The position numbers and the translations under genes are program-made. Below, one piece after another: positions 1 to 64,000 of a DNA stretch of 64,000 bases. A model generated the notes under the pieces. It was not told the DNA's origin and ran no database searches. It worked only from the letters and a program-made list of their open reading frames with translations. The DNA is from Fidelibacterota bacterium (GTDB lineage Bacteria > Fidelibacterota > UBA8477 > JABMPR01): contig JAERTG010000082.1 in assembly GCA_016845065.1 (NCBI GenBank), positions 1 through 64,000 of the forward strand, given 5' to 3'. The stretch's first letter is position 1. Each line of letters begins with the position of its first letter.

Positions 1-3
1 GAA

Positions 4-1143
4 TTACTCTAATATAGTGTTTATCATTACCTGAAGATCAGAAACATCTACCGACTCATCCAGATTGAGGTCAGCTATATCGAGTTGATAATCGCTTGCC
101 TCAAGATTACCCAGAATAATACTCACAAGCTGGATCACATCTGAAATATTAAGAAAATAGTCGTAGTTTATGTCACCTTGTGGGTCAAAGAGGATATGTC
201 CAAATGACCAAGTGGTTGAAGTACTATAAATGGAGTTTCCCGCATACCACATTCGAATTAAGCCCTGCTCAAGAATAGTAATGCTTGGTCCTGAACTGGT
301 TTCCTCATTCCAACTGCCTACCGGACCATGGGGGATGACGGGATTGTTTGGATAGCGAGTCCATTGAAGACCATCGGAGGAATGGGCAATACCAACCTGG
401 CGATAGAGTCCATCAAAACCCATGTATGCCATCAAAAAACTGCCATCTTCCCGTTCTACAACTGCAGGAAAAGTTGGGTAGTCTGATTCCCATGGAATAT
501 GAGGGGACATCAAAAACACTGGATTTAGCTGATCCTCCTCCCAGGTGATGCCATCAGCAGAGTATGCCAGGCCTATTCCAATATCAAAATTGTTATTCCT
601 ACCGCTAAACCACATGTAATAGACACCATCTTGTTTAAGGACGGATGCATTATGAGCTCTGGCTTCATTCCAGCTACCGGGTTCACCCAGATCCAAAATT
701 GGGTTCTGGGCATATTTTGTCCAGGTAATTCCATCTGGACTAGTTGCAAGACCAAGTCTCGGCATACCTGATGAATTCGTTGCTGTATAATACATTTTAT
801 ATTCGTCATCGTCATGCAAAACACTAAGGGCCTTTAGATCCTGAGAGTCAAAATCTCCTGGTGAGCCAACTGTGAGGACAGGTTCCGATAATTCATCCCA
901 ATTAATACCATCCTCAGAAGTCGCATACCCGATTTGAATTTGAAGTCCGACATTACGACCACCAAACCACATTTTGTAGAGTCCATCCACATAAAGGACT
1001 GTTGGATTGATGACGGCTAAATCATTCCAGGTTTGAGCTCCGTTAAAAATTGGATTATTCGGATTGTCCACATATTCAAATGCTGTTAAATGAGATACGA
1101 GGAATACGGAAATTATTGCGCAAACCAGATTCATTTTCTTCAT
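4..1143 (-). CDS. secreted five-bladed beta-propeller glycosidase-like protein with C-terminal dockerin-like domain
   Basis: The 379-residue protein begins with a signal peptide (about residues 1-21). Residues 25-315 contain five repeats of the pattern YKMWF-(S/G)G ... (I/L)GYATS-DGI-W, typical of the five-bladed propeller of GH43/GH32/GH130-like glycoside hydrolases and their non-catalytic relatives. Residues 321-379 form a dockerin-like pair of EF-hand-like repeats (GDINYD and ADLNLDES), as also found in the subtilase at 42719-44299. Family knowledge suggests binding or hydrolysis of a polysaccharide outside the cell; I cannot assign catalytic acids, so the substrate is open. It is transcribed away from the LD-carboxypeptidase gene. 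The stop codon lies just inside the window edge, so the gene is complete. Confidence 0.75.
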   Translation of the reverse strand: MKKMNLVCAIISVFLVSHLTAFEYVDNPNNPIFNGAQTWNDLAVINPTVLYVDGLYKMWFGGRNVGLQIQIGYATSEDGINWDELSEPVLTVGSPGDFDSQDLKALSVLHDDDEYKMYYTATNSSGMPRLGLATSPDGITWTKYAQNPILDLGEPGSWNEARAHNASVLKQDGVYYMWFSGRNNNFDIGIGLAYSADGITWEEDQLNPVFLMSPHIPWESDYPTFPAVVEREDGSFLMAYMGFDGLYRQVGIAHSSDGLQWTRYPNNPVIPHGPVGSWNEETSSGPSITILEQGLIRMWYAGNSIYSTSTTWSFGHILFDPQGDINYDYFLNISDVIQLVSIILGNLEASDYQLDIADLNLDESVDVSDLQVMINTILE

Positions 1144-1372
1144 GATTGATTAAAGCTCCCCACCTTCTTGTCAGACTGAATACAACTATACGTAAAAGTA
1201 ACTGTTTTAAGATGAATTGATAACATAACTCTTGATATGTTTCATCTTAACCACAAAAGTAGTAAGTCTAATAATACATAATGGGTGCTGATTTGACAAG
1301 TATTCAAAGCTAGTAATTGCGAACACTTTAAAATCGGACTAGTTTAGTACAACATTCACTTACGAGGTCGAA

Positions 1373-2416
1373 ATGAGCATCACACGTAGGCAAATTTTAC
1401 AGATGGTTGGAACAGGGCTAGTTGCCACTCAGGTTCCTCTGGCATCCGCTTCGGGAATATTTTCAAAATCAGCATTGAAACCACCTCGCTTGAAGACGGG
1501 TGATACAGTTGGACTAATAAACCCTGCAGGTGCAACCTTCCATCCTGAAGATGTTGTTATCGCAGAGGAGACATTTGCAGCATTGGGTCTCAAGATGAAA
1601 GCCGGTGCCCATCTCCTTGATAGATATGGGTATCTCGCTGGGACAGATGAAGCCAGGGCGGCAGATGTAAATACCATGTATTCCGACCCTGATGTTGATG
1701 CCCTCATCACTCTCAGGGGTGGATGGGGCTGTAATCGTATTCTGGATTTAATAGATTATAAAGCCATCACCAAAAACCCCAAAATAATCATGGGCTATAG
1801 CGATATTACCAGCCTCCTGCTGGCTCTCAATGCCAAGACCTCTCTAGTTACTTTTCACGGTCCTGTGGGTGTTTCTACCTGGAATGAATACTCTACTGAT
1901 TACGTAAAACGGCTGCTGTTTGAGGGCCAATCATTCACCATGAGCAATCCCACTGACAAGGGTGATAACCTTACTCAAGTCAAGGACCGCATATTGACTA
2001 TTCATGAAGGTCAGACTCAGGGCAGACTGTTGGGTGGAAACCTTTCTGTGCTCACCGCTATGGTGGGTTCAAACTATCTGCCTGATTTTAAGAACAATAT
2101 TCTCTTTCTCGAGGAGGTTGATGAAGCACCCTATCGGGTTGATCGAATGCTAACCCAACTCAAGCTGGCAGGTATTCTGGATGAAATTTCAGGATTTGTT
2201 TTTGGTAAATGTAGCAGTTGCGATTCAGGTGAAAGTTATGGATCATTCACTTTGGAAGAGGTTCTGGATGACCATATCAGGCCACTGGGTATTCCAGCGT
2301 GGTTTGGGTCCATGATTGGTCATATTGAGGATAAGTTTACAATCCCTTTAGGTGTGAAGGCAGAGATTGATGCAAATAAAGGCAGCATAAAGCTCCTCGA
2401 ATCAGCAGTTATCTAG
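1373..2416 (+). CDS. LD-carboxypeptidase (peptidase family S66), Tat-exported
   Basis: S66 enzymes remove the terminal D-Ala from muropeptide tetrapeptides in peptidoglycan recycling. The family motifs are present: nucleophile region GYSDIT (Ser143), LEEVDE (Glu247/248) and GHIEDKF (His317), in the expected order over 347 residues. The N-terminus SITRRQIL (residues 2-9) followed by a hydrophobic stretch and an Ala-rich site is a twin-arginine signal, so this copy is probably folded before export to the periplasm, unlike the cytoplasmic LdcA of E. coli. A GAGGT ribosome binding site lies a few bases before the ATG. It stands alone, divergent from the propeller gene. Confidence 0.88.
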   Translation: MSITRRQILQMVGTGLVATQVPLASASGIFSKSALKPPRLKTGDTVGLINPAGATFHPEDVVIAEETFAALGLKMKAGAHLLDRYGYLAGTDEARAADVNTMYSDPDVDALITLRGGWGCNRILDLIDYKAITKNPKIIMGYSDITSLLLALNAKTSLVTFHGPVGVSTWNEYSTDYVKRLLFEGQSFTMSNPTDKGDNLTQVKDRILTIHEGQTQGRLLGGNLSVLTAMVGSNYLPDFKNNILFLEEVDEAPYRVDRMLTQLKLAGILDEISGFVFGKCSSCDSGESYGSFTLEEVLDDHIRPLGIPAWFGSMIGHIEDKFTIPLGVKAEIDANKGSIKLLESAVI

Positions 2417-2436
2417 TTGGTACCAGGCTGTATGCC

Positions 2437-2463
2437 CTGTCATCCCTAGACTCCGCTCGGGAT
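2437..2463. repeat. possible dispersed intergenic repeat fragment (GTCATCCC...CTCCGCTCGGGAT)
   Basis: This short stretch between two convergent genes resembles the dispersed GTCAT/CTGAGC-type intergenic sequence seen in many environmental bacterial genomes, and resembles part of 48640-48750. CATCCC and GGGAT are inverted and could form a hairpin. The call rests on resemblance only. Confidence 0.3.
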
Positions 2464-2499
2464 AATGCTACAAACATTCCCCTCTGATAAATGGATTTG

Positions 2500-3051
2500 T
2501 TATGCCAACCCCCCTGTGGTAGGAGCTATTTCAATACCAAAACTCTGAGTTGCAGAGAGCCATTTTTCTGAATCATTACCAGTAAAAACGAAATCGAGTG
2601 TGACTTCCTGAAACAGCCAGTCACCGTTTTCAATTTCACGTTCCAGCTGGCCTTCTCCCCAGCCTGCATATCCTAACATCATTTTAAAATGATGAGGACC
2701 CTTTCCCTCCTGAATCGCATCAATCACTGCTGAATTGCTGGTTAGCGAGAATTCCTTGGTTACCTCTAGCGTGTCCGAGTTGATATAATCATTACTATGA
2801 AGGATAAATCCCTGTTCCAGCGATACTGGTCCGCCAAAGTACATGGGTGAGATGACCTCGTTAATGGCTTCATCGTTGATTATCAGCGTGGGAAAGACTT
2901 CCTTAACCACCTTATCATCAAAAGACTTATTCATAATGAGACCCATGGCTCCATTTTCATCATGTTCACAGATAAACACAAGGGAACGACTGAAATACGG
3001 ATCAGTCAAATGTGGCATGGAGATGAGGATATGTCCTTTCATGGAAGCCAT
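2500..3051 (-). CDS. YqgE/AlgH family protein (UPF0301)
   Basis: A 183-residue protein whose N-terminus (KGHILISMPHLTDPYFSRSL, then ENGAMGLIMNK) is the diagnostic start of the UPF0301/AlgH family. Length matches the family (about 185). Members are conserved cytoplasmic proteins; AlgH was first linked to alginate regulation in Pseudomonas but no biochemical activity is agreed. It follows the penicillin-acylase-like gene on the same strand after about 110 bases that hold a hairpin. The start may also be Met4 (3042). Confidence 0.9.
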   Translation of the reverse strand: MASMKGHILISMPHLTDPYFSRSLVFICEHDENGAMGLIMNKSFDDKVVKEVFPTLIINDEAINEVISPMYFGGPVSLEQGFILHSNDYINSDTLEVTKEFSLTSNSAVIDAIQEGKGPHHFKMMLGYAGWGEGQLEREIENGDWLFQEVTLDFVFTGNDSEKWLSATQSFGIEIAPTTGGLA

Positions 3052-3116
3052 GATTAAAAGTAGAGCTAATTAATCCAAATCCCATGAGAAGATGAAATTA
3101 ATTTGGATATAGACAC

Positions 3117-3149
3117 ATTCCCGACTAGGGTAGTATTCAAGTCGGGAAT
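3117..3149 (-). other. perfect 10-bp inverted repeat downstream of the acylase gene
   Basis: ATTCCCGACT (3117-3126) and AGTCGGGAAT (3140-3149) are perfect inverted repeats around a 13-base loop, 16 bases after the acylase stop codon. There is no T-run after the stem on the minus strand, so it may be an mRNA-stabilising hairpin or a weak terminator. Confidence 0.5.
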
Positions 3150-3164
3150 GCATACTTGCGTTAT

Positions 3165-5522
3165 TTATCTTGGTATGAGTTTCAACTCTTGAACATCACC
3201 CAATTCTGACTTATCCAGATGCATATCTACATATTCTCCTGCCAGCCAGATATCAACAAGATCAGTATAGTGCTTGTGGAGGGGCATACCCAGTTGTCCT
3301 GAGGCATTGGCCATGCGACTCCGCGTAGCATCAGAAAGATCTACCAACAACCGCATTGATGCTGTCATCTCGGCCATATATGGCGCATCAAAATTGTGAG
3401 TACCACGATTCACAGTCTCTCCATCGCCGCCAAATGGAAAGGGACCGTAATTGAAAAACTTCTCGATAAGACCTCCTTTGGCTTCAAAGGGATGGTGGAA
3501 AGCGATGGTGTGGATGGTTCCCCACTTCCAGGTCATATAGTCATTAGATTCAAATTTGTGTTCTAGGCTGACCATTGCAGATTCAAAAGCTTCGAGAAGT
3601 AAGTCATCCCTTGTTTCTATAATGGTAGTTTCCAACATGTCATACCAGGGATTTTGGTTGTCATCCAATATTTTGACCCAACGATTGAGAGAGATGTACC
3701 AGGTATCCAGATACCTTTCCGCCAACTCCAAACCCATGTCATCAACCCATATCAATCTCAGGAAGGTTTCCAATGTCTCGTGATAAATTGAACCTTCCAC
3801 ACCGTCTTGATCCAGTTGATGATCCCAGGTTTCCAACATATGGCGAACTTCTTGATGCGACTCTGGAATAACCGGAATGAGATATTTCAGAAACACGGGT
3901 GCCAGGTATGACTTTCTGTCAAATTGGAACTCAGCCATATCATCCAAAGTAAGTTTGTCTTTTGACTCGATAAGATCTTTGATTCTTCTGGTCCGGTAAT
4001 CAGGTGCATAAACACCTGGCATTGGATAGGAGTAACCAGCGCCGTAAGGCTCAGCATTGGCTGAAACGATCATGCCCTCTTCGGGATTAAATATGTGTGG
4101 CATGTCTTCAAAGGGGATATACCCGTCCCAATCATACTCTCCTGTCCAACCTGGAACGGGGAATATTCCTGATCCATTTTTTCGTATGGGTACTTTGCCA
4201 GCACCGTAGTAGCCAATATTCCCATCAATATCAGCATAAACAAAGTTCTGTGGTGCTGTTGAGAAGTGTGAAAGTGCCAGTGAAAACTCCCCCCAATCCT
4301 GAGCATGATTCAAACGGAAGAAAGCCTCCATCTCGCCGTTGAATTGGTGTCCTGTCCAGGAAAGTGCCAGCAGTTCCTCATCCTCCTTAACAATAGGTCC
4401 ATGGATGGTTTTACGAATTTCAAATTCTTCAATTCTGAAACCGTCCTCTTGTTCGCTGTCTTTGATTCTAAGGGTTTGAGGAATAATCTCATATTCCAGC
4501 CACTCATCCTGATACATGTATTGGGATTCATTATCCGGGTTGGATTCCTCGATAAATAGATCCTGAACATCAGGACCCATATTGGTGATACCCCAGGCGA
4601 TATTTCGGTTGTGTCCAATCAGGGCAGTAGGTAAACCTGGGAAGAAGCTGCCAGCCACATCCAGGCCTGGTGCACTGAGATGAGCAAAATACCAGGGTCC
4701 AGGAAGTCTTGATCCATGGAGATGTGGATCGGAAGCCAATAGTGGTTTTCCTGTGGCGGATCGCTCACCAGAAACAACCCAGTTATTACTACCTCCATTG
4801 GTGCCTAACATCTGCCTGAGTTGAGTGGCTTGTGAGATCATTTCTGAATCGCCAGCTCTCGTCTTTCCAAATGTATCGAGAAGTTTCAAATGATCAGGGG
4901 AATAATAAGGAAAAAGTTCAGCTGCTCTTTCTATTCCAAGTTTTTCATTCAGCTGACGATAAATCAGCTCCATATCATAGTTATAAGAAAGTTGCCAGCT
5001 TTGAAGTTTAACGATGGCCATCATATCTGCAATACTCCAGAGCAAGGGTGCATGATCCAGTAACCTGAACTCAATGGGTAGGTCCGGGTCAGCTTTTATA
5101 AAGGCATTTATACCATCCCTAAACGATGTTAGCATCGTTTGAACACCTGGAGGCAAAGTATTAAATAATTCCATTGCATTCCTGGGTCTCAGCATGATCC
5201 GGCGAAGAAATTTATCTGATTTCAACATGTTTTCACCGAGAATTTCGCTGAGACTCCCATTTCCTGCCGCTCTTAAAAACTCCATCTGGAAGAGTCTGTC
5301 CTGTGACATGGCGTAACCGAGGGCAAAGAAAGCGTCAGCTTCTGTTTCAGCCATAATATGAGGAATACCGGAGACATCTCTCAATATAGATACCTCTTTG
5401 TCCACTCCCTTGACCATGACCTCACCAGTATGATCAGGGATACCGATTTTGAGATAGTGATTTAGGTAGGCAACTCCGGTAATGAGCGCGATAAGGATCA
5501 CAACAATAACTTTCTTAAGCAT
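3165..5522 (-). CDS. penicillin acylase family (S45) N-terminal-nucleophile amidohydrolase
   Basis: The 785-residue precursor begins with a signal anchor (residues 1-24), followed by the family A-chain with VSILRDVSGIPHI and FFALGYAMSQDRLFQMEF. The autocatalytic cleavage site is NGG-SNNWVVSG, giving Ser245 as the N-terminal nucleophile of the B chain; SDPHL follows at 264-268. Known members hydrolyse amides such as penicillins, acyl-homoserine lactones or cyclic lipopeptides. The natural substrate cannot be told from sequence. It lies 31 bases downstream of the second DASS transporter on the same strand and may be the tail of the sulfur operon's transcript or an independent gene. Confidence 0.9.
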   Translation of the reverse strand: MLKKVIVVILIALITGVAYLNHYLKIGIPDHTGEVMVKGVDKEVSILRDVSGIPHIMAETEADAFFALGYAMSQDRLFQMEFLRAAGNGSLSEILGENMLKSDKFLRRIMLRPRNAMELFNTLPPGVQTMLTSFRDGINAFIKADPDLPIEFRLLDHAPLLWSIADMMAIVKLQSWQLSYNYDMELIYRQLNEKLGIERAAELFPYYSPDHLKLLDTFGKTRAGDSEMISQATQLRQMLGTNGGSNNWVVSGERSATGKPLLASDPHLHGSRLPGPWYFAHLSAPGLDVAGSFFPGLPTALIGHNRNIAWGITNMGPDVQDLFIEESNPDNESQYMYQDEWLEYEIIPQTLRIKDSEQEDGFRIEEFEIRKTIHGPIVKEDEELLALSWTGHQFNGEMEAFFRLNHAQDWGEFSLALSHFSTAPQNFVYADIDGNIGYYGAGKVPIRKNGSGIFPVPGWTGEYDWDGYIPFEDMPHIFNPEEGMIVSANAEPYGAGYSYPMPGVYAPDYRTRRIKDLIESKDKLTLDDMAEFQFDRKSYLAPVFLKYLIPVIPESHQEVRHMLETWDHQLDQDGVEGSIYHETLETFLRLIWVDDMGLELAERYLDTWYISLNRWVKILDDNQNPWYDMLETTIIETRDDLLLEAFESAMVSLEHKFESNDYMTWKWGTIHTIAFHHPFEAKGGLIEKFFNYGPFPFGGDGETVNRGTHNFDAPYMAEMTASMRLLVDLSDATRSRMANASGQLGMPLHKHYTDLVDIWLAGEYVDMHLDKSELGDVQELKLIPR

Positions 5523-5553
5523 AAAGCCCCCTTTTAGCTAGGTTTATAGACCT

Positions 5554-6957
5554 TTATTTAACTAGTGGCCACCAGACCAGACCTATCAGAGCCAGAGAAG
5601 TCACAGACATGATCGCCATCTTCCAACCGGCACGAAGAAAGTCCGGTGCTTTGACCAGGCCACTGGAATATATGATGGTGCAGGCCGGTGCAGCTACAAC
5701 AGTAAAATATCCGAACGCTGAGGATATGACCGATGCGAGACCCAGGAGGATGGGATCACCACCTAGATTAAGAACCATCGGTCCTAGAACTGCTACAGTA
5801 GCTGAACTACTAAGTAGATTTGACAAAATCCCGCTCAAGGCTACAGAGACAACTGCACGAAGGGTATCAATATTGGGGATTAGATTCTGTAGAAAACTGA
5901 CACTGCCCTCTGCCAGCCAGGCCGCCCCCCCAGTATTTTTCATCTGGACGCCAATAGAAATAGTAGCTCCAAACAAGAGAATCACTCCCCAATTGACTCC
6001 TCGACTCAGATCCTTCCAGGAAACCAGACCAAAGGTTAGGAAAAGGAAAATTCCCATGAGTGCAATACTCCCCAGACCATAAACCTCGCTTTGAGCAATC
6101 CAGCCATATAAAACGGCTGTGAATAGAGCTAATGAGAAGATTTCTTTCACGGACATCTTGCCAGCATGAGCCACTTCAACAGTGAGATGGCGAATCGCAG
6201 TATCTAACACTCTCAATTCTGGAGGGAAGGTTTTTAAAATGATGATTATAGTGATGGGTATCTCAATCAGGACCATGGGATAAACCAATTTCATCCACTC
6301 TAGATAACTGAGACTACCTGATCCGAATTCGGCCCAGTAATTCATCATGATCACATTGCGCCCACCACCAGTGGGGGTTCCAATGGAGCCGACTGTAGCG
6401 CCATAGGCAATGGAAAAGAGGAGCGCAGCTATAAGTCCTGTGTTTGATTGTCCCTTGCTAGATGTATAGCGAATCAGTGTAAGAGCTACTGGCAGCATCA
6501 TGGCTGTCACCATATGTGGACCAACAAAACTTGAGAGAATGGCTGAGATCGTCGTAAAGCCAGCAACTATCCGCCAGGTTTTATTTCCAGTAAGGCGGAT
6601 GATTCCCAGAGCGAGTCGCTTATCCAATCCTTGACTCACAATTGCCACAGCCAACATGAGGGAACCCATGATAAAGAAAACCGCATCATTCATGAAATAA
6701 CTACCAACCTCATTAGGAGTACTACCCCCGATGATGACCTGCCAGAATATTAGCTGAAGAGCAATGGCAGGAAGGGGAATGGGTTCTTTCAGGATGAGAA
6801 TAAGGGTCATCAAAATGATAATGAGAATGTGATAGCCGTCCTGACCGAGTGATTGGGGATGTGGTACAAGGAAATAGAGGATAGCTCCAACTGCCAGTGC
6901 AATTAAGAGCCAACGTTTTTGTTGGATCCAAAATAGCATGTCGGCAGAGATATGCAT
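5554..6957 (-). CDS. DASS/SLC13-type anion transporter, paralogue 2
   Basis: A 467-residue polytopic membrane protein of the divalent anion:sodium symporter family, with about 11-12 hydrophobic segments, the first hairpin substrate loop GSIGTPTGGGRN and the second loop SSSATVAVLGP. It is a close paralogue of the gene at 7888-9288: both share the LFWIQQK/LFWIRQK start and a long identical block around FMNDAVF-FIMGSLMLA. Family substrates are dicarboxylates, citrate, phosphate or sulfate. The canonical SNT motifs are not seen as such, so substrate is open; the sulfur genes upstream make sulfate or a related anion a reasonable inference. It lies 13 bases after the Usp gene. Confidence 0.85.
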   Translation of the reverse strand: MHISADMLFWIQQKRWLLIALAVGAILYFLVPHPQSLGQDGYHILIIILMTLILILKEPIPLPAIALQLIFWQVIIGGSTPNEVGSYFMNDAVFFIMGSLMLAVAIVSQGLDKRLALGIIRLTGNKTWRIVAGFTTISAILSSFVGPHMVTAMMLPVALTLIRYTSSKGQSNTGLIAALLFSIAYGATVGSIGTPTGGGRNVIMMNYWAEFGSGSLSYLEWMKLVYPMVLIEIPITIIIILKTFPPELRVLDTAIRHLTVEVAHAGKMSVKEIFSLALFTAVLYGWIAQSEVYGLGSIALMGIFLFLTFGLVSWKDLSRGVNWGVILLFGATISIGVQMKNTGGAAWLAEGSVSFLQNLIPNIDTLRAVVSVALSGILSNLLSSSATVAVLGPMVLNLGGDPILLGLASVISSAFGYFTVVAAPACTIIYSSGLVKAPDFLRAGWKMAIMSVTSLALIGLVWWPLVK

Positions 6958-6970
6958 TGTGGAGGTCTAG

Positions 6971-7891
6971 CTAACGGACGATAACAATGGGGACATCAGT
7001 CTGTTTGAGGGTTTGGATGGGCTTACTCCCAAACAAGAATTGTTTTACTGGATTCAGAGTTGATGCACCCATAATTACAAAATGGTTGTCACCTGCAAAC
7101 TCCACAAAGGTTCTTACTGGGTCACCGGTGAGAAAAAATTGTTCAACTTCAATACCTCTGGAATCAAAGTATGCCTTGGCTTTGTCGGCAGCTCCTTGAT
7201 ATCCCGCACCAAAGCGTTTCGTCTTAGACACAGTAAGGGTTCGGACAGGCCATCCCAATTTTTCGGCAATCATTGCACCCCACTCTATAGACTTGCTGGT
7301 GGCAGATGAATCATCCACCAGGAGCAAAAGTTTGTACTTTTTCTGTGGATTAAATTTTTGCAGTACAAAAACAGAGGCAGGTAGGTATTGCAGGATGGAA
7401 TGTGCAAGATGGCGTTTGTTCTGGCTCCCTCCTATTATGGCGAGATCGTAACCCTCAAGTTGAATTTCCTTTCTCAGTTGATCTACAAGCTCCCCCTCTC
7501 TAAGGACGAGCTCAATACGACAGCCTTTATCGTCTGGTAAAATGACTCTGACACGACCGTCTTCTTCATAGACATGATCTGGATTGAACTGGATTTTTGC
7601 CAACTCTTCATTGTCTGGAGAAAGCGCTTTTAGTTCCTGTAGAGCCCACTCCAATACTTCAAGACCAGGATGAATGATATTCCAATTGTCCAGATTCTGC
7701 CTGGTGAGATTTACAGAACTTCCATGAAATTCGCTGGCTCGTTCACCAACATATACCACACCATGACTGGCATCAAAAACAGAAGCAATCAGCGCACCCA
7801 TCTTTAAAGTGGGTTTAGAATATTCAGCACTGCTTACAGCAGTTAGAAATTTGAGCGATTTGGGGTCGAATGGAGTATTCGTCTTTGTCAT
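6971..7891 (-). CDS. tandem-domain universal stress protein (UspA superfamily)
   Basis: A 306-residue soluble protein with a C-terminal UspA-like domain (KYKLLLLVDDS ... HFVIMGAST-NPVKQFLFGS) and a more diverged N-terminal half, a two-domain arrangement like UspE. The chosen ATG at 7891 overlaps the upstream transporter stop as ATGA and has GGTGG eight bases before it; a reading from 7957 would extend it by 22 residues inside the transporter gene and looks wrong. The gene is sandwiched between two DASS paralogues. Usp proteins attached to transporters often bind ATP/AMP and modulate transport, which is an inference here. Confidence 0.82.
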   Translation of the reverse strand: MTKTNTPFDPKSLKFLTAVSSAEYSKPTLKMGALIASVFDASHGVVYVGERASEFHGSSVNLTRQNLDNWNIIHPGLEVLEWALQELKALSPDNEELAKIQFNPDHVYEEDGRVRVILPDDKGCRIELVLREGELVDQLRKEIQLEGYDLAIIGGSQNKRHLAHSILQYLPASVFVLQKFNPQKKYKLLLLVDDSSATSKSIEWGAMIAEKLGWPVRTLTVSKTKRFGAGYQGAADKAKAYFDSRGIEVEQFFLTGDPVRTFVEFAGDNHFVIMGASTLNPVKQFLFGSKPIQTLKQTDVPIVIVR

Positions 7892-9288
7892 AATAGTGGC
7901 CACCATAATAAGGATAATCCAAGCAGGCTGACAAGGGATAAAACACCCATTTTCCAACCGGCTCTGAGAAAGTCTTTCGATTTAACCAGCCCACTGGAGT
8001 AGATAATCGTACAAGCAGGTGCTGCTACAGCAGTGAAATAACCAAATGCAGAGGCTATAGCAGTAGCGAATCCGATAAGAATTTGATCCCCCCCCAGGTC
8101 GAGCACGATTGGACCCACAACAGCAACTGTGGCAGAGCTACTTAAAATATTTGACATGACGCCTGTTAGCAGCACGGAGACGCTTCCCTGTAGTACGGCT
8201 GGGTTGTCGATAACATTACCCAGACTGGTAATGATAACGTGGGCTATCCACTCAGCTGCACCAGTTTGGTTCATTTGTATACCGATTGAAATGGCAGCAC
8301 CAAAGAGAAGAATGACACCCCAATTGGTTTTGCGGTTGAGTTCCTGCCATTCAACTAATCCGAAGGACAGATACAGGAAAACACCAAGTAGAGCGATTAT
8401 CCCCAATCCAAAATCTTCACTGAGGAACACCCATCCAAGAAATACGAGGATAAAAAGAAAAATTGCTAACCACTCACGGCCCTTGATCTTGCCAGCACGC
8501 GCCACATCAACCACTAGCTTACGAACAGCGCTATCCAGATTGCTATGTTCCGGCTTAAAGGTCCAGAGTAAAATGAAGACCGTAATGGGAATTTGAAAAA
8601 GTACCATAGGATAAACATATTTGATCCATTCCAGGTAAGTAACAGATCCAGCACCAAATTCAGCCCAGTAGTTCATCATGATAACATTTCGACCGCCACC
8701 CGAAGGAGTTCCAATCGAACCAATGGTAGCTCCATAGGCAATCGAGAATAGCAGTGCAGCAGTCAGCCCCGCCACCTTCCTGGGATCCTTATGAGCGTAT
8801 CTGACCAGAGTCAGCCCCACCGGCATCATCATTGCCGCTACTGTATGCTCACCAATAAATGAGGCCAGGATTGCCGAAATCGCAGTAAATCCGGCAACAA
8901 TCCGCCAGGTCTTATGTCCTGTCAAGGTGATAATTCCCAGTGCCAGGCGCTTGTCCAGTCCCTGACTCACAATGGCTACTGCAAGCATGAGAGAACCCAT
9001 GATAAAGAATACAGCATCATTCATAAATGACGAAGCCACATTGTTGGCCGAGTCTATTCCCAATACCACCTGCATAAACAGCATAAACATGGCTATGGCC
9101 GGAAGCGGCAAAGGCTCAGTAATAATGAGGATTAACGCCATGGAAATGATAATAAGGGCATCAAAAGCAGCTGGGTTTAAATCAGGAGGGGGCGTAACGA
9201 CATGATGCATGAACATGCCATACACCAGGGCTATCAGCAGCCATTTTTTCTGGCGTATCCAAAACAGGATATCAATATATGAATTCAC
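7888..9288 (-). CDS. DASS/SLC13-type anion transporter, paralogue 1
   Basis: A 466-residue transporter with the same topology and motifs as its paralogue at 5554-6957 (GSIGTPSGGGRN near the middle, SSSATVAVVGP near the end). Its TGA stop overlaps the Usp start by four bases, implying translational coupling. It follows the molybdoenzyme gene after 96 bases containing the short palindrome CTCGGATTATTCCGAG (9305-9320). The neighbourhood suggests movement of a product or substrate of the sulfur enzymes such as sulfate, but DASS proteins commonly carry dicarboxylates too. Confidence 0.86.
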   Translation of the reverse strand: MNSYIDILFWIRQKKWLLIALVYGMFMHHVVTPPPDLNPAAFDALIIISMALILIITEPLPLPAIAMFMLFMQVVLGIDSANNVASSFMNDAVFFIMGSLMLAVAIVSQGLDKRLALGIITLTGHKTWRIVAGFTAISAILASFIGEHTVAAMMMPVGLTLVRYAHKDPRKVAGLTAALLFSIAYGATIGSIGTPSGGGRNVIMMNYWAEFGAGSVTYLEWIKYVYPMVLFQIPITVFILLWTFKPEHSNLDSAVRKLVVDVARAGKIKGREWLAIFLFILVFLGWVFLSEDFGLGIIALLGVFLYLSFGLVEWQELNRKTNWGVILLFGAAISIGIQMNQTGAAEWIAHVIITSLGNVIDNPAVLQGSVSVLLTGVMSNILSSSATVAVVGPIVLDLGGDQILIGFATAIASAFGYFTAVAAPACTIIYSSGLVKSKDFLRAGWKMGVLSLVSLLGLSLLWWPLL

Positions 9289-9384
9289 TAAAATCCCCTG
9301 AAAACTCGGATTATTCCGAGGAAGTGCAATATGACTTCAGGCAAGCTGGATCGAAACGATGTATTATTGTTTCACCAGAAATAA

Positions 9385-12243
9385 TTAACCCTCATCCTTA
9401 TCGAGGTAAAAGAGTTCTTTGCTAGGTGCAAGGGGTCGACCCATCCAAAGCGGTCTTCTCAGTCCTTCAGGATGTGTTTCGCGCTCCTTTGCCCATCCAT
9501 TCCATTTTTTGAAATGAGCGAATGATTTCTCAGTATCAACAAAGACATCACCATACTTCTCACCATCGGCAGGTTTAGAAATAGCTACCTTCTGAAGCCA
9601 ACAATGGGCTCCGGATACGGGGTCGGGTTGCACAGCATGAGTAATATTCTGATGGACACCACCATCACGCCACCAGACCCTCTGGGTATCAGGATCGCTG
9701 GTCTTCCAGGGTTCGACACCTGCCGTAGTTTCCATACGCCATTTGCCATCACCCTCATTGCTGATATTCACCGTATTAGTCATGAACTTATTGCCTTGAT
9801 CCTGTTTACGGCGCCAGCGTCCTATGTGGTGCGAGCAAGCCACAACACTGGGTTTGATGGCCTCCGTAACCCACACTTTATCTACAAACCAGCCAATCTC
9901 CGTTTCGATTTTCAGAAGCTCACCGGTTTGAACACCAAGTTTCTTCGCATCCAGAGTATTTATCCAGATGGGGTTACGGTGGGCAATTTCTGTCAACCAT
10001 TTTGCATTTGCTGAGCGAGAGTGAATATGAGTTGGCAATCTGAAATTGGGTAGAAGTACACATTCATGCCGGCTTTCGTCCATGTGATCCTTATGAACAT
10101 GAGATTTGATATAGCCAGGGATGGCCTGATCTGGATACCCGAAATCAGCTGTGGTCTGAGAATAGAACTCCTGCTTCTTGGAAGGTGTTGGGAAACCACT
10201 GTATTTAACACCCTTGTCTTCTACTCCAACGATCTCCCCATCCTTGAGGACACTTCCATTAGCATTGACAGTGGTATTGGCACTGGCTTCTACTGACATT
10301 TCAGTTTTATTCTTCGAGTACAAACTTGGAACCACATTATATGCTCCATACTTGCGCATATAATCAAGAGCTGAGAGACCCTCTTTTGCAGCCGTCTCTT
10401 TTAAACCTTCAGTATGTTCAAATATGTACTGATAATATTCATCAATAGTGATTTTCTCGCCATCGCGGTAGGGACTCATGAAATGCTTTCGAATTCCCAG
10501 ATCGTCATCCTTATCAATTCGCCAGGACAATTCGATCCAAAACTCATCTTCCTCCCAGACCTCACCAGGATTCACTTCATGTGTGAATTCCACTTCCTTG
10601 CCTTCACGTCTGGCTTTTTCCCGCAGGACAGGTTGACGGAAGGCAATCCACATACCTGAATGGGTTTCATATGAATTGATGTCATGTCGCTCAGGACCAT
10701 GACCCATAGGCAAGACATAATCAGCAAAGAATGCTGTCTCGTTCCAGGTTGGAGTCAGGGCAACATGACAACCAACCGATTCATGATTAGAGAGCATCTC
10801 AATCCATGAAAAGCCATCGGGGTAAGTCCAGACAGGATTAAACACACGTGTAAAATACACATCCATTGAACCTCTCCCATCTTTGATGAGGTGGGGTAGA
10901 ATCTGACTCATTTCGAAGTGATTCAGTGTGTATTCCTTGGGAAAATGAAGTTCATTCCACGCTGGTGGACCAGGAGGCACATCAAAAAATTCCGGATGAA
11001 ACTTGTTCCAGGCACTTGGTGAGGTTCCACCAGGTGTTCCTACAGAACCAGTGAGGACATTGAGGAAGTGCAAGGTACGAGAGACTTGCCAACCCCCTAG
11101 ATTTCCGATGGAAGCGCCACGCCAGACATGGGTAGAAAGTTGTGATCCTGCCGATGCAACGACATGTGCGACTTCAACAATCTGTGAAGCTTCAATCCCA
11201 GCTTCCTTGGCTGCAAATTCTGGGGTGAATTCTGCATAAGCTTCAATGGTTTTCTCTATAAAGGATTCGAAAGTCTGGGGTGCTTCGGGGTGGACAGCCT
11301 TGAGGTATTCATCCCAGTTAACCCAGGTTTCGATGTACTCTCTATCATAGAGACCTTCCTCGAGAATAATCTTTGCCATGGCAAGAAAAACTGCTGCTTC
11401 AGAACCAGGATAGGTCGGCATCCAGTAATCCGCATGTGAGGCAGTATTAGAAAGACGGGGATCCATAACAATGAGCTTGGCACCCTTCATCTTGCCTTCC
11501 ATGATACGCTGCGCATGTGGATTAAAATAGTGACCTGTCTCCAGGTGGGAGCTCGCCAGAAGTATTACCTTTGCGTTAGTGTGATCCGGGGAAGGTCTAT
11601 CATACTTATGCCACATGGCATATCCAGCTCGGGCACCGGCTGAACAGATGTTTGTGTGTGAATTATGACCATCTACACCCCACGCCTTTAGTACGCGTTC
11701 CATATAGCCTTCATGACCAGGTCGACCAACATGGTAAACCACTTTGTCCCGACGCTCAGCCTTGAGTGATTTCTGAATCTTCGCACCAATTTCATCTAGT
11801 GCCTGATCCCAGGAGATCTGCTCCCAGTCTCCTGCTCCGCGTTCTCCTACTCTTTTTAAAGGATACAGAATGCGTTCTGTATCTGTAACCTGATTGATTG
11901 TTGCAGGACCCTTGGCACAATTTCTTCCCCGGGATCCGGGATGGTGAGGATTCCCTTCAAACTTCCGGATCTTGCCATCTTCCTTATCGATGTATGCCAA
12001 TAATCCGCATGCAGATTCACAATTAAAACAGGTCGTGGGAACGATACTATAGCGGCGCTCTTTTTTAACTGGCCATGCTTTTGGATCCAACTCAACAAAA
12101 TTATCCCACTCCTCTGGTTTGGGATATTTATAGAGAGGACGTGGTCCTTCAAGGGCATAGGATTCCGATGAATCTTCATGTTGTGAGATTTTGGGAATAA
12201 CGCCGATTCCTTCAGCAAATTTTTCTATAAACGATCGTTTCAT
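9385..12243 (-). CDS. molybdopterin oxidoreductase (CISM family), cytoplasm-facing; candidate SoeA-like sulfite dehydrogenase or sulfur reductase catalytic subunit
   Basis: A 952-residue DMSO-reductase superfamily protein. A [4Fe-4S] site is formed by Cys72, Cys75, Cys79 and Cys109 (CFNCESAC ... NCAKG), and Cys200 in HTNICSAGARAG is the likely Mo ligand. The Mo-bis-MGD-binding C-terminal domain follows (LLPNFRLPTHIHSRS). There is no twin-arginine signal, the N-terminus being MKRSFIEKFAEG, so the subunit should stay in the cytoplasm, as for SoeA sulfite dehydrogenases and unlike periplasmic PsrA/PhsA/TtrA. It ends a two-gene unit with the fused FeS/NrfD protein 12 bases upstream. Family placement is firm; direction (sulfite oxidation versus polysulfide or thiosulfate reduction) is inferred from neighbours. 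Confidence 0.88.
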   Translation of the reverse strand: MKRSFIEKFAEGIGVIPKISQHEDSSESYALEGPRPLYKYPKPEEWDNFVELDPKAWPVKKERRYSIVPTTCFNCESACGLLAYIDKEDGKIRKFEGNPHHPGSRGRNCAKGPATINQVTDTERILYPLKRVGERGAGDWEQISWDQALDEIGAKIQKSLKAERRDKVVYHVGRPGHEGYMERVLKAWGVDGHNSHTNICSAGARAGYAMWHKYDRPSPDHTNAKVILLASSHLETGHYFNPHAQRIMEGKMKGAKLIVMDPRLSNTASHADYWMPTYPGSEAAVFLAMAKIILEEGLYDREYIETWVNWDEYLKAVHPEAPQTFESFIEKTIEAYAEFTPEFAAKEAGIEASQIVEVAHVVASAGSQLSTHVWRGASIGNLGGWQVSRTLHFLNVLTGSVGTPGGTSPSAWNKFHPEFFDVPPGPPAWNELHFPKEYTLNHFEMSQILPHLIKDGRGSMDVYFTRVFNPVWTYPDGFSWIEMLSNHESVGCHVALTPTWNETAFFADYVLPMGHGPERHDINSYETHSGMWIAFRQPVLREKARREGKEVEFTHEVNPGEVWEEDEFWIELSWRIDKDDDLGIRKHFMSPYRDGEKITIDEYYQYIFEHTEGLKETAAKEGLSALDYMRKYGAYNVVPSLYSKNKTEMSVEASANTTVNANGSVLKDGEIVGVEDKGVKYSGFPTPSKKQEFYSQTTADFGYPDQAIPGYIKSHVHKDHMDESRHECVLLPNFRLPTHIHSRSANAKWLTEIAHRNPIWINTLDAKKLGVQTGELLKIETEIGWFVDKVWVTEAIKPSVVACSHHIGRWRRKQDQGNKFMTNTVNISNEGDGKWRMETTAGVEPWKTSDPDTQRVWWRDGGVHQNITHAVQPDPVSGAHCWLQKVAISKPADGEKYGDVFVDTEKSFAHFKKWNGWAKERETHPEGLRRPLWMGRPLAPSKELFYLDKDEG

Positions 12244-12255
12244 GGTTATTCCCCT

Positions 12256-13866
12256 TTAACTCAATGGAATCAGTTGTGGAACACGTACACGGACGAATTC
12301 TGTGATATAAATACCAGCAGCAGCCAGACCAGCCGCAACAAGCAGCATCATTGGGGTATCAAGTGTATAGAGCATAATTAGCGGAACCAGATTCCCCATA
12401 ATTATGCCGAACATAAAATGTCTGGAGTAGTAACCGGAGACCATAAGTTTGTGGGCCCGTTTGGTGTCCGAAGTAGCATGTGGAGTAATAAACTCAAGAG
12501 CTATCAAGGCGAGATTCACCAGCACTGCCAATTTTAAAATGGTCAGGGTTAATTCTGAGTTGGCATCACCCAGGAACAACCATGCAGCAGAACCAGCAAT
12601 GAGGGCATGTATCAGCATGTGAACTGGAGCAAGGTGACTGGCCCAAAGATCACGACCCTTGGCCTGAGCAAGCAAAAATGCGGTATAGATAGCAGTCAGG
12701 AGAGCCACCGGTGCTGTGAGATTAATGAGGAGGCTTCTGAAACCCAGATCAAAGTAATTGTCTGCTACCAGAGCAGTAATAACAGCACCAAAGACGGTGA
12801 TCAAATAACCGCCTCGAACTAGCCATGAAGACCAATTGGGTCTTAGCAATACATAAAGGAAACGATCAGGACGATCCAGATCCTTCACCAGTAATCCTCC
12901 AGTAAACAGCATAAAGACAATGGCCGTAATGTATCCATTTAACTCCAAAGCTGAATCAGCTGCTGCACCAAACCAGGAGGTCAGAGCAAGGACCAGGAGT
13001 AAGCCGGTTGCCACAGATTTTGTCCAGATATATGCTGGTACTTCCCAGCCCCAGAGGACACCTTTGGCAGGGGAATCATAAACTCTGCGGGTAGCGCTTT
13101 CCTCTTCCGTCTTAATTTCTTCCAGCACCTTATCAATGGCTCGTTGATCCGGTTCTGTTCCATTCTTGGCATGTGATTCGATAGCCATCTGAACCAGAAG
13201 ATCAGCCTGACTTTCCGTACGATTGCTCGTTGCCGCTGCAGGTGCGTGGTGTCCAACCCCGGAGGCTTGTTCACTCCAGATATAATCGTCACGACGCTCA
13301 GCATTTGAGGGTGTGAGCATATCAGAATCACCCTCGATGTAGTACAGGTTTGGAGTCGTGTCTTTCTCAGGCTTACGGGTCACCACATGTTCCATAGCCA
13401 CATAAGATGCAATCTTTGAATGGGCATCATCGAGATCACCCGAAATAATGGCTTCGGTAGGACAGATCACGACACAAGCGGGCTCGTAGCCGCTATCAAC
13501 GCGGTGCGCACAATAGTTGCACTTAGCTGCTGTGTTAGTCTCAGGATCGATATACAAAGCATCATAAGGGCAGGCCTGCATACAGGACTTGCAGCCAATA
13601 CACCGAGCGTTATCAAAATCTACGATACCATCCATGCGAGTATGCAAGGCTGACGTTGGACAGATCGTTGTACAAGGTGCATCCTCACAGTGGTTACAAC
13701 GATGCACAGAAAAGGAGCGACTTGCATCTGGATAGGCACCCTTTTCGATGTATTTGACGTGGGTGCGATTCACACCGATGGCAACATCGTGTTCAGACTT
13801 GCAAGCTACTGTACAGGCATGACAACCAATACACTTGCGATTGTCGATTACAAAGCCATAATTCAT
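12256..13866 (-). CDS. fused electron-transfer protein: four-[4Fe-4S] ferredoxin domain plus NrfD/PsrC-like membrane domain
   Basis: Residues 1-145 hold sixteen cysteines in four clusters (12/15/18/22, 57/60/65/69, 89/92/95/99, 116/119/131/135), the arrangement of DmsB/PsrB/NrfC subunits. A linker of about 120 polar residues follows, then residues 268-535 form an eight-helix NrfD-like quinone-reacting domain (GWEVPAYIWTKS, DLDRPDRFLYVLLRP). In most CISM enzymes these are two separate proteins. With the downstream molybdoprotein this gives a complete three-module enzyme exchanging electrons with the quinone pool. A strong GGGGGAGA ribosome binding site precedes the ATG. Confidence 0.9.
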   Translation of the reverse strand: MNYGFVIDNRKCIGCHACTVACKSEHDVAIGVNRTHVKYIEKGAYPDASRSFSVHRCNHCEDAPCTTICPTSALHTRMDGIVDFDNARCIGCKSCMQACPYDALYIDPETNTAAKCNYCAHRVDSGYEPACVVICPTEAIISGDLDDAHSKIASYVAMEHVVTRKPEKDTTPNLYYIEGDSDMLTPSNAERRDDYIWSEQASGVGHHAPAAATSNRTESQADLLVQMAIESHAKNGTEPDQRAIDKVLEEIKTEEESATRRVYDSPAKGVLWGWEVPAYIWTKSVATGLLLVLALTSWFGAAADSALELNGYITAIVFMLFTGGLLVKDLDRPDRFLYVLLRPNWSSWLVRGGYLITVFGAVITALVADNYFDLGFRSLLINLTAPVALLTAIYTAFLLAQAKGRDLWASHLAPVHMLIHALIAGSAAWLFLGDANSELTLTILKLAVLVNLALIALEFITPHATSDTKRAHKLMVSGYYSRHFMFGIIMGNLVPLIMLYTLDTPMMLLVAAGLAAAGIYITEFVRVRVPQLIPLS

Positions 13867-13920
13867 TATCTAGGTCTCCCCCGTGCTATGAATTTGGAAA
13901 CTCTCATTATTATGTATTGA

Positions 13921-15084
13921 TCAGGCGGATTGCTGGGCAGCATATGCAGAAGCTGCGCATTCATTCTTACCCAGATCCATGGAGGATTGTTCATCATCCT
14001 CTGGATCCAGCCAGCCGGCATTGACCTTGCGAATCTCAGCATACACATCGGGTTGTTTGCGAATGTTCTGCTTGATGAACTCCACAAAATCATCTTCACT
14101 TGAAATGCCATAAATCGCAGCATTACTATCCAGAATATTTTGCAGGGTATCCATGAATACCAGGTTTTCATCTGCTTCCGACCATTCGATGTAGTGACCG
14201 GGTAATATCTGTAGGGTTGGATCCATGGTCTTTATCTTTTGGGTCATGGTTTCATAAAGCATACCTGCCCATTCCACTGCCTTCCCACCCAGATCTGGGC
14301 GACCCAGTGAAACGAGAAAAATGGTATCACCAGAAACCACATAGGTGTCATCAATTATATAACAGGTACTACCTGGTGTGTGACCAGGTGAATGAACTAC
14401 TTTGATATCTGGCCCATTTGGAGAAGCCTTGAACACATCATCATTCTGAACGGCAGTATAGTCAAAGCTGGCACCCATAAAATCTCCGGAGTGTCCAAAG
14501 ACTTTTGATCCCACTGCTTTCGAGATAAAGCGACTACCACTGATATAATCTGCCTGAAGATGAGTTTCAAAGGTCTGGGTGATTTCGCAGCCATGTTCAG
14601 TGGCAAATTCATTATAAAAATCAAGGTTTCGAGATGGATCAAAAATAGTCAACTCACCTTCAGAGATGAGTCCCCAACTCAAGGATGCTTTACCCGGCCG
14701 GATAAACTGCCATACTTCAAAAGCTGCTCCCTCTTCATTGACCCTAACTGGTGCCAGCATGTTGCCCCAGGAAACGATACCCTCTCTTAGGTATCCTACA
14801 TCTTCAAAACCATGATTCTCCAGGATTTCTCCAACATATTGGGCTGAACCCTCTTTAGCACAAACCACTTTGATCTTCTTGTTCCGGGGAACCCTGGCAA
14901 CCGATGCTTCCTCTTCTTCCATAAAATCGAAATATGGAATGTTCAACATATCGACTTTATATGGGCTTTCTACCTGAAAACGCCCAAAGTCTTCCTCATT
15001 CCTCACGTCCAACAGCAGGAAATCGTCCTTCTGTCTAAGCCAGGTAAAAAGTTCATTAGCTGTGTAAGGGGTTAACATAATCAC
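13921..15084 (-). CDS. rhodanese - metallo-beta-lactamase fusion, persulfide dioxygenase (ETHE1)-like
   Basis: Residues 5-112 are a rhodanese domain with active-site loop CAKEGS (Cys75). Residues 120-310 are an ETHE1-like beta-lactamase fold. Its metal motif reads THLQADYISGS instead of THxHADH: His175 is kept, but the second His is Gln177 and the His after Asp179 is Tyr180. His235 (PGHTPGS) and Asp253 (SGDT) are present. Mononuclear iron in ETHE1 is held by the first His, the PGHT His and the GDT Asp, so the iron triad is intact while second-metal residues are lost. Expected reaction: glutathione or low-molecular-weight persulfide plus O2 to sulfite. It starts 10 bases after the interrupted TusA-like gene with a GAGGAG site. 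Confidence 0.85.
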   Translation of the reverse strand: MIMLTPYTANELFTWLRQKDDFLLLDVRNEEDFGRFQVESPYKVDMLNIPYFDFMEEEEASVARVPRNKKIKVVCAKEGSAQYVGEILENHGFEDVGYLREGIVSWGNMLAPVRVNEEGAAFEVWQFIRPGKASLSWGLISEGELTIFDPSRNLDFYNEFATEHGCEITQTFETHLQADYISGSRFISKAVGSKVFGHSGDFMGASFDYTAVQNDDVFKASPNGPDIKVVHSPGHTPGSTCYIIDDTYVVSGDTIFLVSLGRPDLGGKAVEWAGMLYETMTQKIKTMDPTLQILPGHYIEWSEADENLVFMDTLQNILDSNAAIYGISSEDDFVEFIKQNIRKQPDVYAEIRKVNAGWLDPEDDEQSSMDLGKNECAASAYAAQQSA

Positions 15085-15094
15085 TCCTCGTTAA

Positions 15095-15346
15095 TCATTT
15101 CATGCGCTGGATAAAGAAGTGTTTTCCTTGTCCAACCTGCTTTATATCCAGGAGTTTTTGTCCAGAGGCTCTGCACCAGGCCTTGAGATCTGGCTCACTT
15201 CAGGGGTGGGCACTTGAGACTTCAAGTATTTTACCCAATCCCATTCTTCTGATCTTCTGATTAGATCGAATGACTGGCATTCCCATCCCACAGGTACCTA
15301 GTTCAAGTAAGGCATCTGCAGTAAGGTCGGCTCCGGATAAACTCAT
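15095..15346 (-). pseudogene. TusA/SirA-like sulfur carrier with an in-frame TGA at codon 49 (interrupted, or recoded)
   Basis: An ATG directly abuts the DsrE stop (TAA then ATG, no gap). The frame encodes residues 1-48 (LTADALLELGTCGMGMPVIR ... KILEVSSAHP), meets TGA at 15202-15200, and continues as SEPDLKAWCRASGQKLLDIK ... HFFIQRMK to a TGA at 15097-15095, 83 codons in all. The two halves together cover one full TusA-like fold, with the sulfur-carrier Cys19, a central TxPGS-like loop and a C-terminal FFIQ strand, aligning with the intact TusA at 15881-16117. The TGA occupies the conserved Gly of the PGS loop (PGSKNDISAW in the intact copy), so a single GGA to TGA change explains it. No frameshift or other decay is seen. 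Confidence 0.72.
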
Positions 15347-15862
15347 TTACACAAATAGTGATATATCTGCATCTGCTGCAAATTCAAGAAAGCTAGCAGC
15401 GCCACCAAGTTCAACACCATCAATGAAGTCCTCAGTATCAAATCCAAATACATCCATAGTCATCTGACATCCAATCATGCGGACGCCCATTTCTACACAC
15501 ATCTCGCGCAATTCTTCAATACTGGCAACCCCTTTTTTAGCAAAAGTCTTCTTCATAAATGAAGTCGCCATGCTTTCATAGCCAGGAATATTATTCGCCA
15601 GAATATTTGGGATTGGCCATTCGATACTCTGGAAACCTTTAGGGCCAAATGGCATTTTCATAGGCATGGCTGGGTTGGTCTGGGGTGCCACGTTTGCCTC
15701 AATTTTCTTGTTCAACAGGGTCAATCCGTAAAAAGTGAAAAAGACACCTACTTCCATATCCATGGCTGCTGCTGTTGAAGCAAGAAGGAAGGGAGGGTAA
15801 GCCCAATCCAGGGTACCCTGTGAGGCGATAATCGCCAGACGTTTTGGTTTTGGTTCACTCAT
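15347..15862 (-). CDS. DsrE-family (DsrE2-like) sulfur-handling protein
   Basis: A 171-residue protein beginning KRLAIIASQGTLDWAYPPFLLASTAAAMDMEVGVFFTFYGL, the Rossmann-like start of DsrE2/DsrE-like proteins often annotated as peroxiredoxin-family. Cys in MIGCQMTMDVFG is the conserved candidate persulfide-carrying residue. Unlike many DsrE2 proteins no membrane pair is clear beyond the hydrophobic strands. Family members act in cytoplasmic sulfur relay with TusA and rhodanese. It sits 18 bases after tusA, with a GGGAGG ribosome binding site, and abuts the next gene. Confidence 0.85.
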   Translation of the reverse strand: MSEPKPKRLAIIASQGTLDWAYPPFLLASTAAAMDMEVGVFFTFYGLTLLNKKIEANVAPQTNPAMPMKMPFGPKGFQSIEWPIPNILANNIPGYESMATSFMKKTFAKKGVASIEELREMCVEMGVRMIGCQMTMDVFGFDTEDFIDGVELGGAASFLEFAADADISLFV

Positions 15863-15880
15863 AACTACATACCTCCCAGC

Positions 15881-16117
15881 TTATTTCTTCTGAATGAAGA
15901 AGACATATCCTTCATCAGTTTGATCGCTTGTTAAAAGTTCATGACCTGTTCGTGATGCCCAGGCTGAAATATCATTTTTTGATCCTGGATCCGTAGCAAC
16001 CATTTTTAATACCTGTCCACTGTCCATGGCATCAATAGCCTTTTTTGTTTTGATTACGGGCAGAGGGCAATTCAAGCCTTTGCAATCCAATACTTGATCA
16101 AAATTCAATTCACTCAT
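15881..16117 (-). CDS. tusA: TusA sulfur-carrier protein
   Basis: A 78-residue protein with the TusA signature LDCKGLNCPLPVIKTKKAI (carrier Cys in NCPLP), the DPGSKNDISAW loop and a C-terminal FFIQKK strand. TusA proteins carry sulfane sulfur as a persulfide between sulfurtransferases. The copy lies two bases after arsR and directly before dsrE, which points to dissimilatory sulfur transfer rather than tRNA thiolation. A good AAGGAGT ribosome binding site precedes it. Confidence 0.92.
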   Translation of the reverse strand: MSELNFDQVLDCKGLNCPLPVIKTKKAIDAMDSGQVLKMVATDPGSKNDISAWASRTGHELLTSDQTDEGYVFFIQKK

Positions 16118-16119
16118 TT

Positions 16120-16476
16120 CTAGATACTCCTTTTTGTCTCTGGAAAGATGTCCCCGACCTGCATATCACCTGAATCCAGGCTCAGTTTGCAGGAATGCAT
16201 GCATTCCAGAAGTTTGCGGATAAGATCACTGGCCAGAAAGTAGTAAAGCCGTGTGCCCTCCCGACGCGAAGTCAGGATATTGTGGCGTTGCATATATCGT
16301 AGATGCTGGGAGGTAATTGGTTGTGACAAACCAATTTCTCGTTGGATCTCTCCAACATTTCGTTCTCCAGTTTGCAGGTATTCTACGATTCGAAGGCGCT
16401 CAGGATGTCCCAAAGCCTTGAGAACTTTGGAGGCAACTTCGAAAAATGATATATGGTTTACTTCGTTCATGTTCAA
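16120..16476 (-). CDS. ArsR-family winged-helix repressor, probable persulfide or redox sensor of the sulfur operon
   Basis: A 118-residue protein with the ArsR helix-turn-helix (LGHPERLRIVEYL, VGEIQREIGLSQPITSQHLRYM) and wing (REGTRLYYF). Two cysteines, Cys92 and Cys96 in ECMHSCKL near the last helix, are the only ones and could form a thiol switch; the BigR/SqrR-type repressors of sulfide oxidation also use a Cys pair, though at different positions. It is first in the operon and a perfect palindrome sits in its promoter, indicating autoregulation. Metal sensing through these Cys is the alternative. Confidence 0.87.
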   Translation of the reverse strand: MNMNEVNHISFFEVASKVLKALGHPERLRIVEYLQTGERNVGEIQREIGLSQPITSQHLRYMQRHNILTSRREGTRLYYFLASDLIRKLLECMHSCKLSLDSGDMQVGDIFPETKRSI

Positions 16477-16510
16477 ATAAAATACAGCTTATATGACACT
16501 TTAGATCATC

Positions 16511-16538
16511 AATATAGCGTTTTCGCTATATATGTCAA
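16511..16538 (-). promoter_or_regulatory. promoter with embedded operator upstream of arsR
   Basis: On the minus strand TTGACA (16538-16533) and TATATT (16516-16511) form consensus -35 and -10 boxes separated by 16 bases. The perfect palindrome ATATAGCG-TTTT-CGCTATAT (16512-16531) fills the spacer and overlaps the -10. A dimeric repressor bound here would exclude RNA polymerase. Expected transcription start is about 28 bases before the arsR ATG. Confidence 0.8.
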
Positions 16539-16698
16539 GCTGAATATATGCGTTAATTAACCACTGCATGTTGCACATACTTATGGCGATTGATTTTGGC
16601 AAGCAAAAGCTTAGTTTGTAAGGTGCTTTTCATGAGAAAATATACCATTCCCTTACATCACTTATCTCTGTACAACCCTATAAATTTCAGGAGCCCCC

Positions 16699-19377
16699 AT
16701 GGCTAGCAAATCAAAATCACTAGATAGTTTTAAGACTCGGTCAACCCTGCATCTCAATGGTCATGCATATGAGTATTTTGATCTCTCAAAGCTAAATGCC
16801 GCATCCAAGTTAAGCAAGCTTCCCATTGCCCATAAGGTACTTCTGGAAAACATGTTGCGTTTTGAGGACGATATCACCGTAAACAAGGCTGATGTTGAAG
16901 CAATTTTGAACTGGGATGCCAGCCAGGCACCCTCCCACGAAATCCAGCTCAGACCCAGTCGCGTGCTTCTACAGGATTTTACAGGGGTTCCAGCCGTGGT
17001 AGATTTGGCGGTAATGCGGGATACAATGGCTGATCTGGGCGGTAATCCAGAAAAAATCAACCCTCTTCAGCCTGCTGATCTTGTTATCGATCACTCTGTC
17101 CAGGTAGACAAGTTCGGAAGCCTTCATGCTTTTTCTGACAATGCTGTCATTGAAATGGAGCGCAATCGTGAACGGTATGGATTTCTGCGCTGGGGCCAGG
17201 AAGCTTTCGAGAATTTCAGAGTAGTACCGCCAGACACCGGAATTATCCATCAGATCAACCTGGAGTATTTAGCACAGGTCGTTTTCAAAAAAGAAACTGA
17301 AGATGGAATCCAGATTTATCCCGACTCGCTGGTGGGAACTGACTCTCACACAACCATGATTAATGGATTGGGTGTTCTTGGCTGGGGAGTAGGTGGTATA
17401 GAAGCGGAAGCCGTCATGTTGGGTCAACCCATCTCCATGCTCATCCCTCAAGTTGTGGGATTCAAACTTACTGGAAAAATGGCAGAAGGAACTACTGCTA
17501 CAGATCTGGTACTTACCGTCGTTCAAATGCTCCGTGAAGCTGGTGTGGTTGGGAAATTTGTAGAATTTTATGGTGAGGGTATTGCCACTCTCAGCCTGGA
17601 AGACCAGGCAACCATCGCTAATATGGCACCAGAATATGGAGCAACCATGGGTTACTTCCCCGTGAATGCAGCAACCCTGGATTATCTGAAGTTTAGTGGT
17701 CGTGATGCTGATCAAGTAGCTCTCGTTGAAGCATATACCAAAGCCCAGGGCATGTTTTACGAAGCTGGTGTCGATCAGGCTGAATATTCAGCCAATCTTG
17801 AATTGGATATGAATTCAGTCGTACCATCCATTTCCGGACCGAAGCGTCCTCAGGATCGTATCGAGTTAAGTCAATCTAAGTCTACCTGGAGTCGGGATCT
17901 GGAAGTTCTCAAAGGATCCAGTAAGGGCGCAGCTGATGTTCAGGGTGCAGACTATAAGTTAAAGGATGGTGCCGTCGTGATCGCTGCCATTACCTCCTGT
18001 ACAAATACATCGAATCCCAGTGTGCTGGTTGGTGCTGGTCTGGTGGCTAAAAAAGCTGTTGAACTGGGGTTGGATATCAAACCCTGGGTAAAGCCCAGTC
18101 TTGCTCCTGGATCCAAAGTAGTGACAGATTACCTGGAAGCTGCTGGTCTTACGCCTTATTTGGATCAACTTAAATTCAATCTGGTAGGTTATGGTTGTAC
18201 CACATGCATTGGCAACAGCGGACCTCTGCCTGCTCCAGTAGCTTCTGCTGTAGAGTCTGGTGACCTCGTAGTGACCTCTGTCTTATCGGGAAATCGAAAT
18301 TTTGAGGGGCGGGTCAACCCGCATGTGAAGGCCAACTATCTAGCCTCACCTCCTCTGGTCGTTGCATACGCTCTGGCTGGAACCATGGATATTGATCTTG
18401 CAACAGAATCACTGGGCGTAGATAAACAAGGTAATGAAGTTTTCCTGAAGGATATCTGGCCGTCTTCAACCGAAATAGCTGAAGCAGTAGCTAAGGCTGT
18501 AAAACCAGAACAATTTATTAGCAAGTATGCCGACGTGTTTAGTGGCGATGCTGCCTGGCAAGGATTGTCAATACCTAAAGGTAATACTTTCGACTGGGAA
18601 GCAGATTCTACTTATATCCGCAAACCTTCCTTTTTTGAGGGCATGACTCGTGAACATGGTTCACTCAGTGACATTGATGATGCTCGGGCATTGGCACTTC
18701 TCGGAGACTCCGTAACCACGGATCACATTTCACCAGCAGGTGCCTTCAAGGCTGATACGCCAGCTGGCAAGTACCTCATTGCAAATGGAACTGACGTAAA
18801 AGATTTCAATTCTTATGGAAGTCGTCGTGGTAATCACGAAGTTATGATGCGGGGAACTTTTGCCAATATCCGCCTCCGCAATCTCCTCGCACCTGGTACT
18901 GAGGGTGGTTTTACTAAAAAGTTACCAGAAGGAGAAGTAACCTCCATTTATAATGGTGCTATGGCTTATAAAGCAGAAGGCACATCGTTGGTCGTCATTG
19001 CTGGAAAGGAGTATGGTACTGGCTCCAGTCGTGATTGGGCTGCCAAGGGTACATATCTCCTGGGGGTCAAGGCTGTTGTAGCTGAAAGTTTCGAGCGTAT
19101 CCATCGCAGTAACTTGATAGGTATGGGTGTTTTGCCCCTGCAATTCAAGGATGGCGAGGGTCGAGTGAGCCTAGGATTAACTGGTGAAGAAACTTTTTCC
19201 ATTGCTGGAATCTCAGATGGACTTAAACCAGGTAAGCAACTGGAAGTCAAATGTACCAGATCCGATGGAAGTCAATTTTCATTTATGGCAACAACTCGCA
19301 TCGATACTCCCAACGAGCTGGAATATTATCGGCATGGTGGGATCCTCCAGTACGTGATGAGGTCTTTGCTAGATTAA
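16699..19377 (+). CDS. acnA: aconitate hydratase A
   Basis: An 892-residue aconitase of the AcnA/IRP1 type: citrate to isocitrate in the TCA cycle, cytoplasmic. The [4Fe-4S] ligands are in [11 protein letters not shown] and [14 protein letters not shown]; the substrate-binding [10 protein letters not shown] and the C-terminal swivel domain [10 protein letters not shown] ... [15 protein letters not shown] are present. Length equals the family norm. AGGAG stands eight bases before the ATG. It is monocistronic, divergent from the sulfur operon and closed by a hairpin terminator. Confidence 0.97.
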
Positions 19378-19419
19378 GAAGTATTCCGGACTCGTTGTTC
19401 GGATGAATTACAAAACAAA

Positions 19420-19447
19420 GAAGCCACCTCCCCAGGTGGCTTCTTTT
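19420..19447 (+). terminator. Rho-independent terminator after aconitase
   Basis: Perfect 10-bp stem GAAGCCACCT / AGGTGGCTTC with a CCCC loop followed by TTTT. On the minus strand the following bases are CTTTGTTTTG, so it may also serve the convergent gene. Confidence 0.9.
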
Positions 19448-19479
19448 ATTCATTCAAACTAGAATGAACCCGCGTAATT

Positions 19480-20586
19480 TTATAATTGCATCCACTTAAC
19501 AGCATCATTAAAAACATCTGCCTTGATACCATGCCGACCTTCGAATTCTGTATAAGTCAGATCGAAGCCCTTTGATTCAAACATCTGTTTCAGTTCCCTG
19601 GCCGTCTCAACTTTGATGGCAGCATCATCGACACCGTGAGCTATATATAATCGTACATCCTTGCCAGAATCGATGTCTTCTTGAGCAAGAATTGAATTAT
19701 CTCCATCTATATCCATGAGATATCCGCTAAACCCGATTACCCCTTCGATCTTGTCTGGATTTTTTAATCCAATAGTGCAGGCATAGACAGCGCCTTCAGA
19801 AAATCCCATGAGATAAACATTTGAAATTTTAAAATCGCCTGACACTTTATTGATGGTCTTCATAATATAGTCTGCAACCATCAAGTCACTGGCATTCCAG
19901 GCATCTTTCCCAATGTCGTTAATAGACCATTTACGGCGATGCCATTTCGCCCCGATATGCTTGGATAATGGATACTGACCCTCAGGTGCAACATAAATGA
20001 TCTGAGGATCAACCAGTTTGTCATACTGACTAATGAACCCCTCGGAGTTTCCACCCATACCATGCATTCCAACCAGAAATGGATAGCTTTTACTATCATC
20101 ATAGTCCTTTGGAAATCGAATCCGGTACGGTAGCATGGAAGTGGCTTCAACATAGTTCCTTGTTCCAATTGATTTGAAACGTTTCTTAATATCTTTCGTG
20201 ACGTTCTTAAATTCAGGATCATTTCTTACGAGGTCAAAATCTTTATCCTTGTTGAATATTTCAAGACCCCTGAACCCATTTTGAAAAGCATAGGTCACAA
20301 AACGTGCAGCCTGTTCGGCATTGCCTTGTAATGCATAACAACAAGCCAAATTATATGCTACAATGGCATCATCCTGATTGTGAACAAGTATTTTATTATA
20401 GTGTTTTGCAGCTTCTGCAAAATCACCTGCATTATAGGCTCTGGCGGCATCGTTAAGCAATTTAGCTCGGTTCACTTCTTTGAACACCAGCGATTTCCCT
20501 TCTTGAATGCTACTGCAACCCAGAATCATTGATCCCAACAGTGTAATGATGAAAATTTGACTTATGTGGTGTGTATATTTCTTCAT
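19480..20586 (-). CDS. lipoprotein with TPR segment and alpha/beta-hydrolase (esterase/PHB-depolymerase-like) domain
   Basis: The 368-residue protein has a lipobox (GSMILGC) after a short signal peptide, a TPR-like helical region (residues 40-125: AARAYNAGDFAEAAKHYNKIL) and an alpha/beta-hydrolase domain. The nucleophile elbow is GFSEGA, with the oxyanion-side motif GMHGMGG; candidates for the acid and base are HGVDDAAI and GRHGIK. It should be anchored in the envelope. Substrate is unknown; the fold resembles feruloyl esterase or phospholipase/carboxylesterase proteins. It converges with aconitase. Confidence 0.75.
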   Translation of the reverse strand: MKKYTHHISQIFIITLLGSMILGCSSIQEGKSLVFKEVNRAKLLNDAARAYNAGDFAEAAKHYNKILVHNQDDAIVAYNLACCYALQGNAEQAARFVTYAFQNGFRGLEIFNKDKDFDLVRNDPEFKNVTKDIKKRFKSIGTRNYVEATSMLPYRIRFPKDYDDSKSYPFLVGMHGMGGNSEGFISQYDKLVDPQIIYVAPEGQYPLSKHIGAKWHRRKWSINDIGKDAWNASDLMVADYIMKTINKVSGDFKISNVYLMGFSEGAVYACTIGLKNPDKIEGVIGFSGYLMDIDGDNSILAQEDIDSGKDVRLYIAHGVDDAAIKVETARELKQMFESKGFDLTYTEFEGRHGIKADVFNDAVKWMQL

Positions 20587-20741
20587 GAACGTTCCCCTCC
20601 CTCAGGTGTCGTATGTCTATTTTAATTTCGAGCGAAGGATTCCATCGAATTTATCTATGGATGGTTCTCGGATTCGTTGAGCGGTAGACCATTAGGTCGA
20701 ACTGGCACATGAATTAGGAAGAGCTCAGGGGCTCGCGCAAA

Positions 20742-21455
20742 TTAAATGGGTAACATCCTTGAAAGCATAGCTGGTACAGCTGTTTCTACGCGTAGAATTC
20801 TCTCACCAAAACTGAAGGGAGTAAATCCACAATCAATGAGTTTATCCACCTCATAGGGGGTAAAACCACCTTCGGGACCTATAGCGAGCGTGGTTGGCTC
20901 ATTAGGCTTCAGTGAAGCATTTTTTTCTCTACCAGGGTGGGCAACCAGGGCATTTGTACCCTTACACAATTCAGGCAATTCATCCTCTACAAAAGGTTTA
21001 AAAAGTTGGCGAAGATGAATTTGCGGCAGCATCGTATCCTTTGCCTGCTCTAAACCTAGCAGGAGCTGCTCATGAAGACTATCTGGATGCAGTACAGGGC
21101 TGTTCCAGTAACTCTTTTCTACTCGAAAACTATTAATCAGATAGATCTGCTTAACACCGAGAGTAGTAATACTTTGCAATACCCTCTTTAACATTTTAGG
21201 CCGCGGAAGTGCTAGCAAGAGGGTTGTAGTTAGTTCTTTTGGTGGAGCATGTGTTAGCGAAATGGTCATCTCTACGAATTCGGAGTCAACCTGTGTGATC
21301 ACTCCATGGCCCAAACTGCCATTAAGTAGCCCTACTTTGAGATGTGAATCAGGTTCGGCTCGATGGACAGTCCTGATATGCTTAAATCTGCGGTCACTAA
21401 GACGAACGCGATCTTCGGTGATGAAATCAGAATGATAAAGTAGAATCAGATTCAT
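20742..21455 (-). CDS. rsmE: 16S rRNA (uracil-1498-N3)-methyltransferase RsmE
   Basis: A 237-residue SPOUT methyltransferase. The SAM-binding knot shows LAIGPEGGFTPYEVD and LGERILRVETA-like (SFGERILRVETAVPAML) motifs, and the N-terminal PUA-like domain has RFKHIRTVHR. It methylates U1498 of 16S rRNA. I start at ATG 21455 (MNLILLYHS); an upstream ATG at 21473 adds six residues. Confidence 0.93.
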   Translation of the reverse strand: MNLILLYHSDFITEDRVRLSDRRFKHIRTVHRAEPDSHLKVGLLNGSLGHGVITQVDSEFVEMTISLTHAPPKELTTTLLLALPRPKMLKRVLQSITTLGVKQIYLINSFRVEKSYWNSPVLHPDSLHEQLLLGLEQAKDTMLPQIHLRQLFKPFVEDELPELCKGTNALVAHPGREKNASLKPNEPTTLAIGPEGGFTPYEVDKLIDCGFTPFSFGERILRVETAVPAMLSRMLPI

Positions 21456-21579
21456 GCTGGGCAGTCTAGTCAAATTGGGTCAGGACTGGAAGTGGAAAAT
21501 GGTGCACGAAGAAGTGAGAGATCAAGGATGCCATCTTGCAGTTCAAATTCAGATTACTATTTTGCTACAGAGCTTAAAC

Positions 21580-22848
21580 ATGAAATCAATATTTGAATCC
21601 CCCAGACTTCTCCTGTTACTTCTGATAGTAGTGTCGTTGATCACAGTTAACCCTCGAGTCAATGGGTGGAATGAAGCCAGCAGAATGGCCCTGACACAGT
21701 CCCTGGTGGAGCACCAAAGTTTCATTATTGATGAAAGCGTATTTGTAAATGGTGGGGATAAAGTCTTTATTAATGAGCATTTCTACTCCGACAAGCCTGT
21801 GCTCCCATCTCTGCTGGCCGCTGTTATCTATACTCCTTTGTACACACTTGGACTGAAACTGGACTATGGATGGAACCTGAGTTACTATTTCATTATTTTT
21901 TTCACAATAAAAGTATTCTGGATAGCCAGTATTTTTGCCTTCCGCAGGGCATTGACTTTTACAGCTGTGGAAGCCAGTAATTATCCATGGTTACTCTTTA
22001 TCTATGCCTTTTCATCCCTCGCCTTTACATGGTCTACAAGTTTTAACAATCATTCTCTGGCAGCTTCAAGCATGATGATAGCCTTCATGTTCTATCTGAA
22101 GGCAAAATCCAGCCAAGGGGACGTCTCTCTGTTCTGGGCAGGGTTGTTTTTTGGTTTTGCCGCTGCTGTTGACATTCCCACTGGTGTATTTCTAATTGGT
22201 TTCGGTTTACTCACTTTTATTAATTTTAAATTATACTCTGGAAATGTGAAGTATTGGATCGCTGCCTTCCTCCCCATTGGGAGCCATCTTATAATCAATT
22301 ACTCAATTAGCGGCTCACTTCTGCCAGTTCAAATATTTTATGAGTATTTCATTTATGAGGGATCACCTTGGGATGATACAGCTTTGCTTTCTGGAGTTGG
22401 CTCAAACTCGATCCTGTTCACCTTCAAATATGCTTTGAGTTGTCTATTGGGGGTGAAAGGGTTCCTCTGGTACAACCCCTTGCTATTTGTTTTTACAGGA
22501 TTACTTATTCAGAATGCGAGAACTATGCAAGCGTTCCAGCGCGAATCTCAAGTGATTCTAATCGCAACATTAGTCCTCATGAGTTACTATTTCATATTCA
22601 GCTCAAACTACGGTGGATGGAGTTTTAGTATCCGTTGGTTTGTTCCGTGCCTACCGCTCATTTTCTTCTATTCCTTCGATGTTACCAAGGTCTTAAGGAG
22701 TGATTGGTCAAGATTCGGGTTCTATGGTCTTGTTATTGTTTCAACCTTTATTGCTTTCGTCGGTGCTATCAACCCATGGAGCAATCAACTTCAGCATCAG
22801 ATACCTCTAATCGCCAACCTTAAGCAGATCACAGGATTTTTGTTTTAA
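21580..22848 (+). CDS. polytopic membrane protein, GT39/ArnT-like glycosyltransferase candidate
   Basis: A 422-residue protein with about nine to ten membrane helices. After the first helix comes WNEASRMALTQSLVEHQSF and, further on, NEHFYSDKPVLPSLLAA, a motif pattern common in family-39-like glycosyltransferases using polyprenyl-linked sugars. I take Met at 21580 (MKSIFESPRL) because the reading from 21454 would overlap rsmE and adds 42 non-hydrophobic residues before the first helix. It is shorter than typical ArnT and lacks a recognisable periplasmic C-terminal domain. Function is therefore tentative. Confidence 0.6.
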   Translation: MKSIFESPRLLLLLLIVVSLITVNPRVNGWNEASRMALTQSLVEHQSFIIDESVFVNGGDKVFINEHFYSDKPVLPSLLAAVIYTPLYTLGLKLDYGWNLSYYFIIFFTIKVFWIASIFAFRRALTFTAVEASNYPWLLFIYAFSSLAFTWSTSFNNHSLAASSMMIAFMFYLKAKSSQGDVSLFWAGLFFGFAAAVDIPTGVFLIGFGLLTFINFKLYSGNVKYWIAAFLPIGSHLIINYSISGSLLPVQIFYEYFIYEGSPWDDTALLSGVGSNSILFTFKYALSCLLGVKGFLWYNPLLFVFTGLLIQNARTMQAFQRESQVILIATLVLMSYYFIFSSNYGGWSFSIRWFVPCLPLIFFYSFDVTKVLRSDWSRFGFYGLVIVSTFIAFVGAINPWSNQLQHQIPLIANLKQITGFLF

Positions 22849-22985
22849 CCGCTCGCCGTCCTAATGAGCCGTTGGGCTAATTCAGAATTCTCAGGTGTTC
22901 TCCGCATATATATTGGGCTCCAGAAGATGAAACGACTTTTTCTACATATTATTTTTAATCCATTCCATGAAAGTTATCTTTCTCT

Positions 22986-24083
22986 ATGACATCCACTTCA
23001 GATCCGGGTAAAATATCACTCTTCTGGGTACTCCAAATTTCAGGCTGGTTCCTGTATGGTGTGATATACTACCTTATTTACTACTCCTACAAAGATTTGG
23101 ATTTAGCCAACACTTTTGGATTTGCAGTAACCTATGTGGTTGCTTTTGTAATGACCATCATTATGCGCAAAATCTATCAAAAGTTGGACTACCAACACAG
23201 ATCCATCTTAAATGTGTCCGCTATTGTTATTCTCACCTCCATCACCTTCGCTGTAATCTGGATATATGTGGATCGTTTAGTGTCTTATCCAATTTATGGG
23301 ATAGAAAAATTTCAGAAAGCCCTGGATAAAATCACCATGCGCAACAATATCAGCCAGATCTATTGGAATTCATTTATCCTGTTTACCTGGTCGGCTCTCT
23401 ATTTTCTCATCAATTTCTGGAGGCAGTGGAACGAACAGCTTGCCCGTACTGAGAAAGCCGAACTTCTAGCACATAGCGCTCAGCTGCAGATGCTTAGATA
23501 TCAATTGAACCCCCACTTCCTATTCAACTCATTAAACTCTATTCGCGCTCTCATTCTGGAAGATCAGAAAAAGGCTAGGGATATGGTGACAGAACTGGCA
23601 GAACTGCTGCGCTACTCTCTAGTGAGCAAGAACAATGGCGATGTACCTTTTAGTGAAGAAATCACAGCCATAAAGCATTACTTCGCCATCGAGCAGAAGC
23701 GTTATGAGGAAAATCTACAGGTCAGCTTCGAGATCGACCCTCTGGCAGAGGAGTATCCTATCCCCAGTTTCCTCGTACATCCTTTGGTGGAAAATGCAGT
23801 GAAGTATGGGATGAAGACTTCAAGCATGCCGTTGAAGATTAAAATTCAAGCGAAGATTAAAGACAATAAATTATCAATCTTTGTTCGGAATAGCGGGACA
23901 TGGTTGCCTGATGATGCAGAGGGGCGAGGTCGTCCAGCTGGTACTGGGACAGGTTTGAAAAATGTCAGAGAACGGCTAGAAAATAGATTTGCTGGTAGAT
24001 ACACTCTTGACACGACCGAAGAAGAAGGTTGTGTAGTTATTAAAATTTCAATTTCACGTGATGTCGAGGAAAATCATGTCTAA
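22986..24083 (+). CDS. LytS/YehU-type sensor histidine kinase
   Basis: A 365-residue kinase with four N-terminal membrane helices (about residues 15-145), a short coiled coil, the His_kinase domain with QLNPHFLFNSLNSIRAL (phospho-acceptor His177) and an HATPase domain with VHPLVENAVKYGM and GTGTGLKNVRERL. No extracellular sensor domain is present. It overlaps the LytTR response regulator gene by eight bases and forms a two-component system with it. Confidence 0.92.
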   Translation: MTSTSDPGKISLFWVLQISGWFLYGVIYYLIYYSYKDLDLANTFGFAVTYVVAFVMTIIMRKIYQKLDYQHRSILNVSAIVILTSITFAVIWIYVDRLVSYPIYGIEKFQKALDKITMRNNISQIYWNSFILFTWSALYFLINFWRQWNEQLARTEKAELLAHSAQLQMLRYQLNPHFLFNSLNSIRALILEDQKKARDMVTELAELLRYSLVSKNNGDVPFSEEITAIKHYFAIEQKRYEENLQVSFEIDPLAEEYPIPSFLVHPLVENAVKYGMKTSSMPLKIKIQAKIKDNKLSIFVRNSGTWLPDDAEGRGRPAGTGTGLKNVRERLENRFAGRYTLDTTEEEGCVVIKISISRDVEENHV

Positions 24084-24801
24084 GACTTATCGCTCCATCG
24101 TAGTTGATGATGAACGACTTGCTCGCAATGATTTACGTCTACTCCTGAAAAATCATAAGAATATTGAGGTGCTGGGAGAAGCTTCCAATGGCCAGGATGC
24201 CCTCGATATGATTAAGGAGGTGGAACCAGATCTGGTTTTTCTGGATATCCAGATGCCTGGTATGAATGGTTTTGATGTCCTGGAACATATCAGCTCTGAC
24301 GTGAGAGTTATTTTTGTCACTGCTTTTGATGAATTCGCCTTACGTGCCTTTGAGGTCAACGCCCTTGACTATTTACTAAAGCCTGTGAGTGATGAACGAC
24401 TTCTGCAATCCATAGAGCGCCTTGAGTTGATCCCGGATGAAGTAGAAGAAGTTTCCCGTGAGTTGGAGTATCATGATCGACTACTCCTCAAGTTGGATAC
24501 CAGCCTGGGCTTCCTGAAAATATCCACCATTGTCTGCATTACTTCAGCTGGAGATTACTCTGAGGTATTGTGCACCAATAAGAAGAAGGTGCTGGTTCAT
24601 AAATCAATGGCAGAATGGGAAACCCGTTTACCTGATGCCTTTTTCAACCGCATTCACAGAACGACCATTGTAAACATGGAATTTGTGGATCGACTGGAAG
24701 AGTGGTTTAACAATTCATACCGCGTCTACATGAAAGGCATCGAAGAGCCCTATGTCATGAGTCGTCGCTATGTCACCAAGCTCAAACAAAAACTCAGTTA
24801 A
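24076..24801 (+). CDS. LytTR-type response regulator
   Basis: A 241-residue regulator: receiver domain with acidic pair DD at 11-12, phospho-acceptor Asp57 (FLDIQMPG), Thr in VTAFDE and Lys in LLKPV, followed by a LytTR DNA-binding domain (about 140-241: RIHRTTIVNMEFVDRL ... VMSRRYVTKLKQKL). I choose the ATG at 24076, which has GAGGAAA in front and overlaps the kinase stop; the ATG at 24058 would add six residues. Targets are unknown; the DUF885 lipoprotein directly downstream is one possibility. Confidence 0.92.
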   Translation: MSKTYRSIVVDDERLARNDLRLLLKNHKNIEVLGEASNGQDALDMIKEVEPDLVFLDIQMPGMNGFDVLEHISSDVRVIFVTAFDEFALRAFEVNALDYLLKPVSDERLLQSIERLELIPDEVEEVSRELEYHDRLLLKLDTSLGFLKISTIVCITSAGDYSEVLCTNKKKVLVHKSMAEWETRLPDAFFNRIHRTTIVNMEFVDRLEEWFNNSYRVYMKGIEEPYVMSRRYVTKLKQKLS

Positions 24802-24886
24802 GTTCAAATCCAACCATTTCATCTTTCCATCAGGTTTTTACTTTCTCTAGATTAAATTGGTAAAAAACCTACTCTAAGGGATAATC

Positions 24887-26653
24887 ATGATTCCACGATT
24901 TATGATTCTTGCGTGTATTTCCATGCTTCTTATGGCATGTTCTTTTGATTCGAATACAGAGAACGATAATACGGATACCATCACTTTCAGTCAATTGTTA
25001 GATAACTATTATGAAGAGGGCCTGATTTTAGATCCCCTTTCTGCAACCAGTAATGGTGATAATCGCTACAATCACATCTTCCCCAATTATCTATCTGATG
25101 AGCACCGGATGGCACAAAAGGAATATCACACTAAGTATCTATCTCAATTGTCTCGATATAGTGATAGTGATTTGACTGAAAGTGAACGTATGAGCAAAGC
25201 CGTTCTGCAGTGGAATTGTGAAATTAAATTAGAAGGGTTATCCTTCCGGAAAGATTTGCTGCCCATCGACCAAATGTGGTCACTCAACTTATTTGTTGGT
25301 CAACTGGCTGGGGGAAACAGTATTCAACCTTTTAATACTGTAGAAGATTACCAAAACTGGCTTAAACGGTTGGATGGGTATCTGGAGTGGATGAAAACTG
25401 CTGAAAGTAGAATGAAGGAAGGCATTGAAATGGGCTATGTGCTGCCCACATCATTGATTGTGAAGGTCATTCCGCAGATCAAAGCTTTTACCATAGAAGA
25501 TTTGGACCAACATTTGTTTTTCGCCCCGATTAAGCAGTTTCCTGCATCCTTCTCTTCTGATGATAGGGAAATGTTGTCTGCGGCTTATACTAATATGGTT
25601 AGCCAAAAAATAATTCCCGCATATGAGCGTCTATACCAGTTTATCAGCACGGAGTACTTGGCAGCCGGTCGAGCAACGAGCGGTATTGCATCAATTCCAA
25701 ACGGTGAAGCCTACTACCAGTATCAGATAAAAACTCACACAACGACTGATCTGACCAGTGAAGAAATTCATCAGTTAGGTCTGAATGAAGTATCACGGAT
25801 ACTGAGAGAAATGGAACAAGTGAAAACTGATGCAGGTTATAGTGGCGATTTAAGATCCTTCGCCAGATATGTAGAGAATAAGAAAGAACTATTACCATAT
25901 ACAACACCTGAGCAAGTCATTGATCACTTCAATTCAATTCACGAAAGAATGAAACCTCAATTAGCAAGACTGTTTGACTATGTTCCAAAGACAGCCTTTG
26001 AAGTCAGGCGTACAGAAAAATTCAGAGAAAATTCTGCCAGCGCTGAATATCATCCTGGGTCACTCGATGGCTCCCGGGCGGGTGTTTTCTATGTGCCAAT
26101 TCCAGATGCCAGTAGATTCAATATTTTCTCAACTGAAGATCTCTTTTTGCACGAAGCTATCCCTGGCCATCATTATCAAATATCATTTACGCAAGAGAAT
26201 GAAGATTTACCACGCTTCAGAAAGGTGGCTTGGAGTAGTGCCTATGGTGAAGGTTGGGCGCTGTATACTGAGTCACTGGGTAAAGAATTGGGTTTATATA
26301 CTGATCCTTACCAATACTATGGAATGTTGCGTGATGAAATCGCGCGTGCTGTTCGATTAGTTGTTGATACCGGTCTTCATTCAAAGGGCTGGTCCAGAGA
26401 GGAGGCTATTCAATACTCTCTGGCAGTTGGTGGCGAATATGCAGGCTCAATTGAACGCTTCATGGCAAACCCTGGCCAGGCTCTTTCATATAAAATTGGA
26501 CAATTAAAAATATTGGAATTACGTAATAGGGCTGAGATGGAACTCGGTAATAGATTTGATATTCGCCAATTCCATAATCAGGTACTAGAAACAGGTTGCA
26601 TTCCCCTTGCACTCCTGGAAGACAAAATAGATAATTGGATTGCTAATTACTAA
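24887..26653 (+). CDS. DUF885-family lipoprotein, putative metallopeptidase
   Basis: A 588-residue protein with lipobox MLLMAC. The DUF885 signature HEAIPGHHYQISF and YGEGWALYTESLGKELG is present; HExxxxHH plus the downstream Glu resembles a gluzincin-like zinc site. Family members are uncharacterised envelope proteins of bacteria of this type. It ends nine bases before the stop of the convergent LOG-family gene with no clear terminator. Confidence 0.86.
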   Translation: MIPRFMILACISMLLMACSFDSNTENDNTDTITFSQLLDNYYEEGLILDPLSATSNGDNRYNHIFPNYLSDEHRMAQKEYHTKYLSQLSRYSDSDLTESERMSKAVLQWNCEIKLEGLSFRKDLLPIDQMWSLNLFVGQLAGGNSIQPFNTVEDYQNWLKRLDGYLEWMKTAESRMKEGIEMGYVLPTSLIVKVIPQIKAFTIEDLDQHLFFAPIKQFPASFSSDDREMLSAAYTNMVSQKIIPAYERLYQFISTEYLAAGRATSGIASIPNGEAYYQYQIKTHTTTDLTSEEIHQLGLNEVSRILREMEQVKTDAGYSGDLRSFARYVENKKELLPYTTPEQVIDHFNSIHERMKPQLARLFDYVPKTAFEVRRTEKFRENSASAEYHPGSLDGSRAGVFYVPIPDASRFNIFSTEDLFLHEAIPGHHYQISFTQENEDLPRFRKVAWSSAYGEGWALYTESLGKELGLYTDPYQYYGMLRDEIARAVRLVVDTGLHSKGWSREEAIQYSLAVGGEYAGSIERFMANPGQALSYKIGQLKILELRNRAEMELGNRFDIRQFHNQVLETGCIPLALLEDKIDNWIANY

Positions 26654-26662
26654 TTGGGTAGC

Positions 26663-27373
26663 CTAAAAATTAGGTACCATTTCTTTACGGAATTTAGCAA
26701 AAAACCCTGTGATAGCGCCCATGACTTCCTCGGCAGTATCAACCACCCTAAACAGTTCAAGATCATCGGCTCCAATATAGCCTTGAGCCAATGCCCTGTT
26801 CTGAAGCCAGTCCACCAGCCCGGACCAGTAATCTTTCCCCACCAGAATGATTGGGAATTTGGGCGTTTTACCTGTTTGTGAGAGGGTCAGGGACTCAAAT
26901 AGCTCATCAAGCGTTCCTAATCCACCAGGAAAGGCGACGAATGCCTGAGAGTATTTAAGAAACATCAGTTTCCGTACAAAAAAGTAGCGGAAAGTTATGT
27001 TCTTATCAGAATCAATATAGGCGTTATTTGAGGCCTCGAAGGGCAGTTCTATACCAACACCCGCCGAAGCACCTCCAACCTCCTTAGCGCCCTTGTTAGT
27101 GGCCTCCATGATGCCGGGACCACCACCTGTGATAACACTTAGCCCTTCCTGGGCTAAAAAAGTTCCAAGTTGATGAGCAATTTCGTAGTATGGATCATCA
27201 GGTTTTGTGCGAGCCGAGCCAAAAACAGTAACAGATGGTCCCACCTGAGTTAGGGCATCAAAGCCCTCAACAAATTCAGCCATTATTCGGAATACCTGCC
27301 AGGAATTCTTTGATTTTACTTCACTCCAGGTCTTCTTTTCAAATTTTCGGATGACTCGTTTATCTACATTCAT
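26663..27373 (-). CDS. LOG-family protein (cytokinin-activating phosphoribohydrolase-like, TIGR00730)
   Basis: A 236-residue Rossmann-like protein with the LOG motifs VFGSAR, VITGGGPGIMEATNKGA and PGGLGTLDELFE. LOG proteins cleave nucleoside 5'-monophosphates of the cytokinin type to base and ribose phosphate; many bacterial members act on AMP-like nucleotides. Its ATG overlaps the TGA of the FMN-binding membrane protein by four bases, so the two are translated together. Confidence 0.9.
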   Translation of the reverse strand: MNVDKRVIRKFEKKTWSEVKSKNSWQVFRIMAEFVEGFDALTQVGPSVTVFGSARTKPDDPYYEIAHQLGTFLAQEGLSVITGGGPGIMEATNKGAKEVGGASAGVGIELPFEASNNAYIDSDKNITFRYFFVRKLMFLKYSQAFVAFPGGLGTLDELFESLTLSQTGKTPKFPIILVGKDYWSGLVDWLQNRALAQGYIGADDLELFRVVDTAEEVMGAITGFFAKFRKEMVPNF

Positions 27374-28251
27374 TTCGCTCCTTCCAGGGCAATTTCAATC
27401 GCCTTCATCAAACATTTACTGGTGGTCGTAGCGCCTGTGATTCCATCAACATCGGGGCTTTGTTTTGCGATTACCCGGGGAATTATCCCTTCAGCAAATC
27501 TAGCATATTCACTCTCTCGATTCTGCACAAGACCTACACCAACTATCTTTGACTCCTGTACTTTTACAGCCACGGTGTATTCAAATCCTGAATAGCTAAC
27601 TGAACCACGATGGATACCATCTGGCACTTGAGTTAAATCAGGATTGCCAATTTCCATGTTACGATAAGATTCTAAATCATAATAGCCGATGACTCCCAAA
27701 CCTACACCCAAAACGACGCCAATACCGGTCAGGGTTAGTACCAGCCTCCGAGGCATTTCATGTTTTTGAGTTCGTTGACCCCAGGGTCTAAATATGGTTA
27801 TTGAGATCAATATAAATATGATCAATATGGCAAAAGCAATTACTGGAGTGATGGTATTGTGATACTCAGCATAGTCATGTGGAACCGCTGAATCCTTTAG
27901 ACCAATATCAGAGAGGGCGACCATCCCATTGATAGCTGGTCCAAGCCAAATCCAAACAAGGGCAAAAAGTACTACAGTCCCAACCCATTTCCCAATCACC
28001 CACCAGTGCTTGGTCAATCCCCAATGAGTGAAAACAGAATATACCAGTCCAGTAGCAACCACGCCATAAAACGACCAGGTTACAACCATATTAAAAAGTG
28101 TGTAAATAGTGTAGTTGGCAAGAAATAGCTGCTGCGTGTCGATACCGGGAATGAGATGAATAGCAAGAATTGATGCCAATCCTCCCAGGAGAGAAGCTAT
28201 AAAGATAATATGGATGACCCGCAACCAGCGTCTGCCTGTTTTTTCCAGCAT
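27370..28251 (-). CDS. membrane protein with C-terminal covalent-FMN-binding domain
   Basis: A 293-residue protein with five hydrophobic segments in its first 180 residues, then another helix and a C-terminal FMN-binding domain (about 205-293). The motif DGITGATTTS fits the flavinylation site used by ApbE, with FMN esterified to Thr. The N-terminal helical part resembles a cytochrome-b-like or NapH-less membrane carrier but no clear heme pair is assigned. Such proteins pass electrons across the membrane. It precedes the LOG gene in a two-gene unit. Confidence 0.72.
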   Translation of the reverse strand: MLEKTGRRWLRVIHIIFIASLLGGLASILAIHLIPGIDTQQLFLANYTIYTLFNMVVTWSFYGVVATGLVYSVFTHWGLTKHWWVIGKWVGTVVLFALVWIWLGPAINGMVALSDIGLKDSAVPHDYAEYHNTITPVIAFAILIIFILISITIFRPWGQRTQKHEMPRRLVLTLTGIGVVLGVGLGVIGYYDLESYRNMEIGNPDLTQVPDGIHRGSVSYSGFEYTVAVKVQESKIVGVGLVQNRESEYARFAEGIIPRVIAKQSPDVDGITGATTTSKCLMKAIEIALEGAK

Positions 28252-28410
28252 GAAGGCTCCTTTGATGACTCGATTCTTATTCTAAGCATTTAAATCAATT
28301 ATTCCTGCTTTTTTTTTTGTTAATCGATGGACACTGCGCATGTAATTTCTCGGCACTCTGCTTTCCGGATAATATGAAAGCCAAAACCTAAGCTCAGGGG
28401 CACAAGCAAT

Positions 28411-28896
28411 ATGCAAATACAGATCTTCATCACAGGGGGCACCTTTGATAAGGAATATAATGAATTGAATGGAAACCTTTATTTCAGAGACACACATCTA
28501 AAGGAGATGCTAGAACAAGGTCGCTCACAGCTCAATGTGAACATTCGCAGTCTCATGATGATTGATAGTCTGGAAATGACAGAACAGGACCGGGAAATCA
28601 TTCTGACCCACTGCCGTAAAAGCACTGCGGATCGCATCGTTATTACTCATGGTACGGATACCATGGTTGAATCTGCTCATTATCTGGCTGAGCACCTCAA
28701 GGACAAAACGATAGTGCTTACCGGCGCTATGATCCCCATCGTATTTGGGAGTTCTGATGGATTATTCAATATGGGTGCAGCAATGGCTTATGTCCAGACT
28801 CTCGATAAGGGGGTTTACATCGCCATGAATGGTCAGTATTTTGAATATGACAATGTACGAAAAAATAAAGCCAAGGGCCTTTTCGAGACTTTATAA
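28411..28896 (+). CDS. single-domain asparaginase-like protein
   Basis: A 161-residue protein matching only the N-terminal catalytic domain of type I/II asparaginases: ITGGTFDKEY (Thr11 as nucleophile), HGTDTM (Thr82, Asp83) and DKTIVLTGAM with Lys99. The usual C-terminal domain, which completes the site in the tetramer, is absent, and the gene ends in a normal stop with the next gene 14 bases on, so this is not an obvious truncation. Short asparaginase-domain proteins exist in other bacteria. The substrate is unknown. Confidence 0.82.
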   Translation: MQIQIFITGGTFDKEYNELNGNLYFRDTHLKEMLEQGRSQLNVNIRSLMMIDSLEMTEQDREIILTHCRKSTADRIVITHGTDTMVESAHYLAEHLKDKTIVLTGAMIPIVFGSSDGLFNMGAAMAYVQTLDKGVYIAMNGQYFEYDNVRKNKAKGLFETL

Positions 28897-28910
28897 ATAA
28901 GGAGATAAAC

Positions 28911-29204
28911 ATGAAACTACAGAAATCTATTATCCTCACCATTATCACCCTGTTGGTTCTCATAGCTTTTACATCCTGTATGCCAAACCCAGAACAGAAC
29001 ATGGGTCGTTCTCCCTCCGGCTTCTTTAAGGGTGTCTGGCATGGCTGGATCGCGCCCCTTTCATTGATTGTGGGCTTTTTTAACGATCACACACGCGTCT
29101 ATGATCCAAACAATACTGGGTGGTGGTACGATTTCGGGTTTTATATGGCCATCATTAGTGGTTTCGGAGGGCTCTCCTTAGCTCGCAAAAAGGCTGACAC
29201 CTAG
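28911..29204 (+). CDS. small conserved lipoprotein of unknown function
   Basis: A 97-residue protein with lipobox FTSC, a GFFKGVWHGWIAPLSLIVGFF membrane-like segment, the pattern YDPNNTGWWYDFGFYMA and a second hydrophobic stretch ending in a basic tail. I recognise this pattern as a widespread uncharacterised family but know no function. It follows the asparaginase-like gene by 14 bases with an AAGGAG site. Confidence 0.72.
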   Translation: MKLQKSIILTIITLLVLIAFTSCMPNPEQNMGRSPSGFFKGVWHGWIAPLSLIVGFFNDHTRVYDPNNTGWWYDFGFYMAIISGFGGLSLARKKADT

Positions 29205-29287
29205 ACACACCGTCACTCCCAAACACACTAGTTAGGCCAAACCTGAATCTTGTTTGATTTCCTCAAAACCAAGACATATTGGTGACT

Positions 29288-30208
29288 ATGAAGATCACAG
29301 TTAAAGAACTGACTACAGTCGGTCCAACTATTCATTCTAGCTTCAGAACTCTGCCCTATCAACGGGACAATTCAATTAGTGGAAAGCTTTCCAGACCTAT
29401 TCTGGCCTATCAATCGCCTTCCTGTATAAAAATTGTTGGTGATATCCACCGTTTTGAAGCATATCAGGAAGCAGGTAAGTCAACGGTTCCAGTCTATTTG
29501 ATACAGGATACGGACAGTACCCTTGATTTAATACAACTGATCATAGAGTATTATAGTCCCATGAATCTCATTGATAAGGCCTTGCTTACTCGAGCGGCTA
29601 TTGATCTGGGAGTCCCACGCCCTATCCTGGCTGAGCAGATTTTACCCGCTCTGAAGTTGGCTCCACGAGAAAAACTCATCGACCAGGTTTTATTCCTGAT
29701 CAAACTACCCCCCTCGCTTCAAACCTTCATAGTTGACAAGGATCTTAGTCTCAAAAGAGCCCTTATATTTCAGAGGGCTGAAGGTCATCTCGAGTGGGTA
29801 GAGCGTTTCATTTCCAATCTGAAAATTGGTATCAATATGACTGCTGAGATTATTCAAAATGTCTGGGAAATGAGCAAGAATGATGAGGTCGATTTTAAAA
29901 CCAAAGCCCAGGAAATGGGACTATGGGAAATGGCTGATATAGATTATGAGGACAATCGTCTGGCCGTCATGGAAATTCGAGAGAAAATAAATAAAGCACG
30001 ATTCCCCGCTCTGAATCAGGCCGGTGTAGATCTCAATAAAACATTGGAAGCCGCCAATTTACCAGACTCTGTAAAGATTAAGTGGGATCCCTATTTTGAG
30101 CAACAAGGGGTACAGATATCCTTGAACGCTAAAGATGAAAAGGATCTTGATCAATCTCTGGATAAACTGAAGTCATCTGCATTCAAAAACATCTTTAAAC
30201 ATATATAA
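29288..30208 (+). CDS. ParB/Srx-fold N-terminal domain protein paired with SPL-like radical SAM gene
   Basis: A 306-residue soluble protein. Residues 1-75 resemble the ParB/sulfiredoxin nucleotide-binding fold (RPILAYQSPSCIKIVGDIHRFEAYQEAGKSTVPVYLI), with a GDxHRxxA motif like the GExR patch of ParB. The rest is helical and has no recognised domain; a helix-turn-helix is possible near 95-130. Chromosome partition is unlikely because there is no ParA. It ends six bases before the radical SAM gene. I start at the ATG at 29288; TTG (29279) and GTG (29282) lie upstream in frame. Confidence 0.7.
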   Translation: MKITVKELTTVGPTIHSSFRTLPYQRDNSISGKLSRPILAYQSPSCIKIVGDIHRFEAYQEAGKSTVPVYLIQDTDSTLDLIQLIIEYYSPMNLIDKALLTRAAIDLGVPRPILAEQILPALKLAPREKLIDQVLFLIKLPPSLQTFIVDKDLSLKRALIFQRAEGHLEWVERFISNLKIGINMTAEIIQNVWEMSKNDEVDFKTKAQEMGLWEMADIDYEDNRLAVMEIREKINKARFPALNQAGVDLNKTLEAANLPDSVKIKWDPYFEQQGVQISLNAKDEKDLDQSLDKLKSSAFKNIFKHI

Positions 30209-30214
30209 GGTCCT

Positions 30215-31405
30215 ATGAAAGAACCGAAAATTACTCGGATCATTGTTGATCAGAAAGTTGCTGATCAGGAATTAGTCCAACGATATATAGAAAATAATCC
30301 CCAGGCCAAGGTCATCCGGCAGGACATCACTGAAGCCGACAAAGAAACTATGTTCAAGCAAGAGGCTACTCCCGCCAAGCGGGACATCCTGCTCACTGAA
30401 AAACAGGGACACACAGTTAAGCAGTGTCCTGGAACGGATAGAACCTACCGTTGCTGCAACTATCATGTGATTAATCAGACCAGTAATTGTCCTATTGATT
30501 GCACTTATTGTATCTTGCAGTTTTACCTAAACAATCCGGTAACCACTGTTTATGCCAATACAGATAAACTATTGACAGAAGTGAAGGATAAAATTGCGAC
30601 TCAACCCAAGCGCTTTTTCCGAATTGGGACCGGGGAGCTATCAGATAGTCTGGCTTTCGATTCTTCCTCAGAATACTCAAGAGACGTCATTGAGTATTTT
30701 GCAGAATTACCCAATGTTCTCCTGGAACTGAAGACCAAATCAAATCGAATTGAAAATCTACTGGATCTGGATCATAGAGGTCATACTGTGATATCCTGGT
30801 CAGTAAACCCTCAGGTGATCATTGATGCTGAGGAACACAAGGCAGCAACGTTAGCCGAGCGTCTTGAAGCCATGCGGTTGGTCCAGGAAAAGGGTTATAA
30901 AATTGGTTTCCATTTTGATCCCCTGTTATTCCATGAAGAATGGAAACAGAGTTACCCTGAATTGATTCGCCAGTTGTTTGAGGTAGTGGATCCCAAAAAT
31001 GTGGCCTGGATATCCATTGGATCTCTGCGATTCCCTCCCGAGATGAAAGAAAAGGTTCTGGAAAAATTTCCAAAGTCGAAGATCATGTTTGCTGAGTTGA
31101 TTCGTGGTATGGATGGAAAAATGCGTTATCCAAAACCATTGCGCCTGGAAATGTATCGAACCGTATACAATTCGTTGCGTTATTATGGTGGTGATGATCT
31201 GTTTATATATTTCTGTATGGAATCTGCTGAAATCTGGGAGCGTGTCATGGGCTGGAGCCCTGAGAGTAATGAGCATTTGGATCATCTCTTTGCCATGAGT
31301 CTTTACAAGCAATTTCCAGGACTCATGTCCGATGAACCTCAACGCATAGATTATGATAATGGGATTCCCCTTCATCATGAAAAGGCGGATATTCCTGGCT
31401 TCTAA
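30215..31405 (+). CDS. spore-photoproduct-lyase-like radical SAM protein
   Basis: A 396-residue protein with the radical SAM motif CPIDCTYC (Cys92, Cys96, Cys99) followed by LQFYLNNP, as in SplB-family enzymes, and conserved KTKS, SVNP and GFHFDP blocks. Three more cysteines precede the motif (71, 80, 81). SplB repairs the spore photoproduct using a Cys about 44 residues after the last cluster Cys; here that region reads GTGELSDSLAFD without Cys. The organism shows no spore genes, so the substrate is probably different. The family is widespread outside spore formers. It is coupled with the ParB-like gene. Confidence 0.85.
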   Translation: MKEPKITRIIVDQKVADQELVQRYIENNPQAKVIRQDITEADKETMFKQEATPAKRDILLTEKQGHTVKQCPGTDRTYRCCNYHVINQTSNCPIDCTYCILQFYLNNPVTTVYANTDKLLTEVKDKIATQPKRFFRIGTGELSDSLAFDSSSEYSRDVIEYFAELPNVLLELKTKSNRIENLLDLDHRGHTVISWSVNPQVIIDAEEHKAATLAERLEAMRLVQEKGYKIGFHFDPLLFHEEWKQSYPELIRQLFEVVDPKNVAWISIGSLRFPPEMKEKVLEKFPKSKIMFAELIRGMDGKMRYPKPLRLEMYRTVYNSLRYYGGDDLFIYFCMESAEIWERVMGWSPESNEHLDHLFAMSLYKQFPGLMSDEPQRIDYDNGIPLHHEKADIPGF

Positions 31406-31489
31406 CTTCATGGAGGGTAGACTAGCTATTGAGATGCGAAGTAGTAGGTTTGCATTCGTACCACCTCGGGGGCATCATAAGGAATATAA

Positions 31490-32134
31490 ATGAACATTGA
31501 ATCCTGGAAACAAGCTTGGGAATCAAACAATATTGGTTTTCACAAAAGTAAACCACATCCACAGCTAGTGAAACATTTCAATGAATTGAAGCTTGTGAGA
31601 GGCAATCGTATTTTTTTACCGCTTTGTGGTAAGACACTGGATATAGGCTGGTTGCTTGCGCAGGACATGAGAGTGGTTGGCGCTGAAGTGAGCCAAATTG
31701 CCGTTTCGCAATTATTTCAAGAGCTTGGCCTTGAGCCATCCATAGCTGAGGATAGTCATGGTTCATGGTATAGCGCTGAGAATATTGATATATTTGTCGG
31801 TGATATCTTTGCTTTGACATCGGATAGCATTGGAGGTGTGGATGCAATCTATGACCGAGCAGCTATGGTTGCCCTGCCAAAAGACCAACGGAAACTTTAT
31901 AGTAAACTCCTTATAGAAATTTCTCATTCGGCTCCGCAGTTGATAATCACATTTGATTACGATGAGAATCTAAAAACCGGTCCACCGTTTTCAATTAATG
32001 GAGCTGAGGTGAATCATCATTACAATGCCTCTTACGATTGTCAACTCTTAGATAGTTTTACGCTTCCAGGTGGTCTGAAAGGATCAGAGGTCGCGACTGA
32101 AAATATCTGGCTATTAAAAAAGGTGACCGCGTGA
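31490..32134 (+). CDS. thiopurine S-methyltransferase family protein
   Basis: A 214-residue SAM-dependent methyltransferase with the TPMT pattern WKQAWESNNIGFHKSKPHPQLVKH, RIFLPLCGKTLDIGWL (SAM site), YDRAAMVALPKDQR and ITFDYDE. Bacterial Tpm methylates sulfur, selenium and tellurium compounds. An AAGGA site precedes the ATG. Its TGA overlaps the next gene's ATG by one base (TGATG). Confidence 0.93.
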   Translation: MNIESWKQAWESNNIGFHKSKPHPQLVKHFNELKLVRGNRIFLPLCGKTLDIGWLLAQDMRVVGAEVSQIAVSQLFQELGLEPSIAEDSHGSWYSAENIDIFVGDIFALTSDSIGGVDAIYDRAAMVALPKDQRKLYSKLLIEISHSAPQLIITFDYDENLKTGPPFSINGAEVNHHYNASYDCQLLDSFTLPGGLKGSEVATENIWLLKKVTA

Positions 32135-32733
32135 TGCTGAGATTAATAATGCTTTACTGTGTTACAGCGGCCCTATTTATATCCTGTTCCCAATTGACTG
32201 AGATTAATAAAGAGCCTGGATCCAAGGAAACAGAAAGAACCAACAATCATATTCATCAGGATGCTCCCCCTGAAACGGCAATTCTTGGACAGCTTTTGGG
32301 CACATGGGATGCGTATCAGGTAAAAATGAACCGAGACGGTACGTGGTCAAGTGACACGGCTCATTATCAATGGAATTGGTATCCCATTCTTGATGGGCAC
32401 GGAATTCAGGATGATTGGATCAAAATTGATTCAGTGAATGGTTCTAGGGTTGAGCTGGAAATTGTTGGTACCAATATTCGTATATTTAATAGCGTAGAAA
32501 ATCGATGGCATATGAACTGGATTGACAAAATGCAGCGCAAGTCCTTGATATTTACTGCAATTAATCATGAGGGTACTGTCGTCATGTCTGGCAAAAATGC
32601 CAAGGGACGACCCACCAGAAATACTTTTTATAATTTGACCCCAGAAACATTTGATTGGAAGCAGGAGTGGACATTTGACAATGGTACTTCCTGGGTTACG
32701 GTGTCAAAAATTCATTGCCAGCGGAAAGACTAA
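32134..32733 (+). CDS. lipoprotein of DUF1579-like type
   Basis: A 199-residue protein with lipobox ALFISC and a lipocalin-like beta pattern (LGTWDAYQVKMNRDGTW ... WNWYPILDGHGIQDDW ... ENRWHMNWIDK), resembling DUF1579-type proteins. No activity is known. The ATG at 32134 overlaps the methyltransferase stop; a GTG one codon earlier is also possible. Confidence 0.7.
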   Translation: MLRLIMLYCVTAALFISCSQLTEINKEPGSKETERTNNHIHQDAPPETAILGQLLGTWDAYQVKMNRDGTWSSDTAHYQWNWYPILDGHGIQDDWIKIDSVNGSRVELEIVGTNIRIFNSVENRWHMNWIDKMQRKSLIFTAINHEGTVVMSGKNAKGRPTRNTFYNLTPETFDWKQEWTFDNGTSWVTVSKIHCQRKD

Positions 32734-32773
32734 AACCATAACATAAATTCAGTGCATAGTTACGAGGAGTGAG

Positions 32774-33214
32774 TTAGACCGGCTTATTCTCCGCATTGGC
32801 TTTTAAAGCCTCATTCATCGATTTCAGGGAATCCGGTACAAAACCTTTCAGCTTACCCCAAAAAAGAGATACCATGAGCCCGCTAAAATGCTCGGTATTT
32901 ACTAGTTTGGTACCTTCACCAGAGGGTTCCAACTCAAAAGTCCTATCATTGGTCATGAGAAACCCAGCCATCATGACGGCTCTCCAGCGAAAAGATCGTG
33001 GGGCTTCAAAAGTGGTGATATCAGCGGAATATTTCTGACCATCATTGCCTCCAGGACCAGTCATGGTGAGATTTACTTTTGAGCCTAAGGTAGCTGTACC
33101 GTTTGCATGATTAACGGTGGGATTCCAATCTGACCACTTATCAAAGGCCATGAGAATATCCCATACCTCACTCATGGGGGCATTTATCTCAATTTCACTT
33201 CTAATTTCACGCAT
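32774..33214 (-). CDS. SRPBCC (START/Bet v1-like) family protein
   Basis: A 146-residue protein with the SRPBCC pattern IEINAPMSEVWDILMAFDKWSDWNPTV and FEAPRSFRWRAVM. This helix-grip fold binds hydrophobic ligands in an internal pocket. It is a single gene converging with the lipoprotein gene, and the substrate is unknown. Confidence 0.85.
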   Translation of the reverse strand: MREIRSEIEINAPMSEVWDILMAFDKWSDWNPTVNHANGTATLGSKVNLTMTGPGGNDGQKYSADITTFEAPRSFRWRAVMMAGFLMTNDRTFELEPSGEGTKLVNTEHFSGLMVSLFWGKLKGFVPDSLKSMNEALKANAENKPV

Positions 33215-33331
33215 GCTTTCACCTCTTAACTGATTGTTTCCCTTAGCTTAAAATAAATCTGCATGTATACCATGACTAATTTTATCATGTTAATACACCC
33301 ACCTACTTTAAACTATATCCTGGCTGATACG

Positions 33332-33364
33332 AAAACGGCAGCCGAATATTTCGACTGCCGTTTT
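33332..33364 (-). terminator. terminator after the distal TonB paralogue
   Basis: AAAACGGCAG (33332-33341) pairs with CTGCCGTTTT (33355-33364) around a partly paired loop; on the minus strand the stem ends in a short T-run. Confidence 0.75.
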
Positions 33365-33385
33365 ATCTAATTGGATGTTATTGCT

Positions 33386-34024
33386 TTATCGTAATTTAAA
33401 ATCAACAGGAATGGCCATTCTCACTAAAACGGGTTTATCCCTTTGGTAGGCTGGCTCAAATCGTGTTTCCAGAATTGCTGCTAAAGCGGCCTCATCAAAC
33501 CCAGTTCCAGGCAAACTAACTAAGAATTTGGGGTCTTTCGCGATGCCATCCAGCCCAATCAAAACTTCTACAATCACTTTTCCTTCTTGCCGAGCTTCTA
33601 TGGCGATGGGAGGATATACAACATTTTGGTTTAGCACACCCCATCCACCTACAGGAATAGGTTTCACTTCCGCCACCCAGAATGGTACTATGGGATCCAG
33701 GGGTGCTGGTGCTTCCAGTAGAAAATCATACTCATCCATTGCGACGAAAATCTCTTCCATCGCAATATCAATGTCTTCAGTCTCAGATTCTACTACCATG
33801 GTTGGTCTCAAAGGCTTTACTACCTCAGGGGGTTGGATTGTGGCAGGGATGTTAATCACTTCGACTGGTGGTGGCACATAGGGTTTTTCTGTGATCACTC
33901 CATCATTGAAATCAGGAATACTATAAAAGGATATGATTGCCACCAGGAGCGTGAGCATTACACCAATTTCGATATGTTTGCGCTCTTGATTTTTTACGGA
34001 TACCCATGGATACTGTGTCAACAT
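33386..34024 (-). CDS. TonB-family energy transducer, paralogue 2
   Basis: A 212-residue protein: short cytoplasmic N-terminus, one membrane helix (about 20-40), a Pro-rich periplasmic linker (YVPPPVEVINIPATIQPPEV) and a C-terminal TonB domain (GGWGVLNQNVVYPPIAIEARQEGKVIVEVLI). It is a paralogue of the gene at 34350-34997: both start MLxQ...VSVK and continue with EIG before the helix. It is separated from that gene by a terminator, so it probably has its own promoter. It passes proton-motive energy from ExbBD to outer membrane receptors. Confidence 0.88.
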   Translation of the reverse strand: MLTQYPWVSVKNQERKHIEIGVMLTLLVAIISFYSIPDFNDGVITEKPYVPPPVEVINIPATIQPPEVVKPLRPTMVVESETEDIDIAMEEIFVAMDEYDFLLEAPAPLDPIVPFWVAEVKPIPVGGWGVLNQNVVYPPIAIEARQEGKVIVEVLIGLDGIAKDPKFLVSLPGTGFDEAALAAILETRFEPAYQRDKPVLVRMAIPVDFKLR

Positions 34025-34295
34025 TGCTTACCTCCAGATCGTTAGAATTCGATTCACTACCTTGATTATACTCCTTCCCCTCATTGTAGATTTCAACATC
34101 ATCATTATCGAACGACGGGTCGAATATTCGACCCGCGAGTAATGTAACACTCCGTTTTGGTAAAGATCAAGACTGAATTTGAATGAGTTAAATCTTATTT
34201 AGAAATCCAATAAATCCACCAAAAGCTGGATGTGAAGGACATGAAGTAATCAGCGGAGTCCATCACAAAATCAAAATCACGATATGCTTAGGGAT
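34025..34295. other. intergenic region between the two TonB genes with a 20-bp perfect palindrome
   Basis: No reading frame of interest is seen here. CGGGTCGAATATTCGACCCG (34116-34135) is a perfect palindrome 92-110 bases upstream of the 33386-34024 gene. It could be an operator or a transcript hairpin; without a T-run it is not an obvious terminator. Confidence 0.55.
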
Positions 34296-34325
34296 AAAAA
34301 AAGACCGGATAAAAATCCGGTCTTT
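34296..34325 (-). terminator. Rho-independent terminator of the exbB-exbD-exbD-tonB operon
   Basis: On the minus strand the 11-bp stem AAAGACCGGAT/ATCCGGTCTTT with a TTTT loop is followed by a run of seven T. Confidence 0.92.
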
Positions 34326-34349
34326 AGGTAATACAGGGATGTTGGTTTT

Positions 34350-34997
34350 CTATCCGTTTTTAAGACGGAATACAACAGGAACAGATATTCTAACGGTAAC
34401 GGCTTTGTCACGTTGATAAGCAGGTTTCCACTTGATGGTTTTGATCGCATCCATCGCAGCTTCATCCAGACCTGTTTTGGGGATACCCTTAAGAATTATG
34501 GTTTCCTTAACACGTCCGTCTTTGCCAATAGTGGCCTGGACAATAACAGTTCCCTCAATACCTGCTTCACGAGCTATCTCAGGATAAACTACAGCCTGTT
34601 GAATGGCACCATACCCACCCATTGGTTCTGGTGGTTCATCATAGGCGATGAAGATAACATTACTTTCAGGTGGTGGAGGTGGCTCGTCCAAAATTTCAAA
34701 GTCTTCTAGATCGGTTTCTTCAATGGTGAAATCTTCATCGATCTCATCATCCTCAGACTCGATAGGAATAGAAGGACGTGCAGGTGGTGGTGGCTTGTCA
34801 AACTGTTGCGTTTCTGGTGGAATCTCAATATTCTCGATTGGAGCCACATAAGCCTGCTCTTGAAGTTCTTCGGTTTCAAACTTGGGAACTGCAAATAGAA
34901 CCATGGTAAACAGCAGCAGCACAACTATAGCACCAATTTCAAGATACTTTCTGTGTTGCAGTTTAACCGAGATATGTGGATGTTGTTGTTCTAGCAT
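34350..34997 (-). CDS. TonB-family energy transducer, paralogue 1
   Basis: A 215-residue TonB protein: one N-terminal membrane helix, an acidic and Pro-rich linker (EEQAYVAPIENIEIPPE, RPSIPIESEDDEIDED) and the C-terminal domain (GGYGAIQQAVVYPEIAREAGIEGTVIVQATI ... KPAYQRDKAVTVRISVPVVF). It lies four bases after exbD2 and is followed by a strong terminator, so it ends the ExbBD-TonB operon. Confidence 0.92.
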   Translation of the reverse strand: MLEQQHPHISVKLQHRKYLEIGAIVVLLLFTMVLFAVPKFETEELQEQAYVAPIENIEIPPETQQFDKPPPPARPSIPIESEDDEIDEDFTIEETDLEDFEILDEPPPPPESNVIFIAYDEPPEPMGGYGAIQQAVVYPEIAREAGIEGTVIVQATIGKDGRVKETIILKGIPKTGLDEAAMDAIKTIKWKPAYQRDKAVTVRISVPVVFRLKNG

Positions 34998-35001
34998 AAT
35001 C

Positions 35002-35409
35002 CTACTCCCTCGGTTTGGCTGAATAATTAAGTTTTAGCGCATTCGCTTCTCTGAGCTCCTGGTGAATATCGGTGATAATGGCCATCTCAGTCTGTCTATC
35101 AGCTTTTAAAGAAGCTGTCATCTGAGGGTCGGCTAGAATCTTGTCATACATGATGGTACGAATTTTCCCAATCGTAACAATCTGATCGTCAATGGAAATG
35201 GTTCCTTCAGAAGTAGCCCAAATGTGGGAAACGTGCTTGTTTCCTTCCAGCTTGGCAATCTTCTTTGCTTCGGGAAGAATTAATTTTAAACCCTGAAACT
35301 CACGTAGAACAGTAACCACCATGAAGAAAATCAGCAGCATGAAGATGATATCTGGAAGTGAGGATGTTGGAATCCCGGCTTCAACTTTCATTTTTCTTTT
35401 TAAACGCAT
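35002..35409 (-). CDS. ExbD/TolR-family protein 2
   Basis: A 135-residue protein with one N-terminal membrane helix carrying the essential Asp (LPDIIFMLLIFFMV) and a periplasmic domain. ExbD couples the proton flux through ExbB to TonB. It starts four bases after exbD1; tandem ExbD genes are common in Bacteroidota-like operons and may form heteromeric complexes. Confidence 0.92.
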   Translation of the reverse strand: MRLKRKMKVEAGIPTSSLPDIIFMLLIFFMVVTVLREFQGLKLILPEAKKIAKLEGNKHVSHIWATSEGTISIDDQIVTIGKIRTIMYDKILADPQMTASLKADRQTEMAIITDIHQELREANALKLNYSAKPRE

Positions 35410-35412
35410 GAT

Positions 35413-35829
35413 CTAACTCTCCGGGTCAGCAATAGAAATACGCGTGGCACTGGCCTGTTTAAGCTGGTCAATCACCTCAATGTAGTCTTTGTACTTGCTG
35501 GTTGCGGCCGTTTTAACAGAAAAAATCATCTTGTCATTGGTTGCCAAAGATCTCTTAGCGAAATGTTTTAGCTCACGGACATCAATAACTTGAATGTCAC
35601 CCTCGTGACTTACTGCGATCTTACCGGAAGCGTTCACAAGAATATTAGTAATATTCTTGGGGTTTACTTCTGTTGTATTGCCCTTTTCTGGAAGCACCAT
35701 GCCCAGACCTTTATCCATGTCAATAGTCGTGGTCACCAGGAAAAAGAGCAGCAGCATAAACACAATATCCGGAAGGGATGCTGTGGGAATTTCACCGCCA
35801 CTTTTATTTCTTTTTTTCTTTACTAGCAT
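35413..35829 (-). CDS. ExbD/TolR-family protein 1
   Basis: A 138-residue ExbD with membrane Asp (SLPDIVFMLLLFFLV), basic N-terminus and periplasmic domain. It differs clearly from exbD2 in the periplasmic part and lies 29 bases after exbB. Confidence 0.92.
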   Translation of the reverse strand: MLVKKKRNKSGGEIPTASLPDIVFMLLLFFLVTTTIDMDKGLGMVLPEKGNTTEVNPKNITNILVNASGKIAVSHEGDIQVIDVRELKHFAKRSLATNDKMIFSVKTAATSKYKDYIEVIDQLKQASATRISIADPES

Positions 35830-35858
35830 AGTATCAGCTAACCCCGGTTAAGGTGTTA

Positions 35859-36470
35859 TTATTTCTTCTCCAGGTTCTCGATTGTATCGATAAGATCCAG
35901 GGAAGATTCTTCCATTTTGATAATCAGCTTATCAATCATGAATGTGAAAACATTCTGAGCGAACTGAATAATCATAGCAACAACCAAACCGAATAGAGTG
36001 GTTAACAATGCCATGGAGATACCAACAGCAACAAGGGCTGGCTGGATATCGTTTGCTGCAGCGATTGAATCAAAAGCCTGTACCATACCGAAAACTGTTC
36101 CGGTAAACCCTAACATAGGTGCCAGCGATACAACTGTAGACAACCAGATCATGTTATTCTCAAGGAATGACATTTCGATTGACCCTGCACTTTCAATAGC
36201 TTTTTCAACTGCAAGTGTACCACGATCTGCTCTCGAAAGACCAGCGAGATAAATCGAAGGCACAGAGCCAGGAGTTGAGCGACATACTTCCATGGCTGCT
36301 TCAATACCCTGCTCTTTTAATGTTACATCAATTTGTTTCAAGAAAGATTTAGTCTGCATCGTTGTCTTCATCAAGCTGATCAAACGCTCAACAACAAAAA
36401 CGAGTCCAAAAATAAACACCCCAAGAATTGGCCACATAAAGGGCCCACCGTTATAAAACCACGCAACCAT
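35859..36470 (-). CDS. exbB: MotA/TolQ/ExbB proton channel protein
   Basis: A 203-residue ExbB-type protein with three membrane segments and the family core (LAPMLGFTGTVFGMVQAFDSIA ... ISMALLTTLFGLVVAMIIQF). With two ExbD and TonB it forms the inner-membrane energiser for outer membrane transport. A GGAGG site precedes the ATG, and it is the first gene of the operon. Confidence 0.94.
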   Translation of the reverse strand: MVAWFYNGGPFMWPILGVFIFGLVFVVERLISLMKTTMQTKSFLKQIDVTLKEQGIEAAMEVCRSTPGSVPSIYLAGLSRADRGTLAVEKAIESAGSIEMSFLENNMIWLSTVVSLAPMLGFTGTVFGMVQAFDSIAAANDIQPALVAVGISMALLTTLFGLVVAMIIQFAQNVFTFMIDKLIIKMEESSLDLIDTIENLEKK

Positions 36471-36601
36471 CCGGTATTACCTCCTAATCCTGTATAATTT
36501 TCAACTTGATCTGACTAAGCGCATAATCATAGTTTCATACGTATCTAAAGTCAATCAAATTCCCGTTCAGTCCTAGAGTTTCTAGGCTATCTGAACCCTC
36601 T

Positions 36602-38197
36602 TTATAAATAATCTGCAGCCTCTGCAATTTCACGAGCCTTTTTGAAGTACTGACGTGCTTCCTGGATTTGATTGTCCATCTGCGTCCTCACCTGATACTG
36701 CTCGTTGCGTCCCCAGAGCTTTGCTGCAAGTTCACTCTTAATGTAATAGCGTATTGTCTCGTCATCCGCTCGGATTTTTTCCTCATCCAATTCGAGCTCT
36801 TCGATGGCTAGAATCTTCTCATAGACCTCATTCATCAGAGATTCTTCAACAATGTAATCCTTGAAAAAAGTGTCCCAATCATTTCCCAACTCGGGGTGGT
36901 TGGAGGCATAGTCTGATGCAATTTTAAAGAAAAATCGGATATCATGACGTCTTACCTTGGCTAAATCACGGGAAATTGTAGCAGGGTCTCCCAGTATGAT
37001 ATCGGGTGCAATACCACCTCCGCCATACACCATACGACCCATTTTCGTTTTGAATATTGGTCTATCTTCCAGAGCCGTCGTATCTTGACCATAATCCTGT
37101 TCATACAATTCGGCATAATAGTCATGAGCTTCACCCTGCTCATACTCTCGCTGAATTAGACGACCACTGGGAGTGTAATATCTAGCCACTGTAACCCGAA
37201 CAGCTGATCCATCCCGAAGTGGATATTGGCGCTGAACCAGGCCTTTTCCAAAGCTGGTCTTTCCCACAACGATTCCACGATCCAGGTCTTGTAAAGCACC
37301 AGCTAAAATCTCACTGGCCGATGCTGATCCTCGATTGATCATGGCAATAATAGGCTGTTTGTAGAAGGTTGGTTTATGCTTTGAGTACATTTCCTCATTT
37401 GCATTTCTGAGACGACCCTTAGTGGAAAGAATTTTTTCACCACCTGGCAGGATGTGGTCAACAATCTTTATAACCTCATCCATGTATCCACCACTATTAT
37501 TTCTCAGGTCGATTATCAGCCGTTCCATCCCTTGAGCCTGTAACTCTGATATAGCAGTTATCACTTCGCTTGATGTGGTGGAGGAAAACCGGTTCAGCAA
37601 GATGTAGCCTGTACCATCATCCATAACAAATTTTGCCAGAACACTATAGATAGGAATTTTATCACGGTAAATAGTTACTGGAATGAGTTCAGTTTCCCCG
37701 AGTCTGGCTATCTCCAGATCAACTCTCGAGCCCTTGGGACCCCGCAGTTTATCAAAAACACCATCTCTGGTGATCTTGTAGGCTGATGCTTCATCAATTT
37801 TAACGATCTGATCACCAGGATAGAGCAATCCATCTGAAGGTGATCCGACAATAGGAGTAATAACAGTGATATAATCATCGATGATATCAAATTCGATACC
37901 TATGCCTTCAAAATTACCCCTGAAACTTTCATTAATCTGACCCATGCGATCAGCACCAATATATACTGAGTGAGGGTCAAGGGCTTCCATGAGACCATTC
38001 TGGGCACCGATCATGGTTTTGTCCCAGTCAACATCTTCAACATAATTGGTGTTGATGATTTTGACCATGTCCTGGAAGTCTCTCCATTTATCATAGAAGT
38101 CGCTTCCCTGTGCAAATAAAGCCTGTCCTTTGGGGCTCAACGCAAACACGCCAAGCAGGATGAGGGAAACGATGGTGATGTGTTTTAAAATCTTCAT
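36602..38197 (-). CDS. S41 C-terminal processing peptidase (CtpA/Prc-like)
   Basis: A 531-residue exported protease with a signal anchor (1-30), a PDZ domain (about 95-175, FEGIGIEFDI and GLLYPGDQIVKID) and the S41 core with GSASASEILAGA and VGKTSFGKGLVQ. By analogy with D1P the catalytic Ser is Ser293 and Lys318 is 25 residues later. The C-terminal helical extension (450-531) is longer than in CtpA. It cleaves C-terminal tails of periplasmic substrates. It lies 131 bases upstream of exbB on the same strand and may be separately transcribed. Confidence 0.93.
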   Translation of the reverse strand: MKILKHITIVSLILLGVFALSPKGQALFAQGSDFYDKWRDFQDMVKIINTNYVEDVDWDKTMIGAQNGLMEALDPHSVYIGADRMGQINESFRGNFEGIGIEFDIIDDYITVITPIVGSPSDGLLYPGDQIVKIDEASAYKITRDGVFDKLRGPKGSRVDLEIARLGETELIPVTIYRDKIPIYSVLAKFVMDDGTGYILLNRFSSTTSSEVITAISELQAQGMERLIIDLRNNSGGYMDEVIKIVDHILPGGEKILSTKGRLRNANEEMYSKHKPTFYKQPIIAMINRGSASASEILAGALQDLDRGIVVGKTSFGKGLVQRQYPLRDGSAVRVTVARYYTPSGRLIQREYEQGEAHDYYAELYEQDYGQDTTALEDRPIFKTKMGRMVYGGGGIAPDIILGDPATISRDLAKVRRHDIRFFFKIASDYASNHPELGNDWDTFFKDYIVEESLMNEVYEKILAIEELELDEEKIRADDETIRYYIKSELAAKLWGRNEQYQVRTQMDNQIQEARQYFKKAREIAEAADYL

Positions 38198-38387
38198 AAC
38201 TTTATGCTAATCCTTGTTTCTTGCCAAGGTTCCTGTTTTTTATCACGGCGTATAAAATAACGGCGACTTTGATTTGATGAAAGCACCCATTTGAGTGTTA
38301 CGCTATAATAATACACAATTCAATAACGTTATAGGGAATCGATTCTGTAGTGAGAAAGCTGAGAGGTTAAGCGTCCTTTTATATCGC

Positions 38388-39134
38388 TTAAAGGATAACG
38401 TAAAGCTGGAAACGGACGAAAAGCGCCCTTAAAGCCACCTCCTTTGAATCCGGAATTGTTTTATTGTGATAAAGTTTCCAAGTGCCTGCTGATGCGACCT
38501 GCTCATTCCAACCTGCAATGGTCTTAAATCCCATTGATCGAGAAATGTCAAAACGCATACCCAGATAAGGCTGGATAACTGGTGTCCAGGCGGACAACTC
38601 GAAAGCCTTGCGGGGGGCTGTTCCTGCAATTATTTCATCCCAGCTTTCGTTACCCGGTGACGAACTGGCAATCATAGAAGCCTGACCAATCCCAAACATG
38701 GAACCTCCCAATAATTTGAGGCGGGAGCGGGAATGGGTATTGAATTCTGCTGTAATACCAACACTACTCAGAACAAAATTTACTGTAAAGTCAACATCTG
38801 CAGCGTCCTGGGCAGAGGCGATGTACTCACCTTGTCCAGCATACATTCCAATTGTCCAGTGAGGAGTAACTTCACCAAAGCCCTCAAAACCAGTAACAAC
38901 CATCCCATTGCTATTGATACCCGTGGCCTCTGCAGCATCGGAGATATCAAAATCGGCGGTAAAGTTGCTTAATAGACCGAAGGCAGTCTGATCCAGGTCC
39001 AGTGAAATCATATATGAAAAGGCAGGGCCGATGGCACCATGCAGAACAGTCTGACCTTCAGCAAATTGAGCCTGAACCGGACTCGTAACCAAGACAGTCG
39101 ATAAGAAGATGCTTAACCATGGTTTCATTTTCAA
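38388..39134 (-). CDS. secreted outer-membrane-like beta protein of unknown family
   Basis: A 248-residue protein with a clear signal peptide (cleavage near VQAQ) and alternating hydrophobic residues ending in VALRALFVRFQLYVIL, suggesting a beta-barrel or sandwich. I do not recognise the family. It stands between the S41 protease and the divergent 1078-residue surface protein. Confidence 0.6.
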   Translation of the reverse strand: MKMKPWLSIFLSTVLVTSPVQAQFAEGQTVLHGAIGPAFSYMISLDLDQTAFGLLSNFTADFDISDAAEATGINSNGMVVTGFEGFGEVTPHWTIGMYAGQGEYIASAQDAADVDFTVNFVLSSVGITAEFNTHSRSRLKLLGGSMFGIGQASMIASSSPGNESWDEIIAGTAPRKAFELSAWTPVIQPYLGMRFDISRSMGFKTIAGWNEQVASAGTWKLYHNKTIPDSKEVALRALFVRFQLYVIL

Positions 39135-39402
39135 AATTCCTCCCTGATCCTAACAGTCGATTGCAGGTGGTTAATATTTCTGGAACGCATATAAAGTGTC
39201 ACCTGACAAATTGTCATTCATTTCAACTTAAAACAAGTAGTTGACACAATATACCATCTCTCAATTTTTTACACAAGTCTTTTAAGAATTTACTTTAAGT
39301 GTCAGGCTAAATTTATATTGCATACAGGGGCTTAGCCCCATAAATTGATTAAAAGTTTGGAGTAGGATTCAAAAGTTTTTAATCGTAAAGAAATGGGTTC
39401 CC

Positions 39403-42400
39403 ATGATGAGCAAACATTTTTTTAGCCATGTAGCAGTACGTCATATCTGGTTAGTTCCCCTCCTTGTCATTCTAATGGCAAGTACTCTTTGGAGTGCCGA
39501 TGGTCTACGCGATATAAGTCATTTAAAGGACCTGGGTGATCTTGACCATAATGGTAACAATGATTTTGGAGCTATTCGAAATACCTCAAACAATGGCTCT
39601 GAACTGATCGCATTTGAAATGACACCTGATGGAAGTTTTGATATCACCTGGCGATTCGCTTTGCCTGAAAACCTAGTAGGGGAATGGGCAGATTTTACCC
39701 TCACTGACTTAAATTTGAATGGTCGACCTGAGTTCGTAGCTATTACTAAGTTGATTTCAGCAACAGCTGGAAATAGTGCCCCATGGGTGTATGGCTTTGA
39801 ATGGTCAGGGCAAGATTTTGATTATGTCCCTACATTTCAGTGGGGTTGGACCCCTGATAATGGTCTCTATGCACGTCCCACCCAGATAAAGGCAGGCGAT
39901 ATTGATAATGATGGTCTTACCGAACTCATATTCTCTTTAAGTGCACCCCAGGCCAACCTGTTAATTGTTGAGTTTAAGGGTGATCTCAGTTCATCAAACA
40001 TCCAGATAGAGTATGCTGGTCTACCCAAAGAAATGACACGCATACCTGCTTCAATCCTGGTTGCGATTAATGATGTGGATCAGGATCAAAAAGAAGACAT
40101 CGTCCTTTTCCAAAAACGAAGTGACATGCTGAGTACAGCTACAATTTCATCCTCAGGTGAGGATCGATATGCTACGCGCGATTTACCAGATGTGAAGCTC
40201 GTCGCCGGTGCCGGTGAAATAGTGAGTGCCCCTGGTATTGCTACCGCTGATCTTGATGGGTCCGGTCTCGAAAAAATCTATCTTGGCAGCTCAAGAGGAA
40301 ATATCTACCAATACGCCTCCTCAGATGGTGGTTTTGTGTGGAAAACCTTCGCTGGTCCTGTAAACCAACTCTTCTTTTCTGAACTAGATGGTGATGGTTA
40401 TGCTGAATGCCTGCTCCGCACAGGTGATAGGGTTCATTATCTCGAGCAGGAAAAACAGGCTGCAGGTTTTGAAAATTTTGTTCCCTTGTTTGATGAGGAA
40501 GTTTATGCCTCAAATGCACTCCCCTTCCACGATGGTCTCTTGCTGGAAAAATCTGGTCCGTATCAGTTCATGGCGGTCGCTCCAGATGAGATGGACATCG
40601 TTGAGGCAAGCAACGAACCGGAGGAAGCACTGGAATCAATCACAGAAATGGACGATGAATCGACCCTAGCTCTAGAGGAAGATACCGAAACTGAGGTTGT
40701 GGAAGAAGTAGATGTCATTCCAGAAATCCGTAGAAAACCCAAAGCACCAGATGTGATCCTTCATCCGAATGAAAGTTTTATTCATACCATCCCTCGACAG
40801 GATGAGATAGATCCAGGGCAGGCTTATGTCAAATTCAAGACCTATCCTGAAGGCATGCGTCTTGGAAAGGATTTCATTCTGAGATGGAACCCCCACGAGG
40901 ATCAATTAGGGTATCATCAGATTTCATATTCATTTGGACAACAACTGGATACAACATTCACTCTATACGTCAACCATGTCCCAGAGATTTTTTCAAACCC
41001 ACCAGCCCTGGCTCAAACTGGACAGCAATATTTATATCAGGTACAGCTCGAAGATTTGAACGAGGAACAGTACTTTGAATTTGAATTGATCTCTGCCCCT
41101 GCAGGTATGCAAGTTGATGAAGAAGGTCTAATTCGTTGGCTCCCAAGCGATACCCAGCTCGATTCACAATATGTCACCCTTAGTGTCAGTGATGGTTTTG
41201 AAAGAGTTCTACAAAAGTTCACCCTGTACGTCAATATTCTACCACTTATCCTTGAAAAACCAGGTCCCGTCGCCTTTATCAATGAACCTTACATCGGACA
41301 GGTCAAAATCCAGGATAAAAACAATAATAACAGTGCGCGTCTTATTCCCCTGCGTACGCCGAAGAGTCTGATTCTCGAGTCTGCAGGCAGAATCACCTGG
41401 ACACCAGAATCTCAACAGACGGGTTTTCATGATATACTATTTGAATTGACAGATGATATGTCTACGATGTTGGATTCATTCACCATATTTGTAAATACAC
41501 CACCCGTTATCATCTCCAATTATGAAGAACATGTCCCCGTTGGCAAACCCTGGAATTACAAGGTTGAAGTAAACGACCCAAACAACAATCAGGACATAAG
41601 CTTTCTGCTATCAGAGAGCAGTATACCTAATCTAACCATTAGTCGTCGGGGTCATATTACTTGGACGCCCACCGAGGCTGAGCTGGGTAAACAAACCTTT
41701 ACCATATCCGTGTCCGATGGTCTCAGGGACGATCTCCAAAAGGTCACAGTATATGTGAATGGTGCCCCTGTTCTGGGAAGTGTTGCTGATACACTGGCGA
41801 CCGTGGCCCGTCCATACACCACTTCCCTGCCGGTTACAGATCTGAATAAGGATCAAAAATTAAATTACGCCTTTCTTACAGCTCCCAAGGGAATGAAGAT
41901 CTCGCCCACAGGTCAAATCACCTGGACGCCGACTAAAACACAAAAGGGCTGGAATGAAATATTTGTAAAGGTGGCAGACAAGTACAGCTCAGATACTTAC
42001 AAATTTGCTGTCTATGCCAATGCACCACCAGTGATCGTTTCCAAAGCGGATACCATGGCAATAGCTGGCCAGGAATATGTCTATGAGATCAAAGCTCTGG
42101 ACTTGAATACAGACCAGCAACTTATTTATAAGGTCTTTGATGCCCCCGTTGGTGTCCATCTCGTTGATGGTTCCACCATTAAATGGACCCCAGGAATTGA
42201 TCAGATCAACCAGGCACAATTCAAGGTCAGCGTCACAGATGGCTATATCACGAATGTCCAAAACGTACAGCTCTTCGTGAATGCCCTGCCGGAAGTCACC
42301 TCCACGCCGTCTCCCGTGGTTCTCATGGATCGTGAGTATCGATATCAGATTTCTTCCCGAGATCTCAATGAAGACGGAATAAGCTATACCAAGATTCTTT

Positions 42401-42639
42401 TGCCAAATGGCGCTGAAATGATTGAAGAAGAAGGCCTTATCACCTGGGTCCCGGATGGTTCCAACGATGGTGCCAATAAGTTTATCATTGAGGTCACCGA
42501 TTCACGCGGATCTTCCAGCTATCATGAATTTGAAGTTAATGTTTTTCAGGATCCCAAAGCACCCATCCGACAGATGGGAGCCTTCTTGATCACCTTGGCT
42601 GGAATCGGGGCCATGTTTATTATGAAATTCCTGTACTGA
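39403..42639 (+). CDS. large surface protein: FG-GAP-like N-terminal part, seven CADG/He-PIG-like Ig repeats, C-terminal membrane anchor
   Basis: The 1078-residue protein has a signal peptide (1-31), an N-terminal part (35-385) with Asp-rich FG-GAP/VCBS-like motifs (DLDHNGNND, DIDNDGLTEL, DVDQDQKEDI, DLDGSGLEK, ELDGDGYAE), an acidic linker (about 395-450), then seven repeats of about 87 residues (447-1052) each ending in a WTP...DG...VN-PPV pattern like dystroglycan-type cadherin or He_PIG domains, and a last hydrophobic helix (1056-1077). The repeats likely form an Ig-like stalk carrying a beta-propeller. Unlike T9SS substrates it has no sorting tail, so it is probably anchored in the inner membrane facing outward. 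It is closed by a terminator. Confidence 0.82.
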   Translation: MMSKHFFSHVAVRHIWLVPLLVILMASTLWSADGLRDISHLKDLGDLDHNGNNDFGAIRNTSNNGSELIAFEMTPDGSFDITWRFALPENLVGEWADFTLTDLNLNGRPEFVAITKLISATAGNSAPWVYGFEWSGQDFDYVPTFQWGWTPDNGLYARPTQIKAGDIDNDGLTELIFSLSAPQANLLIVEFKGDLSSSNIQIEYAGLPKEMTRIPASILVAINDVDQDQKEDIVLFQKRSDMLSTATISSSGEDRYATRDLPDVKLVAGAGEIVSAPGIATADLDGSGLEKIYLGSSRGNIYQYASSDGGFVWKTFAGPVNQLFFSELDGDGYAECLLRTGDRVHYLEQEKQAAGFENFVPLFDEEVYASNALPFHDGLLLEKSGPYQFMAVAPDEMDIVEASNEPEEALESITEMDDESTLALEEDTETEVVEEVDVIPEIRRKPKAPDVILHPNESFIHTIPRQDEIDPGQAYVKFKTYPEGMRLGKDFILRWNPHEDQLGYHQISYSFGQQLDTTFTLYVNHVPEIFSNPPALAQTGQQYLYQVQLEDLNEEQYFEFELISAPAGMQVDEEGLIRWLPSDTQLDSQYVTLSVSDGFERVLQKFTLYVNILPLILEKPGPVAFINEPYIGQVKIQDKNNNNSARLIPLRTPKSLILESAGRITWTPESQQTGFHDILFELTDDMSTMLDSFTIFVNTPPVIISNYEEHVPVGKPWNYKVEVNDPNNNQDISFLLSESSIPNLTISRRGHITWTPTEAELGKQTFTISVSDGLRDDLQKVTVYVNGAPVLGSVADTLATVARPYTTSLPVTDLNKDQKLNYAFLTAPKGMKISPTGQITWTPTKTQKGWNEIFVKVADKYSSDTYKFAVYANAPPVIVSKADTMAIAGQEYVYEIKALDLNTDQQLIYKVFDAPVGVHLVDGSTIKWTPGIDQINQAQFKVSVTDGYITNVQNVQLFVNALPEVTSTPSPVVLMDREYRYQISSRDLNEDGISYTKILLPNGAEMIEEEGLITWVPDGSNDGANKFIIEVTDSRGSSSYHEFEVNVFQDPKAPIRQMGAFLITLAGIGAMFIMKFLY

Positions 42640-42660
42640 TCCCACATCCAAACAGGATAG

Positions 42661-42690
42661 AAAACCCATCGACTTCCGATGGGTTTTTTT
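42661..42690 (+). terminator. Rho-independent terminator after the surface protein
   Basis: Perfect 11-bp stem AAAACCCATCG/CGATGGGTTTT with ACTTC loop and a T-run; the A-run before the stem lets it work for the convergent subtilase as well. Confidence 0.92.
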
Positions 42691-42718
42691 ATGTCCAGAT
42701 GTTTATACTTAATTAATC

Positions 42719-44299
42719 TTACTGCAAGATTGAATTGATCAGCTGAACCAGATCCTGGACAGTCACAAAGGTATCATAATTCAAATCTCCGGCTGCAATG
42801 AGTTCGGAAGTTGGGGGAATATTTCCCAAAATCAAATTCACGAGAATCACCACATCCTGAATGTTGACAGTGGAATCCTGATTCATATCTCCTGAACCTG
42901 AAGGCCAGATTGAAGCTGCAACAACGGCATGGTGGAGATTTAACCTACCTCCCGTTACAGTGATACCTTCCAATGACTCTAGCGGGTCAACGGCTGTTAG
43001 GAGCAAGCTTTTAAACACTTGTGAACCAAGACCTGGATTATCTTCATAATATTGAGCAAGCTCCGCGCTGGCTGCTGCATGCATGAGTGCCACAGCTCCA
43101 GTGACGTGGGGCGAGGACATGGATGTGCCATATTTTGTTGAAGTCGTGGCATTGTAATTTGTGGACAGGATGCCATAACCTGGCGCAGCTAAATCAATGG
43201 AGTTCGCTCCATAGCCTGCACCAAGCACTTTAACATCATCTTTGTTGGTATTGGTCACCGTTATCAAGTAGGGACTAGCACAGCTCGTTGGTAAATCACC
43301 TGATGTGTCAACATTGACACTCCTATTTGCCGTGGCAGCTACTGAGAGAATTCCAGCTTCTCCCATGGCATTGTACATATCATTCCAAACTGGGTATTCA
43401 AGTGAATCACAAAAAATATTGTCTGCTCCAAAGCTAGAGTTCGCAGTAACTACAAACGCGCCTGCAGTCCCACCAGAATTCAACCAGGCATGCTTCTGTT
43501 CCAAAACATAGCTGTAGGCTTCCATGGCAATCGCCGTGTTGCTACTACCACCAGCCACAACCATGAGCTTGATATCCCAGTTGACCCCAGCCACCTGGTT
43601 AGCATTATTTGAATGTGCTCCCACCGTCCCCGTTACGTGGGTTCCATGACTGGCATCCAATGTTGTCTGTGGTATATCCCCGTTGTGGTTATAGGCATTC
43701 CAGCCCAGAGAGTCATCTACCCATCCATTTTCGTCATCATCAATCCCATTACCAAGACTGTCAAAGGGATTAGACCACAAATTGGCCTGCAAATCAATAT
43801 GATCAAGATCGCAGCCGCCATCGATCACTGCTGCTACAATTTCTCGACCAAGAATGGTATAGCCGCCAGTAGTGATTTCCCAGGCTTCAGGCGCATCGAT
43901 ATCAGCGTCCTCAACACCTAAAGGGTTGCCGTCGGCATCCAAACCTGTGTTATGCAATCCCCATTGTTGCACGAAGAGAGGATCGTCCGGTGTATTTCTC
44001 AACTCGATGACATGATTATTTTGGGCATATTTGATTTCTGGAACATCCTCAATTCTGCGACGTGCTTTGCCAAGTTGATTTTTACTCAAATCTACCTGAA
44101 GGAGCCACAGATTTAAGGGGCGACTCACTTGTCTTACAATTTCCAGATTATCATCCATGATAATTATTTCGATATCTGCTTGAGTCAATCCATCATCAAA
44201 GCGCACAAGTAGCTCATTTTCGACAAATTGAGCGGAGCCACCGTACACAAGATTTGCGATGATAAACGAGAATAATATGGTTCTTTGCAAGTAAGTCAT
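42719..44299 (-). CDS. secreted subtilisin-like (S8) serine protease with C-terminal dockerin-like domain
   Basis: A 526-residue protein with a signal peptide, a short inhibitor-like propeptide (ELLVRFDDGLTQADIEII), and a catalytic domain with AAVIDGGCDLDH (Asp), DASHGTHVTGTVG (His), TANSSFG (oxyanion Asn region) and GTSMSSPHVTGAVAL (Ser). The last about 58 residues are a dockerin-like pair (GDMNQDSTVNIQDV and GDLNYDTFVTVQDL) nearly identical in pattern to the tail of the propeller protein at 4-1143. A start at TTG 44305 is possible; ATG 44299 gives a normal signal peptide. Confidence 0.9.
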   Translation of the reverse strand: MTYLQRTILFSFIIANLVYGGSAQFVENELLVRFDDGLTQADIEIIIMDDNLEIVRQVSRPLNLWLLQVDLSKNQLGKARRRIEDVPEIKYAQNNHVIELRNTPDDPLFVQQWGLHNTGLDADGNPLGVEDADIDAPEAWEITTGGYTILGREIVAAVIDGGCDLDHIDLQANLWSNPFDSLGNGIDDDENGWVDDSLGWNAYNHNGDIPQTTLDASHGTHVTGTVGAHSNNANQVAGVNWDIKLMVVAGGSSNTAIAMEAYSYVLEQKHAWLNSGGTAGAFVVTANSSFGADNIFCDSLEYPVWNDMYNAMGEAGILSVAATANRSVNVDTSGDLPTSCASPYLITVTNTNKDDVKVLGAGYGANSIDLAAPGYGILSTNYNATTSTKYGTSMSSPHVTGAVALMHAAASAELAQYYEDNPGLGSQVFKSLLLTAVDPLESLEGITVTGGRLNLHHAVVAASIWPSGSGDMNQDSTVNIQDVVILVNLILGNIPPTSELIAAGDLNYDTFVTVQDLVQLINSILQ

Positions 44300-44528
44300 A
44301 GCCAACTTAATTTCTCTAAACTAACCCCCTAATTCCTCCAAGCAGGTGACCCACCACACACTAAGATTTTGTTTAGATGAGTAGTATAATCACGATTCTG
44401 TGAAAAATGCGGGTTTTTTTAGAGCTTATCAGTGAATGATAATACTCGATAAATCTTCAATTTATATCAAATCAGAGTAATACTGTGACTATTTAATACT
44501 ATGAAACAAGATTTATTGGAAATTTTTC

Positions 44529-45446
44529 CTAGAAGCGATAGGCGATGGATATCTGACTAATCCACCCGGCTGCACCAAAGCTCTGTGTCGCCGACTCGAT
44601 GAGCATACCCTGCCAATCAATAGCAAATCCCCCGGATGCACCTGCGATAAAATCAGATTCTGTGACCCCCGTCTGGAGATCAAATCGATTGGAATTCATC
44701 CCGAGACGGACTCTGAAATTCGGATGCAATAATATTTCACCCCCCAGAGCAAACCTGATCTTTTCATTGAATCCATAAACCCCTTCGAGGTTTAGCCTCA
44801 GGGGCAAGTGAGATAGGATCTTTGAGCTGCCAATATGCAATTGTGTGGGGAAAGTTTCATCACTCTCGCCCAGGGCAACCGAGGCCAGGTAGACGCCTAC
44901 AGTTAAGGAATCCTCCTGGTTGTGATATACACCTCCCAGATCATAGTAGAATTCGCCCTTGGTACTAGCATCTGCAACCCTGGTGGACCGGCCTACTCGT
45001 CCACCCAGACGAATTCCTTCAGAAAATTTAAAGGAATATCCCAACGCTGCAGCCAGTTCATGATAACCAAAAGTTCCCTGGTTAGCGCCCACAACATCGG
45101 TCCTATCAAACAGACCATAATCAAAATAGATCAGTTCAGCAGCAATTCGATGTCGCTCCAAGGGGAGTACACCAGCTGCCGCAAAACCCTGAATTCCTAC
45201 AAGGTGGTTTACAAAACCAACTTGGCCTTGTAAACCCTGAATGAAGCTTGAACTGGCTGGATTCCCTTGAATGTCAAGATTTCCAGAGGCGTCCACAGCT
45301 CGGCTCCCCCCCATGCTGGCTGATCGATTACTAAAGGGATAGGTCAATAATTGGTGAGATGGTGTTTCTCCAAGAGTGACACTCGTCAACAGCAGCAGAC
45401 TAATTATAAGTTTAGAATTTATCAAGTTCATGACCTTGTAATACAT
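44529..45446 (-). CDS. PorV/PorQ-like (UPF0164) outer membrane protein
   Basis: A 305-residue protein with a signal peptide and the family start RSASMGGSRAVDASGNLDIQGNPAS, then alternating beta strands ending in the C-terminal Phe (ISIAYRF) typical of outer membrane barrels. PorV and PorQ carry T9SS substrates to the surface, consistent with the T9SS-tailed protease in this window. The start at 45446 or Met6 (45431) cannot be resolved. Confidence 0.72.
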   Translation of the reverse strand: MYYKVMNLINSKLIISLLLLTSVTLGETPSHQLLTYPFSNRSASMGGSRAVDASGNLDIQGNPASSSFIQGLQGQVGFVNHLVGIQGFAAAGVLPLERHRIAAELIYFDYGLFDRTDVVGANQGTFGYHELAAALGYSFKFSEGIRLGGRVGRSTRVADASTKGEFYYDLGGVYHNQEDSLTVGVYLASVALGESDETFPTQLHIGSSKILSHLPLRLNLEGVYGFNEKIRFALGGEILLHPNFRVRLGMNSNRFDLQTGVTESDFIAGASGGFAIDWQGMLIESATQSFGAAGWISQISIAYRF

Positions 45447-45602
45447 GCCTTAAAATGATTTTTGTTTCCATATAAAACACATCTTTTTTGCTCTGTGATC
45501 TGTTTCTACTTCGAACTATGTATTGAAGCTCGATCAATTCCTCGGTTTTTCACTAACGCTAGGCTAGCATTTCAGTGGGAACTCATTTAGTTTGATTGCT
45601 CG

Positions 45603-46472
45603 ATGGCCGCCTGGATCACCATACCACTTTTCTTCGTATTACTCATCCTGCTGACACGATTGTTTACTCTGAAAATCTATGCCCTCAAGCCCAACAGGCA
45701 CGAAGAGACTCCAGAAAAGCTTGGTATCGAGTTTGAGGAGGTTCATTTCCCCACTGATAATAAAAGGTCTCTTTATGGTTGGTGGATTACTGCTGAAAAA
45801 GATGTGGAGACAGCACCAACCATTGTCCTGGTACACGGCTGGAGTAGAAACCTGGGACGCATGCTCCGCTATATCCAATACCTCCATCCTCTCAAGTACA
45901 ATTTACTGGCCTTCGACGCACGGCATCATGGTTCCAGCGATAAGGATGACCATGCTTCCATGTACAAATTTGGCCGCGATGTAAAAGCGGCTGTGCAATA
46001 TACCTTGTCACGTGATGTTGATCCTGACCAAATTGGAGTTCTCGGCTTATCCATTGGTGGAGCTGGCTCAACCTATGCTGCTGCCATTGAACCAACCATT
46101 AAAGCAGTGGTAACGGTAGGAGCGCCTGCACACCCGGTTGATGTCATGAAACACGAATTTAAGAAGCATCATATACCAGCCTTCCTCAGGTGGCTAATTT
46201 TGAAGCAGATCGAAATTAAAATCGGAGTCAAATTCGATGATTTCGCACCCATAACCAGTATTCCAAAAGCCGACGCTTCATTCCTGGTCATCCATGGTGA
46301 AGATGATGATATCGTGCTACCTTCACAGGGAGAGAAGCTGAAAGCTGCGGCACGTTCAGGGCAATGTGAACACTGGTCAATTCCTGGTCGGGGACACTCC
46401 AACTGTCATCATGAACCAGGTTTCTGGAAACACATTGATACTTTTTTCAAAACTCAGTTTAAGAAAGGATAG
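45603..46472 (+). CDS. membrane-anchored alpha/beta hydrolase (BAAT/esterase-like)
   Basis: A 289-residue protein with one N-terminal membrane helix and an alpha/beta-hydrolase domain: VLVHGWSRN (oxyanion side), nucleophile GLSIGGAG, acid HGEDDDIV and base GRGHSNCHHEP. No lid domain is recognised, so substrate is not predicted. It ends seven bases before the next lipoprotein gene. Confidence 0.85.
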   Translation: MAAWITIPLFFVLLILLTRLFTLKIYALKPNRHEETPEKLGIEFEEVHFPTDNKRSLYGWWITAEKDVETAPTIVLVHGWSRNLGRMLRYIQYLHPLKYNLLAFDARHHGSSDKDDHASMYKFGRDVKAAVQYTLSRDVDPDQIGVLGLSIGGAGSTYAAAIEPTIKAVVTVGAPAHPVDVMKHEFKKHHIPAFLRWLILKQIEIKIGVKFDDFAPITSIPKADASFLVIHGEDDDIVLPSQGEKLKAAARSGQCEHWSIPGRGHSNCHHEPGFWKHIDTFFKTQFKKG

Positions 46473-46479
46473 GAAGATC

Positions 46480-47193
46480 ATGAAATTCAGAACTCAACTG
46501 ATTGTTGTTTTTGTCATGGGTATATTACTCAGCCATTGTATAGCCCCCCAAAACCCTCTGGCAGGAATTGATATTCCTGTACCAGAAAATGCTGATGATG
46601 GCTATTATTTTTTCAGGGCTGCAAGAGTCATTCGCTACAAACAAGCAGATAAGCTGGTACAGGCCAGAAACGATCTTGAGCGCGTGATCAAGACCGATCT
46701 ACAGATACTTTATCCAGAGGCATATCCATTTTTGATTGAAGTATACAATCAGCTGGAAATAAGTGATAGTTCAAGCTGGATTTATCCAGAAGCCATGGCG
46801 AGGATAGAAGCTGATCAGAAGTTATCCGCAAAATACGTAGACCGCTTCACCGAATGGCAAAAAGTTTATCCAGAGTATCCAGCTGAGTTCCAGAATAAGG
46901 AATATAAGTTATTAGACTCAGGCGTCGAGCCGGTGGGTGGTTACAAACAGCTATATCAAATTCTGGAGTATCCAGAAATGGCTAGGGAAATGAATCGCAC
47001 AGGGGTGAGTTGGTTCTCACTGATTGTTGAGGCGGATGGAACACTGAGAGATGTTCAATTATTGAAATCCAGCTATCCTGATCTGGATGAGGCAGCTTTA
47101 GAAGCCATCAATGCCAGCACATGGGTGGCCGCCAAATACGATGACCGACCCGTCAACTTTCAAATCATTTTACCAATACATTTTAGACTATAG
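46480..47193 (+). CDS. lipoprotein with C-terminal TonB-like domain
   Basis: A 237-residue protein starting at the ATG at 46480 (AGGAAG in front): lipobox ILLSHC, a helical TPR-like middle (FRAARVIRYKQADKLVQARNDLERVI) and a TonB C-terminal domain (GGYKQLYQILEYPEMAREMNRTGVSWFSLIVEADG ... VNFQIILPIHF). Normal TonB proteins are anchored by an inner-membrane helix; this one is a lipoprotein without ExbD contact helix, so energy transduction is doubtful. An earlier reading from 46366 would overlap the hydrolase and is rejected. Confidence 0.82.
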   Translation: MKFRTQLIVVFVMGILLSHCIAPQNPLAGIDIPVPENADDGYYFFRAARVIRYKQADKLVQARNDLERVIKTDLQILYPEAYPFLIEVYNQLEISDSSSWIYPEAMARIEADQKLSAKYVDRFTEWQKVYPEYPAEFQNKEYKLLDSGVEPVGGYKQLYQILEYPEMAREMNRTGVSWFSLIVEADGTLRDVQLLKSSYPDLDEAALEAINASTWVAAKYDDRPVNFQIILPIHFRL

Positions 47194-47226
47194 AACAATT
47201 GAGATTGCCAAATAAGGGAATAAAAC

Positions 47227-48609
47227 ATGAAATATCCACCAGAGCCGTTTAGAATTAAAACTGTTGAAGCTATTGCCCGTACCACGGATTGGGAGCGCTT
47301 GGCTGTTATTCAGGATGCTGGATACAATGTCTTCAATATTCCCGCTGATAAAATATATATCGATTTGTTGACGGATAGCGGCACCAGTGCCATGAGTGAT
47401 AATCAGTGGGCTGGGATGATGAAGGGTGATGAATCCTATGCAGGAAGCAAAAATTATTTCCACTTTGAGGAAATGGTTAACAAAATTTTTGGCTTCAAGC
47501 ATGTTATTCCGACCCACCAGGGCCGTGTGGCTGAAAATCTTTTATTTTCCACGATTCTTAAAGACCGCAAGGGATTGGTTATTCCCAATAACAATCACTT
47601 CGACACAACTCGTGCAAACGTTGAATACAATGGTGGAAAAGCCAAGGATTTGGTGATAGATATCGCCAAAGACACTCAAGCTATAGATGATTTCAAAGGC
47701 AATATTGACCTTGATAAGCTGGAAAAACTCATCGCAGAAGTGGGAGCTGAAAATATTCCCATTGGTATGCTTACCATTACCAATAATTCTGGTGGTGGAC
47801 AGCCCGTTTCAATGGCCAATATTAGAGGCACAGCTGAGATACTCCATAAGCACAACATCCCCTTCTATATCGATGCCTGCCGTTTTGCTGAGAATGCCTA
47901 TTTCATTAAGACCCGGGAAGCTGGATATCAGGAGAAGAGCATACTGGAAATTGCCAATGAAATGTTCTCCTATGCTGATGGTTGCACCATGAGTGCCAAA
48001 AAGGATGCGCTGGTAAACATGGGCGGATTTTTTGCAACAAATGATGATGAATTGGCCCAGCAAATCACCAATCGATTAATCCTGATAGAGGGATTCCCAA
48101 CCTATGGCGGTCTGGCGGGACGGGATATGGAAGCTATCGCCCGAGGTCTTGAAGAAGTCCTCCATGAGGAGTATCTGGCCTACAGGATATCGCAGGTAGA
48201 GGAATTGGGTGATCGTTTGATTGAAGCCGGAGTGCCCATCCTGAGACCCACGGGTGGTCATGCTGTCTATCTTGATGCAAAAAACTTTTTGTCTCATATT
48301 CCCCAATCACAATTCCCTGGAATTGCGCTCACCGTTGCACTTTATACTCACGCAGGTATTCGTGCCGTTGAAATTGGTAGTCTCATGTTTGCTCATGATG
48401 ATCCTGAATCGGGTAAAACACTGTATCCAGATCTTGAACTGGTACGGTTAGCGATTCCGCGTCGGGTATATACCAATAGTCAGATGCAATATGTGGCGGA
48501 GAATATTATTGAGTTGTATGAGGACAGGAAAAGCATTGGTGGTTTTGAGATTGAATATCAAGCCCAGGTGTTACGTCATTTCACGGCTCGCTTGAAACCA
48601 CTCACATAG
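47227..48609 (+). CDS. tnaA: tryptophanase (beta-eliminating PLP lyase)
   Basis: A 460-residue PLP enzyme of the tryptophanase/tyrosine phenol-lyase family; it splits tryptophan to indole, pyruvate and ammonia. The PLP lysine is in MSAKKDALVNMGG (Lys259) and the family blocks PTHQGR, DACRFAENAYFIK, GFPTYGGLAGRDME and TGGHAVYLDA are present. Two specificity positions favour tryptophanase: NNHFDTTRA has Asp126 where tyrosine phenol-lyase has Thr, and GIRAVEIG lacks the phenol-lyase Arg. No tryptophan permease or TnaC leader was seen nearby. Confidence 0.88.
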   Translation: MKYPPEPFRIKTVEAIARTTDWERLAVIQDAGYNVFNIPADKIYIDLLTDSGTSAMSDNQWAGMMKGDESYAGSKNYFHFEEMVNKIFGFKHVIPTHQGRVAENLLFSTILKDRKGLVIPNNNHFDTTRANVEYNGGKAKDLVIDIAKDTQAIDDFKGNIDLDKLEKLIAEVGAENIPIGMLTITNNSGGGQPVSMANIRGTAEILHKHNIPFYIDACRFAENAYFIKTREAGYQEKSILEIANEMFSYADGCTMSAKKDALVNMGGFFATNDDELAQQITNRLILIEGFPTYGGLAGRDMEAIARGLEEVLHEEYLAYRISQVEELGDRLIEAGVPILRPTGGHAVYLDAKNFLSHIPQSQFPGIALTVALYTHAGIRAVEIGSLMFAHDDPESGKTLYPDLELVRLAIPRRVYTNSQMQYVAENIIELYEDRKSIGGFEIEYQAQVLRHFTARLKPLT

Positions 48610-48639
48610 ATTTCTTAAAACATATGACCAAAGTGTCCC

Positions 48640-48750
48640 TCTGAGCTGAGTCTAGAACTACACTCGTCGAGAATATGCAATCCCCTCACGTCTTCCTGAG
48701 TTGTCACACTGAGCCTGTCGACGTGCTCTCGAAGGACGCGAGTGGATTCT
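48640..48750. repeat. possible dispersed intergenic repeats (GTCACACTGAGCCTGTCGA type)
   Basis: The gap between tryptophanase and the subtilase carries CCTCTGAGCTGAGTCTAGAA and GTCACACTGAGCCTGTCGAC with CTCGAAGGACGCGAGTGGA, which look like divergent copies of the common dispersed CTGAGC...GTCGAAGGA intergenic sequence. A related fragment is at 2437-2463. Confidence 0.4.
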
Positions 48751-48767
48751 CCTGTACGTGATTAAAT

Positions 48768-51700
48768 CTATTTAAGCAGTAACAGCTTCCTGGTCTGTAT
48801 CTGATTTCCTGTCTGAACACTCAGGAGGTAAAGACCAGCACTCACAGGCTTACCTGATTGATTTATGCCTGCCCAAACCATTTCATGATAGCCCTTTTCC
48901 TGGGAGTGATGCTGCCAGGACTGCACTTCACGACCATTCACATCAATAATTTTGATTTGAACATCTGCATTGTCCGCTAGTTCATAGGAGATCGTGGTAG
49001 CTGGATTGAAGGGGTTGGGATAGTTTTTATGTAGGGTGAATTTCTCAATTCGCAGCTCAATCTCTTCCAGTACGTAGTAATTGGACTTGTATGCACCGGT
49101 ATAGGGTATATCACTGAGGCGATAATCATATTTAACTCCTGGTTTGGCCAGTTTGTCATAGAAGATGTAATCGGTACGGGAGGTTGAGTTACCCTGGCCC
49201 AACAACTTGGGATATTTACTGGGATCAGCGATGAGTTTCCAGTCAGCAGTTCCATGCTTACGCCGTTCGATCTTAAAGCCTTGATTTTCCGTTTCACTTT
49301 CGGTGGCCCATTTCAGTACCATCTGACCTTTATAAGTCCCGGCATTGAAAAAGGAAAGCACGACGGGTAGTGAGGAATCGGTTACCTCAGCGTTGTTTGA
49401 GATGACAGCTCGCATGCGCCAGTCTTTATCGGTTAATGCAGACCAACCAACACCTAAATCAGTTGATGATTTATTGCTAATGCTACTCGTACTTTTCCTC
49501 AAGCTGAAGTTATCACCAGAGGTATTATCCAAAACTAGATGAAAACTCTCTGAGGCCAAAACATTTACACCAACACTTGTCAACGAGACATAATTCCACG
49601 AATGTTGGCTCACATCAGTACAATTCATAGTTACTGTAGAGCCCACCTTATTCCCAGGAATCCCACTGGCATCCGTCCATATCTCAAAAGAGATTGAGCC
49701 ACTACTCGGCACAATCTGATCTGTATGGAATAGTGCTCCCGTAATTTCTCCCGCGTTAATAGCTGTAAATTTTACTGCTTCCTTCACTGTACTACCTACC
49801 CCGTGACCAACAGATGTGCCCCAGACATCATGTGCATATTTTTTGTGATATAGGTTTGTGCCCCCACCAATGAGCGTTGCCATAGATTCCATGATATTTA
49901 ATTTTCCATGACCCCATTCATCATTTGGTACTGAGCCCGTATAACTATCATCATCTGCGTTTGCAGTGATATAAGATTTGACCTGAGCCGCTGTTAGAGT
50001 GGTGGTATGATCTAGAAGCAGTGCTACTGCGCCTGAAATGGATCCTGCTGCAACGCTTGTGCCCTGTTCCAAATGATATTTATCTGAAACAATTTCATAG
50101 GTCGAAGACGGAGTATAATCAGTAGAGGTTGTAGTTATTACCCCCTGCCCTGGTGTCATAATATCAGGCTTCTGAGATCCGCCCTCCCGATTTGGACCGT
50201 AACTACTAAAATATGAGTGATCATCTGAGAGGTCAGGACTTCCAAAATTAACGTATCCCGCAGTGCCTTTCCAGCGCCATCTGGCCGTATAGGCACCAAC
50301 AGTTATTGCTGAGCTGGCAGTTCCAGGAGAAGCAATCGTGGAGTTATGATTCCCTCCCGTTACAGTAGCCGACATAGTGCTCTGATACATCCAGGCGTGA
50401 TAGGTCATTGTGGAAGAAGAATTATTTATCAATTGTAGTGTCCAATCACCCTGTGCCAATTCAGCACTGGTATAGTCAGCTACGACGAGTTCTGTCATCC
50501 TGTCTCCATTGCTATGATCAGTATCAATTATATTATTCATATCTACAATCCCATCGCTTCCAATATATACAAAGCCTCCTGGGTCCTGACCAGTTGTACG
50601 CGTTACCGATGAGCTATTTGGAGATACCAATTTTACTGTAGCATTATCGCTATTGTTCCACCACAATTCTAAATAGAAAGCATCATTTGCAGTTCCATCA
50701 TTCGGATCGAATGATGGAACATTGACAACAATAGTCCCCGTATCTGATGCAGCGACGCTACCAGACACATGAATATCTTCATTTCCCGCATTACCGGCTG
50801 CAACCACTGCGACCCTGCCATTTCCAGAGACAGTAAAACTGTCAACCGCAGCATCTAATGTGCTTGTACCATCGTGGGCATTACTCTGACTCCCCAAACT
50901 CAGATTAACAACCACAGGCTTCCCAGTGGTGGAGGATATTTTTTCTGCGTAAGTTAATGCATCTTTGACCCTAGTATCTGTAAAGCTACTATTGCCAGCC
51001 TTCACTATTACAATATCTGCTTTGGGTGCCATGCCAGCATATTTCTTGCTTGAAAGTGAAGCACCGTTTCCAGCTGCTGCACCAGTAACCTCTGTCCCAT
51101 GTCCATTTGTATCTGTTTGAAGTACTACCCCGGCAGGGCTTCCATCAATCTCATCTTCAATCTGAGTTTTAGTATATTCAATACCATAGTTGAGACCAGC
51201 AAAATTGGTCCCATCGCGGTCCTGGGGAGTACTGGATCCTGTTGTACCGGTTTGATCCCATATATAAAGGATACGGCTGGTGGTTGGTGTTTCAGGATCC
51301 CGAAAATCCAGGTGAGTGTAGTCAATACCTGTATCAACAACCAAGATAATCACACCCGTTCCATCATATGCTGTACTATTTAGGTAGGAGTCTTGAACCA
51401 ATTCACCACCAGATAGACCTACGGCCAGATCATTCAATGGAAATAGCAAATCCCCTTGAAACACACTATTCACGACATCCAGCTTCGACAGTTCATGTAA
51501 TTGATCGTGAGTTACTCGTGCGGTTGAAAAACCTGGGAAATCAGAGTTTGTTATAATTCCAATTGACTTCACCATTTCAATATTCGCGCTTTTAATAGTT
51601 ACCGGATATAGCACCTCTCCCATGGGACCCAATTCTGTTTGAACTCTTGATAGGGGCACATCAATTACCTGTATATCCTTTGATTTTTTCTCAGTGATAA

Positions 51701-51812
51701 TATTCTGAAGTTCAGGAGAAAGTTTTTGTGTGGGTGAGTTTGAGATATTCCGAGAAAACAGTATTCCTGGAACCATGAGAAGTAACAATGACTTACAAAT
51801 AGATTTGACCAT
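48768..51812 (-). CDS. secreted subtilisin-like protease with C-terminal T9SS type A sorting-like domain
   Basis: A 1014-residue protein with signal peptide (MVKSICKSLLLLMVPGILF), propeptide, and S8 catalytic motifs: VVDTGIDYTHLDFRD (Asp), GHGTEVTGAAAGNG (His) and EQGTSVAAGSISGAVALLLDH (Ser). The usual Pro after the catalytic GTSxA is replaced by Gly. The catalytic domain is followed by a beta-sandwich region and a C-terminal sorting tail: YPNPFNPATTISYEL ... VQIKIIDVNGREV ... AGLYLLSVQTG, the classic T9SS/FlgD-like sequence. The start at 51812 has GGAG before it; an upstream ATG would add 24 residues. Confidence 0.92.
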   Translation of the reverse strand: MVKSICKSLLLLMVPGILFSRNISNSPTQKLSPELQNIITEKKSKDIQVIDVPLSRVQTELGPMGEVLYPVTIKSANIEMVKSIGIITNSDFPGFSTARVTHDQLHELSKLDVVNSVFQGDLLFPLNDLAVGLSGGELVQDSYLNSTAYDGTGVIILVVDTGIDYTHLDFRDPETPTTSRILYIWDQTGTTGSSTPQDRDGTNFAGLNYGIEYTKTQIEDEIDGSPAGVVLQTDTNGHGTEVTGAAAGNGASLSSKKYAGMAPKADIVIVKAGNSSFTDTRVKDALTYAEKISSTTGKPVVVNLSLGSQSNAHDGTSTLDAAVDSFTVSGNGRVAVVAAGNAGNEDIHVSGSVAASDTGTIVVNVPSFDPNDGTANDAFYLELWWNNSDNATVKLVSPNSSSVTRTTGQDPGGFVYIGSDGIVDMNNIIDTDHSNGDRMTELVVADYTSAELAQGDWTLQLINNSSSTMTYHAWMYQSTMSATVTGGNHNSTIASPGTASSAITVGAYTARWRWKGTAGYVNFGSPDLSDDHSYFSSYGPNREGGSQKPDIMTPGQGVITTTSTDYTPSSTYEIVSDKYHLEQGTSVAAGSISGAVALLLDHTTTLTAAQVKSYITANADDDSYTGSVPNDEWGHGKLNIMESMATLIGGGTNLYHKKYAHDVWGTSVGHGVGSTVKEAVKFTAINAGEITGALFHTDQIVPSSGSISFEIWTDASGIPGNKVGSTVTMNCTDVSQHSWNYVSLTSVGVNVLASESFHLVLDNTSGDNFSLRKSTSSISNKSSTDLGVGWSALTDKDWRMRAVISNNAEVTDSSLPVVLSFFNAGTYKGQMVLKWATESETENQGFKIERRKHGTADWKLIADPSKYPKLLGQGNSTSRTDYIFYDKLAKPGVKYDYRLSDIPYTGAYKSNYYVLEEIELRIEKFTLHKNYPNPFNPATTISYELADNADVQIKIIDVNGREVQSWQHHSQEKGYHEMVWAGINQSGKPVSAGLYLLSVQTGNQIQTRKLLLLK

Positions 51813-52152
51813 GGGATATCTCCGTCGTTCAAAGATTTGATTTTGTTGAATTGGTCTCAACATTATTTCATTAATTAATGTCAAAGGTCATGCCAGTATT
51901 TTTTATTGTCGATAAATGCCTAATTATACTACCTCTACTGAGACGTTCAATTTTGCTGAGGCTGCCTAAATTGTTAAGTAAATATTGCCAAAATCTCAGC
52001 TATGTCAGATTATGGAGACAAAATACCACTGTTGCATGATAACAGTTGAACAGCGAACTCAGTTTGGGAACCTCAATTTCTGTTAGATAGGATTTTCCAC
52101 AGTGATAAAAAAGTTGTGTTCATAAGGCTCGATCTTCTAGTAGTTTTAGGCC
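51813..52152. other. intergenic region between two divergent subtilase genes
   Basis: AT-rich, no frame with coding character, no obvious tRNA or repeat. It must carry both divergent promoters; I could not single out convincing -35/-10 pairs. Confidence 0.6.
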
Positions 52153-53742
52153 ATGTGGTTCAAGAACGCCATCCTACTGATTACTATTACCTGCACGCTG
52201 AGTGCCGGTGAGACACCCCTATGGGTTTTTCTTGAACCCGACCCAAACACTACACCAGTTCAATTGACTCCTCGTGCACAGAAAAGACTCAGTCAGCGTG
52301 GCTCAGTAAATACTGTGGGGAGCACTGCAGTCTCAGAACTCCATCTGGCACAATTACGTGCTGCAGGTTATAAAATCAGACATGCCTCACGCTTCCTCAA
52401 TGCAGTAAGCGTGGTCATAGATAACAAAATCCAGGTCTCTGAATTGCAAAACTTGTCCTTTGTCAGATCAACAGCTCCTGTCGGCAGATCACCGATCAGG
52501 ACAAATGACGAAACGGAGCGGGTCACAACGCTTGGACGAAGCAGCTCGCTTGATTATGGTGCATCTGCCGGGCAAAACGAGATGCTGAATATCCCTTATA
52601 TCCACAATCTGGGTTATGATGCAACAGACGTTCGCATTGGGGTATTTGACACAGGATTCCTCACCGATCATCCTGTTTTTGATGGAATGGATATAGCAGC
52701 CCAATATGATTTTATCGATCATGAGGTGGATGCCTCCGGATTGGGTCACGAGCACGGTATCAATGTATTGAGTGCCATAGGTGGTCATTACCCTGGTGAA
52801 TTGATAGGGCCTGCCTATAAGGCAAGTTTCCTCCTCGCCCGTACCGAGGATTCATATAGTGAATCACGTGCGGAAGAAGACAATTGGGTGGCTGCACTGG
52901 AGTGGGCTGATTCACTAGGAGTTGATATCATCAGCAGCTCCCTTAATTATTTTCAGGATTTTGATGACCCCAATGAGGATTATCCCATTTCCGCTTTGGA
53001 TGGACAAACCACCATCTGTGCAAGGGCGGCAAACATCGCTGCGGATCGAGGAATTCTGGTAGTCAATTCAGCAGGAAATGAGGGCTCATCAGCAAGTAGT
53101 TTGTGGCCGCCTGCAGACAGTCCTCATGTATTGTCCGTTGGAGCAGTAAACCCCCAGGCAGAAATATCATACTTTTCGGGTAGAGGACCCACCTTTGATG
53201 GCCGCATCAAACCCGATGTTGTGGCACAAGGAAGTCTGGTGTACATGGCAGCCGGTGTAAAGGGTTTCACACGAGGGAATGGGACCTCTTTTTCAGCCCC
53301 TCAAATTGCTGGACTGGCAGCTCTGCTACTACAGGCTCGCCCACAACTGACACCTGACTCCATCATCAGTATTTTTCAGAATCACGGTGACAACAATGAT
53401 ACACCAGATAATGACTATGGCTGGGGCATCCCTGATCTAACAAGTCTTTTTCCAAGGCTAAAGACAAGGAGCTCAAAAAATTGTATCGTATACCCAAATC
53501 CTGGTCAGGTTGGAGAGATTCGCATGATACTCTCCGAAGCAGTCCAGGAGTTACCCGCACTCGCCACACTCTATGATATTAGAGGCAGAGAAATCGCTGT
53601 TCTGAGCATAACTCAGAATTCCAATGACCTAGTTAAGATGACCATTCCTTCCAGCCTTGGCCTGGCCAATCAACTCATGATTATCTCTGTACAGGGTAGT
53701 AAATCCACCTATTCTGGGAAGTTTCTTTTTCTGAATCCATAA
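52153..53742 (+). CDS. secreted subtilisin-like (S8) protease with short C-terminal tail
   Basis: A 529-residue protein with a signal peptide and a propeptide (WVFLEPDPNTTPVQLTPRAQKRLSQRG, typical of Bacteroidota-type subtilases). Catalytic motifs are IGVFDTGFLTDHPVFDG (Asp), GHEHGINVLSAIGG (His) and GNGTSFSAPQIAGLAALLLQA (Ser). The C-terminus after about 440 (VYPNPGQVGEIRMILSE ... LYDIRGREIAVL ... SGKFLFLNP) is a degenerate T9SS-like tail. It is divergent from the other protease. Confidence 0.9.
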   Translation: MWFKNAILLITITCTLSAGETPLWVFLEPDPNTTPVQLTPRAQKRLSQRGSVNTVGSTAVSELHLAQLRAAGYKIRHASRFLNAVSVVIDNKIQVSELQNLSFVRSTAPVGRSPIRTNDETERVTTLGRSSSLDYGASAGQNEMLNIPYIHNLGYDATDVRIGVFDTGFLTDHPVFDGMDIAAQYDFIDHEVDASGLGHEHGINVLSAIGGHYPGELIGPAYKASFLLARTEDSYSESRAEEDNWVAALEWADSLGVDIISSSLNYFQDFDDPNEDYPISALDGQTTICARAANIAADRGILVVNSAGNEGSSASSLWPPADSPHVLSVGAVNPQAEISYFSGRGPTFDGRIKPDVVAQGSLVYMAAGVKGFTRGNGTSFSAPQIAGLAALLLQARPQLTPDSIISIFQNHGDNNDTPDNDYGWGIPDLTSLFPRLKTRSSKNCIVYPNPGQVGEIRMILSEAVQELPALATLYDIRGREIAVLSITQNSNDLVKMTIPSSLGLANQLMIISVQGSKSTYSGKFLFLNP

Positions 53743-53921
53743 GTCCTCCTACGCTTATTAGAAAGCTCTTACTCCTCTTAAGCTTGATGACTAAAAATTG
53801 CCCAAAAGGGAATCAATTCAATTCATTCTTAATTACTGCATGTCGCACGAATCACCTTTGAAATGACTGGTGGGTCATTATTTTGCTGGCCGGTCAGAAA
53901 TAATGGAGATGATTGCATAGC

Positions 53922-54536
53922 ATGGCACCGACTATCAAGGCTCGGCGGAGAAAACAGCACCGCCTAGAAATCTTAACCACAGCAGAACAAATATTTGCTC
54001 GTCAAGGCTATCACACAACCACAATGGAAACCGTTGCGGAGGAATGTGGTTGGAGTAAGGGCACACTTTATCTGTATTTCAAGAATAAGGAAGACCTGTT
54101 CTTCTCAATCCTGATAGAAAAAATGGAGCATTTCTCAGAAACACTCCTCAGCGAGCTTAAAAACTCTGAGGGTTTGGAAGGAAAAATTGCAGCTCTCATC
54201 GAAGCCCAATTTCAATTCCTCACCGAAAATAAACATTTTTTTCAATTGGTTATCGCAGAGCAGGGCAAAGTTATGCATAGCTCCGATTCTGGACTCAGAG
54301 AGAAACTTGTTACCCAACAGCAGACTCATGTTTATGAACTGTCTCAAGCATTAAAAGAGGGGATGCCCGAGGACTCAAAAATAGATTCATCAATCCTGGC
54401 TGGGAGCATCGTTGGGGCAGTCAATGTCCATCAACTTAATTGGCTCATGGCTACTGATTCAGTCGACCTCAGCCACATTAAAAGCCAAATTACTTCACTA
54501 TTCATAAATGGAATACTTCCTCATGAAAACAATTAG
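53922..54536 (+). CDS. TetR/AcrR-family repressor of the efflux operon
   Basis: A 204-residue TetR protein. The N-terminal HTH reads RLEILTTAEQIFARQGYHTTTMETVAEECGWSKGTLYLYFKNKEDLF, followed by an all-helical ligand domain. It is the first gene of a TetR-TolC-MFP-RND set and likely represses it. I give ATG 53922; a TTG at 53913 with GGAG four bases before it is an alternative. Confidence 0.9.
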   Translation: MAPTIKARRRKQHRLEILTTAEQIFARQGYHTTTMETVAEECGWSKGTLYLYFKNKEDLFFSILIEKMEHFSETLLSELKNSEGLEGKIAALIEAQFQFLTENKHFFQLVIAEQGKVMHSSDSGLREKLVTQQQTHVYELSQALKEGMPEDSKIDSSILAGSIVGAVNVHQLNWLMATDSVDLSHIKSQITSLFINGILPHENN

Positions 54537-55815
54537 TCTAATACTCCTGCTCCCGTTACTGCTTGTAGCTCAGAATCAGAGGACTCTATCCATTGATCAG
54601 AGTATCGCAATGGCTCTGGAGAGAAACCCTCATATCAAAATTGCCTCAGAGCAGGTAAATGATGCCAAACAGACAGTTTATCAAGCGTTAGGAACAGCCT
54701 TACCCAGCATCAGTCTCCAGGGAACACATATTGCCGATGAGAAGGTCCAGGTAATTCAAAACCCCTTTGCTCCGGGCACACTGGAACTGGATTTCACGAT
54801 GGATTATCAATACGATATTCGTGTATCTCAGCCCCTTTTCACGGGAGGAAAAATTGCCCTGGGAGCCCTCATGGCTCACAAGGGTTTGGATCTGGTAAAA
54901 TCCCAATACGAGAACGAGAAAAACAATCTTTCCTATGATGTGATTCAAGCATATCTCGGTGTGCTGGTCACCCAGGAGTTTACTGACGTAGCCAGGGAAG
55001 GTTATGAAACTGCCCAGGAGTTTTTTGAGATTTCTCAACTCCTTTATGAACAAGGCATGATCTCAAAGCTGGATCTTCTCCAGGCCGAAGTCCAGGCTGC
55101 CAATCTGCTTCCTCAAAAAACCCAGGCGGAAAACGGGGTAACTATGGCGAGAGCAGGGCTAAAAATGTTACTGGGTCTGGATTCTGAGGTAGAGGTTTTG
55201 CTAACTGATGCTATGACATACAACCCAGGTGAGTACGACCTTGATCAGCTGAAAGTTGATGCACTCAATAACCGGGCAGAACTCAAACAAATGAATCTAT
55301 CCAAATCATTGAGCTCACTCAGCGTAAATATGGCTCGTGCAGACTATTTACCCGTCATTGGATTGAGCTATTCATTTACTAAATCTGGGAATGATCTTGA
55401 CCTCTATGATGATTGGAATAATAGCTACATGGTAGCTGTAGGTTTGAGTTATGATCTCTTTAAAGCAGGGACTCGCTACTCCAAAGTTAAACAGGCCAGG
55501 ATTGCACAGCGCCAGGTCAATTATGGGTACGATGCCCTGAAGGACGGTATTCTCCTGGAAGTTGAACAGGTCTATCTACAGCTCATGGAAGCTCAAAAAA
55601 ACATTCTGTCACAGAAAAAAACTGTTGGCCAGGCTGAGGAAGCTGCCAGGCTGGCAAAAATTCAGTTCCGCGAAGGCACCATCACGAACCTTCAGGCGAA
55701 TCAGATTCAAATCAATCTGACTGCAGCCAAAGCCAATTATTTACAAGCACTATTCAACTACACACTCGCAGAAGCCAGCATCAAAAAGGTTATCGGCGAG
55801 TCCCTTCATAGGTAA
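54523..55815 (+). CDS. TolC-family outer membrane efflux protein
   Basis: A 430-residue protein with a signal peptide and two repeats of the OEP fold (SIDQSIAMALERNPHIKIASEQV; YDVIQAYLGVLVTQEF and VEQVYLQLMEAQKNI). It forms the outer membrane channel of a tripartite pump. It overlaps the TetR gene by 14 bases. Confidence 0.92.
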   Translation: MKTISLILLLPLLLVAQNQRTLSIDQSIAMALERNPHIKIASEQVNDAKQTVYQALGTALPSISLQGTHIADEKVQVIQNPFAPGTLELDFTMDYQYDIRVSQPLFTGGKIALGALMAHKGLDLVKSQYENEKNNLSYDVIQAYLGVLVTQEFTDVAREGYETAQEFFEISQLLYEQGMISKLDLLQAEVQAANLLPQKTQAENGVTMARAGLKMLLGLDSEVEVLLTDAMTYNPGEYDLDQLKVDALNNRAELKQMNLSKSLSSLSVNMARADYLPVIGLSYSFTKSGNDLDLYDDWNNSYMVAVGLSYDLFKAGTRYSKVKQARIAQRQVNYGYDALKDGILLEVEQVYLQLMEAQKNILSQKKTVGQAEEAARLAKIQFREGTITNLQANQIQINLTAAKANYLQALFNYTLAEASIKKVIGESLHR

Positions 55816-55828
55816 GGAGTTCTCACAG

Positions 55829-56905
55829 ATGAAAGCTACTAAACTGATTCTTATTCTCGCGCTGAGCTTATTCCTTTTTATAGGCTGTGGTAAGGAAGAG
55901 GAAAGCGATAAAACCACAGATTGGATTCGCAAGGCAGTTCCTGTTCAGGTCGAGACAGCGATGTCACAAAACTTTGTTAGTACCCTGGCTTACAATGGAT
56001 CCTTGCTCGCAATTCAAACCGCGCGAATCATTCCAGAGATTCCTGGAAAAATAGAAGCCCTACATGTTCAAATCGGTGATTATGTCCGAAAGGGGCGAAC
56101 ACTTGTTCAAATGGATATCAGCACCATGCTCCTGCAGCACAGACAAGCCGAAGCTGGTGTTTCTGTAGCCAGAGCAAATTTGGTAGATGCCGGCAAGAAC
56201 TGGGAGAGAGTTCAAACCCTCCATAGTGAAAATGCAGTCTCCCAACAACAGTTTGAAAAAATGAAACTGGGATTGGATGCTGCCCAGGCACAGATGAATC
56301 AAGCACAGGCAGGTCTTGACCTGCTCAAAATGCAGTTGGACAAAGCCACACTAACTGCCCCCTTTGATGGTGTCATTACGCAAAAGGGCTTTAACCAGGG
56401 TGATTTGTTTAGTCCCGCCGTCATGATGCCCGTCTTCACTTTACAGGATGTATCATCGATTAAAGTTGAACTCCAGGTTACATCCCAGGAGATAATGAGT
56501 ATCCAGAAGGGTCAAAACGCCACGCTTACAGTTGACTACCTGGATGACCCTGTTCACGGTACAGTAACCCTAGTTGGAGTTGCAGCAGATCCACTCTCAA
56601 AGACCTTTTTTGTGGAATGTCAATTCTTCAACCAGTCTGGACATCTGCGTGCTGGCACTTTTGGTCAAGTTGATATTGCCATCGAAGAAATTGACCATGT
56701 CATGGTCGTCCCCAGGAACTCTGTTATTGACAAATCTCACATGTTTGTCGTTGAAGAGAATTATGCATACCAGCGCGATGTCGAGATCCTTCAGGAAAGT
56801 CTGGAGGAAGTTGTCATAGGCTCTGGCTTGTCCGAAGGAGATCTGTTCGTCACTTCTGGTGCCTTTATCCTTGCTGACAGTAGTCTGGTTCAGGTCGAGG
56901 ATTAG
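55829..56905 (+). CDS. RND efflux membrane fusion protein (lipoprotein)
   Basis: A 358-residue periplasmic adaptor with lipobox LFIGC, lipoyl-like domain (ARIIPEIPGKIEALHVQIGDYVRKGRTLVQMD), a helical hairpin rich in Gln and Ala, and a beta-barrel (PFDGVITQKGFNQGDLFSP). It connects TolC to the RND pump and has a good AAGGAG site. Confidence 0.94.
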   Translation: MKATKLILILALSLFLFIGCGKEEESDKTTDWIRKAVPVQVETAMSQNFVSTLAYNGSLLAIQTARIIPEIPGKIEALHVQIGDYVRKGRTLVQMDISTMLLQHRQAEAGVSVARANLVDAGKNWERVQTLHSENAVSQQQFEKMKLGLDAAQAQMNQAQAGLDLLKMQLDKATLTAPFDGVITQKGFNQGDLFSPAVMMPVFTLQDVSSIKVELQVTSQEIMSIQKGQNATLTVDYLDDPVHGTVTLVGVAADPLSKTFFVECQFFNQSGHLRAGTFGQVDIAIEEIDHVMVVPRNSVIDKSHMFVVEENYAYQRDVEILQESLEEVVIGSGLSEGDLFVTSGAFILADSSLVQVED

Positions 56906-56914
56906 GAGTCTCAC

Positions 56915-59900
56915 ATGAAAATTGTTGATCTATCCGTAGACCGAAAGATAACGGTCACTATGATCACCCTCATTGTGATCCTGGGTGGAATAATATCCTT
57001 TACCAAGTTGGGTCTGGACATGCTACCTGATGTTGAATTCCCCATGGTATCCGTAGTCACGGTTTATAGCGGTGCCAGCCCTGAGGATATTGAATCCCTG
57101 GTAACAAAACCCATTGAGCAAGCCATTGCCTCCGTTTCAGGAGTGAAAGGTGTCGTCTCCACCACCGTGGAGGGGATGTCAATGATCGCCGTAGAGTTTG
57201 AAAGTGGATCAAATCTTGATTTTGCAGCCCAGGATCTTCGAGATCAGCTTGCCATGTTTGCAGATTTTCTACCAGATGAGATTCAAACACCCCTGGTGAT
57301 GAAGTTTGACATGTCCGCCCTCCCCCTACTTTTTTATGGTGTCACCAGTGAGGAACGCCCGCTGAATGAATTGGCCGAATACATGGATGAAACTGCTGGT
57401 TATCGCCTGGAACGCATTGAGGGTGTAGCTTCAGTGATTACTCAGTCTCCTGAGGTCCGAGAGATACAGGTGGAAATTGACCAGCACGCTCTGGAAACTT
57501 CTGGGCTCACCCTGGATCAAGTTGTTCAGATAATTGGCTTTGAAAATCTGAATATGCCTGCAGGTCGTATCGTTGAAGATCACAAGGATTTCCTTGTTCG
57601 AACCCGAGCTGAATTCGCATCCCTGTCTGAAATTGAGGACCTGGTAGTTGGGGCTTCACCCACCGGTAATCCCATCAAACTTAGACAGATTGCCAAAGTG
57701 AAAGATACTGTATCAGATCTTCGTACTGAGATGCGAGTCCAGTCCAAACCGGGTGTCATGATGATTGTTACCAAGCAATCCGGTGCAAATACTGTTCGAG
57801 TTGCCGATAATGTGAAGGCTGAACTGGAAGAGCTCCAGAAAATCCTTCCCAGGGATATTGAAATGCACATTGGGATGGATATGTCATCAAGTGTAAAACT
57901 CACAGTTAACAGCACAGGTCGAACGGCACTTCTTGGTGGTGTTCTGGCCATGTTAATGATTTATTTCTTCCTCAGAAACATCCGACCCACAGTAGCTGTT
58001 GGTATTGCAATTCCAGTGTCCATTGTCGTTACCTTTATACCACTTAATGCTGTAGGCTATACACTCAACCTACTCACCCTTGGAGGACTGGCTCTGGGTA
58101 TAGGGATGTTGGTTGATAATGCCATTGTTGTTATTGAAAATGTCTTCCGCCATCTGGAGGAGGGCAAAAGCCGTAAGGAAGCCGCCCGTCTCGGTGCTTC
58201 AGAAGTGGGCATGGCCATTACCGCTTCCACTTTGACTACCCTGGCAGTATTTCTCCCTATGGCCATGGGGTCGGGAACTGCAGGACAATTAGTCCGGGGA
58301 CTGGCTCTCTCAATCTCTTTTTCCCTGCTAGCATCACTGTTTGTTTCTCTCACCATGGTGCCTATGATCGCTTCAGTATTTTTCAAGCCGCGAAGTAAAG
58401 TTGACTACACCCTGAAAGCGGACAAGTCATGGATCGTCAGACTGAGAGCATCCTATACAAAAGCTCTTACGCTGGTACTCCAACACAGATGGAAAACCCT
58501 GGGGGCAGCGACAATCATCTTCATCGTTTCCATGGCACTTATTCCTGTTGTCGGAACTGAGTTCATGCCAGAGATGGATCAGGCGATGCTCATGTTGAAA
58601 ATCAAACTTCCCGTAGGATCAGCCCTTGAGGAGACAGACCAGGCGGTTCGACAAGTAGAACAGATCGCCCTGAATGAGCATGCCGTGGAGACTGTAATCG
58701 TATCGAATGGCGTGAATGAGGAAGATAGAGGTCAGAGTGGCGACATGGCCAACGCTGGCTCTCATGAGGGGATGATTATGATGGCAATGAGACCCAAGTC
58801 TGAGCGAGCGCTCTCAACTACACTCATTGGGGAAAAAATCCGTGGTGAGATTCCTGCCATGCGTGATGTGACCATTGAAAGTATTGATTTTGGTGCAGCC
58901 ATGGGTGGCGGTGGTAATGATGTTGAAATCCAGGTTTTCGGGAAGGATTTTGCTGTTCTTGAAGAGATCAGTAAAGAAGTTGCTGCTATTATTCGCGATG
59001 TGGAAGGCGTTATGGATATCAAATCATCAATGGAAGAAGCCAAGCCTGAATATCACATTGCCCTCAATCGCGAAGAGATCAATCGTATGGGACTGGTTTC
59101 CGGTCAGGTTGCAAATACCGTCAAAGCTTCAACTCTGGGTCAGGTTGCTACCCGATATCGCTATGCAGGTGAAGAGACTAACGTACGCATAAAATTTCGT
59201 GAGGATCAACGGAATTCCATACGGGATATTGGGCTTATCAAATTAACCACACCAATGAAAACTCAAATCCCTCTGGCGCAGGTCGCTTCCATTACTCAGG
59301 AAGAAGGTCCGGTTAAGATTGTTAGAGATAACCAGAGTCGTATGGTCTTGGTGACGGCCACGATTCTAGACCGTGATCTGGGATCCGTGATGGAGGAGAT
59401 TATTGACCTCCTCAAACCTATTCAGTCAACTTTACCTGATGGCTACTTTGTGGAATATGGTGGTCAATACGAGCAAATGATAGATACCTTCATAACCCTT
59501 GGTCAGGCACTTGCTCTTGCTATCCTGCTGGTGTTCATGGTTATGGCATCACAATTTGAATCTTTGATTCACCCCTTTGTCATCATGGTTACCATACCTC
59601 TGGCATTGATAGGTGTGGTCATAGGCTTTCTGGTATCAGGAGTCACCATCAGTCTTACCAGTTTCATCGGTTTTATCATGCTTACGGGAATTGTCGTGAA
59701 TAATGGAATTGTCCTGGTGGATTATATCAATCAACTCCGACGCAAGGGTATCGAAGCGACTGCTGCCATCATCGAGGCTGGCTCAACACGTCTTCGCCCT
59801 GTCCTTATTACTGCACTGACAACTATTTTTGGTATGCTTCCCATGGTGCTGGATTCCAGTGAAGGAGCTGAGATGCGTGCACCCATGGCTATCACTGTGA

Positions 59901-60016
59901 TTGGCGGCTTGACTGCTGCCACTTTCCTCACCTTATTTGTAGTACCCTCACTCTATAGCCTACTAGCAGACGTAGGGATTCGACGCGAAAAAAAGAAACA
60001 ATTAAAGAGCGCGTAG
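56915..60016 (+). CDS. RND-type multidrug/export permease (HAE-like)
   Basis: A 1033-residue polytopic protein with twelve membrane helices and two periplasmic loops of the AcrB family. The proton-relay region is GLALGIGMLVDNAIVVIENVFRH: the first Asp of AcrB's Asp-Asp pair is kept and the second is Asn, as in several HAE1-like subfamilies. The C-terminal half has the GxxxNNG motif GIVVNNGIVLVDYINQLR. Substrate is unknown. It is the last gene of the efflux operon and is followed by a strong terminator. Confidence 0.95.
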   Translation: MKIVDLSVDRKITVTMITLIVILGGIISFTKLGLDMLPDVEFPMVSVVTVYSGASPEDIESLVTKPIEQAIASVSGVKGVVSTTVEGMSMIAVEFESGSNLDFAAQDLRDQLAMFADFLPDEIQTPLVMKFDMSALPLLFYGVTSEERPLNELAEYMDETAGYRLERIEGVASVITQSPEVREIQVEIDQHALETSGLTLDQVVQIIGFENLNMPAGRIVEDHKDFLVRTRAEFASLSEIEDLVVGASPTGNPIKLRQIAKVKDTVSDLRTEMRVQSKPGVMMIVTKQSGANTVRVADNVKAELEELQKILPRDIEMHIGMDMSSSVKLTVNSTGRTALLGGVLAMLMIYFFLRNIRPTVAVGIAIPVSIVVTFIPLNAVGYTLNLLTLGGLALGIGMLVDNAIVVIENVFRHLEEGKSRKEAARLGASEVGMAITASTLTTLAVFLPMAMGSGTAGQLVRGLALSISFSLLASLFVSLTMVPMIASVFFKPRSKVDYTLKADKSWIVRLRASYTKALTLVLQHRWKTLGAATIIFIVSMALIPVVGTEFMPEMDQAMLMLKIKLPVGSALEETDQAVRQVEQIALNEHAVETVIVSNGVNEEDRGQSGDMANAGSHEGMIMMAMRPKSERALSTTLIGEKIRGEIPAMRDVTIESIDFGAAMGGGGNDVEIQVFGKDFAVLEEISKEVAAIIRDVEGVMDIKSSMEEAKPEYHIALNREEINRMGLVSGQVANTVKASTLGQVATRYRYAGEETNVRIKFREDQRNSIRDIGLIKLTTPMKTQIPLAQVASITQEEGPVKIVRDNQSRMVLVTATILDRDLGSVMEEIIDLLKPIQSTLPDGYFVEYGGQYEQMIDTFITLGQALALAILLVFMVMASQFESLIHPFVIMVTIPLALIGVVIGFLVSGVTISLTSFIGFIMLTGIVVNNGIVLVDYINQLRRKGIEATAAIIEAGSTRLRPVLITALTTIFGMLPMVLDSSEGAEMRAPMAITVIGGLTAATFLTLFVVPSLYSLLADVGIRREKKKQLKSA

Positions 60017-60043
60017 CCCATTTTGCCTCAAATTCTTTCACCT

Positions 60044-60074
60044 GGGGGTTGTGTCAAACAACCCCCTTTTTTTT
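60044..60074 (+). terminator. Rho-independent terminator of the efflux operon
   Basis: Perfect 9-bp stem GGGGGTTGT/ACAACCCCC with a GTCAA loop followed by eight T. Confidence 0.95.
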
Positions 60075-60195
60075 AATTGCCTCATTCATTTTGAACTAAT
60101 TCGAGAGCCCGAATGTCGGCCCGGATGATTTCTGAGCAATAGAATCCTTTCTTCTGTCCTGATCATAATCTGGAGTGGAAAATCGTTGTGGAAAT

Positions 60196-63100
60196 TTATC
60201 GATGCTTCGCTAATTCATCCAAGAAGGCCTGTTGAACTCTAAAACCCAATGCCTTAGCCCTGTCCGCATGCTCAATTGCCAGTTTGTATTCTCCCAGCGT
60301 ATAATAATTGATGGCCATATTATTGTGGGTGCCACTATGATCTGGATCAATTGTCAGCGCTTTTTTATACTCATCGATAGCTTCATCATATTCACGTAGA
60401 TTCTGATACATGGCTCCAAGACCGATATGCGCATTGAGATAATCTGGTTTTAATGAGATCGCTTTTTCAAAATCCACAATCGCTTCTTTATATTTTTGTT
60501 TCTGAATCAACATCACCGCCTGATTATAGAAATATCTATGATCCGTACTTTTGTCTGATTCAGCTGTTCTAGGTGGCATCTGAACTGAGACTTTGGGCTG
60601 CTCCAGTGACTGTTCCATTTGCATGGTGAGGTTTTTTATTTCAATCTGAGCTTCTTTTGATTCGGGATGAAGTTTCAGAAGGGCTTCCAGTATTGAAATA
60701 GCATTTTCATAATCTCCTGCAAACTGATAAATCTGGCTGATCCGATAATACGCTGGGGTGTATTCTGGGTCCAGTTTCAACACGGTTCGGTAGGAGAACA
60801 TGGCAGAATCAACAGCCCCTGAGCCCATATGTAATCGAGCCAAATTGAAATGAGCCATAACCAGTTCTGGATCGAAGAGGACAGCCTGTTCATAGGACGC
60901 CTGTGCTCGTTTTTTATTTCCAGCCTGCTCAAAAAGTGTCCCCAGGTTATTGAGGGCATAACTATGTTCTGGATCAAGATCAAGAACAGTATTGTAAGCC
61001 GCGATTGCTTCCTCATTCCGACCTGCATTCATACAAAACAATCCTAAATTGAGATTTGCCTCAATGGGATCACTGCCCATTTCTATGATATGCCGACAAT
61101 ACTTAATCGCCTCATCAAATTCACCAAGCTCAGCATGCGCATTCGCCAGGATGAAAAATGAAGAAAGTCGATTGGGAAGGTTGGGCAATTCGTTAGTAAG
61201 ATTGGCAATTTGTGATTTAACAACTGTGTCCCGCAAACCCATGCTATCAAACATATCATAATCTTGAATCGCATTATTCTCACTATAGGATAAGAGCATC
61301 TCGGTGTATTCTGCTTTTTGCTCCTCTGTGGCTTTAGTGATATCTACCATATCCTTGAATGGTGAATAAACAGAAAGCATAAACCTGGCGAATTTTAGCT
61401 GCCCATCTACATCCAGGACACCGCGCATGACTTCAATAATTTCATCACTGAGGGTACGTCTGGCAGCCAGCGTTTTTTCAACGGTTTCATCTCCCAGATG
61501 CATGCGTTGCGGAGCCATGAATTCAAGAATCGGGTAATCATCGGAATGTCCTGGTCCGGAACCGAAGAGTCCTTGTAGATTGTCACTCACAATAAGACGG
61601 TATAAAATCCTGGGGTCTTCAACAATCAAATTGGGTGATTGTTGAAGTAGTGGTAAATTTTTAACTCCATTTTCTAAATCGAGTTGTTTTAGACCATTAA
61701 ATCCTACCAGTAAATAGTCATTTCCACCGATAAACGATTTCATGAGTAAGCTGTTGGGAAAAACCTTGGTAAAAGTTCTTCCAATCATTGAAAAAGTTGT
61801 CCAATCCATCTGGTAAGAGGGTATCCATTGAATAAAAATACCATCCCAGCTTAGTCTGTTTTTAGTAAGCCTGAAAAACTCTTCTGTAAACAGGTTTGCT
61901 AGTCCAGCCATCCAGGGGTTTGATGGCTCTGAAGTAATGACATCATAGACCTGTTCTGTCAATTCCAGGTGAGCTCTTCCATCCTGGATGATCAAATTGG
62001 TCGAAGGATGTGATAATACATTATTGTTGGTTTCATTGAAAAATTCACTGGCTTCTACAACCTGCTCACTGATCTCTAAAACATCCAGACGATCCAGATT
62101 ATAGTATAATGCCTCCCCTGCTGTAACCCCACTGGCCAGACCTAATATCATGACGTTTTTGGGTTGAGGGTGAAACAGGAGGGGTAGATGAGCCAACATG
62201 GTTTGAGTTGACATATCGGACTCTGATGATGCGTCTGCCTTACCACTATTGTATAGTACATATTGTGGCTTCCCAAGCGGATCAACATCCTTCTCAACCG
62301 TCGTAAATCCACCAATGCCATCCCCATAAAACACCACTTCTGTTCCGCTGATATTGGGCATGAACTCCCTTGGCATCTTCATCAAAGCATCCCACCAGTT
62401 GGTGTTTTCCAATACGTCCGCATAGCTGCTGAACCTATAGTACTTACCCGTGGCTAATTGTTGTCTGTCCCAGTGTGGGAATGCAAAAGTGAGTAACAGA
62501 CCAATAATGCTAGTGAACAGAAGGGTGAACCTGACTCTGGATTGTTTACCCCTGGGATACAGAATACCTACGATGGCTAAAACGGTAAGCAACTGAAGGC
62601 CAATGACCAGGCTCAGACTATTTTCTTTTCCGAATAGGGGGATCAGTACAAAGCCGGCAGAAAAGGATCCCAATAGTGCCCCGATGGTATTGATGGCATA
62701 GGCGAACCCGATTGATTTCCCCAGTTTTCGAATCGAGCTTGTATATATCTTACTTACAAGTGGAAAAGTAGCTCCCAATGCCAGAGTTGGCCCCAATAAC
62801 AATAGGAATAGAAGCACTGCCTTAGCTATGGAGAGCATGACAAAATCATCTCTGAAGCTGAATATTAGCTTGGCAAAGAAAAATTGACTATTCCCCAAAA
62901 ACTGACTTACGATAAGAGCTATAATTGCGGCACTCAGCTGGGTAAAAAGAAGAAGTCGGAAAGCATGTTTACTTCTGTCAGCAAGCCATCCAAAAAACAT
63001 GGCTCCCAGTGCCAACCCGACAATAAAGGTGGTTAGCACGATGGTAAAGGAATAGGTGGTAGGACCAATTATTAGACCCAGTAATCGTGTCCAGATGACC

Positions 63101-63918
63101 TCGTAGGCCATAGCAGCATACCCGGAAACAGCAAATATAGCTAGAGCACCGATTTGATGAGACCGCGAATAAAGTACACTGTCCTGGCCAGGTGAAACTT
63201 CATCAGGAGGCCTATTGGTGTTTTGCTCTGCTAACTCCGACCGTTTGGCTACCCAGTTCGCCATGACAAAGGAGATACCGCCAATTAAAAAATTAATCAC
63301 TACTGCAAATCGCAAGGTCCCGTCGACACCCCATAATTTTATCAATAGGAAGCCACTAAGAATTGATCCAAAGGCTGCACCAATGGTATTGATGGCGTAC
63401 AGCCGACCAACCCTGGCACCGAGATGACCTAATTTATCAACATAAAAGCGAATGAGAATTGGAAGGGTGGCACCCATAAGTGTGACGGGAATGATGAAAA
63501 AAACAAAAGCACCCAGCAAAATGACAGCATTGAATAATAAAAGGTGTCCCGATGACTGATTGTATATAGAGCTGAATAATGGCTGGCTCGCAGTAATCAT
63601 TCCCCCTAAAACAAAGGCGTATATGCCAATACCAATTTCCATGAGACCATAAAGCTGAAGTAGTTGTGAGGATTTTTTGATCTGATCTATGTACCTCCCA
63701 GCGAGATAGCTCCCTAGTCCCAGACCACCCATAAAGACCGTGAGAACAATGCTAATAGCGAAGGGGGCCGCACCAATCACTTTGACAATCATTCTGGACC
63801 AGATGACTTGGTAGATGAGACCAGTCATTCCCGAGCACAGAAATAAAACCATTATGATGAGGCTAACAAAGCGGGCGTTGTAAACTGATATTGATTCAGC
63901 TTGAGGTCTGTCGGTCAT
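60196..63918 (-). CDS. fused polytopic membrane protein / spermidine-synthase-fold methyltransferase-like domain / TPR protein
   Basis: The 1240-residue protein has about 14 membrane helices in residues 15-480, arranged as two homologous halves (GLIYQVIWSRM/AMAYEVIWTRL; GRLYAINTIGAAFGS/GFAYAINTIGALLGS), a cytoplasmic spermidine-synthase fold at about 525-750 (ILGLASGVTAGEAL, LEISEQVVEA, DGRAHL, SEPSNPW), and at least eight TPR repeats (about 930-1235). The aminopropyltransferase catalytic Asp region (xDxxDP in SpeE) reads SEPSNPW, so polyamine synthesis is unlikely; a methyltransferase-like or carrier role on a membrane substrate is an inference. The helical half resembles the MFS/spermidine-synthase fusion family. 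Confidence 0.85.
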   Translation of the reverse strand: MTDRPQAESISVYNARFVSLIIMVLFLCSGMTGLIYQVIWSRMIVKVIGAAPFAISIVLTVFMGGLGLGSYLAGRYIDQIKKSSQLLQLYGLMEIGIGIYAFVLGGMITASQPLFSSIYNQSSGHLLLFNAVILLGAFVFFIIPVTLMGATLPILIRFYVDKLGHLGARVGRLYAINTIGAAFGSILSGFLLIKLWGVDGTLRFAVVINFLIGGISFVMANWVAKRSELAEQNTNRPPDEVSPGQDSVLYSRSHQIGALAIFAVSGYAAMAYEVIWTRLLGLIIGPTTYSFTIVLTTFIVGLALGAMFFGWLADRSKHAFRLLLFTQLSAAIIALIVSQFLGNSQFFFAKLIFSFRDDFVMLSIAKAVLLFLLLLGPTLALGATFPLVSKIYTSSIRKLGKSIGFAYAINTIGALLGSFSAGFVLIPLFGKENSLSLVIGLQLLTVLAIVGILYPRGKQSRVRFTLLFTSIIGLLLTFAFPHWDRQQLATGKYYRFSSYADVLENTNWWDALMKMPREFMPNISGTEVVFYGDGIGGFTTVEKDVDPLGKPQYVLYNSGKADASSESDMSTQTMLAHLPLLFHPQPKNVMILGLASGVTAGEALYYNLDRLDVLEISEQVVEASEFFNETNNNVLSHPSTNLIIQDGRAHLELTEQVYDVITSEPSNPWMAGLANLFTEEFFRLTKNRLSWDGIFIQWIPSYQMDWTTFSMIGRTFTKVFPNSLLMKSFIGGNDYLLVGFNGLKQLDLENGVKNLPLLQQSPNLIVEDPRILYRLIVSDNLQGLFGSGPGHSDDYPILEFMAPQRMHLGDETVEKTLAARRTLSDEIIEVMRGVLDVDGQLKFARFMLSVYSPFKDMVDITKATEEQKAEYTEMLLSYSENNAIQDYDMFDSMGLRDTVVKSQIANLTNELPNLPNRLSSFFILANAHAELGEFDEAIKYCRHIIEMGSDPIEANLNLGLFCMNAGRNEEAIAAYNTVLDLDPEHSYALNNLGTLFEQAGNKKRAQASYEQAVLFDPELVMAHFNLARLHMGSGAVDSAMFSYRTVLKLDPEYTPAYYRISQIYQFAGDYENAISILEALLKLHPESKEAQIEIKNLTMQMEQSLEQPKVSVQMPPRTAESDKSTDHRYFYNQAVMLIQKQKYKEAIVDFEKAISLKPDYLNAHIGLGAMYQNLREYDEAIDEYKKALTIDPDHSGTHNNMAINYYTLGEYKLAIEHADRAKALGFRVQQAFLDELAKHR

Positions 63919-63931
63919 GGAAATTTCTCAA

Positions 63932-63960
63932 TAATTATTGAATAATTGTTGAATAATTGT
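63932..63960. repeat. 11-bp tandem repeat just upstream of the fusion gene
   Basis: Units TAATTATTGAA, TAATTGTTGAA and partial TAATTGT follow each other with an 11-base period, ending 14 bases before the start codon. Helical phasing suggests a protein site, or simple slippage. Confidence 0.6.
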
Positions 63961-64000
63961 GACTGCTATCGTCAAATAAGTTAGACCCGATAGATTGGTA

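Follow-up and report, generated by a model that had tools for sequence, protein, structure and literature searches.

The TusA-like gene that seems to be broken by an in-frame TGA in the window (the whole 64,000-nucleotide stretch of DNA analysed here) is most likely a working gene. Its TGA probably encodes selenocysteine (Sec), giving rise to a TusA-like selenoprotein that is found mostly among genes for sulfur metabolism. We are highly confident that the TGA is a Sec codon, decoded by SelA, SelB, SelD and tRNA-Sec together with a short downstream SECIS hairpin, and that the gene yields a small Sec-containing protein of the TusA fold. We read the codon in this way because the TGA is conserved, a Cys homologue exists, a SECIS-type hairpin follows, the host has the machinery, and purifying selection acts on both sides. 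An earlier note on this DNA had listed selenocysteine among several options; the conserved TGA, the Cys homologue, the hairpin and the machinery now favour it.

One TusA-like frame with a conserved TGA

Window positions 15346-15095 on the minus strand hold a single 83-codon TusA-like gene that starts with ATG at 15346, ends with TGA at 15097-15095, and has one in-frame TGA, codon 49. The Pfam TusA model (PF01206) matches it as one domain that spans the codon (37.4 bits, with one TGA inside) and, with the TGA read through, passes its cut-off of 28.6 at 39.6 bits. One TusA-like protein broken solely at 15202-15200 was what the earlier note had described, in a gene that abuts dsrE and is otherwise intact inside a sulfur operon. 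Both points hold: the TAA of DsrE2 and the ATG form TAA-ATG with zero gap, and the operon order is ArsR, TusA, DsrE2, TGA gene, rhodanese/MBL-fold, Fe-S/NrfD, molybdopterin oxidoreductase (Table 1). The good ribosome binding site reported for the downstream gene is present as GAGGAG, but the distance of 10 bases fits an alternative GTG start at 15084; the most likely start, ATG 15078, lies 16 bases past the stop.

Table 1. Coordinates of the TGA gene, its predicted elements and the neighbouring genes in the window.
Feature	Position	Strand	Remarks
ArsR-family regulator	16120..16476	-	
Ordinary TusA	15881..16117	-	CPxP motif intact
DsrE2 sulfur carrier gene	15347..15862	-	NF047629, 215.6 bits, cut-off 210; TAA touches ATG of the TGA gene
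TusA-fold selenoprotein gene (predicted)	15095..15346	-	83 codons and a stop; codon 49, TGA, taken as Sec
Invariant Cys19 codon	15290..15292	-	Possible partner of Sec49
Predicted Sec codon TGA	15200..15202	-	Residue 49, immediately ahead of helix 2 of the model
Predicted bSECIS hairpin	15166..15183	-	AGGCCUG-GUG-CAG(A)GCCU; 3-nt loop GUG after a 23-nt spacer; one bulged base
Rhodanese + metallo-beta-lactamase-fold protein	13921..15078	-	
4Fe-4S + NrfD-type membrane protein	12256..13866	-	
Molybdopterin oxidoreductase	9385..12243	-	Closest NCBIfam model: thiosulfate reductase PhsA, with a score under the cut-off

Could the TGA be a fresh nonsense mutation, or a sequencing error, in an ordinary tusA paralogue? 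The gene has a single TGA, and true decay is seen in some relatives (G186, G178, G226, G283, G295), both of which would suit such an origin. Against it, the identical TGA recurs in 25 genes that are intact apart from it, drawn from three or more phylum-level groups and many separate assemblies, and pN/pS stays low after the codon. In the alignment of homologues that the earlier note had proposed, codon 49 is TGA in 25 of the 26 intact family members found and TGC (Cys) in one, with decaying copies in some relatives. The 25 TGA genes come from 25 genomes, namely 17 Neomarinimicrobiota (the window's included), 5 proteobacterial or neighbouring genomes and 3 Nitrospinota. A clade with 25 TGA, one TGC and no Gly rules out chance and sequencing error, and a nonsense mutation or an error, both entertained in the earlier note, is thus hardly conceivable as the source of this codon.

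The same picture emerged from each set of genomes. Of 60 relatives searched, eight in addition to the window's genome encode the protein, and in every one of them it is interrupted by a single TGA at the same codon. A search of 245 genomes of the phylum yielded 18 matches (E <= 1e-8) with one TGA, at codon 49; 17 are intact, three of them (L010, L053, L054) with an apparent TTG or GTG start instead of ATG, and in G226 (L056) the 5' part is off frame. A two-motif scan of GTDB contigs returned 47 stretches and, from these, 19 loci that encode a relative, in Neomarinimicrobiota, Nitrospinota and MAG records titled Deltaproteobacteria, Rhodospirillaceae and Proteobacteria; TGA occupies the site in all 19, in a scan that is blind to a diverged Cys form and missed the one described below (L099). 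Two more intact TGA forms (G284, G288) were found among 52 genomes around the Deltaproteobacteria genome; G246 (L081) lies outside that set and its group assignment is uncertain. L086 breaks off at the TGA and is a repeat of L073: one MAG (record 408169) has this gene start on two contigs, probably as an assembly duplicate. In an IMG/VR scan 60 stretches matched a pattern and none encoded a relative.

Purifying selection acts both before and after the TGA. Pooled over 13 chosen, non-independent pairs, pN/pS is 0.072/0.550 over the 37 codons before it and 0.080/0.360 over the 34 codons after it. As to the decaying copies, those in G283 (L112) and G295 (L117) keep the TGA and have lost the CG-x-GMPV start, that in G178 (L131, G178:C42) is a broken gene with the TGA still there, and that in G186 (L055, G186:C11) has Ser at the site and an internal TAA, next to operon genes that are still similar to the window's. 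selA is still found in the genomes with decaying copies, G178 and G186 included, so the gene is dispensable in some lineages.

Codon 49 aligns with the Gly of D-P-G in ordinary TusA. The conserved Gly of the earlier note is therefore correct with respect to ordinary TusA and incorrect for the gene's own clade, in which no intact member has Gly. Nor does the position argue against Sec, as had been suggested, since the lone intact clade member without TGA has Cys. This member was found in the Nitrospinota group, where three of 24 genomes have the TGA form and one, G262, has an uninterrupted homologue. The Cys form (L099:1330-1731), a single sequence, reads GGCGFGMPVIRSF...DSSHLCSYPDIHAF, with TGC at the Sec codon; selA was not found in a search of its genome. 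In a tree of 37 rows chosen from the sequences retrieved, built on a short protein and with L099 on a long branch, L099 groups with two Nitrospinota TGA forms (support 93/82), and a 98/93 branch separates the family from 17 ordinary or TusA-like rows.

Decoding machinery and candidate SECIS hairpin

Is the host equipped to insert Sec? The search for selA, selB, selD and tRNA-Sec called for in the earlier note recovered the full set in the window's genome. SelA (518 bits) and SelB (348 bits) are both encoded on contig C130 with one Nramp-like gene between them, and a tRNA-Sec with anticodon tca is present. SelD (G000:C50:180859-181779) itself has an in-frame TGA, in AAGUAGKIGPGDL, at what we take to be the usual Sec place of this protein. 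This points independently to TGA being decoded as Sec in this genome. The same TGA in SelD speaks against a genome-wide reassignment of TGA to Trp or Gly, as does the use of TGA as the gene's own stop, likewise in several relatives. The sole point on the side of reassignment is the Gly at the aligned place of ordinary TusA. Global recoding, already dismissed in the earlier note, has a negligible chance of being true.

Of the 25 genomes whose TGA gene is intact, 24 have selA; with the decaying G226, G283 and G295 added, the count is 27 of 28. For the TGA genomes of the phylum the figures are 17/18 in all and 16/17 intact; for those outside that phylum set they are 6/6 and 4/4, two of these four with decaying copies. 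The sole TGA genome in which the search gave no selA match, G014, is 86% complete. Because selA is common across the phylum (175/245 genomes above the cut-off, 201/245 at E <= 1e-3), its co-occurrence with the TGA gene within the phylum carries little weight alone.

The earlier note had found no clear SECIS-like hairpin behind the TGA. A hairpin within published bSECIS limits does follow it. According to the available text of PMC13188914, the loop measures 3-9 nt with a G in the first two places, the stem 4-16 bp, the distance from the UGA 16-37 nt, and the MFE is <= -7.5; loop and spacer of the window hairpin (Table 1), its 7 bp with one bulge and a 60-nt MFE of -12.1 all lie inside this range. 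The 60-nt MFE is <= -7.5 at 23 of 24 loci, and the hairpin core is present in the MFE fold at 12 of 24. The motif CCUG-G-(UG/GU)-CAGR after the TGA is common to 19 distinct non-Nitrospinota sequences, and the outer stem bases often vary in concert, from AGG/CCU in the window to ACG/CGU, AUG/CAU and AAG/CUU in relatives.

With seven pairs counted and the bulge allowed at either of two places or absent, 120 of 133 pair cells are paired in the 19 distinct sequences (12 at 7/7, one at 6, six at 5). Neither 2000 column-wise synonymous shuffles (mean 113.3, sd 1.6) nor 2000 synonymous recodings that used the operon's codon usage (mean 76.5) ever reached this count; for the window sequence alone, 4.2% of synonymous recodings reach 7 pairs. 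When the structure was held fixed, 86.5% of cells were paired (1/500 shuffles as high) and the covariation score was 0.101 against a shuffle mean of 0.036 (0/500 as high). Three of the five measures are not unusual against shuffles: 1 of 7 pairs with two-sided change (483/500 as high), 5 cells with two-sided change (63/500) and 5 further pair types (151/500). Sliding the structure by +3 raised the covariation score to 0.107, but left 36.8% paired.

The three Nitrospinota genes have CAC-U-CGUG-GGUCU-CACG-GUG, with 7/7 pairs in a register of their own. At the same place, ordinary TusA genes (26 counted of 27 tried, one being without D-P-G) reach a mean of 3.3 of 7 in the main pairing (best 6, in one gene) and a mean of 2.5 in the Nitrospinota pairing (one at 7/7), and the Cys form has 1 of 7 pairs in both. 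Synonymous codon difference averages 0.23 across codons +6 to +13 (7 codons); elsewhere it is 0.65, 0.56 and 0.51 in the 5' bins and 0.38 and 0.47 in the 3' bins. The SECIS-type hairpin is thus supported by the synonymous-shuffle tests and by the dip in synonymous change, with modest covariation.

Two folds that RNAalifold preferred were rejected: one that spans the TGA, in which one of nine pairs changes on both sides, and a 4-bp hairpin that has no pair with two-sided change and no excess over shuffles. The SECIS-type hairpin was kept over both because the synonymous shuffles and the Nitrospinota set support it. An Rfam scan of 13000-17500 gave one sub-threshold snoR31 match, which we took as chance.

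Might the codon instead be a programmed stop, read through with an ordinary amino acid (Trp, Arg or Gly) and no selenium? A strongly conserved TGA context would be in keeping with this. However, the sole intact non-TGA member has Cys, not Trp, Arg or Gly, in a genome without a selA match; selA accompanies nearly all TGA genes, and the hairpin conforms to SECIS limits. We consider readthrough of this kind very improbable, and Sec remains the preferred reading.

Fold, gene neighbourhood and proposed function

Both the TusA domain and the TusA fold are present in the predicted selenoprotein, as judged by Pfam, model and structure match. The AlphaFold2 model (19 sequences, Sec modelled as Cys) has a pLDDT of 82.9 and the order b-a-b-a-b-b; helix 1 covers residues 23-33 with Cys19 in the loop ahead, and helix 2 covers residues 50-61 with residue 49 directly ahead. 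The best match among solved structures is E. coli TusA 3lvj (E 1.3e-6, TM 0.82). When the operon's ordinary TusA is aligned with it by eye and without gaps, the CPxP cysteine falls on Met21, and no intact member has a Cys-Pro in its CG-x-GMPV stretch. Because the catalytic Cys of CPxP is missing, we file the protein as TusA-fold and not as TusA. Cys19 is invariant in every intact member, the Cys form included. The two helices of the TusA fold start on the same edge of the sheet, and the active site may therefore have shifted from one helix to the other.

Two further observations concern protein architecture. The Nitrospinota Sec forms (L083-L085) are extended at the N-terminus by some 20 residues. 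A further TusA-like protein that lacks CPxP (GKKGCGDLA or GRKGCGELA) and keeps D-P-G occurs at L100, L101 and L102 (G259, G255, G256); near it lies a second TusA-domain match, within a frame of 249-266 codons.

Gene context was surveyed for 24 of the 25 intact TGA genes (G122 was left out). Sulfur genes adjoin 21 of the 24 loci, the exceptions being the three Nitrospinota loci. Context (i), at seven loci (the window, L068-L072 and G135, the last visible in part on a short contig), is TusA-DsrE2-TGA gene-rhodanese/MBL-NrfD-Mo; the decayed G186 copy occupies the same place in such a cluster. In context (ii), at nine loci (L073-L079, L010, G230), HdrC-HdrB-HdrA-HdrB-like genes are followed by the TGA gene and EtfB-EtfA and, where the contig reaches, by HdrD-like, GcvH-like lipoyl protein and lipoate ligase-like genes further along; L078 shows the Etf genes alone, L010, L075 and L076 show the cluster in part, and the names derive from families, mostly below NCBIfam cut-offs, and from similarity to L074. 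We take these clusters to resemble sHdr-lipoyl sulfur oxidation clusters, a comparison drawn partly from the available text of PMC11582611. G230 (L134, G230:C10:1-17000) joins the two contexts, having the Hdr-like/Etf cluster with the TGA gene as well as NrfD, Mo, DsrE2 and TusA within 17 kb.

Context (iii), at five loci (L080-L082, G284, G288), consists of DsrMKJOP, DsrE2 and the TGA gene, the Dsr names coming from NCBIfam for L082 and from similarity for the others; L081 is without DsrM since its contig begins further along. A YedE/TsuA-like gene lies directly downstream in L081, L082, G284 and G288, and none was seen in L080. In context (iv), the three Nitrospinota loci L083-L085, no sulfur gene was found among the neighbours scanned; dnaN lies near L083 and L084, and the other neighbours with a Pfam match are ammonium transporter, Bax1-I, pilin-type N-methylation motif, DUFs and murein peptidase. 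No sulfur gene was found among the scanned neighbours of the Cys form either, where DnaA, Rrf2, CarD and IspD genes lie. As contexts (i) to (iii) are sulfur clusters and (iv) is not, a sulfur role of the TGA gene is likely outside Nitrospinota.

What might such a protein do? Its proposed function is selenol-based handling of sulfane sulfur. The selenol of Sec49 would form a selenosulfide with sulfane sulfur (or thiosulfonate) supplied by DsrE2, TusA or rhodanese. Sec49 might then hand the sulfur to the enzyme encoded beside the TGA gene; or the sulfur might be released through a Cys19-Sec49 bond that is afterwards re-reduced. A fuller proposal, to which we give an even chance of being correct, is a TusA-fold selenoenzyme whose active site has shifted from the CPxP cysteine, where helix 1 starts, to Sec, where helix 2 starts, with the new invariant Cys19 as partner. 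It would perform a selenium-dependent sulfane-sulfur step that has been taken up by three kinds of dissimilatory sulfur cluster (DsrE2/NrfD/Mo, Hdr-like/lipoyl and DsrMKJOP) and has spread between marine phyla. It is possible, if rather doubtful, that Sec is real and the protein is no sulfur carrier but, say, an oxidoreductase acting on thiols or peroxide, or a protein that regulates the pathway. Such a role would suit the missing CPxP cysteine and the surroundings of the Nitrospinota and Cys forms, yet it sits poorly with three kinds of sulfur gene cluster elsewhere, two of them with DsrE2 directly upstream.

Relation to known families

The predicted selenoprotein has the fold and size of the TusA/SirA carrier (PF01206; E. 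coli TusA 3lvj), and its operon mates include DsrE2 and ordinary TusA. Unlike that carrier, it lacks the CPxP cysteine and has Sec at the Gly of TusA's D-P-G, and it scores far below the cut-off of the TusA equivalog NF001423 (20.2 of 78 bits). The YedF or 'SirA-like' selenium-linked protein (TIGR03527, NF008242) also combines a TusA-type domain with a link to selenium; YedF, however, consists of TusA plus DsrE domains, whereas the protein described here has 83 aa, one domain and a Sec codon of its own (NF008242, 20.4 of 79 bits). In the available text of PMC5322559 and PMC2432076, SirA-like/YedF is linked to SelD and is not called a selenoprotein. The DsrE-like and rhodanese-like selenoproteins in Table 1 of PMC13188914 are likewise predicted Sec proteins of sulfur handling, but belong to other families with the motifs UxxC, UxxS, UxxG and CxU. 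TsuB/YeeD, the TusA-like partner of the thiosulfate transporter TsuA (8k1r, 8j4c), shares the TusA-type fold, and a YedE/TsuA-like gene lies downstream at four of our loci; in contrast, a conserved cysteine does the work of TsuB, according to the available text of PMC11582611. The TsuB model NF041048 is not among the matches of the predicted selenoprotein at E <= 1, and no NCBIfam model reaches its cut-off.

TusA and SirA do not occur in the available text of the 2022 catalogue (PMC9312934) or of the 2026 review (PMC13188914), its 119-family Table 1 included. The open-licence literature was searched for a TusA/SirA-type selenoprotein and for selenoproteins of this lineage or pathway; as far as its text was available, we found no such protein described there. 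A Sec 'sulfurtransferase' is named without detail in the available text of PMC8318568 and could be a related protein. As the catalogues, the literature searched and NCBIfam give no such protein, we regard the predicted TusA-fold selenoprotein as a new family, absent from both catalogues compared.

If this is true, it adds a TusA-type selenoprotein family in which Sec occupies a site new to that fold, and it links the supply of selenium to the dissimilatory sulfur metabolism of marine bacteria that are uncultured. Sec genes like this one can pass for pseudogenes, and the sulfur operons of MAGs therefore deserve re-reading for in-frame TGA.
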